From Ligilactobacillus agilis DSM 20509 (GTDB lineage: Bacteria > Bacillota > Bacilli > Lactobacillales > Lactobacillaceae): a DNA stretch of 45,232 nt. Positions 1 to 45,232 of the stretch are shown here, one piece after another; position 1 is the first letter of the stretch, and every line of letters begins with the position of its first letter. The notes beneath the pieces were generated by a model, which saw only the letters and a list, made by a program, of their open reading frames with translations, was not told the origin of the DNA and did no database searches. The stretch lies in contig NZ_AYYP01000044.1 in assembly GCF_001436215.1 (NCBI RefSeq), forward strand, positions 20,468 through 65,699. Reading direction: 5' to 3'. The position numbers were made by a program, and so were the translations under genes.

Positions 1-18
1 CCGATTTTACGTTCCTTT

Positions 19-42
19 ATAAGCAACAATATAAGCAACAAT
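19..42. repeat. Two tandem copies of a 12-bp unit
   Basis: ATAAGCAACAAT occurs twice head to tail just past the stop codon of the PARG-like gene. It may be a small slippage duplication. No function is visible, and the window edge hides what lies beyond. Confidence 0.7.
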
Positions 43-48
43 TTAGCG

Positions 49-819
49 CTATAAAATTGTTACCCGAAAGGCCTGCTCAGCCACCGGATTTTCCAAAATA
101 TCAAAATATATCTCAGCAAAGGCCCCTTGAAACTCCAAGCGAGCCAAAACTTGTTTAAAGGCATGCGCCACCATTTTAGGATCGTTGCCAAATACCCCGC
201 AACCAAAAGCTCCCAACACCAAGTGAGTAACCGCATTGTTTTTAAACATGCGTAAGGTCCGTAAAATTTTATTTTCCAAGTCGGTGTAAATTCTACTAGT
301 ATTGAGCTTTATTTTTGCTGCTTTCATCGCAGTCACATTCGGAGCCGCAATCGTCACAAAATCGACTAGTCGTCCCATAACGATTCGATCTTCCCGTTCA
401 TCCCTAATCACTTTTACTTGGTTAGCGTAGATTAGCGCGGGACTATAGAAAAAATCATTGGGATATAGTTTATTTTGCTGGTAGTAGGTATACCAATACT
501 TCTTCAATTCAGGGTATAGGAAGCTATTACGGCAGATTGCTTCTTCTTGTGCATTGACTCCCAACATAAAGTTTCCCCCGGGAGTAAGCGGGTCTGCAAA
601 GTTCATACAGCCCACCTTTACCTGGGAACCGAACTGGTGCAGCCGGTACAATAAATTCTCATTCTTAACGTAGATTTTAGTTTGGTAATCATAATCTGTC
701 GGAATTTCATCTGGTTCAAACGTCACCAACTCAGATGACTGCTCAAGCTGATACATTTGTACCTGGTATAAATTCATAGCCTTATGTCCTAAAGCTTGTC
801 TCCTTTCAGTTGGCGTCAT
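49..819 (-). CDS. TIGR02452-type microbial PARG-like (macrodomain) protein
   Basis: A 256-residue protein resembling the TIGR02452 / microbial poly(ADP-ribose) glycohydrolase family, whose macrodomain-like fold binds and may hydrolyse ADP-ribose modifications in the cytoplasm. Seen directly: the loop PLTPGGNFMLGVNAQEE (about residues 77-93), which matches the family signature GGG-x(6-8)-QEE except that the third Gly is Asn, and a phosphate-binding-like loop LGAFGCGVFGNDP near residue 205. The two catalytic-type Glu are kept. The start has GGAGG 7 nt upstream and overlaps the end of the upstream reductase-like gene by 14 nt, so the two are co-translated. Family assignment is good; the true substrate (ADP-ribosylated protein, DNA or a free nucleotide) is unknown. 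Confidence 0.8.
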   Translation of the reverse strand: MTPTERRQALGHKAMNLYQVQMYQLEQSSELVTFEPDEIPTDYDYQTKIYVKNENLLYRLHQFGSQVKVGCMNFADPLTPGGNFMLGVNAQEEAICRNSFLYPELKKYWYTYYQQNKLYPNDFFYSPALIYANQVKVIRDEREDRIVMGRLVDFVTIAAPNVTAMKAAKIKLNTSRIYTDLENKILRTLRMFKNNAVTHLVLGAFGCGVFGNDPKMVAHAFKQVLARLEFQGAFAEIYFDILENPVAEQAFRVTIL

Positions 820-1351
820 CTTTTTTCCTCCAAATAGAGTAAGTCATATCTCCGTACTCCTTTAAAGACGCCAACTCTACTTGCGGCGCCGGTAAATTTG
901 TATTAAATAAGGAAATGCCCGTCCCAAATTCTAGCGGCAAAGTCACTAGCCTAATTTCATCAGCTAAATTTTGACTGGTCAGTTCGTTAATCAGCTCATG
1001 TCCTCCCATGACCCAAACAACTTGGCCGATGCGCTCTAAGTAGGTAATTACCGCCTTGATTTCACCCTTAATACAGCTGACATTTTGTTCGGCAGCGGTT
1101 AACTTTAAAGGCTCACTAGCCAAAACCACCACTGGTAAGTCACTATAACTGCCCACCGTTAACTCCTGCCGGTAACTTTCGAAGGTGTTATGTCCCACTA
1201 AAATTACATCGCAGTCTTGGGGCCGCCGCAATTCAACTCCTGCCGGTTGTCTGATAAAAAACGCTTCTTCTAACTGGTTACTGCTCCGATTTTCTTCTGC
1301 AATAAAGCCATCCATAGTCACCAATAAGGAGATGATTATTTTTGCTGCCAT
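806..1351 (-). CDS. Dihydrofolate reductase-fold family protein (RibD C-terminal type)
   Basis: A 181-residue protein of the RibD_C/DHFR-like family, which are NADPH-dependent reductases of mostly unknown substrate. Seen: the N-terminal strand and helix SLLVTMDGFIA, a nucleotide-binding segment around DVILVGHNTFESYR, and the glycine loop VWVMGGHELINEL near residue 110, all in the family order. The start is placed at the ATG preceded by GAGGAAG; an upstream in-frame ATG at 1378 has no ribosome site. It is not the folate-pathway FolA by sequence. It overlaps the PARG-like gene that follows. The pairing with an ADP-ribose-processing protein could mean a shared nicotinamide or riboflavin nucleotide theme, but that is only inference. 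Confidence 0.75.
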   Translation of the reverse strand: MAAKIIISLLVTMDGFIAEENRSSNQLEEAFFIRQPAGVELRRPQDCDVILVGHNTFESYRQELTVGSYSDLPVVVLASEPLKLTAAEQNVSCIKGEIKAVITYLERIGQVVWVMGGHELINELTSQNLADEIRLVTLPLEFGTGISLFNTNLPAPQVELASLKEYGDMTYSIWRKKDDAN

Positions 1352-1423
1352 CCCAACTTCCTCACTATCTCTAAACAATTTCTTATTTTATCTTACAATG
1401 TATCCGGCTACTTGGCTAGAGGA

Positions 1424-1458
1424 CAAAAAAACAGCCAGGCCAAAACCCAGCTGTTTTT
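1424..1458 (-). terminator. Intrinsic terminator of the purine permease gene
   Basis: On the minus strand AAAAACAGC pairs with GCTGTTTTTTT around a short loop, ending in seven T. It sits 16 nt past the permease stop codon. Confidence 0.8.
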
Positions 1459-1473
1459 AATGATAAGTTGCGC

Positions 1474-2781
1474 TTAACCGCGACCAATCACCCAGAAGAA
1501 CCCAATAAAGACGAAGAATAAAACGTACATCAAAGCAGGTACTTCCTTGCCACGCTTAGCAGCTAACATTGTAATTGGGTAAAGGATTACCCCTAAAGCC
1601 AAACCATCAGCAATACTGTATGTTAATGGCATTGCGGCGATAATGATGAAAGATGGAATTGCGATTTCTAATTTAGACCAATCAACCCGCGCCATATTTT
1701 GGGCCATAAGCACCCCAACGATAATCAAAGCGGGAGCTGTAACTTGCGTAGTAACAATCGCAAGTAATGGCGAAAAGAATAAACCGAAGATGAATAAGAT
1801 CCCAGTTGTAACGGCTGTTAACCCTGAACGACCACCAACAGCAATCCCAGCGGATGATTCAACGTAGGCACCGACTGGTGAAGTCCCTAGTAAAGTCCCA
1901 ACGAGCATTGCACTTGAATCAGACATCAAAGCTTGGCCAATACGGGGAATCTTGTTGTCCTTAACAAAGCCTGCTTGGGTACATAAACCAACTAAAGTTC
2001 CGGCTGTATCAAAGAAAGCAACTAATAAGAAGGTCAAGACCACTACGACCAATTGGAAGCTGTTAATATCCGTAATGTGCTTAGCAGCCACCAAGAAGGT
2101 TGGCTTTAAGCTAGGCGCTGCAGAAACGAATGCAGTTGGCATCTTGATTAAATCAGTTGCAATCCCAAAGATAGTTGATAGGACCATCCCGATAAAGATA
2201 GCTCCCGGCACCTTAAGTACCATTAAGATTGCAATCGCGATTAACCCAAAGACAGTTACCCAAACTTGACCATGAAAACTACCCAGGCTTACTAATGTAG
2301 ATTCGTTCTTAACGATGATGCCCCCACCTTGAAGACCGATAAAGGCGATAAACATCCCAATCCCAGCAGAGATAGCATACTTTAAGTCTTGTGGGATTGA
2401 ATCGATAATCAATTCACGTAATTTAAAGACGGTGATTAAGATGAAAATTAAAGCAGCCGCAAATGCCCCAGCTAAAGCAGTTTGCCATGGAATTTTCATC
2501 CCGATACATACAGAGTAAGCAAAGAAAGCGTTAATCCCTAAACTAGGCGCAGTTGCGATTGGATACTTCGCAATTACCCCCATTAACACACAGCCGATGG
2601 CACTAGAAAGTGCTGTCGCCGTGAAGACTGCGCCCTTGTCCATCCCGGCTGCGCTTAAAACAGTAGGGTTTACGAACAAAATATAGCACATAGAAATAAA
2701 TGTTGTGAAACCAGCTAAGATTTCACGCTTAGGATTAGTTCCTAATTTATCTAACTTAAAAAATGAATTGAGTGCATTCAT
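1474..2781 (-). CDS. pbuG: NCS2-family purine (guanine/hypoxanthine) permease, AzgA/PbuG type
   Basis: A 435-residue polytopic membrane protein of the NCS2 family, AzgA/PbuG branch, which imports guanine or hypoxanthine by proton symport. Seen: about 12 hydrophobic segments, the N-terminal signature EILAGFTTFISMCYILFVNP, the substrate-site segment TAPSLGINAFFAY, a central FFDTAGTLVG motif, and SSAGIAVGGRSGLTAV near the C-terminal half. The start is the ATG preceded by AAAGGAG; an upstream ATG at 2808 lacks a ribosome site. A promoter with an extended -10 (TGCTATTAT) lies about 45 nt upstream, and PurR-box-like sites sit about 70-105 nt upstream of the start of transcription, which supports a purine substrate. 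Guanine versus hypoxanthine preference cannot be read from the sequence. Confidence 0.9.
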   Translation of the reverse strand: MNALNSFFKLDKLGTNPKREILAGFTTFISMCYILFVNPTVLSAAGMDKGAVFTATALSSAIGCVLMGVIAKYPIATAPSLGINAFFAYSVCIGMKIPWQTALAGAFAAALIFILITVFKLRELIIDSIPQDLKYAISAGIGMFIAFIGLQGGGIIVKNESTLVSLGSFHGQVWVTVFGLIAIAILMVLKVPGAIFIGMVLSTIFGIATDLIKMPTAFVSAAPSLKPTFLVAAKHITDINSFQLVVVVLTFLLVAFFDTAGTLVGLCTQAGFVKDNKIPRIGQALMSDSSAMLVGTLLGTSPVGAYVESSAGIAVGGRSGLTAVTTGILFIFGLFFSPLLAIVTTQVTAPALIIVGVLMAQNMARVDWSKLEIAIPSFIIIAAMPLTYSIADGLALGVILYPITMLAAKRGKEVPALMYVLFFVFIGFFWVIGRG

Positions 2782-2828
2782 TAATTTTTTCTCCTTTTTC
2801 ACGAACATTAATCGTGTTTTTTAGTTTA

Positions 2829-2834
2829 ATAATA
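2829..2834 (-). promoter_or_regulatory. Probable -10 of the purine permease promoter
   Basis: TATTAT on the minus strand, preceded by TGC (extended -10). No good -35 is seen 17 nt upstream. The predicted transcript begins near 2822 and runs about 40 nt to the start codon. Confidence 0.5.
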
Positions 2835-2894
2835 GCACTCCATTACTATAACTTATCTTTCACCCAATGTAAATAGTTTTTTAGCAAAAAGATT

Positions 2895-2932
2895 AACGTT
2901 CGCCTTTAAAAACTTAACATTAATTCGGAAAA
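2895..2932 (-). promoter_or_regulatory. Two PurR-box-like sites upstream of the purine permease
   Basis: Read on the minus strand, TTTTCCGAATTAA (2920-2932) and AAAGGCGAACGTT (2895-2907) resemble the published PurBox AWWWCCGAACWWT, both in the same orientation with a 25-bp period. The proximal one centres about 79 nt upstream of the predicted transcription start, close to the spacing described for PurR activation in Lactococcus. The purR gene itself is in this window. The rest of the 304-nt gap to the divergent helicase gene holds the two promoters and nothing else that I see. Confidence 0.5.
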
Positions 2933-3011
2933 TACCTTAACAAGAAACCGTTTTTAATAAAGGCTTTCGTAGTCTACTCTTACTTAACTTAATCATCAAG
3001 AAAAGCCGAAC

Positions 3012-3017
3012 TATAAT
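3012..3017 (+). promoter_or_regulatory. Probable -10 of the helicase gene promoter
   Basis: TATAAT 69 nt before the chosen start codon. The -35 region (TTAATC at 17 nt spacing) is poor. Confidence 0.45.
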
Positions 3018-3085
3018 AGTAGTTGCCATTCTAAGTTCAAAGCTTTATGCTAGTTAAGAAACTATTTACGAAGGGAACAAGCACT

Positions 3086-5443
3086 ATGCCATATTCAGTC
3101 GGGGTAAGAGAATTAGTCGAATTTATTTTAAAAAGCGGCGATTTGTCAGCTGGTGGTCTTCAAAGCCCCAACAGTGCCCTCGAAGGAACTAAAATTCACC
3201 AAACAATTCAGGCTACTTGGCCAAGCGAGACCGAATGCGAAGTGGACCTCAAACAAACGGTTAACCTCGCTAACCAATCTGTTCTTATCCACGGGCGGGC
3301 TGACGGCCTTAAAAAAGCAGATAATCACTATACAGAAGTTCTAGAAATTAAAAGCTCGGCTCCTAGTTTTGCTGATTTAAAAGAAAATACGTTAACACTA
3401 TACTGGGCCCAGGCCAAAATTTACGCCCAGCTCCTAATGCAAGCAGACCCAAGTTTAAATAAATTAGACCTAACGCTCATCTATGTTCAAGTCACTACTG
3501 GCTACCAGTGGCAAAAAACACAGTCCATTACCAGAAAAGAAGCACAAGCCTTTTTTGACCAGGTTACTAACGAGTACGCTAAGTGGTTACAACTTAAACA
3601 AGACCTGGCTAACCGACAACAAGAAACGTTAACTAAACTCAAATTTCCTTTTCCAAACTATCGCCAAAACCAACGTGAGCTTGCCGCCGTTGTTTATAAA
3701 ACCATTCTTAACCAAAAGAAACTCTTCGTCCAAGCTCCTACCGGGACGGGCAAAACTATCTCAACCATCTTTCCTGCCTTAAAAGCGATGGGCCAAGGAA
3801 AAATTAACCGCCTCTTTTACTTGACGGCCAAACAATCAACCAGGCAAGTAGCTCAAGACACACTGAAACTTCTCGCCCAATCCGAGCCGCTCGTGACAAC
3901 CATTACCTTAACCGCTAAGGATCAAATTACCTTTGAAGAAGAAAAAGACCTAGCGGATGAAGAAAACCCCTACTTACTTGGCTATTACGACCGTATCAAG
4001 CCAGCCTTAATGGACATCCTAAAAAACGAATGGCTAATCACTAAGGAGTTAGTTTGCAAATATGCACGTAAACACCAAGTCGATCCCTTTGAGTACTCAT
4101 TAGACATCAGCCTCTTTTGTTCCGTAATCATCTGTGATTACAACTACCTCTTTGACCCAATGGTTTATCTCCAACGTTTCTTCAGTAAACCAGATGATAG
4201 TAATTGCTTTTTAATAGACGAAGCCCATAATTTGGTTGCCCGCTCACGCGATATGTACACTAAGGAAATTAGCTTACAGACCTTGACTACCCTCAAAGAC
4301 AAGCTTAAGCAAACAAGCGGTCACCGGGGCTTAATTAACCGTCTTCAACCTATTATTGCTACCCTAACGGAACTTAAACAAACTTTAGTAAAGCATCACC
4401 AGCCTTATTTGGTTATGGAAGATGAGTTAATCGAGCTGGCTAAAAGTTGCCGGAAATTCTGTGATTTTACCAGCAATTGGTTGCGTGAGCATCCAGAAGA
4501 AACCTTAGCCGAAGAGATTCTTACCGTCTTTTTTGACTTGTACTCCTATTTAAAGGTAGGTGAATTTTACGACCCTAGCTTTCGGACTAAATTAAGCACT
4601 GAAGCTGATGACTTGCTGGTTAAAATCTTTTGCCTCAACCCCAGTAAGCTTCTGGCAAAAAGTATGGCCCTAGGCGGAAGTAGTATTCTCTTTTCAGCTA
4701 CCCTCTCACCGCTTGCCTACTATCAAGAAGTTCTAGGGGGAACAGATAGCCTTTGCTACCAACTGCCATCACCTTTTGACCAAGAACGGCTCGGACTCGT
4801 AATTACGGCTAATATCGCCACGACTTACCGCCAGCGCCAGGCTAGCCTTGATGCCGTCGTCGCTACCATTGCCAGCCTAAGCCAGAGTAAAAGTGGGAAT
4901 TACCTTGTCTTTTTACCCTCTTACGCTTACCTCACCCAGGTCGTCACCGCCTTTAACCAACGCTACCCCTTGGTTAGGACCATTATTCAGCAGCCCGAAA
5001 TGACCGCCAAAGAACGCAGCGAATTCCTAGCCAATTTCAAGCCAACTAAGGAATCACTCGTTGCTTTTGCCCTCCTGGGCGGAATCTTTTCAGAAGGAAT
5101 TGATCTCAAAGGCGATTGCCTAAACGGCGTGGCGATTATTGGCGTCGGTCTACCAGGTATCAGTCCAGAAAACGATGCTTTGCGTACCTACTTTGACCAC
5201 CAGAAAAAAGCCGGCTTCGAATACGCCTACCAACTTCCCGGCTTAAACAACGTTTTCCAAGCAGCCGGACGCCTTATCAGAAGCGCTAGCGATTACGGGC
5301 CGGTAATCTTAGTCGACAGTCGCTTTGCTTCAAGTCGTTACCAACGTTTTTACCCTAATCACTGGTCGCACGGTCGCATCGTCTACAATACTACCCAGCT
5401 CCAAGAGTATTTAGCCAGTTTCTGGCAAAAATTTACTTCCTAA
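3086..5443 (+). CDS. DinG/Rad3-class helicase with N-terminal PD-(D/E)XK nuclease domain, lacking Fe-S cysteines
   Basis: A 785-residue superfamily 2 DNA helicase of the XPD/DinG type fused to an N-terminal nuclease-like domain. Seen: nuclease motif Asp at about 72 in GRADG and ExK in LEIKSS near 86-88; Walker A QAPTGTGKT near 215; DEAH box LIDEAHNL near 375; helicase C motifs ILFSATLSPL and the final arginine motif QAAGRLIRS. In relatives the region after motif I carries four cysteines that bind a 4Fe-4S cluster. Here the corresponding stretch reads AKDQITFEEEKDLADEENPY and later HQVDPFEYSLD, with no cysteine at any of those positions. The start is the ATG before PYSVGVRELVEF with AAGGGA upstream; the ATG at 3047 lacks a ribosome site. 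Likely role in DNA repair; the substrate is unknown. Confidence 0.85.
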   Translation: MPYSVGVRELVEFILKSGDLSAGGLQSPNSALEGTKIHQTIQATWPSETECEVDLKQTVNLANQSVLIHGRADGLKKADNHYTEVLEIKSSAPSFADLKENTLTLYWAQAKIYAQLLMQADPSLNKLDLTLIYVQVTTGYQWQKTQSITRKEAQAFFDQVTNEYAKWLQLKQDLANRQQETLTKLKFPFPNYRQNQRELAAVVYKTILNQKKLFVQAPTGTGKTISTIFPALKAMGQGKINRLFYLTAKQSTRQVAQDTLKLLAQSEPLVTTITLTAKDQITFEEEKDLADEENPYLLGYYDRIKPALMDILKNEWLITKELVCKYARKHQVDPFEYSLDISLFCSVIICDYNYLFDPMVYLQRFFSKPDDSNCFLIDEAHNLVARSRDMYTKEISLQTLTTLKDKLKQTSGHRGLINRLQPIIATLTELKQTLVKHHQPYLVMEDELIELAKSCRKFCDFTSNWLREHPEETLAEEILTVFFDLYSYLKVGEFYDPSFRTKLSTEADDLLVKIFCLNPSKLLAKSMALGGSSILFSATLSPLAYYQEVLGGTDSLCYQLPSPFDQERLGLVITANIATTYRQRQASLDAVVATIASLSQSKSGNYLVFLPSYAYLTQVVTAFNQRYPLVRTIIQQPEMTAKERSEFLANFKPTKESLVAFALLGGIFSEGIDLKGDCLNGVAIIGVGLPGISPENDALRTYFDHQKKAGFEYAYQLPGLNNVFQAAGRLIRSASDYGPVILVDSRFASSRYQRFYPNHWSHGRIVYNTTQLQEYLASFWQKFTS

Positions 5444-5446
5444 CAA

Positions 5447-5491
5447 AAAAAGTGTGCTAAGAAAGCTAACTGCCTTCCTAGCACACTTTTT
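5447..5491. terminator. Bidirectional terminator between helicase gene and rpmE2
   Basis: AAAAAGTGTGCTA (5447-5459) pairs perfectly with TAGCACACTTTTT (5479-5491), giving a T tract on either strand. It serves both convergent genes. Confidence 0.9.
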
Positions 5492-5504
5492 ACTTGCAGA
5501 AATC

Positions 5505-5750
5505 TTAGTTTGTAAAACCGTATTTCTTGTTGAAACGATCCACACGACCATCTGCTTGAGTGAACTTTTGACGTCCAGTGTAGAATGGGTGTGAGTCACT
5601 TGAGATTTCAACCCGGATTAATGGGTAAGTCTTACCTTCAAATTCAACTGTTTCGTTTGAAGTCTTAGTTGAACCAGATACAAACTTGTAACCTGTAGCT
5701 GAGTCCATAAATACAACTTCATGATATTCTGGATGGATTCCTTGTTTCAT
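5505..5750 (-). CDS. rpmE2: 50S ribosomal protein L31 type B
   Basis: An 81-residue L31 of the zinc-independent B type, a component of the large ribosomal subunit near the central protuberance. Seen: the start [19 protein letters not shown], the segment [14 protein letters not shown], and the end [11 protein letters not shown]. The CxxC pairs of the zinc-binding A type are absent. The start is set at the ATG after AAAGGAG-type sequence; an upstream in-frame ATG at 5780 would add ten residues not seen in the family. It has its own promoter downstream of rho. In other bacteria type B forms are made under zinc shortage, but no Zur site is evident here, so it may be the only L31. Confidence 0.95.
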
Positions 5751-5822
5751 TATCCTTTTCGCTCCTTTGCCCTGGTCCATTTGCTGAGCCAGAGTTATTT
5801 TCTGTGTATTACAACAAAAACC

Positions 5823-5851
5823 ATGATAACATGATTTAAACTAGACTGCAA
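5823..5851 (-). promoter_or_regulatory. Promoter of rpmE2
   Basis: TTGCAG, 17 nt, TATCAT on the minus strand, 73 nt upstream of the start codon and inside the rho-rpmE2 gap. Confidence 0.65.
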
Positions 5852-5868
5852 TCAAAATTTTTTTGAAT

Positions 5869-7323
5869 TTAGTCACTCGTAGCCGCCTTTTGTTCTAAGA
5901 CGTTTGAACAAAACTTACGGTTAGTCGTGGCAGCCTTTAACATCGTTAACACCTGCCGAGTAGTCTGGGCCATATCCACAGTGCGATTATGACTATTTTC
6001 ACGCCGATCCGCCACCTGTCCAAACTGATCGCGGAGTTGCCAAATCGCCTTAAGGTACTGCTTTTGTAATAACAACTCTTCTTTGCGAGTACCAGATGCC
6101 TTAAGATCGATTGCCGGGAAAATCCGCCGTTCTGCTAACTGCCGATCCAATTTAACTTCTTGATTCCCAGTTCCTTTAAATTCCTCGAAAATCACGTCAT
6201 CCATCCGGCTGCCCGTATCAATTAAGGCGGTAGCGATAATAGTTAGACTGCCGCCTTCTTCTACGTTACGCGCAGCCCCAAAGAATCGCTTCGGCCTATA
6301 TAAAGCTGCCGGATCAACCCCACCAGATAGGGTTCTTCCACTTGGGCGTTCCGTGATATTCGCAGCCCGTGCTAAGCGGGTGATGGAATCCATTAAAATA
6401 ACCACATCTTCTTTTTCTTCCACCAAGCGCTTAGCCCGTTCTAAGACAAAGTCCGCCAACCGGACATGATTTTCTGGCCGCTGGTCAAAGGTTGAATAAA
6501 CCACTTCACCATTAATTGTGCGCTCTAATTCCGTCACTTCTTCTGGGCGTTCATCTATTAAGAGCATAATTAGCTTAGTATTAGGGTAATTCTTACTTAT
6601 TCCCTGGGCAATTTCCTTCAATAAGGTTGTCTTTCCCGCCTTAGGTGGCGCCACAATTAACGAGCGCTGGCCAAAACCTATCGGTGCAAACAAATCAATC
6701 ACCCGGGTAGACAAGCGCGCTGGCGTTGTGGTCAGCTTCATTTGTTCGTTAGGATAAATTGCCGTCAAACTATTAAAGGGTGGCCGATGTCTAACTTGGT
6801 CGGGCCGTTTACCATTAACGGTGTCCACCCATAATAACGCCCCACTTTTATCGCCTCTTTTGGCTGGACGCGCAACCCCAGCGACCCAATCACCTTGACG
6901 TAACCCTAACCGCAGCTGGGAATATGAAACATAAAGGTCCTCTTTAGACGGGCCGTAATTAACCAAGCGCAAGAACCCAAAGGGATCCTTATCCTTGGGT
7001 CTAACTATTTCCAAGACGCCCTCTGCATAGTAACGCCCTTCTTCATCGGCCTGTGCTTGGGCCACCGCTAGCACTAGCTCTTGCTTACTCATGTCAGCAC
7101 CATCTATCCCATACTTATCCGCTTCCGAAAGTAAGTCAGCTAGTGGCTTTTCTTGCAATTCCGCAATGGCTACCCGCCGCTCTTCGGTAATCGCCTGGCG
7201 TTCAGCATCGGATAAGGCTACTTCATCTTGCGTTTCCCCTAAATAATGGTCTGTAGGTCCTTGCTTCTTTAATTGTCTAGGCTTACGTTTTCCATGGTCA
7301 TTCAAATCGTTTTTTTCCACCAT
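5869..7323 (-). CDS. rho: Transcription termination factor Rho
   Basis: A 484-residue Rho, the hexameric RNA-dependent ATPase that ends transcription. Seen: a charged N-terminal extension (about 1-55), the Rho_N helix domain ([20 protein letters not shown], about 61-80), the cold-shock RNA-binding domain with GFLRL, Walker [10 protein letters not shown] (about 225-233), Walker [15 protein letters not shown], the Q-loop region near [10 protein letters not shown] and the R-loop/helix [20 protein letters not shown]. It is longer than the roughly 420-residue E. coli and Bacillus proteins because of the N-terminal extension. AAGGAG lies 8 nt before the ATG. It follows murA2 by 22 nt, so it probably shares the murA2 transcript. 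Confidence 0.97.
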
Positions 7324-7345
7324 TAAAAAAACTCCTTATCTAATT

Positions 7346-8614
7346 TCAGACAGTTTCAGTTACTACTTCTAAATTAACAGATAGATTTCTAAATTTTTCT
7401 ACGATGCGATCATAACCACGCAAGATATGGTCTGCATGTTCAATTACCGTCGTTCCCTCAGCCATCAACGCTAACCCTAAAAGCGAAACCCCGGCTCTGA
7501 TTTCACTAGCATTGACCACCGCCCCAGTTAATTTAGGCGAGTTACCTACCGTAATCACTCCATCTTTACTCTCAATCTTGCCTCCCATCCGCTTCATTTC
7601 AGGGATATGCTTGATGCGTTCCGGATAAAGTGTATCTATAATGGTTGACTTTCCGTGGGCTCTCATCAACAAAGGGGTAATTGGCTGTTGTAAGTCAGTT
7701 GCAAAGCCTGGAAACGGCGAAGTCTTCACTGTAATCGGAGCCAAAAAGTCACCGCCTGGAACATAAATTTGATCCTCATCGATTTCCAAGTTAACCCCCA
7801 TTTCTACCAGCTTAGCAATAAATGGATCCAAGTGTTCAGGGATTACGTTCTTTACTAAAACCCCCTTGCCATTAGCAGCCGCAAAGGAAAGGTAGGTGCC
7901 CGCTTCGATCCGATCTGGAATAATAGTATGGGTATTCCGTGCTTCTAAGCGGTCAACCCCTTGAATTCTAATGACGTCTGTTCCTGCGCCCCGAATATGC
8001 GCACCCATATTATTTAAAAAGGTAGCCAAATCGATAATTTCCGGTTCGCGGGCTACGTTTTCCATAATGGTTGTTCCCTTGGCTCTTACCGCAGCTAATA
8101 GTACATTGATGGTTGCTCCCACTGAAACTAAGTCAAAGAAAATCCGGGCCCCTTTTAAGCCTTCTGGCCCCGTGGTAATATGAACTTCATTTTCTCCTTC
8201 TTCGACCCGAGCACCTAGAGCTTTAAATCCCTTGATGTGTTGATCAATAGGACGTGGCCCAATATTATCTCCTCCTGGGAAACCAACCGTCGCTTGACCA
8301 AATCGCCCTAATAATGCCCCCATAAAATAGTAGGATGCCCGTAAACTCCGAATGGCATTTCCTGGTAAGGCCGCTTCCTTAATCTTAGTTGGATCAATTT
8401 CCAACTCACCATGACCAAATTTGGAAGTAACATTTAGCGATTTTAAAATCAGCATCAAGTTGTGCACATCTAAAATATCAGGGACGCTATCAAACTTGAC
8501 TGGTGTATCAGCTAAAATTGCCGCTGGAATCAAAGCCACCGTACTATTCTTAGCACCGCCAATCGTAACTTCCCCCGCCAAAGTTTGACCGCCCTTAACA
8601 ATCATTTTTTTCAT
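7346..8614 (-). CDS. murA2: UDP-N-acetylglucosamine 1-carboxyvinyltransferase with Asp at the catalytic Cys position
   Basis: A 422-residue MurA, which adds enolpyruvate from PEP to UDP-GlcNAc in the first committed step of peptidoglycan synthesis. Seen: the UDP-GlcNAc/PEP lysine in GGAKNST (Lys22), the arginine region SLRASYYFMG, and the active-site loop PGGDNIGPRPIDQH with Asp116 where E. coli has Cys115. Asp at this site is known in Mycobacterium and Chlamydia and makes MurA active but insensitive to fosfomycin, which needs the Cys thiol. The gene starts a murA2-rho transcript with a consensus promoter and a roughly 110-nt leader. A second MurA paralogue is usual in Firmicutes but is not in this window; the paralogue label MurA2/MurZ is by resemblance. 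Confidence 0.93.
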   Translation of the reverse strand: MKKMIVKGGQTLAGEVTIGGAKNSTVALIPAAILADTPVKFDSVPDILDVHNLMLILKSLNVTSKFGHGELEIDPTKIKEAALPGNAIRSLRASYYFMGALLGRFGQATVGFPGGDNIGPRPIDQHIKGFKALGARVEEGENEVHITTGPEGLKGARIFFDLVSVGATINVLLAAVRAKGTTIMENVAREPEIIDLATFLNNMGAHIRGAGTDVIRIQGVDRLEARNTHTIIPDRIEAGTYLSFAAANGKGVLVKNVIPEHLDPFIAKLVEMGVNLEIDEDQIYVPGGDFLAPITVKTSPFPGFATDLQQPITPLLMRAHGKSTIIDTLYPERIKHIPEMKRMGGKIESKDGVITVGNSPKLTGAVVNASEIRAGVSLLGLALMAEGTTVIEHADHILRGYDRIVEKFRNLSVNLEVVTETV

Positions 8615-8732
8615 TTTTTCTTAATTCCTCACTGTAATTAAATAAAAACTCTTAATAAATCAAAAAATTACACACTTAATCACTATCTTGTCAGCTTCAG
8701 TGTGCACCGTGCTAAAAAAAGCACCTCTCTTC

Positions 8733-8761
8733 ATATTACAAGATACTTGTCTTAGTTTCAA
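8733..8761 (-). promoter_or_regulatory. Promoter of murA2-rho
   Basis: TTGAAA, 17 nt, TATAAT-like TAATAT on the minus strand. The predicted start near 8726 leaves a leader of about 110 nt with a GTGC/GCAC hairpin over seven T and a later CACACT/AGTGTG hairpin followed by TAATTTTTT. Confidence 0.7.
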
Positions 8762-8800
8762 TCAATTATTAGTGGGTATTTTTATTTTTTAATTCCATTA

Positions 8801-8843
8801 AAAAAAGGCCAACAAAAACTTGGGAGTTTTCGCTGGCCTTTTA
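8801..8843 (-). terminator. Terminator of the 65-residue protein gene
   Basis: Minus strand AAAAGGCCA...AAAACT pairs with AAGTTTT...TGGCCTTTTTTT, with CCC at the loop. It ends in a T tract just past the stop codon. Confidence 0.85.
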
Positions 8844-8856
8844 ACTAAACTAACCT

Positions 8857-9054
8857 TTAGTCTTTAGAAGCAAATGCTTCTTCTAACATCTGCATTTCTT
8901 CTTCATCAGGTAAAGCGTACATTGCTTTTAGCGCATGTACCTTTTCCACTGACAGTCGACTTAACAAAGCAAAGTCAGTATCATTTAAATGGTGTTTCTT
9001 TTCAAATTCAACAATCCGCTTGGAAAGTTGACTTAATTGACTCGTCTTTTCCAT
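8857..9054 (-). CDS. Small acidic helical protein conserved in lactobacilli, function unknown
   Basis: A 65-residue protein with its own consensus promoter, a GGAAAGG ribosome site and its own terminator, so it is a real monocistronic gene. It is nearly all helix-forming: KRIVEFEKKHHLNDTDFALLSRLSVEKVHALK, then an acidic end EEEMQMLEEAFASKD. The middle looks like a short helix-turn-helix or adaptor bundle (LNDTDFALLSRLSVEKVHAL), as in XRE-type N-termini, but it is too short to assign DNA binding. It resembles small proteins annotated in lactobacilli only by locus-based family names (LBP_cg2779-like, from memory). It lies between pyrG and murA2 without shared transcription. Confidence 0.75.
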   Translation of the reverse strand: MEKTSQLSQLSKRIVEFEKKHHLNDTDFALLSRLSVEKVHALKAMYALPDEEEMQMLEEAFASKD

Positions 9055-9082
9055 TACGACCCTTTCCTTTCACTTAACTTAG

Positions 9083-9111
9083 TCTATAATAACACGTTTT
9101 AATAATGTCAA
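9083..9111 (-). promoter_or_regulatory. Promoter of the 65-residue protein gene
   Basis: Perfect -35 TTGACA, 17 nt, TATAGA on the minus strand. It starts 29 nt upstream of the start codon. Confidence 0.8.
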
Positions 9112-9126
9112 GCTAGTTTAACGAGC

Positions 9127-10833
<1,707 letters not shown>

Positions 10834-10849
10834 CTATAAGTGAAGCGCC

Positions 10850-10886
10850 CATAAAGCATTCTACATAATTATTATCGTTAGGTCAA
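10850..10886 (-). promoter_or_regulatory. pyrG promoter with GGGC initially transcribed sequence
   Basis: TTGACC (10881-10886), 17 nt, TAGAAT (10858-10863) on the minus strand, then 7 nt to a start that reads GGGCGC (10850 downward). In Bacillus subtilis a pyrG transcript starting GGGC undergoes reiterative G addition when CTP is low, and the poly-G pairs with the C-rich arm of the terminator. The same parts are present here. Confidence 0.8.
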
Positions 10887-10914
10887 GCACTAATGACTAT
10901 TTTTTTACGAAAGC

Positions 10915-11481
10915 TTAGTCTAGTTCTTCATCGCTTAATTCTGTTAATTGACCTTCGATGCCATCTGGCAAATCATCATCTTCGTCATCGTCGGTATCAC
11001 CGATATCACTTAGATCTTTGCTGTAAGCTTTCAATTCAGGATCTGCATCATCGTCATCGTCATCATCACTGTCATAATCAGCGTCTAAATCTTCATCTTC
11101 TGGATCATCATCGTTATAGTCAATTACATCATCATCTGAAGCATCTGCCAGGAAGGCATTAACTTTCTTACGTGGGCGGTCGTCATCTTCATCATCATCT
11201 GAATGGACAAGTGCCTCATCAATTGAATCAAATGGATACCATGAACGTAAGCCCCAAAGATTATCCCCTAATGAGATGAAGCTACCATCAACATTCAAAT
11301 CTGTATAGAATTGAGCTAAGCGGTCTCTAATTTCTTGGTCACTGGTACCAAGGAATTCTTGAATCTTGTTAGTTAAATCTGCAAAAGCCATCACGTCGCC
11401 ATTTTGACTTAAAATAGCGTGTGCAACTTCAATCATTGATAACTCATTTTTATTTGCGTCTTTGAATTTTTCTAGCTCCAA
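10915..11481 (-). CDS. rpoE: DNA-directed RNA polymerase subunit delta (TTG start)
   Basis: A 188-residue delta subunit, which binds RNA polymerase in Gram-positives and speeds promoter turnover and recycling. Seen: the N-terminal HARE/winged-helix domain (ELEKFKDANKNELSMIEVAH to LWGLRSWYPFDSI, about 1-90), then a disordered tail made almost wholly of Asp and Glu with one basic stretch (RPRKK). The start is set at TTG, because the family begins MELEKFK and AAAGGA lies 11 nt upstream; the ATG at 11502 is inside the ribosome site. It sits directly upstream of the pyrG promoter, as in Bacillus. HelD, which works with delta in releasing RNA polymerase, is also in this window. Confidence 0.93.
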   Translation of the reverse strand: MELEKFKDANKNELSMIEVAHAILSQNGDVMAFADLTNKIQEFLGTSDQEIRDRLAQFYTDLNVDGSFISLGDNLWGLRSWYPFDSIDEALVHSDDDEDDDRPRKKVNAFLADASDDDVIDYNDDDPEDEDLDADYDSDDDDDDDADPELKAYSKDLSDIGDTDDDEDDDLPDGIEGQLTELSDEELD

Positions 11482-11525
11482 ACTGGTACACGTCCTTTCC
11501 ACAGTCTACTCTTCATCTTACAATA

Positions 11526-11966
11526 TTAACCTTTAAATTGCAATCTAATTTTATAGCGGCCTAACAGCTGTTGCCCCGAATTTAAAGTGTAGTCAATATT
11601 AATCTGGCCGATAATCCCCCTTAAAGTATCATCCACCTCTGCTTGTAATTTGCTTGTTCGACTAGTAACTGGTACTACCCCGTAAGGAGTTACATACTTA
11701 GCATTAACTTGTTTTCCAGCCACAAAATACAAGCGTAGATTCATCTCATCGGTTTTACGAGTCAGTTGTACTTCCCCGTTAGCCGTTATCTTAAAGGTTA
11801 CTAGTGCTTCTTGCTCAGCTGTCTCTTGATAACGGAGGTAAATTGAAGCGCCCATCTGAAAGAATTGGCCCTCAAATACTTCATCATAATCGACGACTTG
11901 GTTGTCTTGAATATTTTGGGTCACAACGTGAATCGTTACGGGAATGCCGTTACTTAATTCTGCCAC
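11526..11966 (-). CDS. DUF1934 (YwiB-like) beta-barrel protein
   Basis: About 146 residues, DUF1934/YwiB family, a calycin-like beta barrel of unknown function. Seen: alternating beta pattern GIPVTIHVVTQNIQD, GQFFQMGASIYLRYQE, VTFKITANGEVQLTRK, VTSRTSKLQAEVDD and GRYKIRLQF. I place the start at GTG 11966, since GGAAAGG lies 8 nt before it and the family has a short N-terminus; ATG at 11975 directly abuts the ribosome site and ATG at 11999 lacks one. It precedes rpoE by 44 nt and probably shares its transcript, a common gene order in lactobacilli. Confidence 0.8.
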   Translation of the reverse strand: MAELSNGIPVTIHVVTQNIQDNQVVDYDEVFEGQFFQMGASIYLRYQETAEQEALVTFKITANGEVQLTRKTDEMNLRLYFVAGKQVNAKYVTPYGVVPVTSRTSKLQAEVDDTLRGIIGQINIDYTLNSGQQLLGRYKIRLQFKG

Positions 11967-12039
11967 CTTAATCATCCTTTCCGCACACATTTCTTTCATT
12001 ATAACTTTTATCTTGAACTATTTCCAAACACTTGCGTGG

Positions 12040-12045
12040 TATAAT
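12040..12045 (+). promoter_or_regulatory. Extended -10 of the HD phosphohydrolase promoter
   Basis: TATAAT preceded by TGG. A TTGAAC lies 21 nt upstream, too far for a normal -35. Confidence 0.5.
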
Positions 12046-12072
12046 TAAAAAGAAACTGTTCTCTATAAGGAA

Positions 12073-13416
12073 GTGATTACCATCGTCTGTAAAAATATTA
12101 AGTACCTCCCAAAGGAAAAGGTCCTACGTGACCCTATCCATAATTACATCTACATCCAGCACCAGGTTATTTTGGACCTGATTAATACCCGCGAGTTCCA
12201 AAGGTTACGTCGAATTAAACAACTAGGCACTAGCAACCTTACTTTCCACGGGGCTGAACACAGTCGCTTCACCCACTCGGTTGGAGTTTACGAAATCACC
12301 CGTCGAATCTGTGATATCTTTGTCCGCAATTATCCTAGCCATAATCCTACCGACGGCTTGTGGAATGACGACGAACGCTTAGTGGCACTTTGCGCTGCCC
12401 TCCTTCACGATATCGGCCACGGTGCTTACTCCCATACCTTCGAGCACATTTTTAATACTAACCACGAAGAAATGACTGTTAAAATCATAACTTCTGAGCA
12501 AACCGAAGTTAACGCCGTCCTACGACAAGTCAGTGACGACTTTCCCGCCCAGGTTGCCTCAGTCATCACCAAGACTTATCCCAACAAGCAAGTTGTCCAA
12601 ATAATTTCTAGTCAAATAGATGCCGATAGGATGGACTACCTATTGCGGGACTCCTACTACACTGGGACCAATTACGGTTCCTTTGACCTCACCCGGATTT
12701 TGCGGGTAATGCGCCCTGCCAAGGAAGGAATCGTCTTTGACATTAGCGGCATGCACGCAGTGGAAGATTATATCGTTAGTCGCTTTCAAATGTATCAGCA
12801 AGTCTACTTCCACCCTGTATCGCGCTCAATGGAGGTCATCTTAAACCATCTTTTGCAGCGGGCTAAAGATCTTAGCCGGACCCATAAACTAAAGAGTGCT
12901 TTGGGCACCTACTACCTAAAACCATTTTTTGAAGGGCAAGCCGACCTCGAAGCTTACCTTCGCTTAGACGATGGGGTCTTGAATACTTGCTTTGAAGCCT
13001 GGCGTGATTCAGACGATGAAATCTTGGCTGATTTGGCCAGTCGCTTCCTAGATAGGCACCCCTTTAAGTCGGTCAAATTTACCGCAACCACCGCTAACTT
13101 ATTAGACCCTCTGCGGCAAATGGTCGCCCAAGCTGGCTTTGACCCTAATTACTACACCGCTGAAAATGATAGTTTTGACCTCCCCTATGATAGTTACAGT
13201 TCCCAAACTGACAAAGGTCAAATCAAGTTAATTCAAAAAGATGGTAGCCTAAGCGAGCTCTCAGCAGTTAGCCCCTTGGTACTTGCCATCACCGGCAAAT
13301 TCTTAGGCGATAAGCGCTTTTTCTTTCCTAAGGAAATGCTTGGTACCGATGCGGAAGTCGACCTCCTCGTTAACCCGGCATTTAGAACCCACCTCAAAAA
13401 CGATCACCTTATCTAG
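12073..13416 (+). CDS. HD-domain phosphohydrolase, YwfO/EF1143-like (putative dNTPase)
   Basis: A 447-residue HD-superfamily metal hydrolase. Relatives such as Enterococcus EF1143 are tetrameric dNTP triphosphohydrolases. Seen: the segment VLRDPIHNYIYIQHQVILDLINTREFQRLRRIKQLG split as in the family, the metal-site motifs HSRFTHSVGVYE and LLHDIGHGAYSHTFEH, and the distal Asp in SSQIDADRMDYLLRDSYYTG. The catalytic H..HD..D set is complete. The N-terminal start is uncertain: the only standard codon is GTG 12073, which lies 1 nt from AAGGA, so initiation may occur slightly downstream at a non-standard codon; the conserved region begins around residue 18. It is followed 18 nt later by a HAD phosphatase gene. 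Confidence 0.85.
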   Translation: MITIVCKNIKYLPKEKVLRDPIHNYIYIQHQVILDLINTREFQRLRRIKQLGTSNLTFHGAEHSRFTHSVGVYEITRRICDIFVRNYPSHNPTDGLWNDDERLVALCAALLHDIGHGAYSHTFEHIFNTNHEEMTVKIITSEQTEVNAVLRQVSDDFPAQVASVITKTYPNKQVVQIISSQIDADRMDYLLRDSYYTGTNYGSFDLTRILRVMRPAKEGIVFDISGMHAVEDYIVSRFQMYQQVYFHPVSRSMEVILNHLLQRAKDLSRTHKLKSALGTYYLKPFFEGQADLEAYLRLDDGVLNTCFEAWRDSDDEILADLASRFLDRHPFKSVKFTATTANLLDPLRQMVAQAGFDPNYYTAENDSFDLPYDSYSSQTDKGQIKLIQKDGSLSELSAVSPLVLAITGKFLGDKRFFFPKEMLGTDAEVDLLVNPAFRTHLKNDHLI

Positions 13417-13434
13417 AAAGGAACTCTATAAACT

Positions 13435-14244
13435 ATGACAATTAAAATGATTGCAACCGATATCGACGGAACCTTAGTTAATGACAACAAGGAAATTAGT
13501 CCTAAAACCCTAGCTGCCTTGAAAGCCGCCCGAAAAAAAGGGGTCTTTGTAGTTCTTTGTACAGGCCGCCCCGTTAGCGGGGTTAAACCCTACTTGGAGC
13601 AACTGGGGCTTACCCAAGACGAAAACTACGTTATTACCTATAACGGCGCATTAGCCACTAACATTGCTAGCGGACAAGTAGTTGTTTCTAACACCCTAGA
13701 CTATTCGGATTTCACTAAGTTAGATTCATTAAGTCACGAACTTAACGTCCACGGGCAAGCCATCCAACCATCATCAGACCTCTACGTAACTACCCCTGAC
13801 ATTAGTTACTACACCGTGTTGGACTCTTTTTACACTAAGATGCCCCTCCACTACCGTCCGCAAGCCCAAATTCCAACTGAATTTCCAATGGCAAAATATA
13901 TGTGGGCCGACGAGCCAGCAGCTATTGACCAAGCCTTACCTAACCTTCCAACCGCTATTAAGGAAGATTACTATACGGTCCGCAGTGAAGGTTGGTTCTT
14001 TGAATTCATGCACAAAGATGCCCACAAAGGAAAAACAACCTTAGAATTAGCAAACAAACTAGGTATTAAGCCCCACGAAATTCTAACTGCTGGCGATCAG
14101 CAAAACGACCTAACCTTAATTCAAGCCGGCTTCGGTGTCGCCATGGGCAATGCTATCCCCGAAATCAAAGACCTGGCCCAATACGTCACTGCCGACAACA
14201 ACCATGACGGTTTAGGATTAGCCGTAGAAAAATTCGTTCTTTAA
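13435..14244 (+). CDS. Cof-type HAD-IIB sugar-phosphate phosphatase (YidA-like)
   Basis: A 269-residue cytoplasmic phosphatase of the HAD superfamily, type IIB cap, resembling YidA, which acts on sugar phosphates. Seen: motif I DIDGTLVNDN (nucleophile Asp8 and acid/base Asp10), motif II VVLCTGRP, motif III Lys in HKGKTTLELA and motif IV TAGDQQNDLTLIQ followed by GVAMGNAIPEIK. AGGAAC lies 10 nt before the ATG. It is probably co-transcribed with the HD protein upstream and ends at a strong terminator. Substrate specificity cannot be told within this large paralogous family. Confidence 0.9.
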   Translation: MTIKMIATDIDGTLVNDNKEISPKTLAALKAARKKGVFVVLCTGRPVSGVKPYLEQLGLTQDENYVITYNGALATNIASGQVVVSNTLDYSDFTKLDSLSHELNVHGQAIQPSSDLYVTTPDISYYTVLDSFYTKMPLHYRPQAQIPTEFPMAKYMWADEPAAIDQALPNLPTAIKEDYYTVRSEGWFFEFMHKDAHKGKTTLELANKLGIKPHEILTAGDQQNDLTLIQAGFGVAMGNAIPEIKDLAQYVTADNNHDGLGLAVEKFVL

Positions 14245-14249
14245 TCACC

Positions 14250-14299
14250 AAAAAAGTCTGTCTACTTAGTTAATCACTTTTAAGTAGACAGACTTTTTT
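14250..14299. terminator. Bidirectional terminator
   Basis: AAAAAAGTCTGTCTACTTA (14250-14268) pairs with TAAGTAGACAGACTTTTTT (14281-14299). The minus-strand gene stop codon overlaps the right end. Confidence 0.9.
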
Positions 14300-14663
14300 A
14301 AATCGTTATTACTATTGCTAAAACAATGAGGCCCAATCCAATCACTAGACAGTTAGCCGCAAAACTTTGGAAGTGGATGGGTTTATTTTTTTTGCTAGCC
14401 ACCGATTTAACATCAATTTTTCTAGCTTGATATTCCTCATCGCTTTCGCCGGCCTGTTTTTTCTTAAACCACCCGGCTAATAGACTAGCGTGTAATAAGA
14501 TATTGATAATCATCAAACAGATTAACAGTAGCCCCACTAAAAACATCACGTTTGAAACCTGGACAGCCACTCCTAGCCACCGTCCGCATAAGGCGGTGGC
14601 TAGCGCTAGTAATAATACTGCCCCGTCTAATTTTAACCAGAGTTTGGTCTGTAAATTTCTCAT
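14298..14663 (-). CDS. DUF3899-like small membrane protein
   Basis: A 121-residue protein with three predicted membrane segments: LDGAVLLLALATALCGRWLG (about 12-31), SNVMFLVGLLLICLMIINIL (37-56) and ANCLVIGLGLIVLAIVITI at the C-terminus. A basic, charged cytosolic stretch (KKKQAGESDEEYQARKIDVK) lies between the second and third. This pattern fits DUF3899 proteins of lactobacilli. Function is unknown. It lies 39 nt downstream of the YibE/F pair on the same strand and is likely the last gene of that operon. Confidence 0.75.
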   Translation of the reverse strand: MRNLQTKLWLKLDGAVLLLALATALCGRWLGVAVQVSNVMFLVGLLLICLMIINILLHASLLAGWFKKKQAGESDEEYQARKIDVKSVASKKNKPIHFQSFAANCLVIGLGLIVLAIVITI

Positions 14664-14702
14664 AACTAACCCCCATTTTTCTCAATTATACCCTAGATTG
14701 GT

Positions 14703-15455
14703 CTAGCGTTGGGTGTTTAATTTACGCCCAGTTAGGTAAATAGTTATCCAGATAACTAAAATCACAGCCAAAGCTGAAAATAAAACGGCTAAACATTCAC
14801 CCACAAAAATTTTGGCATTGAGGTAATAACCAAAGCTAGCATTTAACCTGGCTAATAAAATAAACAAGGCCAAATCGCCACCAAACATCCCAAAAAAGAG
14901 GGTGTTAAATGTCATAGCCATAATCTGAAAGCCAATCGCCTTGCCACTCTTGTAAAGTTGAGCTAGTGTTAAATCCGGCTTTTGGCTAAGCAATTCTTCT
15001 AGGCCACTAGCGACTGCAATTGAGGCTTCAGCAATTGCTCCCAAAGTAGCTAAAACGGTCGTCGCAATCAACAAGGATTCAAAGTTAACACCTATCAGTA
15101 AGTTGAAGGCCTCAATTTCTTCTGATTGTTCATTACCAAACCCTTGAACCTGAGCTAAGTAATCAACTGGAACAATCAAAACCAACATCACTCCAACCAC
15201 TAATATAGTTGCTATAAAAGCAGTGTTAGTTGCGGCCTCATCATCATTGCCCATGTAAATAGTGATTGCTAAGATACAGATTCCAATAAAGAGACTGACC
15301 CCTAGGGGGGGAAAGCCACCGGCAATCAAAATAACCGCTATAAATAGTAAGGCAAAATTTAAGAGGATGCTGATAAAGGAGCTAAGGCCGTGTTTACCTC
15401 CCACTAACAGCATCAGAATTAACAGAATTAAACTCAATAAGGTTATTGCTGACAT
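14703..15455 (-). CDS. YibE/F family membrane protein (shorter partner)
   Basis: A 250-residue polytopic membrane protein of the YibE/F family (function unknown). Seen: five to six hydrophobic segments, a paired-Asp loop MGNDDEAATNTAF after the third, and the family core ATLGAIAEASIAVASGLEELLSQKPDLTLAQLYKSG, which mirrors the motif GTVMDAATDIVATLFELKE of the partner gene. The start codon overlaps the stop of the longer YibE/F gene (TAATG), so translation is coupled. The two presumably form a heteromeric membrane complex. Confidence 0.85.
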   Translation of the reverse strand: MSAITLLSLILLILMLLVGGKHGLSSFISILLNFALLFIAVILIAGGFPPLGVSLFIGICILAITIYMGNDDEAATNTAFIATILVVGVMLVLIVPVDYLAQVQGFGNEQSEEIEAFNLLIGVNFESLLIATTVLATLGAIAEASIAVASGLEELLSQKPDLTLAQLYKSGKAIGFQIMAMTFNTLFFGMFGGDLALFILLARLNASFGYYLNAKIFVGECLAVLFSALAVILVIWITIYLTGRKLNTQR

Positions 15456-16552
15456 TATTCTTCCCCCAAGACATAAGCAGATAGCAAGCTTGCAGTTGGT
15501 ACTACCAAACTAATCCCAATCCCACTAATTAAGGACTGGACAACACCTAACGACATGGTCCACTCAAAGGTATAAGCAAATGTATTGCCCGTCCGCAAGT
15601 ACAACACGGCCATTGCGAAGGTTTCTGCAAAGAAAATTAAAAATAAAACGTTAATCAAAGGCCCCATGATAGCCCGTCCAACCTGCCGTCCCGACAAAAA
15701 CAACTGGCTGCGACTAAGCTCTGGCTTACTTTCCTTAAGTTCAAATAAGGTTGCCACAATGTCGGTGGCAGCATCCATTACTGTCCCTAATAAGCCAATC
15801 AAGGTGGCCGCAAAAAATAACTGTTCTGGCGATTGGGTAGCCATATCTAAGGCTTCATAATGAACCCCTTGGTTATTCGTCAGCCATAAAGCAAAATAAC
15901 CTAACCCCAGCCCAAGACTTGTTCCCAGTACGATTGAACTAAAGGTTACTAAACACTGTTTGCTAAAGCCCATAATCATCACCAATGATAGGGCTGTAAA
16001 AATTAAGGCACTGAGTGCAAATAACCAAAAGAAGTAGGTGAGGTTTAAGGCGATATCTAGCTTGACAAAAATCAAAAAGATCACAAAGTTAGCTACCACG
16101 CTAGCTAAGGCCCTAATTCCTTGAAACCTCATTGTTATGTATAACAAGACTATTACTAGCCAGGCTAACATTACTAAAATCGTATCCCGCTTACTATGAG
16201 AAAAAGAAGCGGTTAGCTTGCCACCCTCGTGATGAAAGTCGACAAAGATTTCTTGGCCTAACTTTAAGCGCTGATCAAAAGCTTTAGATCCTGAATAGGT
16301 ATTGGTTACGACCATTTCTTGGCCCCGCTTAGTCCCATTTAGCAGCCTAATTTTTAACCTTTGTTTCACTTGATAATCCTGGTTATTGTACTCGTCTTTG
16401 ACCACCTGCTTAGGCCCAGTTTTTACAGAAATAATTTTACCTAGGTCTTGGTGGTATAGCCAAGCATCATGACTTGTAAACCAATATAGGCTTAAGCCAC
16501 TCAAAAAAATTACTACTATTTCAATTACCCAACTTTTTTTGATGATAATCAC
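15455..16552 (-). CDS. YibE/F family membrane protein (longer partner)
   Basis: A 365-residue protein: an N-terminal membrane anchor (about 9-25), an extracytoplasmic beta-rich domain of roughly 100 residues (KIISVKTGPKQVV ... GQEIFVDFHHEGGKL) that looks like an OB-like or barrel fold, then seven or so membrane segments carrying LIGLLGTVMDAATDIVATLF and GRQVGRAIMGPLINVLFLIF. This is the standard architecture of long YibE/F proteins. It is the first gene of a three-gene membrane operon with the shorter YibE/F and DUF3899 genes. No transport substrate is known. Intramembrane Asp residues suggest ion coupling, which is inference. Confidence 0.85.
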   Translation of the reverse strand: MIIIKKSWVIEIVVIFLSGLSLYWFTSHDAWLYHQDLGKIISVKTGPKQVVKDEYNNQDYQVKQRLKIRLLNGTKRGQEMVVTNTYSGSKAFDQRLKLGQEIFVDFHHEGGKLTASFSHSKRDTILVMLAWLVIVLLYITMRFQGIRALASVVANFVIFLIFVKLDIALNLTYFFWLFALSALIFTALSLVMIMGFSKQCLVTFSSIVLGTSLGLGLGYFALWLTNNQGVHYEALDMATQSPEQLFFAATLIGLLGTVMDAATDIVATLFELKESKPELSRSQLFLSGRQVGRAIMGPLINVLFLIFFAETFAMAVLYLRTGNTFAYTFEWTMSLGVVQSLISGIGISLVVPTASLLSAYVLGEE

Positions 16553-16629
16553 ACCCTTCTTAGTCCATTTCTAAGCCTACCACTTTTAAAGCTAATTCAT
16601 AGTTGCTACTTAAAAGCTTAACCAATAAT

Positions 16630-16658
16630 TTGCACTTTCATGTGGCTTTTCCTATAAT
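16630..16658 (+). promoter_or_regulatory. Promoter of birA
   Basis: TTGCAC, 17 nt, TATAAT, 36 nt upstream of the chosen start codon. No obvious biotin operator dyad is seen around it. Confidence 0.7.
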
Positions 16659-16693
16659 TAAAGCAATATTATTCGATGAAAGAAGCTGATTTA

Positions 16694-17653
16694 ATGTCAA
16701 CCAGCAGCCAACTACTAAAAATTTTAGGAGAAAAGTCACAGCCCGTCTCTGGTCAAGAGCTAGCCGACCAATTAAATATCTCTCGGACCGCGATTTGGAA
16801 AGCCATCAATAACTTAAAAGACGCTGGCTACCAAATTACCAGCCAACCACGGACGGGTTATTTTTTAGAAGATAACGGGTATTTAGACGCCGGGCTCATT
16901 AGCCGTTACCTCCCAACTAATTTTAACTTTCCGCTTGAGATTCATCAAACCATCGATTCTACCAACATCCGTGCTAAGCAATTAGCCAACAAGCCCGATT
17001 TGACTACTCCTTATATCATTATTGCCAACCAGCAAACTAATGGTTACGGTAGGTATGGGCGCAACTTCACTTCCCCTAGCCAAAGTGGGATTTACCTTAG
17101 CATCCTCCTAGCCAATGAGCAAACCGAATTTAATCCCGGCTTACTAACTACAGCGGTAGCCCTCGCCATGTGCCGGGCTATCGAAAAGAAGTTGGCGGCC
17201 AGTCCTAAGATTAAGTGGGTCAATGACGTTGTCGTAGATGGTAAAAAGGTTTGCGGTATCCTCACCGAAGGCATTAGCAACCTTGAAACCCAATCCCTAT
17301 CTAATATTGTTGTAGGGGCGGGAATTAATTACCTCACCGCCGATTTTCCTGAGGAAATCTCCCAGCGGGCCGGTTCACTTAGAAACTACGCTCTCAAGGC
17401 GAAAGTGTCTCGGAACGAATTTATCGCCACTTACTTAGAAGAATTCTTTAAACTTTATCAAACCTACCAAACTGGTAACTTTATGCCCGAATACCGTGCT
17501 CATTCAAATATTATCGGTAAAGAAGTTACCATCACCCAAGGCACCAAGAGTTTTCAAGGAAATGTTGTCACCATCGATGACGACGGGGCCATTGTCTTAG
17601 CCGACGGGCGCAAGTTCACTTCCGGTGAAGTAACTAAAATTCGGGCTAATTAA
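16694..17653 (+). CDS. birA: Biotin-protein ligase / biotin repressor BirA
   Basis: A 319-residue bifunctional protein that activates biotin to biotinyl-AMP and attaches it to carboxylases, with an N-terminal winged helix that can repress biotin genes. Seen: the helix-turn-helix VSGQELADQLNISRTAIWKA (about 18-37), the catalytic domain start IDSTNIRAK, the biotinyl-AMP loop written here GYGRYGRNF in place of the usual GRGRRGRxW, the substrate Lys segment IKWVNDVVVDGKKVCGILTE, and a C-terminal SH3-like domain. The start is the ATG with GAAAGAAG upstream; ATG 16676 has no ribosome site. The loop keeps two Gly-Arg pairs but loses one Arg, conservative for Gram-positives as far as I recall. Monocistronic with a strong terminator. 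Confidence 0.93.
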   Translation: MSTSSQLLKILGEKSQPVSGQELADQLNISRTAIWKAINNLKDAGYQITSQPRTGYFLEDNGYLDAGLISRYLPTNFNFPLEIHQTIDSTNIRAKQLANKPDLTTPYIIIANQQTNGYGRYGRNFTSPSQSGIYLSILLANEQTEFNPGLLTTAVALAMCRAIEKKLAASPKIKWVNDVVVDGKKVCGILTEGISNLETQSLSNIVVGAGINYLTADFPEEISQRAGSLRNYALKAKVSRNEFIATYLEEFFKLYQTYQTGNFMPEYRAHSNIIGKEVTITQGTKSFQGNVVTIDDDGAIVLADGRKFTSGEVTKIRAN

Positions 17654-17656
17654 TAT

Positions 17657-17705
17657 AAAAATCCGCCTCTTACTTGGTTTTAGCCAAGTGGGAGGCGGAT
17701 TTTTG
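17657..17705. terminator. Terminator shared by birA and nagB
   Basis: AAAAATCCGCCTC...ACTTGG pairs with CCAAGT...GAGGCGGATTTTT. T tracts are present on both strands. The nagB stop codon lies at its right edge. Confidence 0.9.
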
Positions 17706-18416
17706 TTATTTTTTAGTTAACAGTGCGGCAGCTTGCTTATCCACAATAACCGTTACGTTAGGATGCTTTTGCAAAATGGTTGCGGGCACATTTGCATCTA
17801 CCGGCCCCTCAACCAAGGCTTTAACTGCTTGCGCTTTCTTAGCCCCAAATGCTTCTAGTAAAATTTCTTTAGCCTGCATAATTGAGCCAATTCCCATTGA
17901 GTAGGCATAGCGGGGAACATCTTCTTCCCGTTCAAAGTAGCGCGCATTAGCCTTTATCGTTGATTCCGTTAAAGCAACTTTGCGGGTCTTTGCATCCAGC
18001 GGACTCCCCGGTTCGTTAAAGCCGATATGCCCGTTTTCTCCGATTCCTAGTAGCTGTAAGTCAACCGGATTAGCAGCTAAAATCTGGTTATAACGTTCAA
18101 TTTCTGCAGCCTCATCTTCAGCTAAACCATTAGGAAGGTAGGACTTAGCAAAGGGCTTTTGATTAAACAAGTGTTGTTTCATGTAATAATTATAGCTTTG
18201 GGGATCATCGGCCCCTAAGCCTACATACTCATCTAGGTTAACAGAAACCAACTTAGAAAAATCGAGCTTACTTGCAACTAATTCTTGGTAGGTTGTTTCC
18301 GGAGTTCCACCAGTTGCCAAACCTAACACCTTAGCCCCATTTGCAAGTGCGTTGGCAAAAACCTTACAAGCTTCCTTTCCACCAGCAACTTTGTCTTCAA
18401 CAATAATTACCCGCAT
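17706..18416 (-). CDS. nagB: Glucosamine-6-phosphate deaminase
   Basis: A 236-residue NagB, which converts glucosamine-6-phosphate to fructose-6-phosphate and ammonia so amino sugars can feed glycolysis. Seen: the phosphate loop [16 protein letters not shown], the catalytic region VNLDEYVGL (Asp), [16 protein letters not shown] with the ring-opening His, and the [17 protein letters not shown] helix. Length is typical of the short Gram-positive form lacking the allosteric C-terminus. The start is the ATG after GGAGG; the upstream ATG at 18434 overlaps that site. Its promoter is bracketed by two NagR-like operators, so it should be induced by amino sugars. The opposing enzyme branch (GlmU) is encoded 5 kb away. 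Confidence 0.95.
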
Positions 18417-18436
18417 GATAATGCCTCCGTTCATTT

Positions 18437-18452
18437 ATTGGTATAGTCCAAT
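18437..18452. promoter_or_regulatory. NagR/dre-like operator 1 on nagB
   Basis: ATTGGTATAGTCCAAT, arms ATTGG/CCAAT. It lies just downstream of the nagB -10 and overlaps it by two bases. It resembles the GntR-family NagR/DasR sites built on TGGTnTAnACCA. Confidence 0.7.
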
Positions 18453-18479
18453 TATAATAGGTATAGACCAATTTTGCAA
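18451..18479 (-). promoter_or_regulatory. Promoter of nagB
   Basis: TTGCAA, 17 nt, TATAAT on the minus strand. Operator 2 fills the spacer and operator 1 covers the start site. Confidence 0.75.
18457..18472. promoter_or_regulatory. NagR/dre-like operator 2 on nagB
   Basis: ATAGGTATAGACCAAT, same form and orientation as operator 1 and displaced by exactly 20 bp (two helical turns). It lies within the -35/-10 spacer. Confidence 0.7.
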
Positions 18480-18499
18480 GTGTTTTCTCTTTTTTAGTC

Positions 18500-18532
18500 C
18501 TAAAAAAGACGTAAGCAACTACTTACGTCTTT
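18500..18532 (-). terminator. Terminator of the ABC-F gene
   Basis: Minus strand AAAGACGTAAG pairs with CTTACGTCTTTTTT, six nucleotides after the stop codon. Confidence 0.9.
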
Positions 18533-18537
18533 AATCA

Positions 18538-20163
18538 TTATTCATAAAGGGCTGCCACTTGAGCTTGCACCGTTTCGTGAGCTAAAAATTCATCGTAGGT
18601 GGTATCCAACCGCTCAACCACCCCTTTAGCTGAAACCTCAATAATATGGTTAGCAATCGTTTGAATATATTGGTGGTCATGAGAAGTAAAGATGATTGAC
18701 CCTGGAAATGAAACCATTGAGTCGTTTAGAGCCGTAATTGACTCCAGGTCCAAGTGGTTGGTTGGATCATCCATTAACAGTACGTTGGCCTTTTGCAACA
18801 TCATTTTAGATAGGAGGCAGCGAACCTTTTCGCCCCCTGATAAGACCCCGACTTGTTTTTCAATATCTTCACCAGAAAAGAGCATCTTACCTAAAAAGCC
18901 TCGCAAGAAGGTGTTATCATTTTCTTCCTTGGAAGCAAATTGACGTAACCAGTCAATGATGCTTAAATCACTTTGGGCAAAGTTAGCGTTTAGGTCACGT
19001 GACATGTAACTACGGCTAGTTGTTTGCCCCCAAGTTACCGTTCCACCATCAGGTTCCAACTCCCCAGCCAGAATCTGCATCAAAACACTAGTGGCCAGGT
19101 CGTTTCTGGAGATGATTGCCGCCTTTTCCCCCGGTCTTAAGATGAAGCTAATATTATCTAAAATCTTAACGCCGTCAATTGTCTTAGAAACGTTTTCGAC
19201 CTTAACTAGATCGTTACCTAACTCCCGCTCCATTTCAAACTTAATGAAGGGATACTTACGCGAAGATGGCTTAATATCATCTAGCGTAATCTTTTCTAAC
19301 TGTTTCTTACGCGAAGTAGCTTGCTTGGACTTAGAAGCATTGGCAGAAAAATGGGCAATGAATTCTTGTAATTCCTTAATCTTTTCTTCTTTTTTAGCGT
19401 TAGCATTGGCCTGTAATTTAGCAGCTAATTGACTGGATTCTAACCAAAAATCATAGTTACCCACAAATAATTTAATCTTACCAAAGTCTACGTCGCACAT
19501 CATGGTGCAGACTTGATTTAAGAAGTGCCGGTCGTGGGAAACTACGATTACAATATTGGGATAATCGGCTAAAAAGTCTTCTAACCAACTGATGGTATGA
19601 ACATCCAACCCGTTAGTCGGTTCGTCTAACAGCAAAATATCTGGTTGCTCAAACAATGCTTGCGCCAATAAGACCTTCACCTTGTCCCGTTCGGCTAACT
19701 CACTCATCTTTTGGTCATGCATACTATCAGGAATGTTTAGTGATTGTAAGAGCGTAGCCGCATCAGCTTCAGCGTTCCACCCATCCATTTCGGCAAACTC
19801 ACCTTCAAGTTCAGCCGCCCGTAAACCATCTTCTTCAGAAAAATCTGGTTTAGCGTATAAAGCGTCCTTTTCCTTCATGATTTGGTACAACTTCTTATGA
19901 CCCTGGATAACCGTTTCTAAAACCGTATATTCTTCAAAGCCGAAGTGGTCCTGGCTTAAGCTCGAAATCCGTTCATTTGCCCCAATCGAAATGCTCCCAC
20001 TGGTTGGTTCTAACTTTCCTTCCAACAACTTTAAGAAGGTGGATTTACCCGCACCATTGGCACCAATTACTCCATAACAATTACCAGGGGTAAACTTTAG
20101 GTTAACGTCATCGTATAAAAGGCGCCCTGAAAAATTTAAACTTAGGTTGCTAACTGTAATCAA
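18538..20163 (-). CDS. ABC-F family ATPase (YkpA/YbiT-like) with one degenerate ATP site
   Basis: A 541-residue soluble protein with two ABC ATPase domains joined by a charged coiled-coil linker, the ABC-F plan; relatives act on the ribosome. Seen: domain 1 Walker A GANGAGKSTFLKLL (about 34-47), Walker B DILLLDEPTNGLD and a signature region reading ELAERDKVKVLLA instead of LSGGxxxR; linker rich in Lys/Glu (about 245-305); domain 2 with a non-canonical Walker A position (IISRNDLATSVLM), a good signature VLSGGEKVRCLL and Walker B VLLMDDPTNHLD. So the ATP site from Walker A 1 plus signature 2 is intact and the other is lost from both sides. No membrane segment. Monocistronic. Housekeeping translation factor rather than a drug-resistance type is more likely, but that is not provable here. 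Confidence 0.88.
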   Translation of the reverse strand: MITVSNLSLNFSGRLLYDDVNLKFTPGNCYGVIGANGAGKSTFLKLLEGKLEPTSGSISIGANERISSLSQDHFGFEEYTVLETVIQGHKKLYQIMKEKDALYAKPDFSEEDGLRAAELEGEFAEMDGWNAEADAATLLQSLNIPDSMHDQKMSELAERDKVKVLLAQALFEQPDILLLDEPTNGLDVHTISWLEDFLADYPNIVIVVSHDRHFLNQVCTMMCDVDFGKIKLFVGNYDFWLESSQLAAKLQANANAKKEEKIKELQEFIAHFSANASKSKQATSRKKQLEKITLDDIKPSSRKYPFIKFEMERELGNDLVKVENVSKTIDGVKILDNISFILRPGEKAAIISRNDLATSVLMQILAGELEPDGGTVTWGQTTSRSYMSRDLNANFAQSDLSIIDWLRQFASKEENDNTFLRGFLGKMLFSGEDIEKQVGVLSGGEKVRCLLSKMMLQKANVLLMDDPTNHLDLESITALNDSMVSFPGSIIFTSHDHQYIQTIANHIIEVSAKGVVERLDTTYDEFLAHETVQAQVAALYE

Positions 20164-20243
20164 CTATCATCTTCCTCGCTTTTCATTTATTCTTGCCTAA
20201 ATCTACCATATTAGTCACCACGCTGGCAAGCAAAGTTTTCCCT

Positions 20244-20290
20244 AAAATAAAAAGGTTCACCAGTCAGCTCGTTAATGGCGACTGGTGAAC
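20244..20290 (-). terminator. Terminator of the 222-residue membrane protein gene
   Basis: Minus strand GTTCACCAGTC pairs with GACTGGTGAAC, followed by CTTTTTATTTT. Confidence 0.9.
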
Positions 20291-20293
20291 AGA

Positions 20294-20962
20294 CTATTTA
20301 TCTAAGTTTTGGTGCTTGAGGCTAGGAAAGAGGTACTTATCGGCCAACCCTACTAAACTTCCTTGGAACAATAAGGCAAAGATGGTCCCAACATTTACGG
20401 CGTAAATACGGTGACTCACTAACACTGCCACTATAATCGCAATTACCGGAGGCATAAAGACCACTAACTGGGCAATCGTCGCGTTACCCTTGAAATACTT
20501 AAAACGGATGATTTGCATCAAATCGTCAACTGGGTGTAGCATCCAGTTAACTCGCTGGTATAAGGAAATGGCTACTGCAATCAAAACCACCCCTAGACAA
20601 TCTAAGCCGGTACGTACAAGTAAGTTTAAATGGTTAATCCCTAGTTGACTTAAGCCCGCCGAAAAATAGCCGACTAATAAAGAAAATGGCGTCAAAAAAA
20701 CCAAGTTGCCAATTATTCTTTTGGGACTTAACTTTCCTAAGATTAAGGAATTAACGATAATTACCAAAAAGGCTGGTAAAAACATCATCAAACTCAACGA
20801 GACTGCAAAGGCATGGTTTAAGTTGACAGAAGCCGCGGTCCACAGAGCACTTCCTAAATTAATGGCTACCGTTAACCCATTACCTAAGCTATTTAGAAAG
20901 ATTGATAACACAAAGTAACCTAACAGTTTTTGATTTTCTAACGTATGTTGACTGAATTCCAC
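20294..20962 (-). CDS. YczE/YitT-like integral membrane protein
   Basis: About 222 residues with five to six hydrophobic segments, including LGYFVLSIFLNSLGNGLTVAI (N-terminal), AVSLSLMMFLPAFLVIIVNSL, a pair in the middle and IAQLVVFMPPVIAIIVAVLV. A conserved-looking loop HPVDDLMQIIRFKYFKG lies before the last pair, as in the YczE/YyaS/YitT membrane families. Function unknown. GTG 20962 is preferred because AAGG lies 9 nt upstream; TTG 20971 directly touches the ribosome site. Stand-alone gene with its own terminator. Confidence 0.65.
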   Translation of the reverse strand: MEFSQHTLENQKLLGYFVLSIFLNSLGNGLTVAINLGSALWTAASVNLNHAFAVSLSLMMFLPAFLVIIVNSLILGKLSPKRIIGNLVFLTPFSLLVGYFSAGLSQLGINHLNLLVRTGLDCLGVVLIAVAISLYQRVNWMLHPVDDLMQIIRFKYFKGNATIAQLVVFMPPVIAIIVAVLVSHRIYAVNVGTIFALLFQGSLVGLADKYLFPSLKHQNLDK

Positions 20963-21060
20963 CGATAACAACCTTCGTTTCCAATAATTTGTTTACCGTT
21001 ATCTTACGACTCAAACCGATTTCAAAGCAAGTTTTTACTTGCCAAATTTTCAAATAATGT

Positions 21061-21066
21061 TATATT
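21061..21066 (+). promoter_or_regulatory. Extended -10 upstream of the GNAT gene
   Basis: TATATT preceded by TGT; a TTGCCA lies 16 nt upstream. Confidence 0.5.
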
Positions 21067-21105
21067 CTAATCATAATTTATTAATGAAAGAAGGGACCAG
21101 TTATC

Positions 21106-21690
21106 ATGACTCCGATTGCCTTTAGAATCGCGCATAGTAGTGATGCTGCTGAAATCCTCCAAATTTATGCACACTATGTCGAGCAAACTGCTATTACTTT
21201 GGACACCGTTGTTCCTAGCATTGCGGATTTCCAAACTAAAATTACCACAACACTAGAACGCTATCCCTTTATTGTCGCCGTCCAAGCTAATAAAATTGTC
21301 GGCTACGCTTATGCTTCTGCTTTTAACTACCGCAATGCTTACGATTGGTCGGCCGAACTCTCCATTTACTTACTTCCCACGATGAGAAAGCAAGGCCTAG
21401 GAAGTCGCTTCTACTCGCTGTTAGAGGACATTGCCAAGGCTCAAAATATTACTAACCTCAACGCCTGCATCACCTACCCTCGTACCAAAGATGATCCCCA
21501 CGTAACCTTAGCTAGTGTTAACTTCCACGAGAAGCGTGGCTTTAACTTGTGTGGCCATTTCCATAAATGCGCCTATAAATTTGACCGCTGGTACGACATG
21601 GTTTGGATGGAAAAACAAATTTTACCTCACTCAGATAGTCCCGCACCAATTAAACCTTTCAACCAAATTGCTAAGCAATTCTTTAGCTAA
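21106..21690 (+). CDS. GNAT N-acetyltransferase, phosphinothricin acetyltransferase-like
   Basis: A 194-residue acetyl-CoA-dependent N-acetyltransferase. Seen: the N-terminal FRIAHSSDAAEILQIYAHYVEQT typical of the PAT/YwnH group, motif A AELSIYLLPTMRKQGLGSRFYSLL with the Q-x-x-G-x acetyl-CoA loop, and motif B with ASVNFHEKRGFNLCGHFHKCAYKFDRWYDMVWME. Relatives acetylate amino-acid analogues such as phosphinothricin or methionine sulfoximine; the natural substrate here is unknown. GAAGGGA lies before the ATG. Confidence 0.88.
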   Translation: MTPIAFRIAHSSDAAEILQIYAHYVEQTAITLDTVVPSIADFQTKITTTLERYPFIVAVQANKIVGYAYASAFNYRNAYDWSAELSIYLLPTMRKQGLGSRFYSLLEDIAKAQNITNLNACITYPRTKDDPHVTLASVNFHEKRGFNLCGHFHKCAYKFDRWYDMVWMEKQILPHSDSPAPIKPFNQIAKQFFS

Positions 21691-21737
21691 GAGCTTTGTG
21701 CTAAAATAAGGGTAGTAACTAAAAGGATGTGATTTTC

Positions 21738-21971
21738 ATGAGTGAAAATGTCTTCTTTAACCCAGGTCAAGCAATTGCAAGTGACTTTGATTTTAACAAG
21801 GCCTACGTTGCTGCCCAAATCTATCACCACAAGGCCAAAAAACCAGTCCTAGTCGTCCAAGAAAAAGACGGACAACCATTTGTCATCTTTGACGAGCAAG
21901 CTGCCCTAGATAGCGAAAAAGAGGAAGCAAAGCGTTATTCCTTGGTTAAACGGGTCACTGAATCAGACTAG
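21738..21971 (+). CDS. Small conserved hypothetical protein
   Basis: A 77-residue soluble protein starting MSENVFFNPGQAIASDFDF with a charged C-terminus. AAAGGATG precedes the ATG by about 10 nt, an extended -10 (TGCTAAAAT) lies upstream, and a terminator follows, so it looks genuine and monocistronic. The pattern KPVLVVQEKDGQPFVIFDEQAAL suggests two beta strands joined by a turn. I do not recognise the family and see no motif that implies a function. Confidence 0.7.
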   Translation: MSENVFFNPGQAIASDFDFNKAYVAAQIYHHKAKKPVLVVQEKDGQPFVIFDEQAALDSEKEEAKRYSLVKRVTESD

Positions 21972-21976
21972 TCACT

Positions 21977-22006
21977 AAAAGCTGGAAAAATTACTTTCCA
22001 GCTTTT
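21977..22006. terminator. Bidirectional terminator
   Basis: AAAAGCTGGAAA pairs with TTTCCAGCTTTT, with T tracts on both strands. It overlaps the last codons of the minus-strand GNAT gene. Confidence 0.85.
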
Positions 22007-22404
22007 TTGCTGGCTAACTTTAATACGTATTCACAATAAGCCCCCATCTTAAGACTAAGTTCAAAGTCGTTAGCCCTAATAACACTGATGCTAGCTAAGT
22101 TATCCCTCCTAACCACGGCGTGAATTGTCTGTACCCCCAAGTCGTGGGCCGCTAAAAAAACTACTTGTGCGACGGCTTGCTTAGCGTAACCTTGGCGTCG
22201 GTCTGTCTTTTTTATCCAATAACCCAAATCTGCACTTGTTCTGCTTAGATTATAAAGGCTGACCAGCCCCACTATTTTCCCTCTAAAAGTAATGGCCCAC
22301 AAATACTGCTTGTCACTACTAAAGAAATCCACCCCAGCGGCAGTTACTTCCTTGTAAATATCATCAGCCAGATTGTCGTCAGTAATTCTTACTAGTTGCA
22401 CCAT
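21991..22404 (-). CDS. GNAT N-acetyltransferase (RimJ/RimL-like)
   Basis: A 137-residue acetyltransferase, shorter than usual for the RimJ/RimL group (about 170-180). It begins inside the fold (MVQLVRITDDNLADDIY) and lacks the usual first strand and helix. Seen: GKIVGLVSLYN, the acetyl-CoA loop DRRQGYAKQAVAQVV and the C-terminal RRDNLASISVIRANDFEL. The Arg-x-x-Gly-Tyr loop is intact, so the cofactor site should form. AAGGGATGG precedes the ATG, and no upstream in-frame start would restore the missing part. The gene end overlaps a terminator stem. Confidence 0.8.
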   Translation of the reverse strand: MVQLVRITDDNLADDIYKEVTAAGVDFFSSDKQYLWAITFRGKIVGLVSLYNLSRTSADLGYWIKKTDRRQGYAKQAVAQVVFLAAHDLGVQTIHAVVRRDNLASISVIRANDFELSLKMGAYCEYVLKLASKKAGK

Positions 22405-22431
22405 CTGCCATCCCTTCCTTAATTTTGCTAT

Positions 22432-22473
22432 AAAAAATGACAGTTACAAAAGCCATTGCTTTCATAACTGTCA
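22432..22473 (-). terminator. Terminator of prs
   Basis: Minus strand TGACAGTTA pairs with TAACTGTCA with an inner GAAAGC/GCTTTT extension, ending in six T. Confidence 0.9.
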
Positions 22474-22488
22474 CTTCAAATCTAATTC

Positions 22489-23478
22489 TTAGTCTTGATC
22501 AGCTTCAATTCCACGGAAACGGTTCTTGAAAAGAGGACTAACTGGTTTGTTTTCATGAATCCGTTTGATAGCTGCCCCAATTAATGGCCCTACGGAAACT
22601 TGTACTAACTTATCAATTTGCTTTTCTTCAGGTAATTGAATTGAATCCGTCACCACCATTTGCTTAATTGGTGATTTTTCGATTCGTTCAATTGCAGGAC
22701 CAGAAAAGACAGGGTGAGTTGCACAAACATAAACTTCAGTTGCTCCGGCATCCTTTAGGGCTTGGGCAGCTAAAGTAATTGTCCCAGCGGTATCAATCAT
22801 ATCGTCGATTAAGATACAACGTTTACCGTCAACGGAACCAATGATATTCATAACTTCAGCCACATTAGCCTTAGGGCGGCGCTTATCAATGATTGCGATT
22901 GGTGCCTTCAAAAATTCAGCTAATTTACGGGCACGTGTCACCCCACCGTGGTCAGGCGAAACTACGACTGCATCCTTTTCCAAACCATTAGTCAAGAAGT
23001 AATCAGCTAATAGTGGTGCCCCCATTAAGTGGTCAACCGGCACGTCAAAGAAACCTTGAATTTGAGCAGCGTGTAAATCAAGGGCAATTACCCGGTTAGC
23101 CCCTGCTTTTTCAATCATATCCGCTACTAATTTAGCAGTGATTGGTTCCCGTGACCGTACTTTCCGGTCCTGACGAGCATAACCATAATAAGGAATGACA
23201 ACGTTAATCTTATCGGCACTAGCCCGGCGCAAAGCGTCAATCATGATTAACAATTCCATCAAGTTATCGTTAACCGGTGCAGAGGTAGATTGAACGATGA
23301 AGATTTCATCCCCACGAATACTTTCTTCAATGTTAATCCTAATTTCACCATCACTAAAACGATCAACGGATGTTTTTCCTAATGGTAAGCCAACAGCAGC
23401 AGCAATTTTTTCAGCCAATGGTTTATTTGAGTTCAAAGCAAAAATCTTTAAATTGGACCCAGCATTTTGTTCAGACAT
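22489..23478 (-). CDS. prs: Ribose-phosphate pyrophosphokinase (PRPP synthetase)
   Basis: A 329-residue class I PRPP synthetase, making PRPP from ribose-5-phosphate and ATP for purine, pyrimidine, histidine and NAD synthesis. Seen: [20 protein letters not shown], the flexible-loop region [21 protein letters not shown], the metal/ATP segment [18 protein letters not shown], and the ribose-phosphate loop [21 protein letters not shown] precedes the ATG. It has its own promoter in the gap after glmU. Nearby purR uses PRPP as its effector, so the local gene group links PRPP supply to purine control. Confidence 0.97.
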
Positions 23479-23515
23479 AGCAGCCTCCAGTTTTTTTTAG
23501 TATTATCCACTAATA

Positions 23516-23544
23516 ATATTATTCATTTATTTCGGCAAAATCAA
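23516..23544 (-). promoter_or_regulatory. Promoter of prs
   Basis: TTGATT, 17 nt, TAATAT on the minus strand, 38 nt upstream of the start codon. Confidence 0.65.
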
Positions 23545-23572
23545 GCTTTCATTAGTTTTTCTCAAAAAAATC

Positions 23573-24979
23573 TTATTTGTTTTCGGCTTTTTCAGCTTCT
23601 GCAGCCGCTTGGGCAACAGGGTAATGATCAAAGTAGCCCTTCTTATTAACCTGTCTGCTTCTAGCAATCGCCATATCGTGCGCATCTACATCTTCTGTAA
23701 CCGTTGAACCAGCGGCAACGTAAGCATGATCAGCAATTTGGACAGGGGCGATAATGTTAGAGCCGCTCCCGATAAAGGAGTAATCGCCTACGTTAGTATG
23801 GTGTTTGTTAATGCCATCATAGTTGACAAAGACAGTCCCACAACCGACGTTAATATCTTTTCCTAAGGTAGCATCCCCGACATAAGTCAAATGACCTACC
23901 TTAGTATTCTTGCCAATTTGTGCTTTCTTAACTTCCACGAAGTTTCCAATATGAACGCCTTCGCCAATATCAGCTTGCGGACGTAAGTGAGAGTAAGGCC
24001 CAATATTTGAGCCAGTATGCATTACGGCTTCTTCTAAGAAGGAGGCAGTCACAGTGACACCATCCTTCAAGACACAATCCCTAATCTCAGAGTGCGCCCC
24101 GATATGACAATCATTCCCGATTACGGTGTGGCCCTTTAGCTGTACGCCTGGTTCAATCACAGTGTCAGCCCCAATCTTGACATCAACGTCAATATAAGTA
24201 GTGGCTGGATCGATTAAGGTTACCCCGTTTTTCATGTGAGTTTCATTAATCCGCTTTTGCATAACTGCAGTTGCCTTTGCCAAAGCCAAACGGTCATTAA
24301 CCCCCATTGACTCAGAAAAGTCCTTCATCCGGTAAGCAGCCACAATTTTTTCTTCCTTCTTGAAGATTTCCATAACGTCTGTTAAATAGTATTCACCTTG
24401 GGCGTTATCATTTTTAATTTGGTGTAACGCGTGAAACAGTTCTTGATTGTCAAAGCAGTAAACCCCGGTATTAATTTCCGTTACCGCCGCTTCTTCCTTA
24501 GTGGCATCCTTTTGTTCCACAATCTTTTCAACAATCCCAATTTCATTTCTAATAATCCGCCCGTAGCCAAATGGATTGTCGGTTGTAGCCGTTAGAACAG
24601 TTGCAACGGTCCCCTTAGACTTATGGTATTCGAACAATTCTTCGAATGTTTTAGCAGTAAATAGCGGGGTATCACCACAGGCAATAATCGTCATCCCCTC
24701 TTTATCGCCTAACAAAGCTTCTGCTTGCAAAACCGCATGACCCGTCCCTAATTGTTCGGCTTGCAGAACATATTGGGTTCGAGTTCCTAATGTTGCTTCT
24801 ACTTTTTGAGCCCCATGTCCGACCACCGTAACAATTTCGTCGATATCGTTTTTTTCAATTTGGGTTAACACGTGGTCAACCATTGGTTTACCACAAACTG
24901 GGTGTAATACTTTGTAGAGTTTAGACTTCATCCGAGTACCTTGACCCGCAGCCAAGATAATTGCATATTTTGCTGTCAT
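23573..24979 (-). CDS. glmU: Bifunctional GlmU: glucosamine-1-phosphate acetyltransferase / UDP-GlcNAc pyrophosphorylase
   Basis: A 468-residue enzyme that acetylates glucosamine-1-phosphate and couples it to UTP, giving UDP-GlcNAc for peptidoglycan (the substrate of MurA in this window). Seen: the nucleotidyltransferase signature [19 protein letters not shown] (about 9-27), the sugar-site ACGDTPLF and [10 protein letters not shown], then a left-handed beta helix from about residue 255 with hexapeptide repeats ([28 protein letters not shown]) and the acetyl site [20 protein letters not shown]. The short C-terminal tail is Ala/Glu-rich. Lies upstream of prs and downstream of purR, as in Bacillus. 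Confidence 0.97.
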
Positions 24980-25021
24980 CTTAATAATCCATTCCTTTAA
25001 AAATTTAGTCTACTTGGCTTG

Positions 25022-25027
25022 ATTATA
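25022..25027 (-). promoter_or_regulatory. Extended -10 of glmU, overlapping the purR terminator
   Basis: TATAAT preceded by TGT on the minus strand. The -35 position (TTTTGA at 17 nt) falls in the 3' arm of the purR terminator. Confidence 0.6.
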
Positions 25028-25036
25028 ACACAAAGC

Positions 25037-25083
25037 AAAAGGGGTCAAAAGCCAAAGACCATTACTTTGACTTTTGACCCCTT
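25037..25083 (-). terminator. Terminator of purR
   Basis: Minus strand AAGGGGTCAAAAG...AAAG pairs with CTTT...CTTTTGACCCCTT, then TTGCTTT. The arms are long, the T tract modest. Confidence 0.8.
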
Positions 25084-25086
25084 AAA

Positions 25087-25935
25087 CTAATCTGCTTTTG
25101 AGTCTGTTTGTTCAAAAACCTTTTCCAAGTAATTTCCTGGACTAACATGAATTGCCTTATCCAAGGTATTAACTTTATCAACTTTAAGTAAGGAGGTATA
25201 CTCGTCTACCATGCGGTGACCTTCAAAAGCTCCTTCAGCAAAAACGGTAATCCCAACGAGTTTAGATTCAAATTCTTCAATCATACTCTTCATCCCGTTA
25301 ACAGTCCCGCCGCCTTTCATGAAGTCATCAACGACTAAGACATGCGAGCCCCGCTTAAGACTCCGCTTAGATAATTCCATCTTTTCAATTCGTTCACTAG
25401 AACCTGAAACATAATTAACGGAAACGGTTGAACCTTCCGTAATCTTAGAATCACGCCGAACAATTACAAAGGGAACGTTTAAGTAACTAGAAACGCTTTG
25501 TGCAATAGGCACACCCTTAGTTGCAACTGTCATTACGGCGTCAATTTGCTTGTCAATATATTGGCGGGCAATCACCCGACCTACTTGCCGTAAAACGTCC
25601 GGCCGACCTAATAAGTCTGACAGGTAGACATATCCTCCTGGTAAAAGTCGATCCTTTTCCGAAAGTTCCTTAGTCATGTCAGTAATAAACTTCCGGGCTT
25701 CTTCTTCTGAGATTGACGGAATATAACGTGCACCACCAGCTGCTCCAGGAATGGTTTCTAAAATACCAATGCCCCGGTACTTAAAGGTCCGCTTGATAAT
25801 AGATAAATCTTCACTAATTGACGATTTAGCGGATTCATACCGATCCGCAAAAAAAGTCAGTGAAATTAAAGTATGTGGACGCTCTAACAAATAGCGGGTC
25901 ATATCAATTAATCGATCGCTTCTTCTGGTTTTCAC
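25087..25935 (-). CDS. purR: Purine operon repressor/activator PurR
   Basis: A 282-residue PurR of the Gram-positive type: an N-terminal winged-helix domain (RSDRLIDMTRYLLERPHTLI through IETIPGAAGG, about 1-75) and a phosphoribosyltransferase-like effector domain with the PRPP loop VLVVDDFMKGGGTVNG. It binds PurBox DNA and senses PRPP; in Bacillus it represses, in Lactococcus it activates. GGGGAGG precedes the ATG. Two PurBox-like sites lie 60-130 nt upstream of its own predicted transcription start, and two more upstream of the purine permease at 1474-2781, so self-control and control of purine uptake are likely. Confidence 0.96.
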   Translation of the reverse strand: MKTRRSDRLIDMTRYLLERPHTLISLTFFADRYESAKSSISEDLSIIKRTFKYRGIGILETIPGAAGGARYIPSISEEEARKFITDMTKELSEKDRLLPGGYVYLSDLLGRPDVLRQVGRVIARQYIDKQIDAVMTVATKGVPIAQSVSSYLNVPFVIVRRDSKITEGSTVSVNYVSGSSERIEKMELSKRSLKRGSHVLVVDDFMKGGGTVNGMKSMIEEFESKLVGITVFAEGAFEGHRMVDEYTSLLKVDKVNTLDKAIHVSPGNYLEKVFEQTDSKAD

Positions 25936-25978
25936 CTAACTAAGTCCTCCCCAAATATATAATCTAATCTACTTTGCT

Positions 25979-25984
25979 ATTATA
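25979..25984 (-). promoter_or_regulatory. Probable -10 of purR
   Basis: TATAAT on the minus strand with no good -35 at 16-18 nt, as expected for a promoter that needs an activator or is tightly regulated. Confidence 0.5.
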
Positions 25985-26030
25985 CGTTAATTCTTTGTGT
26001 TTTCCTAGCTTTTTTAAACATTTTATTAAA

Positions 26031-26112
26031 AATGTTCGTTTTTATTTCTAAACGGCTCTGTTTAAGCCTCATTATTTAACCTTATTAACTGCTGGAGTTA
26101 ACGTTCGGCAAT
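26031..26112 (-). promoter_or_regulatory. Two PurBox-like sites upstream of purR
   Basis: Minus strand AAAAACGAACATT (26031-26043) and ATTGCCGAACGTT (26100-26112) match AWWWCCGAACWWT with one and one-to-two differences. They have the same orientation and are 69 bp apart. The nearer site overlaps a perfect AACATTTT/AAAATGTT inverted repeat. Confidence 0.55.
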
Positions 26113-26167
26113 ACTGCAACTTTACTAGATTAGCATTGTCCCCCTCATTAGTCAAGGCTAACTTAAA

Positions 26168-26210
26168 ACAAAAAGCTGAACTAAAAGGATAAGCTCCTTT
26201 AGTTCAGCTT
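26168..26210 (-). terminator. Terminator of the PTS_EIIC_2-type gene
   Basis: Minus strand AAGCTGAACTAAAGGA pairs with TCCTTTTAGTTCAGCTT, followed by TTTGTTTT. Confidence 0.9.
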
Positions 26211-26229
26211 CTCTCGTCCTAACCCTAAC

Positions 26230-27267
26230 TTAAACCTGAATTAGGAGGTCTTTGGGAACAATACGCTTAGTCTTTTTAACAAAAACATACTTGGCAAGAA
26301 ACCCTAATAAAATTGGTAAAATCAAGAAAAGGATTGTTACTAAGACTAAGGCGGCCCCATCCACCTTCATTGCCCCTAGGGCAGCCATCGGCCCAATCAA
26401 ACCACTAAAGCCAAAGCCGGCGCTCATTGCCGTTCCTTGAATATTGAAAATTGCGCCAATCGCTCCCAAAACGGCTGCATTAATCATAACCGGGATAAAC
26501 AAGAAGGGTTTTTCTAACATATTAGCCATTTGAATCTTAGGCGTCCCCACAAAGTGAGCTAAGGTCGTCCCTAAGGAGTTAACCGAACTTCCCATAATTG
26601 CTAGCGTAAAACTTCCGGCTACAATCCCTAAGTTAGCACTTCCGGCTGCAATTCCACTCAAACCAACGGCAGTTGCAATCCCCACTGATGAAATAGGCGA
26701 AACAATTAAAACAGCAAAGACCATTCCCATCAAAGCTCCCATCAAAATTGGTTGTAAAGTAACTAGGTTTTTAATCGCCATTCCGATGAAAGTTGTTACC
26801 ATCTTAATGAAAGGTAAAGTCGTCAACCCAATTCCACCTGCAATCACAATTACTAACAAGGGCAATAGCAACACCGTGTAATTCTTAAATTTATTGCCGA
26901 TAAACTGAGCAACCAATACGGCCACCGTAATCGTCAAAGCCGTGTTAATTACGTCACCTGTCCCACTTAAAATAAAGCCCTGGGTCGTTTGTTTAATAAC
27001 CCCCCCTCCAATCATTGCTGCGGCAGCCACGGCACTGGTTTGAATCATATTAAACTTAAATAAATGCCCGACACAAAAACCTGACACAGCGGCTAATAAG
27101 GACATCGTAAAGTTAGTCATCGAAATAACTGCCGCTCCCAGTGGAAACACGCCTAATAAAGCCTTCATCAGCTGCCCGGTTAGTGCAGCGGGTACTAAGG
27201 TCACCACCACCCCCAGACTAATTCCATTCAAAATATTTAAGGTGAAATCTTTCTTGCTAATTGTCAT
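26230..27267 (-). CDS. PTS_EIIC_2-type membrane transporter (PF13303-like), possibly for aromatic compounds
   Basis: A 345-residue integral membrane protein, rich in Gly/Ala/Ile, with about nine to ten hydrophobic segments. It resembles the stand-alone PTS EIIC-like family (PF13303); no EIIA or EIIB domain or phosphorylatable His/Cys signature is seen, so PTS coupling is doubtful. Features include GISLGVVVTLVPAALTG at the N-terminus, an internal Gly-rich repeat pattern (GIAAGSANLGIVAGSFTLA) and FGFSGLIGPMAALGAMKVDG. The start is the ATG after GGAGG; the in-frame ATG at 27282 overlaps that ribosome site. It is the sole gene behind a 286-nt leader with a Tyr/Phe-rich leader peptide and attenuator, which suggests an aromatic amino acid or derivative as the cargo. 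That is inference; family substrates are not known to me. Confidence 0.82.
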   Translation of the reverse strand: MTISKKDFTLNILNGISLGVVVTLVPAALTGQLMKALLGVFPLGAAVISMTNFTMSLLAAVSGFCVGHLFKFNMIQTSAVAAAAMIGGGVIKQTTQGFILSGTGDVINTALTITVAVLVAQFIGNKFKNYTVLLLPLLVIVIAGGIGLTTLPFIKMVTTFIGMAIKNLVTLQPILMGALMGMVFAVLIVSPISSVGIATAVGLSGIAAGSANLGIVAGSFTLAIMGSSVNSLGTTLAHFVGTPKIQMANMLEKPFLFIPVMINAAVLGAIGAIFNIQGTAMSAGFGFSGLIGPMAALGAMKVDGAALVLVTILFLILPILLGFLAKYVFVKKTKRIVPKDLLIQV

Positions 27268-27285
27268 CTCTACATCCTCCATTTA

Positions 27286-27329
27286 AATTAAAAACCTGAG
27301 TACTATCAGTGATGATAATCCTCAGGTTT
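27286..27329 (-). terminator. Attenuator terminator before the PTS_EIIC_2-type gene
   Basis: Minus strand AAACCTGAG (27329-27321) pairs with CTCAGGTTT (27300-27292), with an inner TATCA/TGATA stem, followed by TTAATTT. It ends about 20 nt before the start codon. The antiterminator partner GATTATCAT lies within it. Confidence 0.85.
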
Positions 27330-27461
27330 AGTTACTAGTATTAATGGTTTGGACTAGACCCACAGATTATCATTTCTCCTGTGAGTCGAACATATCAAAA
27401 GTGCTTCTATTTCTCACAGGTGCAAACTTAGCTAATCTGGTTTGCACCCGTGCATAGTCGG

Positions 27462-27530
27462 CTACAAACCCTTCCTAAAGAAATAGAAGTAGTAATAATT
27501 ATTCAATTGTAAAGTCGTTTTCTTTAACAT
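27462..27530 (-). CDS. 22-residue leader peptide with seven consecutive Tyr/Phe codons
   Basis: ATG at 27530 preceded by GAGGAG at 8-nt spacing, 22 codons, TAG stop. The peptide begins MLKKTTLQLNN, then YYYFYFF (codons TAT TAC TAC TTC TAT TTC TTT), then RKGL. Seven aromatic codons in a row in a 22-codon frame, in the leader of a membrane transporter gene, is the hallmark of an attenuation leader peptide. The codons coincide with the 5' strand of the first leader helix, so a ribosome stalled there would change RNA folding. Confidence 0.8.
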   Translation of the reverse strand: MLKKTTLQLNNYYYFYFFRKGL

Positions 27531-27559
27531 TTAAACCACTCCTCTACTTGAATGATTAT

Positions 27560-27588
27560 AATATAAGCTATCTTTTTTAATTAGTCAA
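27560..27588 (-). promoter_or_regulatory. Promoter of the leader and PTS_EIIC_2-type gene
   Basis: TTGACT, 17 nt, TATATT on the minus strand; predicted transcript start near 27553, 23 nt before the leader peptide start codon. Confidence 0.75.
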
Positions 27589-27693
27589 GCATTTTTCTCA
27601 GTTATTTTTAATTTTATTTTTAACAAATTTAGTTTGCAGCACTAACCACTATGCTAGAATAGAAGTTAGCCTACTAATAAAGGGAGTTTTTTT

Positions 27694-28581
27694 ATGTCAA
27701 AAGGAAAAATTATTCTTTGGACCTTAGTTGCTTTGGGCCTAGTTACGGGGATTGGGTTTGCTTGCAAGAAGTTTGCCGATAACCAACATCAAAAACAGGT
27801 AGCTAAAATCACCGCGATGGAAAAGAAAGCTAGTCAAAAAGCTACCAAAACTAACAAACAAGCTAAGACTAGCTCTAAAAAAGCAAAGGTTACCTGGGTT
27901 AAAGAAGCTAAGCGGGTTTCTTTTCCAATTCTAATGTACCACAGTATTTCCGAATCTAATGGTAATACCTTACGAGTTCCTGCCAATGAATTTGACCAAG
28001 AAATGAAGTGGCTTAAAGATCATCATTACTACACTTTAAGCAACAAGGAAGCCTACCGGGTCTTATCTAAAAACGAAGTGCCCGCTAAAAAGATTGTCTG
28101 GATTACCTTAGACGACGGTTACCGCGACAACTACACGAATGCCTTTCCGGCTTTAAAGAAATATCACCTAAAGGCCACGATTAATTTAATTACCGACCAA
28201 ATTAAAAACGGTCAAGCTAACAAATTAACCATGGACCAGATTAAGGAAATGCAGGCTAGTGGCTTGGTTTCGTTCGGAAGTCATACAGTTAGCCACTCCG
28301 ATTTGTCCGCACTTTCACCTAGCGCTCAGTACGCTGAACTGAAGCAATCACGGACTTGGTTAAACAAAAACCTTCATCAAAATACCATCTATGCTTGCTA
28401 CCCTGCCGGTAAACACAATGCCGACACCCTGGCAGCTACGAAACGTGCCGGCTATAAGCTTGCTACCACCACCATTCCTGGATTAGCCAATAACGAAGGA
28501 GGCCTTTATGGTTTAAGTCGGGTTAGGGTTGAACCTAACCTCAGCCTAAGCGGCTTCCAAAGCTTGCTGGAAAACAACTAA
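27694..28581 (+). CDS. Membrane-anchored polysaccharide deacetylase (NodB domain)
   Basis: A 295-residue carbohydrate esterase family 4 protein. Seen: an N-terminal membrane anchor (IILWTLVALGLVTGIGFAC, about 6-24), a Lys/Thr/Ser-rich linker (about 30-68), then the NodB domain with PILMYHSI, the metal/catalytic motif WITLDDGYRDNY (TLDDG in place of TFDDG), the metal-binding SFGSHTVSHSDLS and YACYPAGKHN. It should act outside the cell on peptidoglycan or another N-acetylated wall polymer. A lipobox is not evident at Cys24 (context GIGFAC), though a lipoprotein cannot be fully excluded. AAGGGAG precedes the ATG; an extended -10 (TGCTAGAAT) lies at 27652-27660. Monocistronic. Confidence 0.9.
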   Translation: MSKGKIILWTLVALGLVTGIGFACKKFADNQHQKQVAKITAMEKKASQKATKTNKQAKTSSKKAKVTWVKEAKRVSFPILMYHSISESNGNTLRVPANEFDQEMKWLKDHHYYTLSNKEAYRVLSKNEVPAKKIVWITLDDGYRDNYTNAFPALKKYHLKATINLITDQIKNGQANKLTMDQIKEMQASGLVSFGSHTVSHSDLSALSPSAQYAELKQSRTWLNKNLHQNTIYACYPAGKHNADTLAATKRAGYKLATTTIPGLANNEGGLYGLSRVRVEPNLSLSGFQSLLENN

Positions 28582-28589
28582 GCTTCATA

Positions 28590-28618
28590 AGAACTAAGCC
28601 TTGCGCTTGGTTCTTTTT
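28590..28618 (+). terminator. Terminator of the polysaccharide deacetylase gene
   Basis: AGAACTAAGC pairs with GCTTGGTTCT, followed by TTTTG. Confidence 0.85.
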
Positions 28619-28631
28619 GTTTGCTCTACGT

Positions 28632-28660
28632 TTGCGCCCCCGCTTGCAAATTAGTATAAT
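28632..28660 (+). promoter_or_regulatory. Promoter of ispE-ogt
   Basis: TTGCGC, 17 nt, TATAAT, 35 nt before the ispE start codon. Confidence 0.65.
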
Positions 28661-28695
28661 AGGACTAACATAAATTTAGAAAAAAAGGTGAGGTT

Positions 28696-29574
28696 ATGGA
28701 GATTCTCGAAAAAGCTCCAGCTAAATTAAATTTCAGCCTCGATACACCTTTTCGCCATGCCGACGGCAACCACGAATGGCAAATGGTGATGATTGCAATT
28801 GATTTAGCTGACTATGTCCAAGTCAGGACAATCCCCACATCCAAACAAATCACGGTTTTAACAGACAGTGGCTTTCTTCCCTGTGACCGGAGGAATCTAG
28901 CTTACCAAGCGGCTTTAAAACTCCAACAAGACTACCAGGTCGACCAAGGGGTTGAAATCATTATCAAGAAAAACATTCCAGTTGCAGCTGGCATGGGTGG
29001 GGGGTCAAGTGATGCCGCTGCAGTTTTACGCGCTTTAAATCAGGCTTGGAACCTGAAGCTATCTAAGGCTAAACTGGCCCAAATCGGTCTAGAAATTGAC
29101 TCGGATGTCCCTTTTTGTGTCTACAGCGAACCCGCTTTAGTTACTGGCAAAGGTGAGTTAATTAACCCCCTCGGCGATTTCCCTTCTCTTTGGATTATTG
29201 TTGCTAAACCCAAGGCTAGCGTCTCAACACCCACGATTTTAAAACAGATTGACTATTCAAACTTAGCTCATCTTGACGTCACCGGCCTTGTTTCCGCCCT
29301 AAAAGAACAAGATTACGCTCAAATTACCGCTAAAATGGGGAACGTTTTAGAACCAATCACTTCCAAAAAACATCCAGATATCCTTAGAATCAAAACTAAA
29401 ATGCTCAAATTCGGTGCGGATGCCGCCCAAATGAGCGGAAGTGGCCCAACCGTTTTTGGAATTACCCAAAAGTATTCACGTGCCCAACATATTTACAACA
29501 GTCTGCGTGGTTTTTGTGATGAAGTTTACCTAGTACGCCCTTTAAGTGCCACTAGTAAGAAAGAGGGATCGTAA
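28696..29574 (+). CDS. ispE: 4-diphosphocytidyl-2-C-methyl-D-erythritol kinase-like GHMP kinase
   Basis: A 292-residue GHMP kinase of the IspE family. Seen: the N-terminal substrate motif KAPAKLNFSLDT with Lys-Asn, the ATP loop PVAAGMGGGSSDAAAVLRAL (about 98-117), the conserved IDSDVPFC, and the C-terminal MSGSGPTVFG. In organisms using the MEP route it phosphorylates CDP-ME. This window also encodes HMG-CoA reductase, the key enzyme of the alternative mevalonate route, and lactobacilli are known to keep ispE without the rest of the MEP pathway, so the true substrate may differ. Typical neighbour of purR, ksgA and rnmV in Firmicutes. AAAAGGTGAGG lies before the ATG. Its stop overlaps the next start (TAATG). 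Confidence 0.92.
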   Translation: MEILEKAPAKLNFSLDTPFRHADGNHEWQMVMIAIDLADYVQVRTIPTSKQITVLTDSGFLPCDRRNLAYQAALKLQQDYQVDQGVEIIIKKNIPVAAGMGGGSSDAAAVLRALNQAWNLKLSKAKLAQIGLEIDSDVPFCVYSEPALVTGKGELINPLGDFPSLWIIVAKPKASVSTPTILKQIDYSNLAHLDVTGLVSALKEQDYAQITAKMGNVLEPITSKKHPDILRIKTKMLKFGADAAQMSGSGPTVFGITQKYSRAQHIYNSLRGFCDEVYLVRPLSATSKKEGS

Positions 29575-30077
29575 TGGATTATACCTGTGTTACAATCGCT
29601 GACCATAGCTACTACTTAGCCGCCAGCTCCACTGGGTTATGTTTTGTAGGTAGCCCCGACGGCATTTTTCAAGAATTAGTTTCTTTTTACCCGCGGGCTA
29701 CACTAACCCCTACTACTTCTAATTCGATTTTACTGGCAGCTCAAGCACAGTTGGACGCATATTTTAAAAAAGCAACGCAAAATTTTAATGTCCCCCTAGA
29801 TTTTACAGTTGGGACCGCCTTTCAACAGACTGTTTGGCAACAATTAACTCAGATTCCTTATGGGCAAACCCTTAGCTACCAAGAATTAGCTACACGACTT
29901 GCCCAGCCCAATGCCAGTCGTGCAGTAGCATCTGCGGTTGCTAAAAATCCCCTGTTAATAATTGTCCCCTGTCACCGTATTATCCGCGCCGACGGTAGCT
30001 TAGGAGATTTTCGCGCAGGGAAGGCATTCAAACGACAATTACTAGAGCTTGAACAAGCAGACCTTAACTCAAAGTAA
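29574..30077 (+). CDS. ogt: Methylated-DNA--protein-cysteine methyltransferase
   Basis: A 167-residue suicide repair protein that takes the alkyl group from O6-alkylguanine onto its cysteine. Seen: a variable N-terminal ribonuclease-like domain, the wing/helix region GTAFQQTVWQQLTQIPYGQTLSYQELA, the arginine finger ASRAVASAVAKNPLLIIVPCHRI with the acceptor Cys in PCHRI, and GDFRAGKAFKRQLLELE. No N-terminal zinc/Ada extension. Translationally coupled to ispE by a one-base overlap (TAATG). Confidence 0.95.
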   Translation: MDYTCVTIADHSYYLAASSTGLCFVGSPDGIFQELVSFYPRATLTPTTSNSILLAAQAQLDAYFKKATQNFNVPLDFTVGTAFQQTVWQQLTQIPYGQTLSYQELATRLAQPNASRAVASAVAKNPLLIIVPCHRIIRADGSLGDFRAGKAFKRQLLELEQADLNSK

Positions 30078-30113
30078 AGCGCACTGACCATGAACGGCCG
30101 GTGCGCTTTACTT
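30072..30113. terminator. Hairpin between convergent ogt and ksgA
   Basis: AAGTAAAGCGCAC (30072-30084) pairs with GTGCGCTTTACTT (30101-30113). The T tracts are weak on both sides, so efficiency is uncertain. Confidence 0.65.
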
Positions 30114-30115
30114 CG

Positions 30116-31012
30116 TTATTTAACTTTTACCCCAGTAGCTAATAAACAATCTGCTAAGCGGACAAAATCTGCAATGGTCAAGCGTTCTGCCCGTACGCTC
30201 GGTTCAATTTCCACCTGCGCCAGTGCTTGACTTAGCTTTTCTTTGACCTCAGCTTGCTTACCGTACAAGCCCTGTAAATTATTCCACAGACTCTTGCGTC
30301 TATGCATAAAGGCTCCCCGGACTAACTGGTGGAAGAAGCGTTCGTCTTGAGGTTGATACTCCTTGGCCTTCTTTTTAGTTAAAGAAATGATGGCCGAATC
30401 AACCTTAGGTTGGGGAACAAATACCGTCTTCGGAACAATAAAAGCAACCTGACAATCCATCTCGTATTGAACTCCAATCGAGAGTGAACCATAATCCTTA
30501 GAACCTGGTTGAGCCGCTAAGCGGTTAGCAACTTCTTTTTGCATCATCACCACGATTTGGTCAAAGGCAAGTTCAGTTGCTAGTAAGTGCATAATAATTG
30601 GAGTGGTGATGTAGTATGGCAGGTTAGCAACAATTTTTAACCGGTGCTGGCCATCAAAGTGCTCAGCGATTAACTCCTTCAAATTAGCTTTCAAAATATC
30701 TTGGTGAATAACCTCAACATTAGGATAAGGAGCCAATGTTTCTTTTAAAACTGGTAGTAGCCGGTCATCAATCTCCAAGGCTAAGACTTGGTGGGCTGAC
30801 TTGGCTAACTGTTCTGTTAACGCCCCAATTCCAGGACCAATTTCAATTACATCGTCAGCTTCACTAACCTCAGCTGCAGCCACAATTTTCTTTAACACAT
30901 TAATATCCGTTAAAAAATTTTGGCCTAGGCTTTTTTTAAAGGTCAAGCCGTAGGTTTCCATAATTGCCCGCGTTCTTGTTGGTGAAGCAATTTCAGGTAA
31001 GTTGTTATCCAT
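30116..31012 (-). CDS. rsmA: 16S rRNA (adenine1518-N6/adenine1519-N6) dimethyltransferase
   Basis: A 298-residue KsgA/RsmA, which dimethylates the two adjacent adenines near the 3' end of 16S rRNA during small-subunit maturation. Seen: the N-terminal [14 protein letters not shown]-binding motif [14 protein letters not shown], acidic motif [11 protein letters not shown], catalytic [10 protein letters not shown] and C-terminal rRNA-contact helices. GAAGGAG precedes the ATG, which overlaps the end of rnmV by 8 nt. Last gene of the tatD-rnmV-rsmA operon. Loss of this methylation gives kasugamycin resistance in other bacteria. Confidence 0.97.
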
Positions 31013-31580
31013 TTTGTTCTCCTTCGTTAATCTCTTTCAAAGCAGCCGCAAATTCTTCGGGACTAATCTGAAATAGGTTAAGCCGCTTATAGAGTTGCTT
31101 GCCGTTGGTATAACCAATGTGTAGATACTCTCCCAAAAGCCGCCGTCTTTTCTTAGCTTCCGGACCAGAAATTAAGCCAGCAAGTGCTAGGTCTTCACGA
31201 CTAATCTGAATAGGGGCCGCGACATCTTCGGTATAGAGGTTCTTCAAAGCAGCTCTTATTGCTTCTAAACTAGCATGTTCTACCCCTAAGCTGCCTTTAT
31301 GGTCAGGAGCCGCATCCCGCCGGTTTAAAAAGGCATGTTTTACTCCAGGGACTGCTTCTCTAATAGTCTTTCTGATCTTTTCGCCCGAATAGTCGGGGTC
31401 AGTAAATACAATTACCCCCCGTTTTTCATGCAACTCTTCAATCTGTTCTAAGGTTTCCTCGCTAATTGCTGACCCCCGCGTTTCCAGGGTGTCAGCATTA
31501 ACGGCCAACTGAATACGCTTAGTATCAGATTTACCTTCCACTACAATAACTTCTCTAATTTTCATTCTTTCTTCAGTCAT
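31005..31580 (-). CDS. rnmV: Ribonuclease M5
   Basis: A 191-residue Toprim-domain nuclease that trims 5S rRNA precursors. Seen: Toprim Glu in [13 protein letters not shown], the DxD motif [15 protein letters not shown] and the C-terminal [26 protein letters not shown]. Two in-frame starts are possible: ATG 31580, after GAGG and overlapping tatD by 8 nt, and ATG 31565 ([11 protein letters not shown], the family N-terminus) with a weaker AGAAAG. I use the first; the second would shorten it by five residues. Coupled with tatD upstream and rsmA downstream by overlaps. Confidence 0.95.
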
Positions 31581-32343
31581 TAATCCTCAAAATTCTTTCT
31601 GTATTTTGATACGTTCTGCTAGCTAGACTAGCCGCACTCAAACCCAATTCCTGCGCTAAAAATTCCACCGTGTAGCGGGTTAAAGCCGGTTCATTAGCCC
31701 GCCCCCTAAATGGCAAGGGGGTTAGGTAGGGAGCATCCGTTTCAACTAGCATCCTATCTAAAGGGGTACTTAGCGCCGCCTGTTTAACTTCCTTAGCGTT
31801 ACCAAAAGTCACTACCCCACTGTAAGACAGGTACATTCCTAAATCCAAAAACTTTTTAGCCCAGTCTTGATTTCCATTAAAGCTGTGCATGATTCCACCA
31901 AAGCGCCCTAGCTCACTAGCTTTTAAAATTGGGTAAGTATCAGCAATCGCATCCCGGTTATGAATAGTCACTGGTAGGTGGTGTTTAGCCGCTAGCTGTA
32001 ATTGGCGCTGAAAAACTTCTTTTTGAACTTGGTGATCAACTTCATTATGATAATCCAGGCCAATTTCGCCTAGGACTTTTACCTTAGGGTGGGCCAAGAT
32101 TGTTTCTAGCCAGTTTTCCTTAGCATCATCATAATTCAAGGCATCATCCGGATGAATTCCAACCGCACCATAAATGTCAGGAAATTGTTCACATAGCTTT
32201 AGCATCTGGGTGGCAGAATAATCATCGTAAGCTACTAAGAGCATGGCCGTGACTCCAAAGGCCTGTGCGCGTTTAATTGCATCATATTCATCGCCAGCAA
32301 AAAAACGAGCATTAATATGGGTATGTGAATCAAATATCTTCAT
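31573..32343 (-). CDS. tatD: TatD-family metal-dependent deoxyribonuclease
   Basis: A 256-residue TatD-type TIM-barrel hydrolase. Seen: metal ligands FDSHTHIN (HxH), GEIGLDYH (Glu), VTIHNRDA (His), GIMHSFNG (His) and the last Asp in [18 protein letters not shown]. Relatives are Mg-dependent 3' to 5' DNA exonucleases; the physiological role in Firmicutes is unclear. First gene of tatD-rnmV-rsmA, a common order. The metG terminator separates it from metG upstream, and no strong promoter is obvious, so some read-through from metG is possible. Confidence 0.93.
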
Positions 32344-32368
32344 TTACTTTTACCTCTATATAAAATTA

Positions 32369-32416
32369 CTAAAACTAGGTGGTCGTAACTTTAAAGATAC
32401 TACCACCTAGTTTTAG
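32369..32416 (-). terminator. Terminator of metG
   Basis: Minus strand CTAAAACTAGGTGGT pairs with ACCACCTAGTTTTAG (15 bp), followed by TAATTTTAT; the T tract is imperfect, so partial read-through into tatD is plausible. Confidence 0.8.
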
Positions 32417-32422
32417 AATTGT

Positions 32423-34483
<2,061 letters not shown>

Positions 34484-34510
34484 CTATTAGTATACCATAA
34501 CATTACGGGG

Positions 34511-35215
34511 TTACGGGTTATCAACTTGCGCAAATTCTTTAACCGCGTCTCCTTGAATCATAATCCCGTCACTAGGTAAACTAATCACCTCTTTGTTGAC
34601 GGCCACCACCTTAGCCTTAGGTGAACGATACTGTATTAAACCGGCAAAGGGATAAACCACAAAAGAAGTCCCACATACAACTACTAAATCGGCTTGGCTT
34701 AAAGCTGTTAGTGCTTGGTTTAGCCTTGCTTGCTTAATTCCTTCCTCATACAAAACAACGTCCGGCCTCAAAATTCCCCCACAATCTTGGTGGTACATAT
34801 TCTTGAGGTAGGTTTTATAGGTTACAGTTTGACCACACTTTTGACAGTAAAGGTCATAGAGGTTACCGTGAAATTCAACTAGACGCTCTAAGTCGCTACC
34901 AGCCTTAGCGTGTAAGCCATCAATATTTTGGGTAATAATCGTTGCCCGCTTGGCCTTAGTAAAAGCTGCCATCTTTTCGTGAATAATATTGGGCTTGGCC
35001 TTAGGGTAGTAAAGGTTAGCCTTTAAGTATTCATAAAATACTTCCGGTTCTTTAACTAGGCAAGTGTGACTCAATAAGTACTCAGGCCGCCTTTTATTCG
35101 CATAAAGCCCATTTTTAGAACGATAATCAGGAATCCCCGAAGCCGTTGATACCCCGGCCCCAGTCAAAAAGACAATCCTCTTGGCAGTGGTTAACAAATC
35201 ATTTAACTGGGTCAT
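34511..35215 (-). CDS. NAD-dependent protein deacylase (Sir2 family)
   Basis: A 234-residue sirtuin that removes acyl groups from lysine using NAD. Seen: GAGVSTASGIPDYRS, TQNIDGLHAKAG, catalytic His in EFHGNL, and the zinc ribbon CQKC followed by HQDC, where the first Cys of the second pair is His. C-terminal GTSFVVYPFAGLI and VAVNKE complete the Rossmann part. The start is the third-codon ATG, correctly spaced from GAAGGA; ATG 35221 touches the ribosome site. Follows the HELLH-protein gene by 17 nt and is likely the last gene of the mvaA operon, suggesting that acylation control is linked to acyl-CoA use; that is inference. Confidence 0.92.
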   Translation of the reverse strand: MTQLNDLLTTAKRIVFLTGAGVSTASGIPDYRSKNGLYANKRRPEYLLSHTCLVKEPEVFYEYLKANLYYPKAKPNIIHEKMAAFTKAKRATIITQNIDGLHAKAGSDLERLVEFHGNLYDLYCQKCGQTVTYKTYLKNMYHQDCGGILRPDVVLYEEGIKQARLNQALTALSQADLVVVCGTSFVVYPFAGLIQYRSPKAKVVAVNKEVISLPSDGIMIQGDAVKEFAQVDNP

Positions 35216-35232
35216 AACCATCCTTCTTTCCC

Positions 35233-36186
35233 TTAACGTTTTAGGTAATAAAAGCCGTTAGCCTGTAAATAGTCACTAACCTTACTTTCATAAACCTTAG
35301 CAAATACTTCTTTGTCCTGTCCCTTTGGAACGGTAAAAACAAACGTATTCTGTTGATCTCCTTGATAGCGCCCAATGTAAGCATCCTTAAAGACTGTATT
35401 ATCTTGGAAAATAGAGTGATAAATTTCAAAAACTTGGGAAATTTGCAAACGACTTTGCCGTTCACTCAAAACAGCCGTCAACGTCACAAATTCATTTAGA
35501 TTCATTTTCATTAAGTTCCAGGCTTGAAGCTGTTCATCAAAGGCGGCAAACACTTTTACAATCGCTCGCCGCAAAGCAAAGGCAGATTTTAACTCTTTAG
35601 CCGTCGCTATTTGATAGAGCTTTTGGGCAGCTTGGAGTGACTCTGGATATAACTCTTGTAATTTTGGTAAAATACTTTCTTCTTGTCCCTTAAAAAAGAT
35701 GAGGCAATCAAACAAGGTTAAAGTCCGTAAGACCATCCATGAATCCCTTTGATCCTTAGGCTCTGGCTTCAAAATAGCCAAGATTCCTTTAAAGTAAAGC
35801 TCCTCGACGGATTCATCCACCAAGCCTAACTGCCGTTGTTGTTCGTAAACTCGAAAATGAAGCAGACTGTCATATAGTTCCGTTGCTGTTACCATAATGC
35901 GCTCATCTAAAGCTTGATTACCACTAGTTACGTTAAATGAAATCCGGGGCAGCTGCTTAAACTGCAATAAAAAGTGTAATAATTCATGGGCAATCGTGTA
36001 ATTAGGGTTAGTCAAATCAAAGACTTCCACCGTAATTTGACCATTATCTACATACTCTTGTGCTTGATCGTGCCTTAGATAACCAACCTTTTTATCATGA
36101 TACTTAAAATTGATTTCACCAGGATGAATTGCTTGAACCTGCTTAACTAAGTCTGTGACTGCTTCATTTAAAACTACTTCTACCAT
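35233..36186 (-). CDS. IpaB/EvcA-family-like protein with HELLH zinc-peptidase motif
   Basis: A 317-residue soluble protein with no signal peptide. Seen: NPNYTIAHELLHFLLQF carrying HELLH at about 67-71, followed 24 residues later by Glu95 (ALDERIM), the spacing of a gluzincin third ligand, then a long helical C-terminal region. In lactobacilli such genes next to mvaA are often labelled IpaB/EvcA family (from memory), a name with no functional basis. It lies 3 nt after mvaA and 17 nt before sir2, so all three are co-transcribed. A cytoplasmic metalloprotease or pseudo-protease is the best reading; the target is unknown. Confidence 0.75.
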   Translation of the reverse strand: MVEVVLNEAVTDLVKQVQAIHPGEINFKYHDKKVGYLRHDQAQEYVDNGQITVEVFDLTNPNYTIAHELLHFLLQFKQLPRISFNVTSGNQALDERIMVTATELYDSLLHFRVYEQQRQLGLVDESVEELYFKGILAILKPEPKDQRDSWMVLRTLTLFDCLIFFKGQEESILPKLQELYPESLQAAQKLYQIATAKELKSAFALRRAIVKVFAAFDEQLQAWNLMKMNLNEFVTLTAVLSERQSRLQISQVFEIYHSIFQDNTVFKDAYIGRYQGDQQNTFVFTVPKGQDKEVFAKVYESKVSDYLQANGFYYLKR

Positions 36187-36189
36187 TAA

Positions 36190-37455
36190 CTAATCTTCCT
36201 TTCGTCGTAACTCGGCTAATAATCGTTTGGCGCTATTAGAATCACGCACCCCAGCTGATTCTAGTGCAGAAATTAAAGGGGCAAGCTCTGCTTGTTTGGC
36301 CCCCACACTAACAGCTAGTGATTTTAATTGCAAGTGCATGTGGCCCTTCTGAATACCCTCAGTTACCAAGGCTCTTAACGCTGCTAAGTTTTGGGCTAAG
36401 CCAACGCTAACACAGATTTTTTCTAACTCCTCTGCGCTTTCTAATTGTAATAACTGGTGGTTAAGTTTAACTAAGGGAACAATTCCAATCGAACCGCCTA
36501 CAAAGCCAACCGGTAAGGGTAAGGTCAACTTACCTTCCAAATTATCACCGACTACTTGCCACTCACTAAGACCACGATACTGACCATCCCTTGCAGCATA
36601 TGCGTGTACCCCCGCTTCAACTGCCCGCCAGTCATTCCCACTGGCAATCAAGACGGCATCAATTCCGTTCATGATGCCCTTATTATGGGTAGTTGCCCGG
36701 TAAACGTCTAGCTGAGCTAGCCGACTAGCTTGGGCAATCTTTTGGCCTACTTCTTTGCCAGCTAGCTGTTTGGTTGCCAGTAACGCTAACGGAATTTGGC
36801 AGTGGGCTGTCACTAAACAGGAAGTAGCATAATTAGACAAAATACTCATTAAAATTTCTTGTTGATAATTAGTCCTCACGTAGTCTGCTACCGCCTCTAA
36901 CATGGTATTTAGCATGTTAGCCCCCATTGCCTGCTTGACATCTACCGCCAAATCTAGCGAAATTAGGTCAGCCGCCAAAATCCGGACCCGGATAAATCGC
37001 GCTCCGCCACCTCGTTTTACAATTGAGGGGTGCGCTGCATTAGCTACCTGTAAAAGCTGCTCTTCAGCTTTCTTTAACTTTGTAGCTAGTTCGGTGGGAG
37101 CAACTACATTTTCTAAGACCACTTGGCCAATCATTAACCGTTCCGTTAAGTTAGTTTTAAACCCGCCTGCCTGTTTAACCAGCTTAGCACCATTGCTGCT
37201 AGCCGCGATGACAGACGGTTCTTCAGTCACCATCGGCACCACGTAGTCTTTACCATCAATCATATAATTTAAGGCCAATCCTTCTGGTAAGGAGTAACTA
37301 GTAATAAAGTTTTCAATCATTGTTTCTCCCAATTTGGGATTTACCGCCACCGCTTTTAAGCTTGCTAGTTGATCAGCGGTTAGTAATTGCTCAGTTTGTA
37401 AAACTTGCAGCCGGTCGGCCCAAGGCTTTTGATAATACTTTTTAAATCCAGACAC
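36190..37455 (-). CDS. mvaA: Hydroxymethylglutaryl-CoA reductase, class II (GTG start)
   Basis: A 421-residue class II HMG-CoA reductase, which makes mevalonate from HMG-CoA for isoprenoids (or runs backwards in degraders). Seen: the catalytic Glu in TEEPSVIAAS, the cofactor region KQAMGANMLNTMLEA, the catalytic Lys in THNKGIMNGIDAV, the Asp-containing ARDGQYRGLSEW, the glycine pair FVGGSIG and the mobile C-terminal flap His in KGHMHLQLKSLA. GAGGG precedes the GTG by 7 nt. First gene of the mvaA-HELLH protein-sir2 operon. Shows that isoprenoids come from mevalonate, so ispE in this window is probably not in a full MEP pathway. Confidence 0.95.
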   Translation of the reverse strand: MSGFKKYYQKPWADRLQVLQTEQLLTADQLASLKAVAVNPKLGETMIENFITSYSLPEGLALNYMIDGKDYVVPMVTEEPSVIAASSNGAKLVKQAGGFKTNLTERLMIGQVVLENVVAPTELATKLKKAEEQLLQVANAAHPSIVKRGGGARFIRVRILAADLISLDLAVDVKQAMGANMLNTMLEAVADYVRTNYQQEILMSILSNYATSCLVTAHCQIPLALLATKQLAGKEVGQKIAQASRLAQLDVYRATTHNKGIMNGIDAVLIASGNDWRAVEAGVHAYAARDGQYRGLSEWQVVGDNLEGKLTLPLPVGFVGGSIGIVPLVKLNHQLLQLESAEELEKICVSVGLAQNLAALRALVTEGIQKGHMHLQLKSLAVSVGAKQAELAPLISALESAGVRDSNSAKRLLAELRRKED

Positions 37456-37563
37456 ACTTATACCCTCACTAATTCTTTGGTTAATTTTAAAACGAAAATA
37501 CTCAGTTATATTATATAATAAGTTAAGAAAAATTTGTTTCTAGAAAATCGAAAGGACCGTATC

Positions 37564-38325
37564 ATGAAACGTTTTTTAACCTTGCTACTAGCTACTTGCT
37601 GCCTGTTTTTAGGATTAACTTCACTCACAGCCACCGCTAATAGCTTAAAAGTGGGGGTCCTCGCTAACAATCCCCCCTATACTATTCAAAACAATTCCGG
37701 CTTTGATTTAGCTTTAAGTCAGCAACTCGCTGCCAAAGTTAAAGTTATCCCCCAAAAGTCTAACTCCCAGCTAATAACTGCCTTAAAAAAGGGGCGAGTT
37801 GACCTTATTATTTGTGATGTTAGCTTACTTTCTAAACAAATGAGCCACTCACAAAGTTTCTTACACCCTGCTAACGTCTTATTTACTCGTCACGATAGCA
37901 AAACAAAGAGCATTTTGAAATTAAATCAAAAAAAAGTTGGTTACCTAAAAAATAACCCCCACCATGCCTTGCTAACGACTTTAGCCACTAAGCCCCAAGG
38001 ATTTGCAACTGAGTCTGCTTTACTAACAGCCTTGAATACAGGCAAAATTAAAGCTGCAATCTTGACTGACTATCAGTATAATCAGTTGTTAGCTGCCAAC
38101 CCCCAGTTAGTAACTGCTCAAGATGAGACTGACCAAAAACAAGTGGGCCAGGTGCTAACTAAAATTAGTGACCCTAAGTTAACCTCGCAATCCCTAGTCG
38201 TTGCAAGCTTTAAAAAGCCTCGGCTTCAAAAGAAAATCAACCACAAATTAAAGCAACTCCAAGACAACGGTACCCTCAGTAAGTTATCGATGAAATACTT
38301 CCACCAAGATTGGACCTACCAATAA
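37564..38325 (+). CDS. Extracytoplasmic solute-binding protein (amino-acid ABC type), orphan
   Basis: A 253-residue exported protein of the family 3 solute-binding type. Seen: a signal peptide KRFLTLLLATCCLFLGLTSL ending near ATA-NS; the lipobox-like LATC has Thr before Cys and is probably not used, so it may be secreted or held otherwise. Then the SBP pattern LKVGVLANNPPYTIQNNSGFDLALSQQLA, ALKKGRVDLIICDVS and a C-terminal lobe ending LQDNGTLSKLSMKYF. The start is the ATG after GAAAGGA. No permease or ATPase gene is near, so its partners are elsewhere or it acts in sensing. Convergent with ppx. Confidence 0.85.
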   Translation: MKRFLTLLLATCCLFLGLTSLTATANSLKVGVLANNPPYTIQNNSGFDLALSQQLAAKVKVIPQKSNSQLITALKKGRVDLIICDVSLLSKQMSHSQSFLHPANVLFTRHDSKTKSILKLNQKKVGYLKNNPHHALLTTLATKPQGFATESALLTALNTGKIKAAILTDYQYNQLLAANPQLVTAQDETDQKQVGQVLTKISDPKLTSQSLVVASFKKPRLQKKINHKLKQLQDNGTLSKLSMKYFHQDWTYQ

Positions 38326-38375
38326 GCAAATCCCCTCACAAGCATGCTGAAGTGCTCTGAGGGGATTTGCTTATT
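38321..38375. terminator. Long hairpin spanning the ends of two convergent genes
   Basis: AATAAGCAAATCCCCTCA (38321-38338) pairs over 18 bp with TGAGGGGATTTGCTTATT (38358-38375). It includes both stop codons. There is no true T tract on either side. Confidence 0.7.
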
Positions 38376-39294
38376 CAGTTACCATCGAATACAAGATTCC
38401 TTCCCGGACACCACTTTCAGAAAAAATTAGCTCGGGAATGTCTAATTGCTGTATCAATTGTGCGATTGGTGTCAGACCGCCTAATATAATGTCGGCCCGG
38501 TCTGCTTCAACTTCCAACCGTTCCTGGCGTTGGCTAAAATCAAGGCCTAACCAGTCAGTGTAAATATTTAAGAAACTGCGGGCAGACATCTTAACCCCGT
38601 GGAATTCATCAAGGTTTTTTTGGCCCCGACGCATCATCTCAGTCCGAGCCACCGTCCGATTAGCCCCACCTAATAACACTAGTGGAAGATAACGCCCTTC
38701 TAGTAACCATAATTGCTCGTTAAATAAGCCTTGGACAAAGCCTTGAAACCTAAATAGGTCTTTAGCTGACAGCAAATCTTGGGCATTAAAGCGCTCGGTT
38801 AGACTCACCGCCCCAAAGGGAATACTTGCCAAATTGACGGCTTGCCCGTCTTTAACGACCGCTAATTCAAAGCTACCGCCACCCATGTCACAAAGAATAA
38901 AGTCATTTAACTTAAGCGAGTTCTTAACCCCAACGTAGTCATAGTAGGCTTCGGCATCGCCGGATAAGACTTCTACGTCGACTCCAGTTAACTCTTTGAC
39001 CTGGTTTAAAAAAGCTTGACTATTGCTAGCAGCTCTAACGGCCGCAGTAGCAATTCCCTTCACCTTCAAGTTGGGTAGGTCTTGATATTCCTTTTTAAAG
39101 TCGGTTAAAGCAGCTAGCGTCCGTTCAATCGCTGCTTTCTTGAGGACTTTTTCGCCTAAAGTCTTCCCCATCCCTTCTGCCATCCGGGTCATCACTTTTT
39201 GGCGCCTAACTTCCCTAAAGAAACCATTGGTTACCTCATTAATTGATAAGCGGGTAGAATTAGAGCCTAAGTCAAGTATTACCACATTTTCCAT
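38371..39294 (-). CDS. ppx: Ppx/GppA-family exopolyphosphatase-like phosphatase
   Basis: A 307-residue ASKHA-fold enzyme of the Ppx/GppA family, which cuts phosphate from polyphosphate or from pppGpp. Seen: the phosphate-1 loop ILDLGSNSTRLSI, TAAVRAASNSQAFL, catalytic-type Glu in LSGDAEAYYDYVG, and the phosphate-2 loop CDMGGGSFELAVV. It lacks the C-terminal HD domain of long Ppx forms. GGGGG lies 8 nt before the ATG, 17 nt after trpS, so trpS-ppx is one transcript. Which substrate it prefers cannot be told. Confidence 0.88.
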   Translation of the reverse strand: MENVVILDLGSNSTRLSINEVTNGFFREVRRQKVMTRMAEGMGKTLGEKVLKKAAIERTLAALTDFKKEYQDLPNLKVKGIATAAVRAASNSQAFLNQVKELTGVDVEVLSGDAEAYYDYVGVKNSLKLNDFILCDMGGGSFELAVVKDGQAVNLASIPFGAVSLTERFNAQDLLSAKDLFRFQGFVQGLFNEQLWLLEGRYLPLVLLGGANRTVARTEMMRRGQKNLDEFHGVKMSARSFLNIYTDWLGLDFSQRQERLEVEADRADIILGGLTPIAQLIQQLDIPELIFSESGVREGILYSMVTE

Positions 39295-39311
39295 TTGATT
39301 ACCCCCGTTTT

Positions 39312-40537
<1,226 letters not shown>

Positions 40538-40543
40538 ACTTTT

Positions 40544-40572
40544 ATTTTAGCCGACCACGCTTGATTTTTCAA
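40544..40572 (-). promoter_or_regulatory. Promoter of the trpS T-box leader
   Basis: TTGAAA, 17 nt, TAAAAT on the minus strand; predicted start near 40537. Confidence 0.75.
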
Positions 40573-40640
40573 CAAGTTAAAGATTTTTGTTTCTTAGCAA
40601 TCTAGGTGCTAGAATTAAAGACGTTTAGGAAGTGATTTTT

Positions 40641-41642
40641 ATGCGTAATATTGACCGCCACTTGGAAAAAGAATATCAACTTTGGGAAAAAATCCAAAGT
40701 CAGGAGTTGGCTAAGTTAACCGCCGCACTCCACCACCTCTTTCTTAACCTCGGGGCTTATTTTTTAATTTCCATAATTGAATACGTTTTAGCAATAATCA
40801 GCCACTCACAGACCCTACGCGCGGATGCTTTCAATAACCTTTCTGGAATTATTTCAACGATTTTATTGATGGTTGGCTTGCACATTGCGCGTGACATTGA
40901 CGACGACGACATTGCTGGCCTAACCCCTATGCCCAAAATTTCTCTCCACAAACGGGGCAATGATCAGCGCGTACAATTTACCCGTTTTCGCTATGAAACC
41001 ATCTTTACCTTAGTTACAGGAATTATCATGGTAGCAATTTCTTTAGGGGTAATTTTAGCCGGTATTAGTAACCTCTTAAATCCTGCTAAACATCTGATTC
41101 CTGATAGAATGGCCCTACTAGGAGCAGCAATTGCGAGCGCCATTATGTTGGGCGTTTGGTACTATAACAAACAAGCCGGCAAAAAACTCCAAAATGCGGC
41201 ACTTATTGCCTCCGCCAAGGATAGTCTTAGCGATGCTTGGATGAGTATCGCCACCTTTGTCTCAATTCTAGGCGCCCTAGTTTTTAAAATCACTTGGCTG
41301 GATGGCGCTGGTGGAGTCTTAGTTGGCCTCTTCATTCTTTATTCAGGCATTAGTATTTTTTGGGAAAGCAGTTTGAATCTAGCTGACTACTTCGATCCCG
41401 AAGCAGAAGCACAATACCGCCAAGTCTTAGCAACTTTTCCTGAAATTGTTGAAGTTGACGAACTCAAGACCCACTACAACGGAAATATCATTACGCTTGA
41501 CTTAGTTTTGGTCGTCGATTCCCAAATGACTGTTTTAAGCAGCTACCAACTGGCCGAAAAAATTGAACAGCTGATGATGCACCGTTTTGGAATTATCGAT
41601 ACCGACGTTTCCTTTATCCCTACCGATAAAACTAAATTTTAG
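40641..41642 (+). CDS. Cation diffusion facilitator family transporter
   Basis: A 333-residue CDF exporter, normally an antiporter that expels divalent metal ions (Zn, Mn, Co, Fe) for protons. Seen: six membrane segments, the first metal-site motif LRADAFNNLSG in segment 2, a charged loop IARDIDDDDIAGLTP after segment 2, the second site AKDSLSDAWMS in segment 5, and a C-terminal cytoplasmic domain (FPEIVEVDELKTHYNGNIITLDLVLVVD). The start is the ATG after AGGAAG; GTG 40632 is too close to it. Asp-Asn at the first site and Asp-Asp at the second hint at Mn or Fe rather than Zn, but this is not decisive. Confidence 0.92.
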   Translation: MRNIDRHLEKEYQLWEKIQSQELAKLTAALHHLFLNLGAYFLISIIEYVLAIISHSQTLRADAFNNLSGIISTILLMVGLHIARDIDDDDIAGLTPMPKISLHKRGNDQRVQFTRFRYETIFTLVTGIIMVAISLGVILAGISNLLNPAKHLIPDRMALLGAAIASAIMLGVWYYNKQAGKKLQNAALIASAKDSLSDAWMSIATFVSILGALVFKITWLDGAGGVLVGLFILYSGISIFWESSLNLADYFDPEAEAQYRQVLATFPEIVEVDELKTHYNGNIITLDLVLVVDSQMTVLSSYQLAEKIEQLMMHRFGIIDTDVSFIPTDKTKF

Positions 41643-41699
41643 CATCTAACCTCACTGCGTGTTACTATAAAAACTGACACCTAAAAGGGAGGAATTTTA

Positions 41700-43973
41700 A
41701 TGCACCCAGAACAACCAGCTGAACAAGTACGAGTTGACAAGGTTGAACAAGTTATTGCTGAGCATTTAACAACAACTGAGCTTGCCCACGCTAAAGCCAA
41801 GGCGGAACTCTCTTCTGTTGAACGTAACTACGTACAAAATGCTCGCATTAACACCTTAGAAGTTGATGACCGCATGGAAACTAATGCGGAAGTTCAACAG
41901 CAAAAGCAATTGGTTGCTAAAAATGTTGCCGATGAGGAAATTTTAAACCGGCAATTGACTACCTTAAAGCAGCTAAAAAAATCCCCTTACTTCGGCCGGA
42001 TTGACATTTTAGAAACTGGTGAATCCCAGGCTGAGACTTTATATATTGGTACCGCCTCCTTGGTTGATGACCACCAGAACTTTTTAATCTACGATTGGCG
42101 TGCACCTATCTCATCAATTTACTATAACGGGACTCTCGGTCAAGTTGAATACGAAACCCCTGGGGGAATACAAAGCGCAGAGCTTAAAAAGAAGCGGCAA
42201 TTTACCATTGTTAATGGTCAAATTACAAATATGTTTGATACTAACGAAACAGTGGGAGACGAAATTTTACAAAGTGTCCTAGGGCAGCAAAGCGACGAAT
42301 ATATGCGCAACATTGTTGCCACCATTCAGCGTGAGCAAAACGATATTATTCGGGATACTAAGCACGACTTGCTCTTAGTTCAAGGAGTTGCTGGTAGTGG
42401 TAAGACTTCTGCTATCCTCCAACGGATTGCCTTTTTACTCTACCATAGCCGGACTAGCTTGGTTGCGGATCAAATTATCCTCTTCTCACCTAACCGGCTG
42501 TTTAGTCACTATATTTCAGAAGTGCTACCTAGCCTAGGGGAACGGAATATGCGACAATTAACCTTAGCAGAATTTTTAAGCCAACGTTTTCAAGGCTTAC
42601 AGGTTGAAAGTCTCTTTGAACGTTACGAACGTAAGGAATCGTTAAGCCTGGGCAACCAAGCACTACAAGCAAAGAAGGAAGCAGCCGCTTTCATGAGTGA
42701 ACTTGAAAAATATGTTAACGCCCTAACTTCCTCTAAGCTTTGTTTCACGGATATTTTGTTAGATGGCCACGTCTTTTTTAGCAAGGAAGAGATTTACGAA
42801 ACCTTCGCTTCACTACCAGCCGCTATGAAAATTACCCACCGCTTTTTAGAAACCAAGAATCTCTTGATTAAGCGACTTAAGCATAGAATTAATCAAGAAG
42901 CACAAAGCGAAGCGGTGTTAGAGCAGGTAGACTCATTGTCAGATGCCAAGTACCGTAAGTACCTGGGGACCAAAAGACGTGGAGCTTTTCAAGAGGTGGC
43001 TGCAGAAGTAGAGTACATTGCAAAACAAATTGTTAAAGAACGATTTGCTGTTATTTACGATGCCATCTACAACAATCACTTCATTGATATCTATGAGCAA
43101 TACGCGGCTTTCTTGACTACCCACCTTCCAGAAGCAGCGGCTACTTTTAACCAAAATTTGGAATACCATCGCTTAGCGCTAGAAGATGCGGCCCCCTTAT
43201 TGTACCTACGTGATTTAATCACCGGAGAAGGTCAAAATAATACGATTGCGCACCTATTTATCGACGAAGTTCAAGATTACTCTAGTGCTCAACTTATTTA
43301 CCTGAAGCACGTCTTTCCTAAGGCTAACTTAACGCTTCTAGGCGACGGGGAACAAGCCCTGTTTAATCCCTTGATGCAAGCTCAAACCATGTTGACAAAA
43401 CTCGCTACTAGTCTAGATGCTAAAAAGCCACGCTTGATTGCTTTGAATAAGAGTTACCGGTCAACTAGTGAAATAACTAATTTTATGAAGGCCCTCTTAC
43501 CCGATGGAGATAAAGTCATCGCCTTTAGCCGTCCAGGTCCTAAACCTAAGCTAATCTTCACCCAGAATGCTGCTGAAAGTCTAGCCAGTCTTAAAAAGGA
43601 AGTGACTTTAAGGTTAACCGACTCCAAACAGGTAGCACTAATTACTAAAAACTTGGCTGAAAGCAAGTACTTATATGAACAACTACACCGTGACTTTAAC
43701 ACCCACTTATTAACGGACGGTGACCGGGCATTGCCAAGCGGCTTGATTATCCTGCCTATTTACCTTGCTAAGGGGTTGGAATTTGATAATGTTATCAGCT
43801 ACGATGTCTCTGCAAGTAACTACCCAGATGAAGAAAGTATCGGGATTTTATACACCATCTGCTCACGGGCCATGCACAATTTAACTTTAATTACTAATGG
43901 TCCCGTTGCCCCAATCCTTAAAAAAGTTGCTCCACATTTATATACTAGTCAGCATACTTTTAAACTTAGTTAA
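41700..43973 (+). CDS. helD: RNA polymerase-recycling helicase-like motor HelD
   Basis: A 757-residue SF1 UvrD-like ATPase that pries apart stalled RNA polymerase together with delta. Seen: a coiled-coil N-terminal arm (about 1-95), the HelD-specific YIGTASLVDDHQNFLIYDWRAPISSIYY, Walker A GVAGSGKTSAILQRIAFLLY (about 230-249), Walker B HLFIDEVQDYS, motif III LLGDGEQALF, motif IV LNKSYRSTSEI and the C-terminal motif KGLEFDNVISYDVS with TICSRAMHNL. GGGAGG lies 8 nt before the ATG. rpoE (delta) is also in the window. Confidence 0.95.
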   Translation: MHPEQPAEQVRVDKVEQVIAEHLTTTELAHAKAKAELSSVERNYVQNARINTLEVDDRMETNAEVQQQKQLVAKNVADEEILNRQLTTLKQLKKSPYFGRIDILETGESQAETLYIGTASLVDDHQNFLIYDWRAPISSIYYNGTLGQVEYETPGGIQSAELKKKRQFTIVNGQITNMFDTNETVGDEILQSVLGQQSDEYMRNIVATIQREQNDIIRDTKHDLLLVQGVAGSGKTSAILQRIAFLLYHSRTSLVADQIILFSPNRLFSHYISEVLPSLGERNMRQLTLAEFLSQRFQGLQVESLFERYERKESLSLGNQALQAKKEAAAFMSELEKYVNALTSSKLCFTDILLDGHVFFSKEEIYETFASLPAAMKITHRFLETKNLLIKRLKHRINQEAQSEAVLEQVDSLSDAKYRKYLGTKRRGAFQEVAAEVEYIAKQIVKERFAVIYDAIYNNHFIDIYEQYAAFLTTHLPEAAATFNQNLEYHRLALEDAAPLLYLRDLITGEGQNNTIAHLFIDEVQDYSSAQLIYLKHVFPKANLTLLGDGEQALFNPLMQAQTMLTKLATSLDAKKPRLIALNKSYRSTSEITNFMKALLPDGDKVIAFSRPGPKPKLIFTQNAAESLASLKKEVTLRLTDSKQVALITKNLAESKYLYEQLHRDFNTHLLTDGDRALPSGLIILPIYLAKGLEFDNVISYDVSASNYPDEESIGILYTICSRAMHNLTLITNGPVAPILKKVAPHLYTSQHTFKLS

Positions 43974-43987
43974 TCTGCATTTTTTAC

Positions 43988-44016
43988 TTGCATTACCTAC
44001 TTACATATAATATACT
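43988..44016 (+). promoter_or_regulatory. Promoter of tRNA-Thr
   Basis: TTGCAT, 17 nt, TATACT; the predicted start is near 44023, about 13 nt before the mature tRNA. Confidence 0.75.
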
Positions 44017-44031
44017 ATTTAGGTAATGCAA
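43988..44031. repeat. Perfect 12-bp inverted repeat around the tRNA-Thr promoter
   Basis: TTGCATTACCTA (43988-43999) and its exact complement TAGGTAATGCAA (44020-44031) are separated by 20 bp. The left arm contains the -35 of the tRNA promoter; the right arm covers the predicted start. There is no T tract after it. Confidence 0.85.
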
Positions 44032-44035
44032 AAGT

Positions 44036-44108
44036 GCCACTTTAGCTCAGGAGGTAGAGCATCACCATGGTAAGGTGGGGGTCGCCGGTTCAAATCCGGC
44101 AAGTGGCT
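44036..44108 (+). tRNA. tRNA-Thr (anticodon GGT)
   Basis: A complete cloverleaf: acceptor GCCACTT/AAGTGGC, D arm AGCTCAGGAGGTAGAGC, anticodon stem CACC/GGTG with loop ATGGTAA (GGT, reads ACC/ACU), T arm GCCGGTTCAAATCCGGC. Discriminator T, CCA not encoded. Single gene with its own promoter, convergent with the sigma-factor gene. Confidence 0.95.
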
Positions 44109-44129
44109 TTCTTATAACACGATTTTATA

Positions 44130-44819
44130 TTAACTACTAGATGTATTGTCCTCGTCTGAATTTGGCGAGGGCTTTTTTATTGCCTCTTCCTTGCTGCTTG
44201 GATAATAATAATCGCCCCCCTGAATATAACCCTCTAGCTTACGATGACATCTTCCTAAAGCATTATACACAGCGGTAGGAGTAACTTCTAGCATCTCCGC
44301 AATCTCCGCTGCGCTATAGTCTTGCAATATCTTTAGTTTAAACACCCTTAGTTCAAACTTCGATAATAAAACGGGCGCTTGCTTGGTGATAAGTTCGTTT
44401 AATTCATCACTGATACTGCCTTCGTTAGTCGAAACGTAACCGAGAATTTTTTCCTCCCCCGCTTCTAGTAACATCTCTAGTGATAAGTCACGTTTTTGAT
44501 TCCGACGTTTATCTGCCCCATCGAATCTAGTTAAACTATTATAGCGATTTACTAAGCACTGGATAAAATAAGTTCCGTACTTGGTATTAAAAGACTCTTG
44601 GTAAGTTTGGGCAGCTTTAAAGCAAACTATTTGTGCTTCTTGAATCAGATCATCTTCATCTAAAAGGTTAAAAGAAAAGCGGTTAATAACCGTCTGGATT
44701 AAGGGACGATACGCTGCAAATAAAGTTAATAAATTACTTCCGCATGGATTTTCCTTATAAGCTTTTAATGCTATGTCGCCAGCACTCTTCTTTTTTTCAG
44801 ACCTAGTATTCAAGTCCAT
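44130..44819 (-). CDS. Sigma-70-family sigma factor, SigH/ComX-like
   Basis: A 229-residue alternative sigma factor. Seen: region 2 FSFNLLDEDDLIQEAQIVCFKAAQ with the core-binding helix (about 47-70) and the -10-binding part TKYGTYFIQCLVNRYNSLTRFD; region 4 as a helix-turn-helix LQDYSAAEIAEMLEVTPTAVYNAL; then a hydrophilic Ser/Pro/Asp tail (about 200-229) not usual in the family. No region 1 or 3. Resembles competence-type sigma factors of lactobacilli. The start is the ATG after AAGGAGG; upstream ATG 44852 has no ribosome site. A cre site and a doubled 12-bp element mark its promoter, so expression is probably carbon-controlled and low. Family is sure, the competence role is inference. Confidence 0.85.
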   Translation of the reverse strand: MDLNTRSEKKKSAGDIALKAYKENPCGSNLLTLFAAYRPLIQTVINRFSFNLLDEDDLIQEAQIVCFKAAQTYQESFNTKYGTYFIQCLVNRYNSLTRFDGADKRRNQKRDLSLEMLLEAGEEKILGYVSTNEGSISDELNELITKQAPVLLSKFELRVFKLKILQDYSAAEIAEMLEVTPTAVYNALGRCHRKLEGYIQGGDYYYPSSKEEAIKKPSPNSDEDNTSSS

Positions 44820-44850
44820 TAAACAGGACCTCCTTTTCAGTAATACCTTC

Positions 44851-44856
44851 ATTATA
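44851..44856 (-). promoter_or_regulatory. -10 of the sigma-factor gene
   Basis: TATAAT on the minus strand, 32 nt before the start codon. No -35 match exists at 16-18 nt. Confidence 0.6.
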
Positions 44857-44883
44857 TACGAAAGCGTTTTCTTATATACGAAA
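44852..44883. repeat. Direct repeat TTATATACGAAA x2 at the sigma-factor promoter
   Basis: Identical 12-bp copies at 44852-44863 and 44872-44883, 20 bp apart (two helical turns). One overlaps the -10 and the other the -35 position. Confidence 0.75.
44860..44871. promoter_or_regulatory. cre (CcpA) site in the sigma-factor promoter
   Basis: GAAAGCGTTTTC (minus strand GAAAACGCTTTC) matches the core of the catabolite-responsive element TGNAANCGNWNNCA, lying between -10 and -35. CcpA bound here would block transcription. Confidence 0.65.
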
Positions 44884-45050
44884 ATAAACTTTTTTAAGTT
44901 AAAATATAATTATTTTCCACAACCATTTAATCTTGAATTTCTAGGATATGAATAAATTTACATTATTATAAGGTTATTCAAGGATAATTTTACTAAACCG
45001 AAAATTAAGTTTTAATTATAAAACGATAAAATATCTTCAGAAATTCATCT

Positions 45051-45087
45051 AAAAAAAAGCTGTAATCATCAAACGACGATTACAGCT
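45051..45087 (-). terminator. Terminator of the tRNA operon
   Basis: Minus strand AGCTGTAATC pairs with GATTACAGCT, followed by eight T, 15 nt past tRNA-Gly. The region between here and the sigma gene (about 44884-45050) is AT-rich with no gene seen. Confidence 0.9.
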
Positions 45088-45101
45088 AAGAAATAAAAAG
45101 A

Positions 45102-45173
45102 AGCGGAAGACGGGATTCGAACCCGCGACCCCCACCTTGGCAAGGTGATGTTCTACCACTGAACTACTTCCGC
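45102..45173 (-). tRNA. tRNA-Gly (anticodon GCC)
   Basis: Acceptor GCGGAAG/CTTCCGC, D arm GTTCAGTGGTAGAAC, anticodon stem CACC/GGTG with loop TTGCCAA (GCC), T arm GCGGGTTCGAATCCCGT. Discriminator T, no encoded CCA. Follows tRNA-Val by 4 nt. Confidence 0.95.
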
Positions 45174-45177
45174 ATAA

Positions 45178-45232
45178 TGGAGGATACAGGGCTCGAACCT
45201 GTGACCCTCTGCTTGTAAGGCAGACGCTCTCC
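45178..45232 (-). tRNA. tRNA-Val (anticodon TAC), cut by the window end
   Basis: The 3' three quarters are present: anticodon stem TCTGC/GCAGA with loop CTTACAA (TAC), T arm ACAGGTTCGAGCCCTGT, acceptor 3' strand ATCCTCC and discriminator A. The 5' part lies beyond the window. Probably part of a longer tRNA or rRNA-tRNA operon. Confidence 0.9.

Follow-up and report, generated by a model that had tools for sequence, protein, structure and literature searches.

A predicted aromatic leader-peptide attenuator before a PTS_EIIC_2-type transporter gene of Ligilactobacillus agilis and related aminotransferase operons of Lactobacillaceae

In Ligilactobacillus agilis DSM 20509, the gene for a PTS_EIIC_2-type transporter is very probably controlled by a ribosome-mediated transcription attenuator of the trp/his/phe kind; the gene would be switched on by a shortage of charged tRNA-Tyr or tRNA-Phe and likely serves aromatic uptake or salvage. 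The gene lies in the window, the whole 45,232-nucleotide stretch of DNA analysed here, and is preceded on the minus strand, in this order, by a promoter, a Shine-Dalgarno sequence, a 22-codon open reading frame (ORF), inverted repeats and an intrinsic terminator that ends before the transporter ATG (Table 1). The promoter, Shine-Dalgarno sequence, ORF, helices and terminator put forward in an initial annotation of this DNA were all located at their proposed positions, and a competitor helix across the leader stop codon (H0), overlooked there, is added. Segments are named A to E in transcript order: strand A is strand 1 of the initial annotation, segment B contains its strand 2, and E is the 5' arm of the terminator. 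The leader, its apparent translation, the predicted A:B helix, the terminator and the association with a particular operon are each borne out by comparison between loci, as detailed below.

Table 1. Features of the transporter locus (window coordinates)
Feature	Position	Strand	Details
PF13303 (PTS_EIIC_2) EIIC-fold transporter gene	26230..27267	-	345 aa; Pfam E 2.4e-94
Terminator-like site 3' of transporter gene	26170..26213	-	18-pair stem + T-run
Sigma-70-type promoter TTGACT-17-TATATT	27560..27588	-	TTGACT 27588-27583, TATATT 27565-27560; 10/12 consensus matches
Shine-Dalgarno GAGGAG of leader ORF	27539..27544	-	sequence; 8 nt from ATG 27530
Leader peptide ORF MLKKTTLQLNNYYYFYFFRKGL, 22 codons	27462..27530	-	putative control codons Y12-F18; kept at 83 loci
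Strand A within aromatic codons	27479..27489	-	11 bp with 27414-27404; covariation in 14 leaders
H0 5' strand (segment 1) across leader stop codon	27459..27470	-	pairs 27450-27439; RNAalifold consensus and folding by ribosome position
13-bp hairpin H1	27415..27452	-	27452-27440 x 27427-27415; sequesters CCTGTG
Segment B	27404..27420	-	CCTGTGAG (27420-27413) pairs C; AGAAATAGAAG (27414-27404) pairs strand A
Segment C: CTCACAGG / GACTCACAG	27378..27387	-	CTCACAGG 27385-27378, GACTCACAG 27387-27379
Segment D	27357..27373	-	putative antiterminator strand ATGATAATC (27373-27365) and CTGTGGGTC (27365-27357)
Intrinsic terminator	27290..27329	-	hairpin 27329-27292, U-tract 27294-27290; -17.9 kcal/mol; 5' arm holds GATTATCAT (27320-27312)

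PF13303 is the sole Pfam match of the transporter, covering residues 11-341 of 345 at 316.5 bits against a cut-off of 28.9. Its gene is probably transcribed alone, as it is followed by a terminator-like site; the next gene on the same strand encodes a PurR-type regulator, and the other flank is a divergent polysaccharide deacetylase gene. The leader ORF carries seven consecutive aromatic codons (YYYFYFF) and, at 7 in 8 residues, is the most densely aromatic among the 40 small ORFs of 10-45 aa in the window that start with ATG and follow a Shine-Dalgarno sequence, the runners-up having 5, then 4 and 4. A promoter scan of the region is weak by itself, returning 7 promoter-like sites against 5.4 expected, and a simple terminator scan did not include the leader terminator among its sites. 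The spacing of 23 nt first given between promoter and ORF does not hold from the -10 element, past which the ATG lies 29 nt, and fits if the transcription start site is about 7 nt after it. Elsewhere in the window, an EPSP_synthase-family (PF00275) gene is found at 7394-8599 (minus strand); the genome has two such genes, both of which we take to be probably MurA copies rather than AroA.

Transporter homologues occur in 14 of the 26 genomes from the genus and, counting remote ones at E<=0.001, in 222 of the 350 genomes sampled from the family, as well as at 49 named loci, some of which duplicate DNA of other loci in the set. A leader was defined as an ATG-initiated frame of 10-45 aa with at least five F/Y/W in eight residues and a Shine-Dalgarno match of at least 4, the last of these being thus built into the search. 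Of 150 distinct loci, 24 carry such a frame within 400 nt upstream; 20 rounds of dinucleotide shuffling each gave 0 or 1 per 150. Further upstream it was found at 32 of the other 126 loci (from less than 1 kb to 3 kb of sequence, depending on the locus) and in 27 of 60 loci with about 3 kb of upstream sequence; the shuffle control covers the 400-nt scan only, and the long-distance scans are supported by the same gene following every leader and by a terminator after it. On the question, raised in the initial annotation, whether homologous leaders lack an aromatic frame, one was found in total at 83 homologous loci (35 of them named loci) with 82 distinct leaders. The record titles of these loci name Ligilactobacillus, Lactobacillus, Pediococcus, Secundilactobacillus, Leuconostoc, Furfurilactobacillus, Weissella, Limosilactobacillus and Lacticaseibacillus, and one names Faecalicatena. 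This last record (L054), titled Faecalicatena absiana (Lachnospiraceae), holds a Lactobacillus-like aminotransferase-PF13303 pair with its leader, which may be due to transfer or contamination.

The leaders vary from 17 to 33 aa, and their N-terminal parts and the order of F/Y/W differ by group, the C-terminal aromatic core being common. All 82 contain Phe, 80 contain Tyr and 62 contain Trp, so that the original proposal of Tyr and Phe as the sensed residues keeps its aromatic control codons and is widened; the best reading is that the leaders sense the charging of Phe and Tyr tRNAs and, in most relatives, also that of Trp. Promoters with at least 9 of 12 consensus matches precede 64 of the 78 leaders with enough sequence, against a mean of 15.5 and a maximum of 20 in 20 rounds of shuffling. 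The strict rule found nothing in 33 of the 60 extended upstream regions, including those of three loci from the same genus (L004, L005 and L007; 59-63% identity), which were also negative in a relaxed leader search, and no strict leader was found at the remote-subgroup loci checked with extended upstream sequence. The relaxed search gave some match in 13 of 25 loci lacking a strict leader and is therefore unspecific; five candidates were picked from it by eye, on position and resemblance, namely three of Oenococcus type (MADQMSQMHSYYYWFTR twice and MTEKQSQMHSYYYWFTR), which have no Shine-Dalgarno sequence, and two from Lacticaseibacillus. Beyond the family, a frame of the strict kind was present in 3 of the 20 upstream regions scanned, in one of them weakly. 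On a tree of 139 of the 150 distinct loci (11 with proteins shorter than 200 aa were left out), the aromatic-leader label from the 400-nt scan needs two changes, most unlabelled rows having been searched too short a distance upstream at that stage. The protein alignment comprised 42 of 44 chosen sequences, L013 (short) and L175 (no start) being left out.

The leader stands directly before PF13303 at 24 of the 83 loci and heads an aminotransferase operon at the other 59. Its presence upstream of the PTS_EIIC_2 transporter, as proposed for the window, is thus upheld there, but the transporter is not its exclusive partner. The idea that loci without a direct leader lack one was rejected, since the leader lies one or two genes upstream at these 59 loci. 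In tblastn searches with the genes of locus L060, an aminotransferase was found between leader and PF13303 at all 59, and a D-2-hydroxyacid dehydrogenase as well at 45, behind the aminotransferase in each of these 45. The aminotransferase matches the class I/II family (PF00155) at the two loci tested (L060 and L050), and the best PDB relatives of the L060 protein are 4my5, described as a putative amino acid aminotransferase, and 1dju, an aromatic aminotransferase; the L060 dehydrogenase is a D-2-hydroxyacid dehydrogenase (PF02826/PF00389) resembling D-lactate dehydrogenase. When the aminotransferase was used as query in 121 genomes, 30 loci were returned, 18 of them with a leader within 600 nt upstream, and 6 of these 18 have the dehydrogenase and no PF13303 within the approximately 1.5 kb fetched behind the aminotransferase. 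That aminotransferase operons occur under the leader, some of them without PF13303 in the fetched stretch, suggests that the leader is part of an aromatic regulon, and the idea that it is confined to the window or to this transporter was rejected. The window appears to hold the one-gene form of a Lactobacillaceae regulon that elsewhere comprises aminotransferase, in many cases D-2-hydroxyacid dehydrogenase, and PF13303. The L. agilis genome has homologues of the aminotransferase and the dehydrogenase elsewhere (47% and 48% identity); an aromatic leader is absent from the roughly 1.5 kb upstream of them. Outside Lactobacillaceae (L278, L280, L281, L283, L286), PF13303 follows, by eye, the end of a dihydrolipoamide dehydrogenase-like gene, a neighbour that possibly links PF13303 to 2-oxo acid metabolism.

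For the RNA itself, 80 of the 82 leaders have a terminator of -12 kcal/mol or better in the next 330 nt, against 6 of 82 shuffled sequences. The 273-nt leader of the window folds with z = -5.5 (0 of 200 shuffles equally good), and the complementarity of its strand A to the leader-terminator region and of its terminator 5' arm to the spacer was matched in 3 of 300 and 2 of 300 shuffles, respectively. Of the 82 leaders, 51 have a partner for the terminator 5' arm between leader and terminator that reaches the top 5% of shuffles and 31 do not, and for the aromatic codons (strand A) against the spacer only 23 reach it. Fourteen leaders (those of the window, of L. ubinensis (L002) and of L003, and a further 11 from a neighbouring genus) were aligned. 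In the A:B helix, 95.2% of cells are paired, two-sided changes occur in four of nine pairs, and pairing falls to 35-67% when the partner strand is slid, so that strands 1 and 2 of the initial annotation do covary. The exchanges track the codons (Tyr TAT with ATA, Trp TGG with CA, and Arg CGC with GCG, Arg CGC being that of L003), one pair being broken in the six Trp leaders. For the whole structure including H1, there are 5 two-sided pairs and 11 cells against 1.1 and 2.8 in shuffles that leave sequence relatedness in place, with none of 500 as high; the covariation score and the number of paired cells also exceed all 500 shuffles, and one of the five measures, further pair types, shows no excess (357 of 500 as high). 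The H0 core pairs (columns 71-77 x 101-107) are present in 13-14 of the 14 sequences in the RNAalifold consensus and are nearly invariant, and the B:C core pairs are likewise nearly invariant and therefore uninformative about pairing. In the leader part of the alignment all gaps are of 3 nt, and beyond it they are of many lengths; by this comparison, the leader ORF appears to be translated, with gaps as expected of a translated ORF.

These observations bear on the possibility of plain intrinsic termination beside a fortuitous small ORF, or of control by a trans-acting factor (an RNA-binding protein or tRNA binding). This explanation would suit the finding, presented below, that the conformer with the terminator is the most stable one in each of the three modelled ribosome states, but it is highly improbable given the conserved ORF with its 3-nt gaps and the covarying A:B helix inside the codons. 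Moreover, the leader region (27268-27588) matches no Rfam family at gathering level, and a T-box at this position was rejected, as none of the 22 T-box (RF00230) matches at E<=0.001 in the genome falls at the corresponding C8:47735-48055.

The attenuator would work as a relay. Under a shortage of charged tRNA-Tyr or tRNA-Phe, the ribosome would stall in YYYFYFF and cover strand A, leaving the stop-codon segment free to pair with the 5' arm of H1; CCTGTGAG could then pair with CTCACAGG, and this would free strand D, in which CTGTGGGTC otherwise competes for GACTCACAG of segment C, so that the candidate antiterminator pairing of ATGATAATC with GATTATCAT in the terminator 5' arm may form and RNA polymerase would continue into the transporter gene. 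With aromatic tRNAs charged, or with the leader untranslated, strand A and/or H1 would hold segment B, and the C:D hairpin and the terminator would stand.

The first step of this relay is supported by folding predictions. In transcripts ending just after segment C, the probability of B:C with strand A free is 0.00 in 13 of the 14 leaders (0.86 in L003), and when the sequence is hidden up to the end of the aromatic codons it is 0.82-0.99 in 13 (0.43 in L002); both states are as expected in 12 leaders, L002 and L003 being the exceptions. For the window, the values are 0.00 free and 0.99 masked, in agreement with the earlier claim that masking of strand 1 permits the B:C pairing. A ribosome at the stop codon gives 0.18-0.83 on the short transcript (0.79 in the window), with no clean 'off' state, and 0.05 on a longer window transcript with the ribosome 5' boundary set at 27466, so that what folding predicts for the stop-codon segment varies with the boundary assumed. 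Of the further relay to the antiterminator as initially proposed, the B:C step is thus backed by folding, but equilibrium favours the terminator in all three ribosome states, by 8.3 (free), 9.4 (stalled) and 6.1 (at stop) kcal/mol in the window. Before the 3' arm of the terminator is made, D:E is favoured over C:D at equilibrium, again in all three states. Since equilibrium folding of the full window leader separates no ribosome states, the decision between D:E and the terminator must be kinetic, or the picture is incomplete; we infer this decision and the direction of the response from the arrangement of the segments. In several leaders of the neighbouring genus (L025-L034), the C:D hairpin has its own T-run and is followed by a second terminator, possibly forming tandem terminators. 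Where the C:D hairpin carries a T-run, as in L025, the layout would be a plain trp-like arrangement, and the later terminator of the window leader may have been added in evolution.

Stalling on a short ORF with a common C-terminal aromatic core would equally fit an arrest peptide, the nascent chain of which stalls the ribosome on a small molecule (a drug or an aromatic compound) in the manner of erm and cat leaders rather than sensing tRNA charging. Such a peptide is quite improbable here: it is mainly the aromatic run that the leaders share, their N-termini, length and F/Y/W order varying as expected of control codons, and the controlled genes match amino-acid enzymes and not resistance genes.

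Amino-acid leader-peptide attenuators are a classic kind of regulatory element, and in E. coli the trp, his, pheA and pheST leaders have an ORF with regulatory codons, mutually exclusive helices and a terminator before the first gene. The attenuator proposed here shares the short ORF with its codon run, the exclusive helices and the placement of the terminator, and the E. coli his leader is likewise a relay of more than four segments. It differs in belonging to a Firmicute, in its mixed Phe/Tyr/Trp run, in its operon of aminotransferase, dehydrogenase and EIIC-like genes and, for the window, in controlling a single gene and in having a separate second-stage terminator. T-boxes are the textbook device for amino-acid genes in this bacterial group. 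Tyr T-box leaders (RF00230) are similar in standing before aromatic-related genes in the same genome and before a PF13303 subgroup of the same genus, but they are tRNA-binding RNAs without a leader peptide. According to the accessible parts of the respective papers, leader-peptide attenuators occur in Actinobacteria (PMC1262725), and candidate histidine leader-peptide attenuators in some Firmicutes, namely the Bacillus cereus group, Eubacteriales and Erysipelotrichales, T-boxes being reported for Lactobacillales (PMC9413887). As far as that part of PMC9413887 goes, the Firmicute histidine attenuators are alike in having a tandem-codon leader peptide, a terminator and an antiterminator, all predicted, and differ in serving histidine biosynthesis in other Firmicute groups. 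The arrangement is unmentioned in the accessible part of a T-box survey (PMC2494555), and the main text of a paper on regulons of lactic acid bacteria (PMC3616900) contains no attenuation, leader peptide, aromatic, tyrosine or T-box. A literature search, with most subscription journals outside its coverage, found no description of the arrangement and a passing mention of PF13303.

The substrate of the transporter is left unspecified by its predicted fold. The protein has no match in NCBIfam at E<=0.001 and no relative among PDB sequences at E<=10, and its AlphaFold model (pLDDT 91.5) has an EIIC fold, similar to a model of PtsG (Z 19.5, rmsd 3.8 over 321 residues), to MalT (Z 16.4, 4.3 over 316) and to ChbC (Z 10.5, 6.0 over 288). 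These glucose, maltose and chitobiose PTS EIIC proteins share the fold over 288-321 residues but only 12-17% identity, and PF13303 in relatives sits in an amino-acid operon. The L. agilis genome (99.99% complete) has no match at E<=0.001 to prephenate dehydrogenase (PF02153) or prephenate dehydratase (PF00800), whereas all 14 control genomes were positive. Four PF13303 relatives from the same genus (L008, L009, L011, L012) are preceded by Tyr T-boxes with E-values from 4e-10 to 3e-9, which score below the Rfam gathering threshold and are therefore absent from a gathering-level scan; their UAC (Tyr) specifier is a reading from their sequences and from the tyrS T-box of the L. agilis genome (GAA-U-UAC). 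Taken together, the leader, the operon partners, the missing PF02153 and PF00800 matches and these T-boxes suggest as substrates aromatic amino acids or the corresponding 2-oxo/2-hydroxy analogues, which we infer the transporter most likely imports; the initial description as an importer of Tyr, Phe or related compounds is in this respect a reasonable one. The remote PF13303 relatives L018 and L019 have T-boxes read as Leu, so that the wider family may serve several amino acids.

Several further T-boxes were observed. At L018 and L019, PF13303 lies beside two T-boxes on opposite strands, read as Leu on the PF13303 side and as Ile on the other. A compact T-box in the L. agilis genome (L196, G000:C51:43128-43306; GAAAUAC, read as Tyr) precedes, by eye, an NhaC-like transporter gene and resembles in layout the T-boxes before PF13303 in L008-L012. 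At L010, a group II intron match (2751-2820, minus strand) lies upstream of the PF13303 gene; L011, the closest relative of this locus, has a Tyr T-box upstream of that gene. In the window, a T-box at 40370-40536 (minus strand) lies upstream of what is, by eye, a trpS-like gene; its 74.9 bits are under the Rfam gathering score, and it was therefore missed by the gathering-level scan of the window.

The same attenuator could instead control an exporter of aromatic 2-hydroxy acids (phenyllactate and the like) produced by the aminotransferase and dehydrogenase, both of which are frequent in the operon (59/59 and 45/59). This is unlikely, as attenuation would activate export just when aromatic compounds are scarce, hardly a sensible response, and as the L. 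agilis genome, lacking matches to the last enzymes of Phe and Tyr biosynthesis, yet keeps the transporter alone under the leader. A more specific and tentative proposal, possible though not the likelier outcome, is that this PF13303 group comprises EIIC-fold importers not of sugars but of aromatic 2-hydroxy or 2-oxo acids (phenyl-, hydroxyphenyl- or indole-lactate or -pyruvate), which with the dehydrogenase and the aminotransferase would form a salvage route to Phe, Tyr and Trp in hosts without their biosynthesis, switched by the mixed Phe/Tyr/Trp leader as the first leader-peptide regulon across Lactobacillaceae.

Through the attenuator, a function open to testing can be proposed for a large transporter family that is named after the sugar PTS but probably set in an aromatic amino-acid regulon. 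It also suggests that ribosome-mediated attenuation is widespread where T-boxes would be expected, with the two devices serving different members of the same transporter family. Phenyllactate and similar products of lactic acid bacteria are of interest for food preservation and in the gut, and the leader would be a switch for the enzymes involved in compounds of this type.
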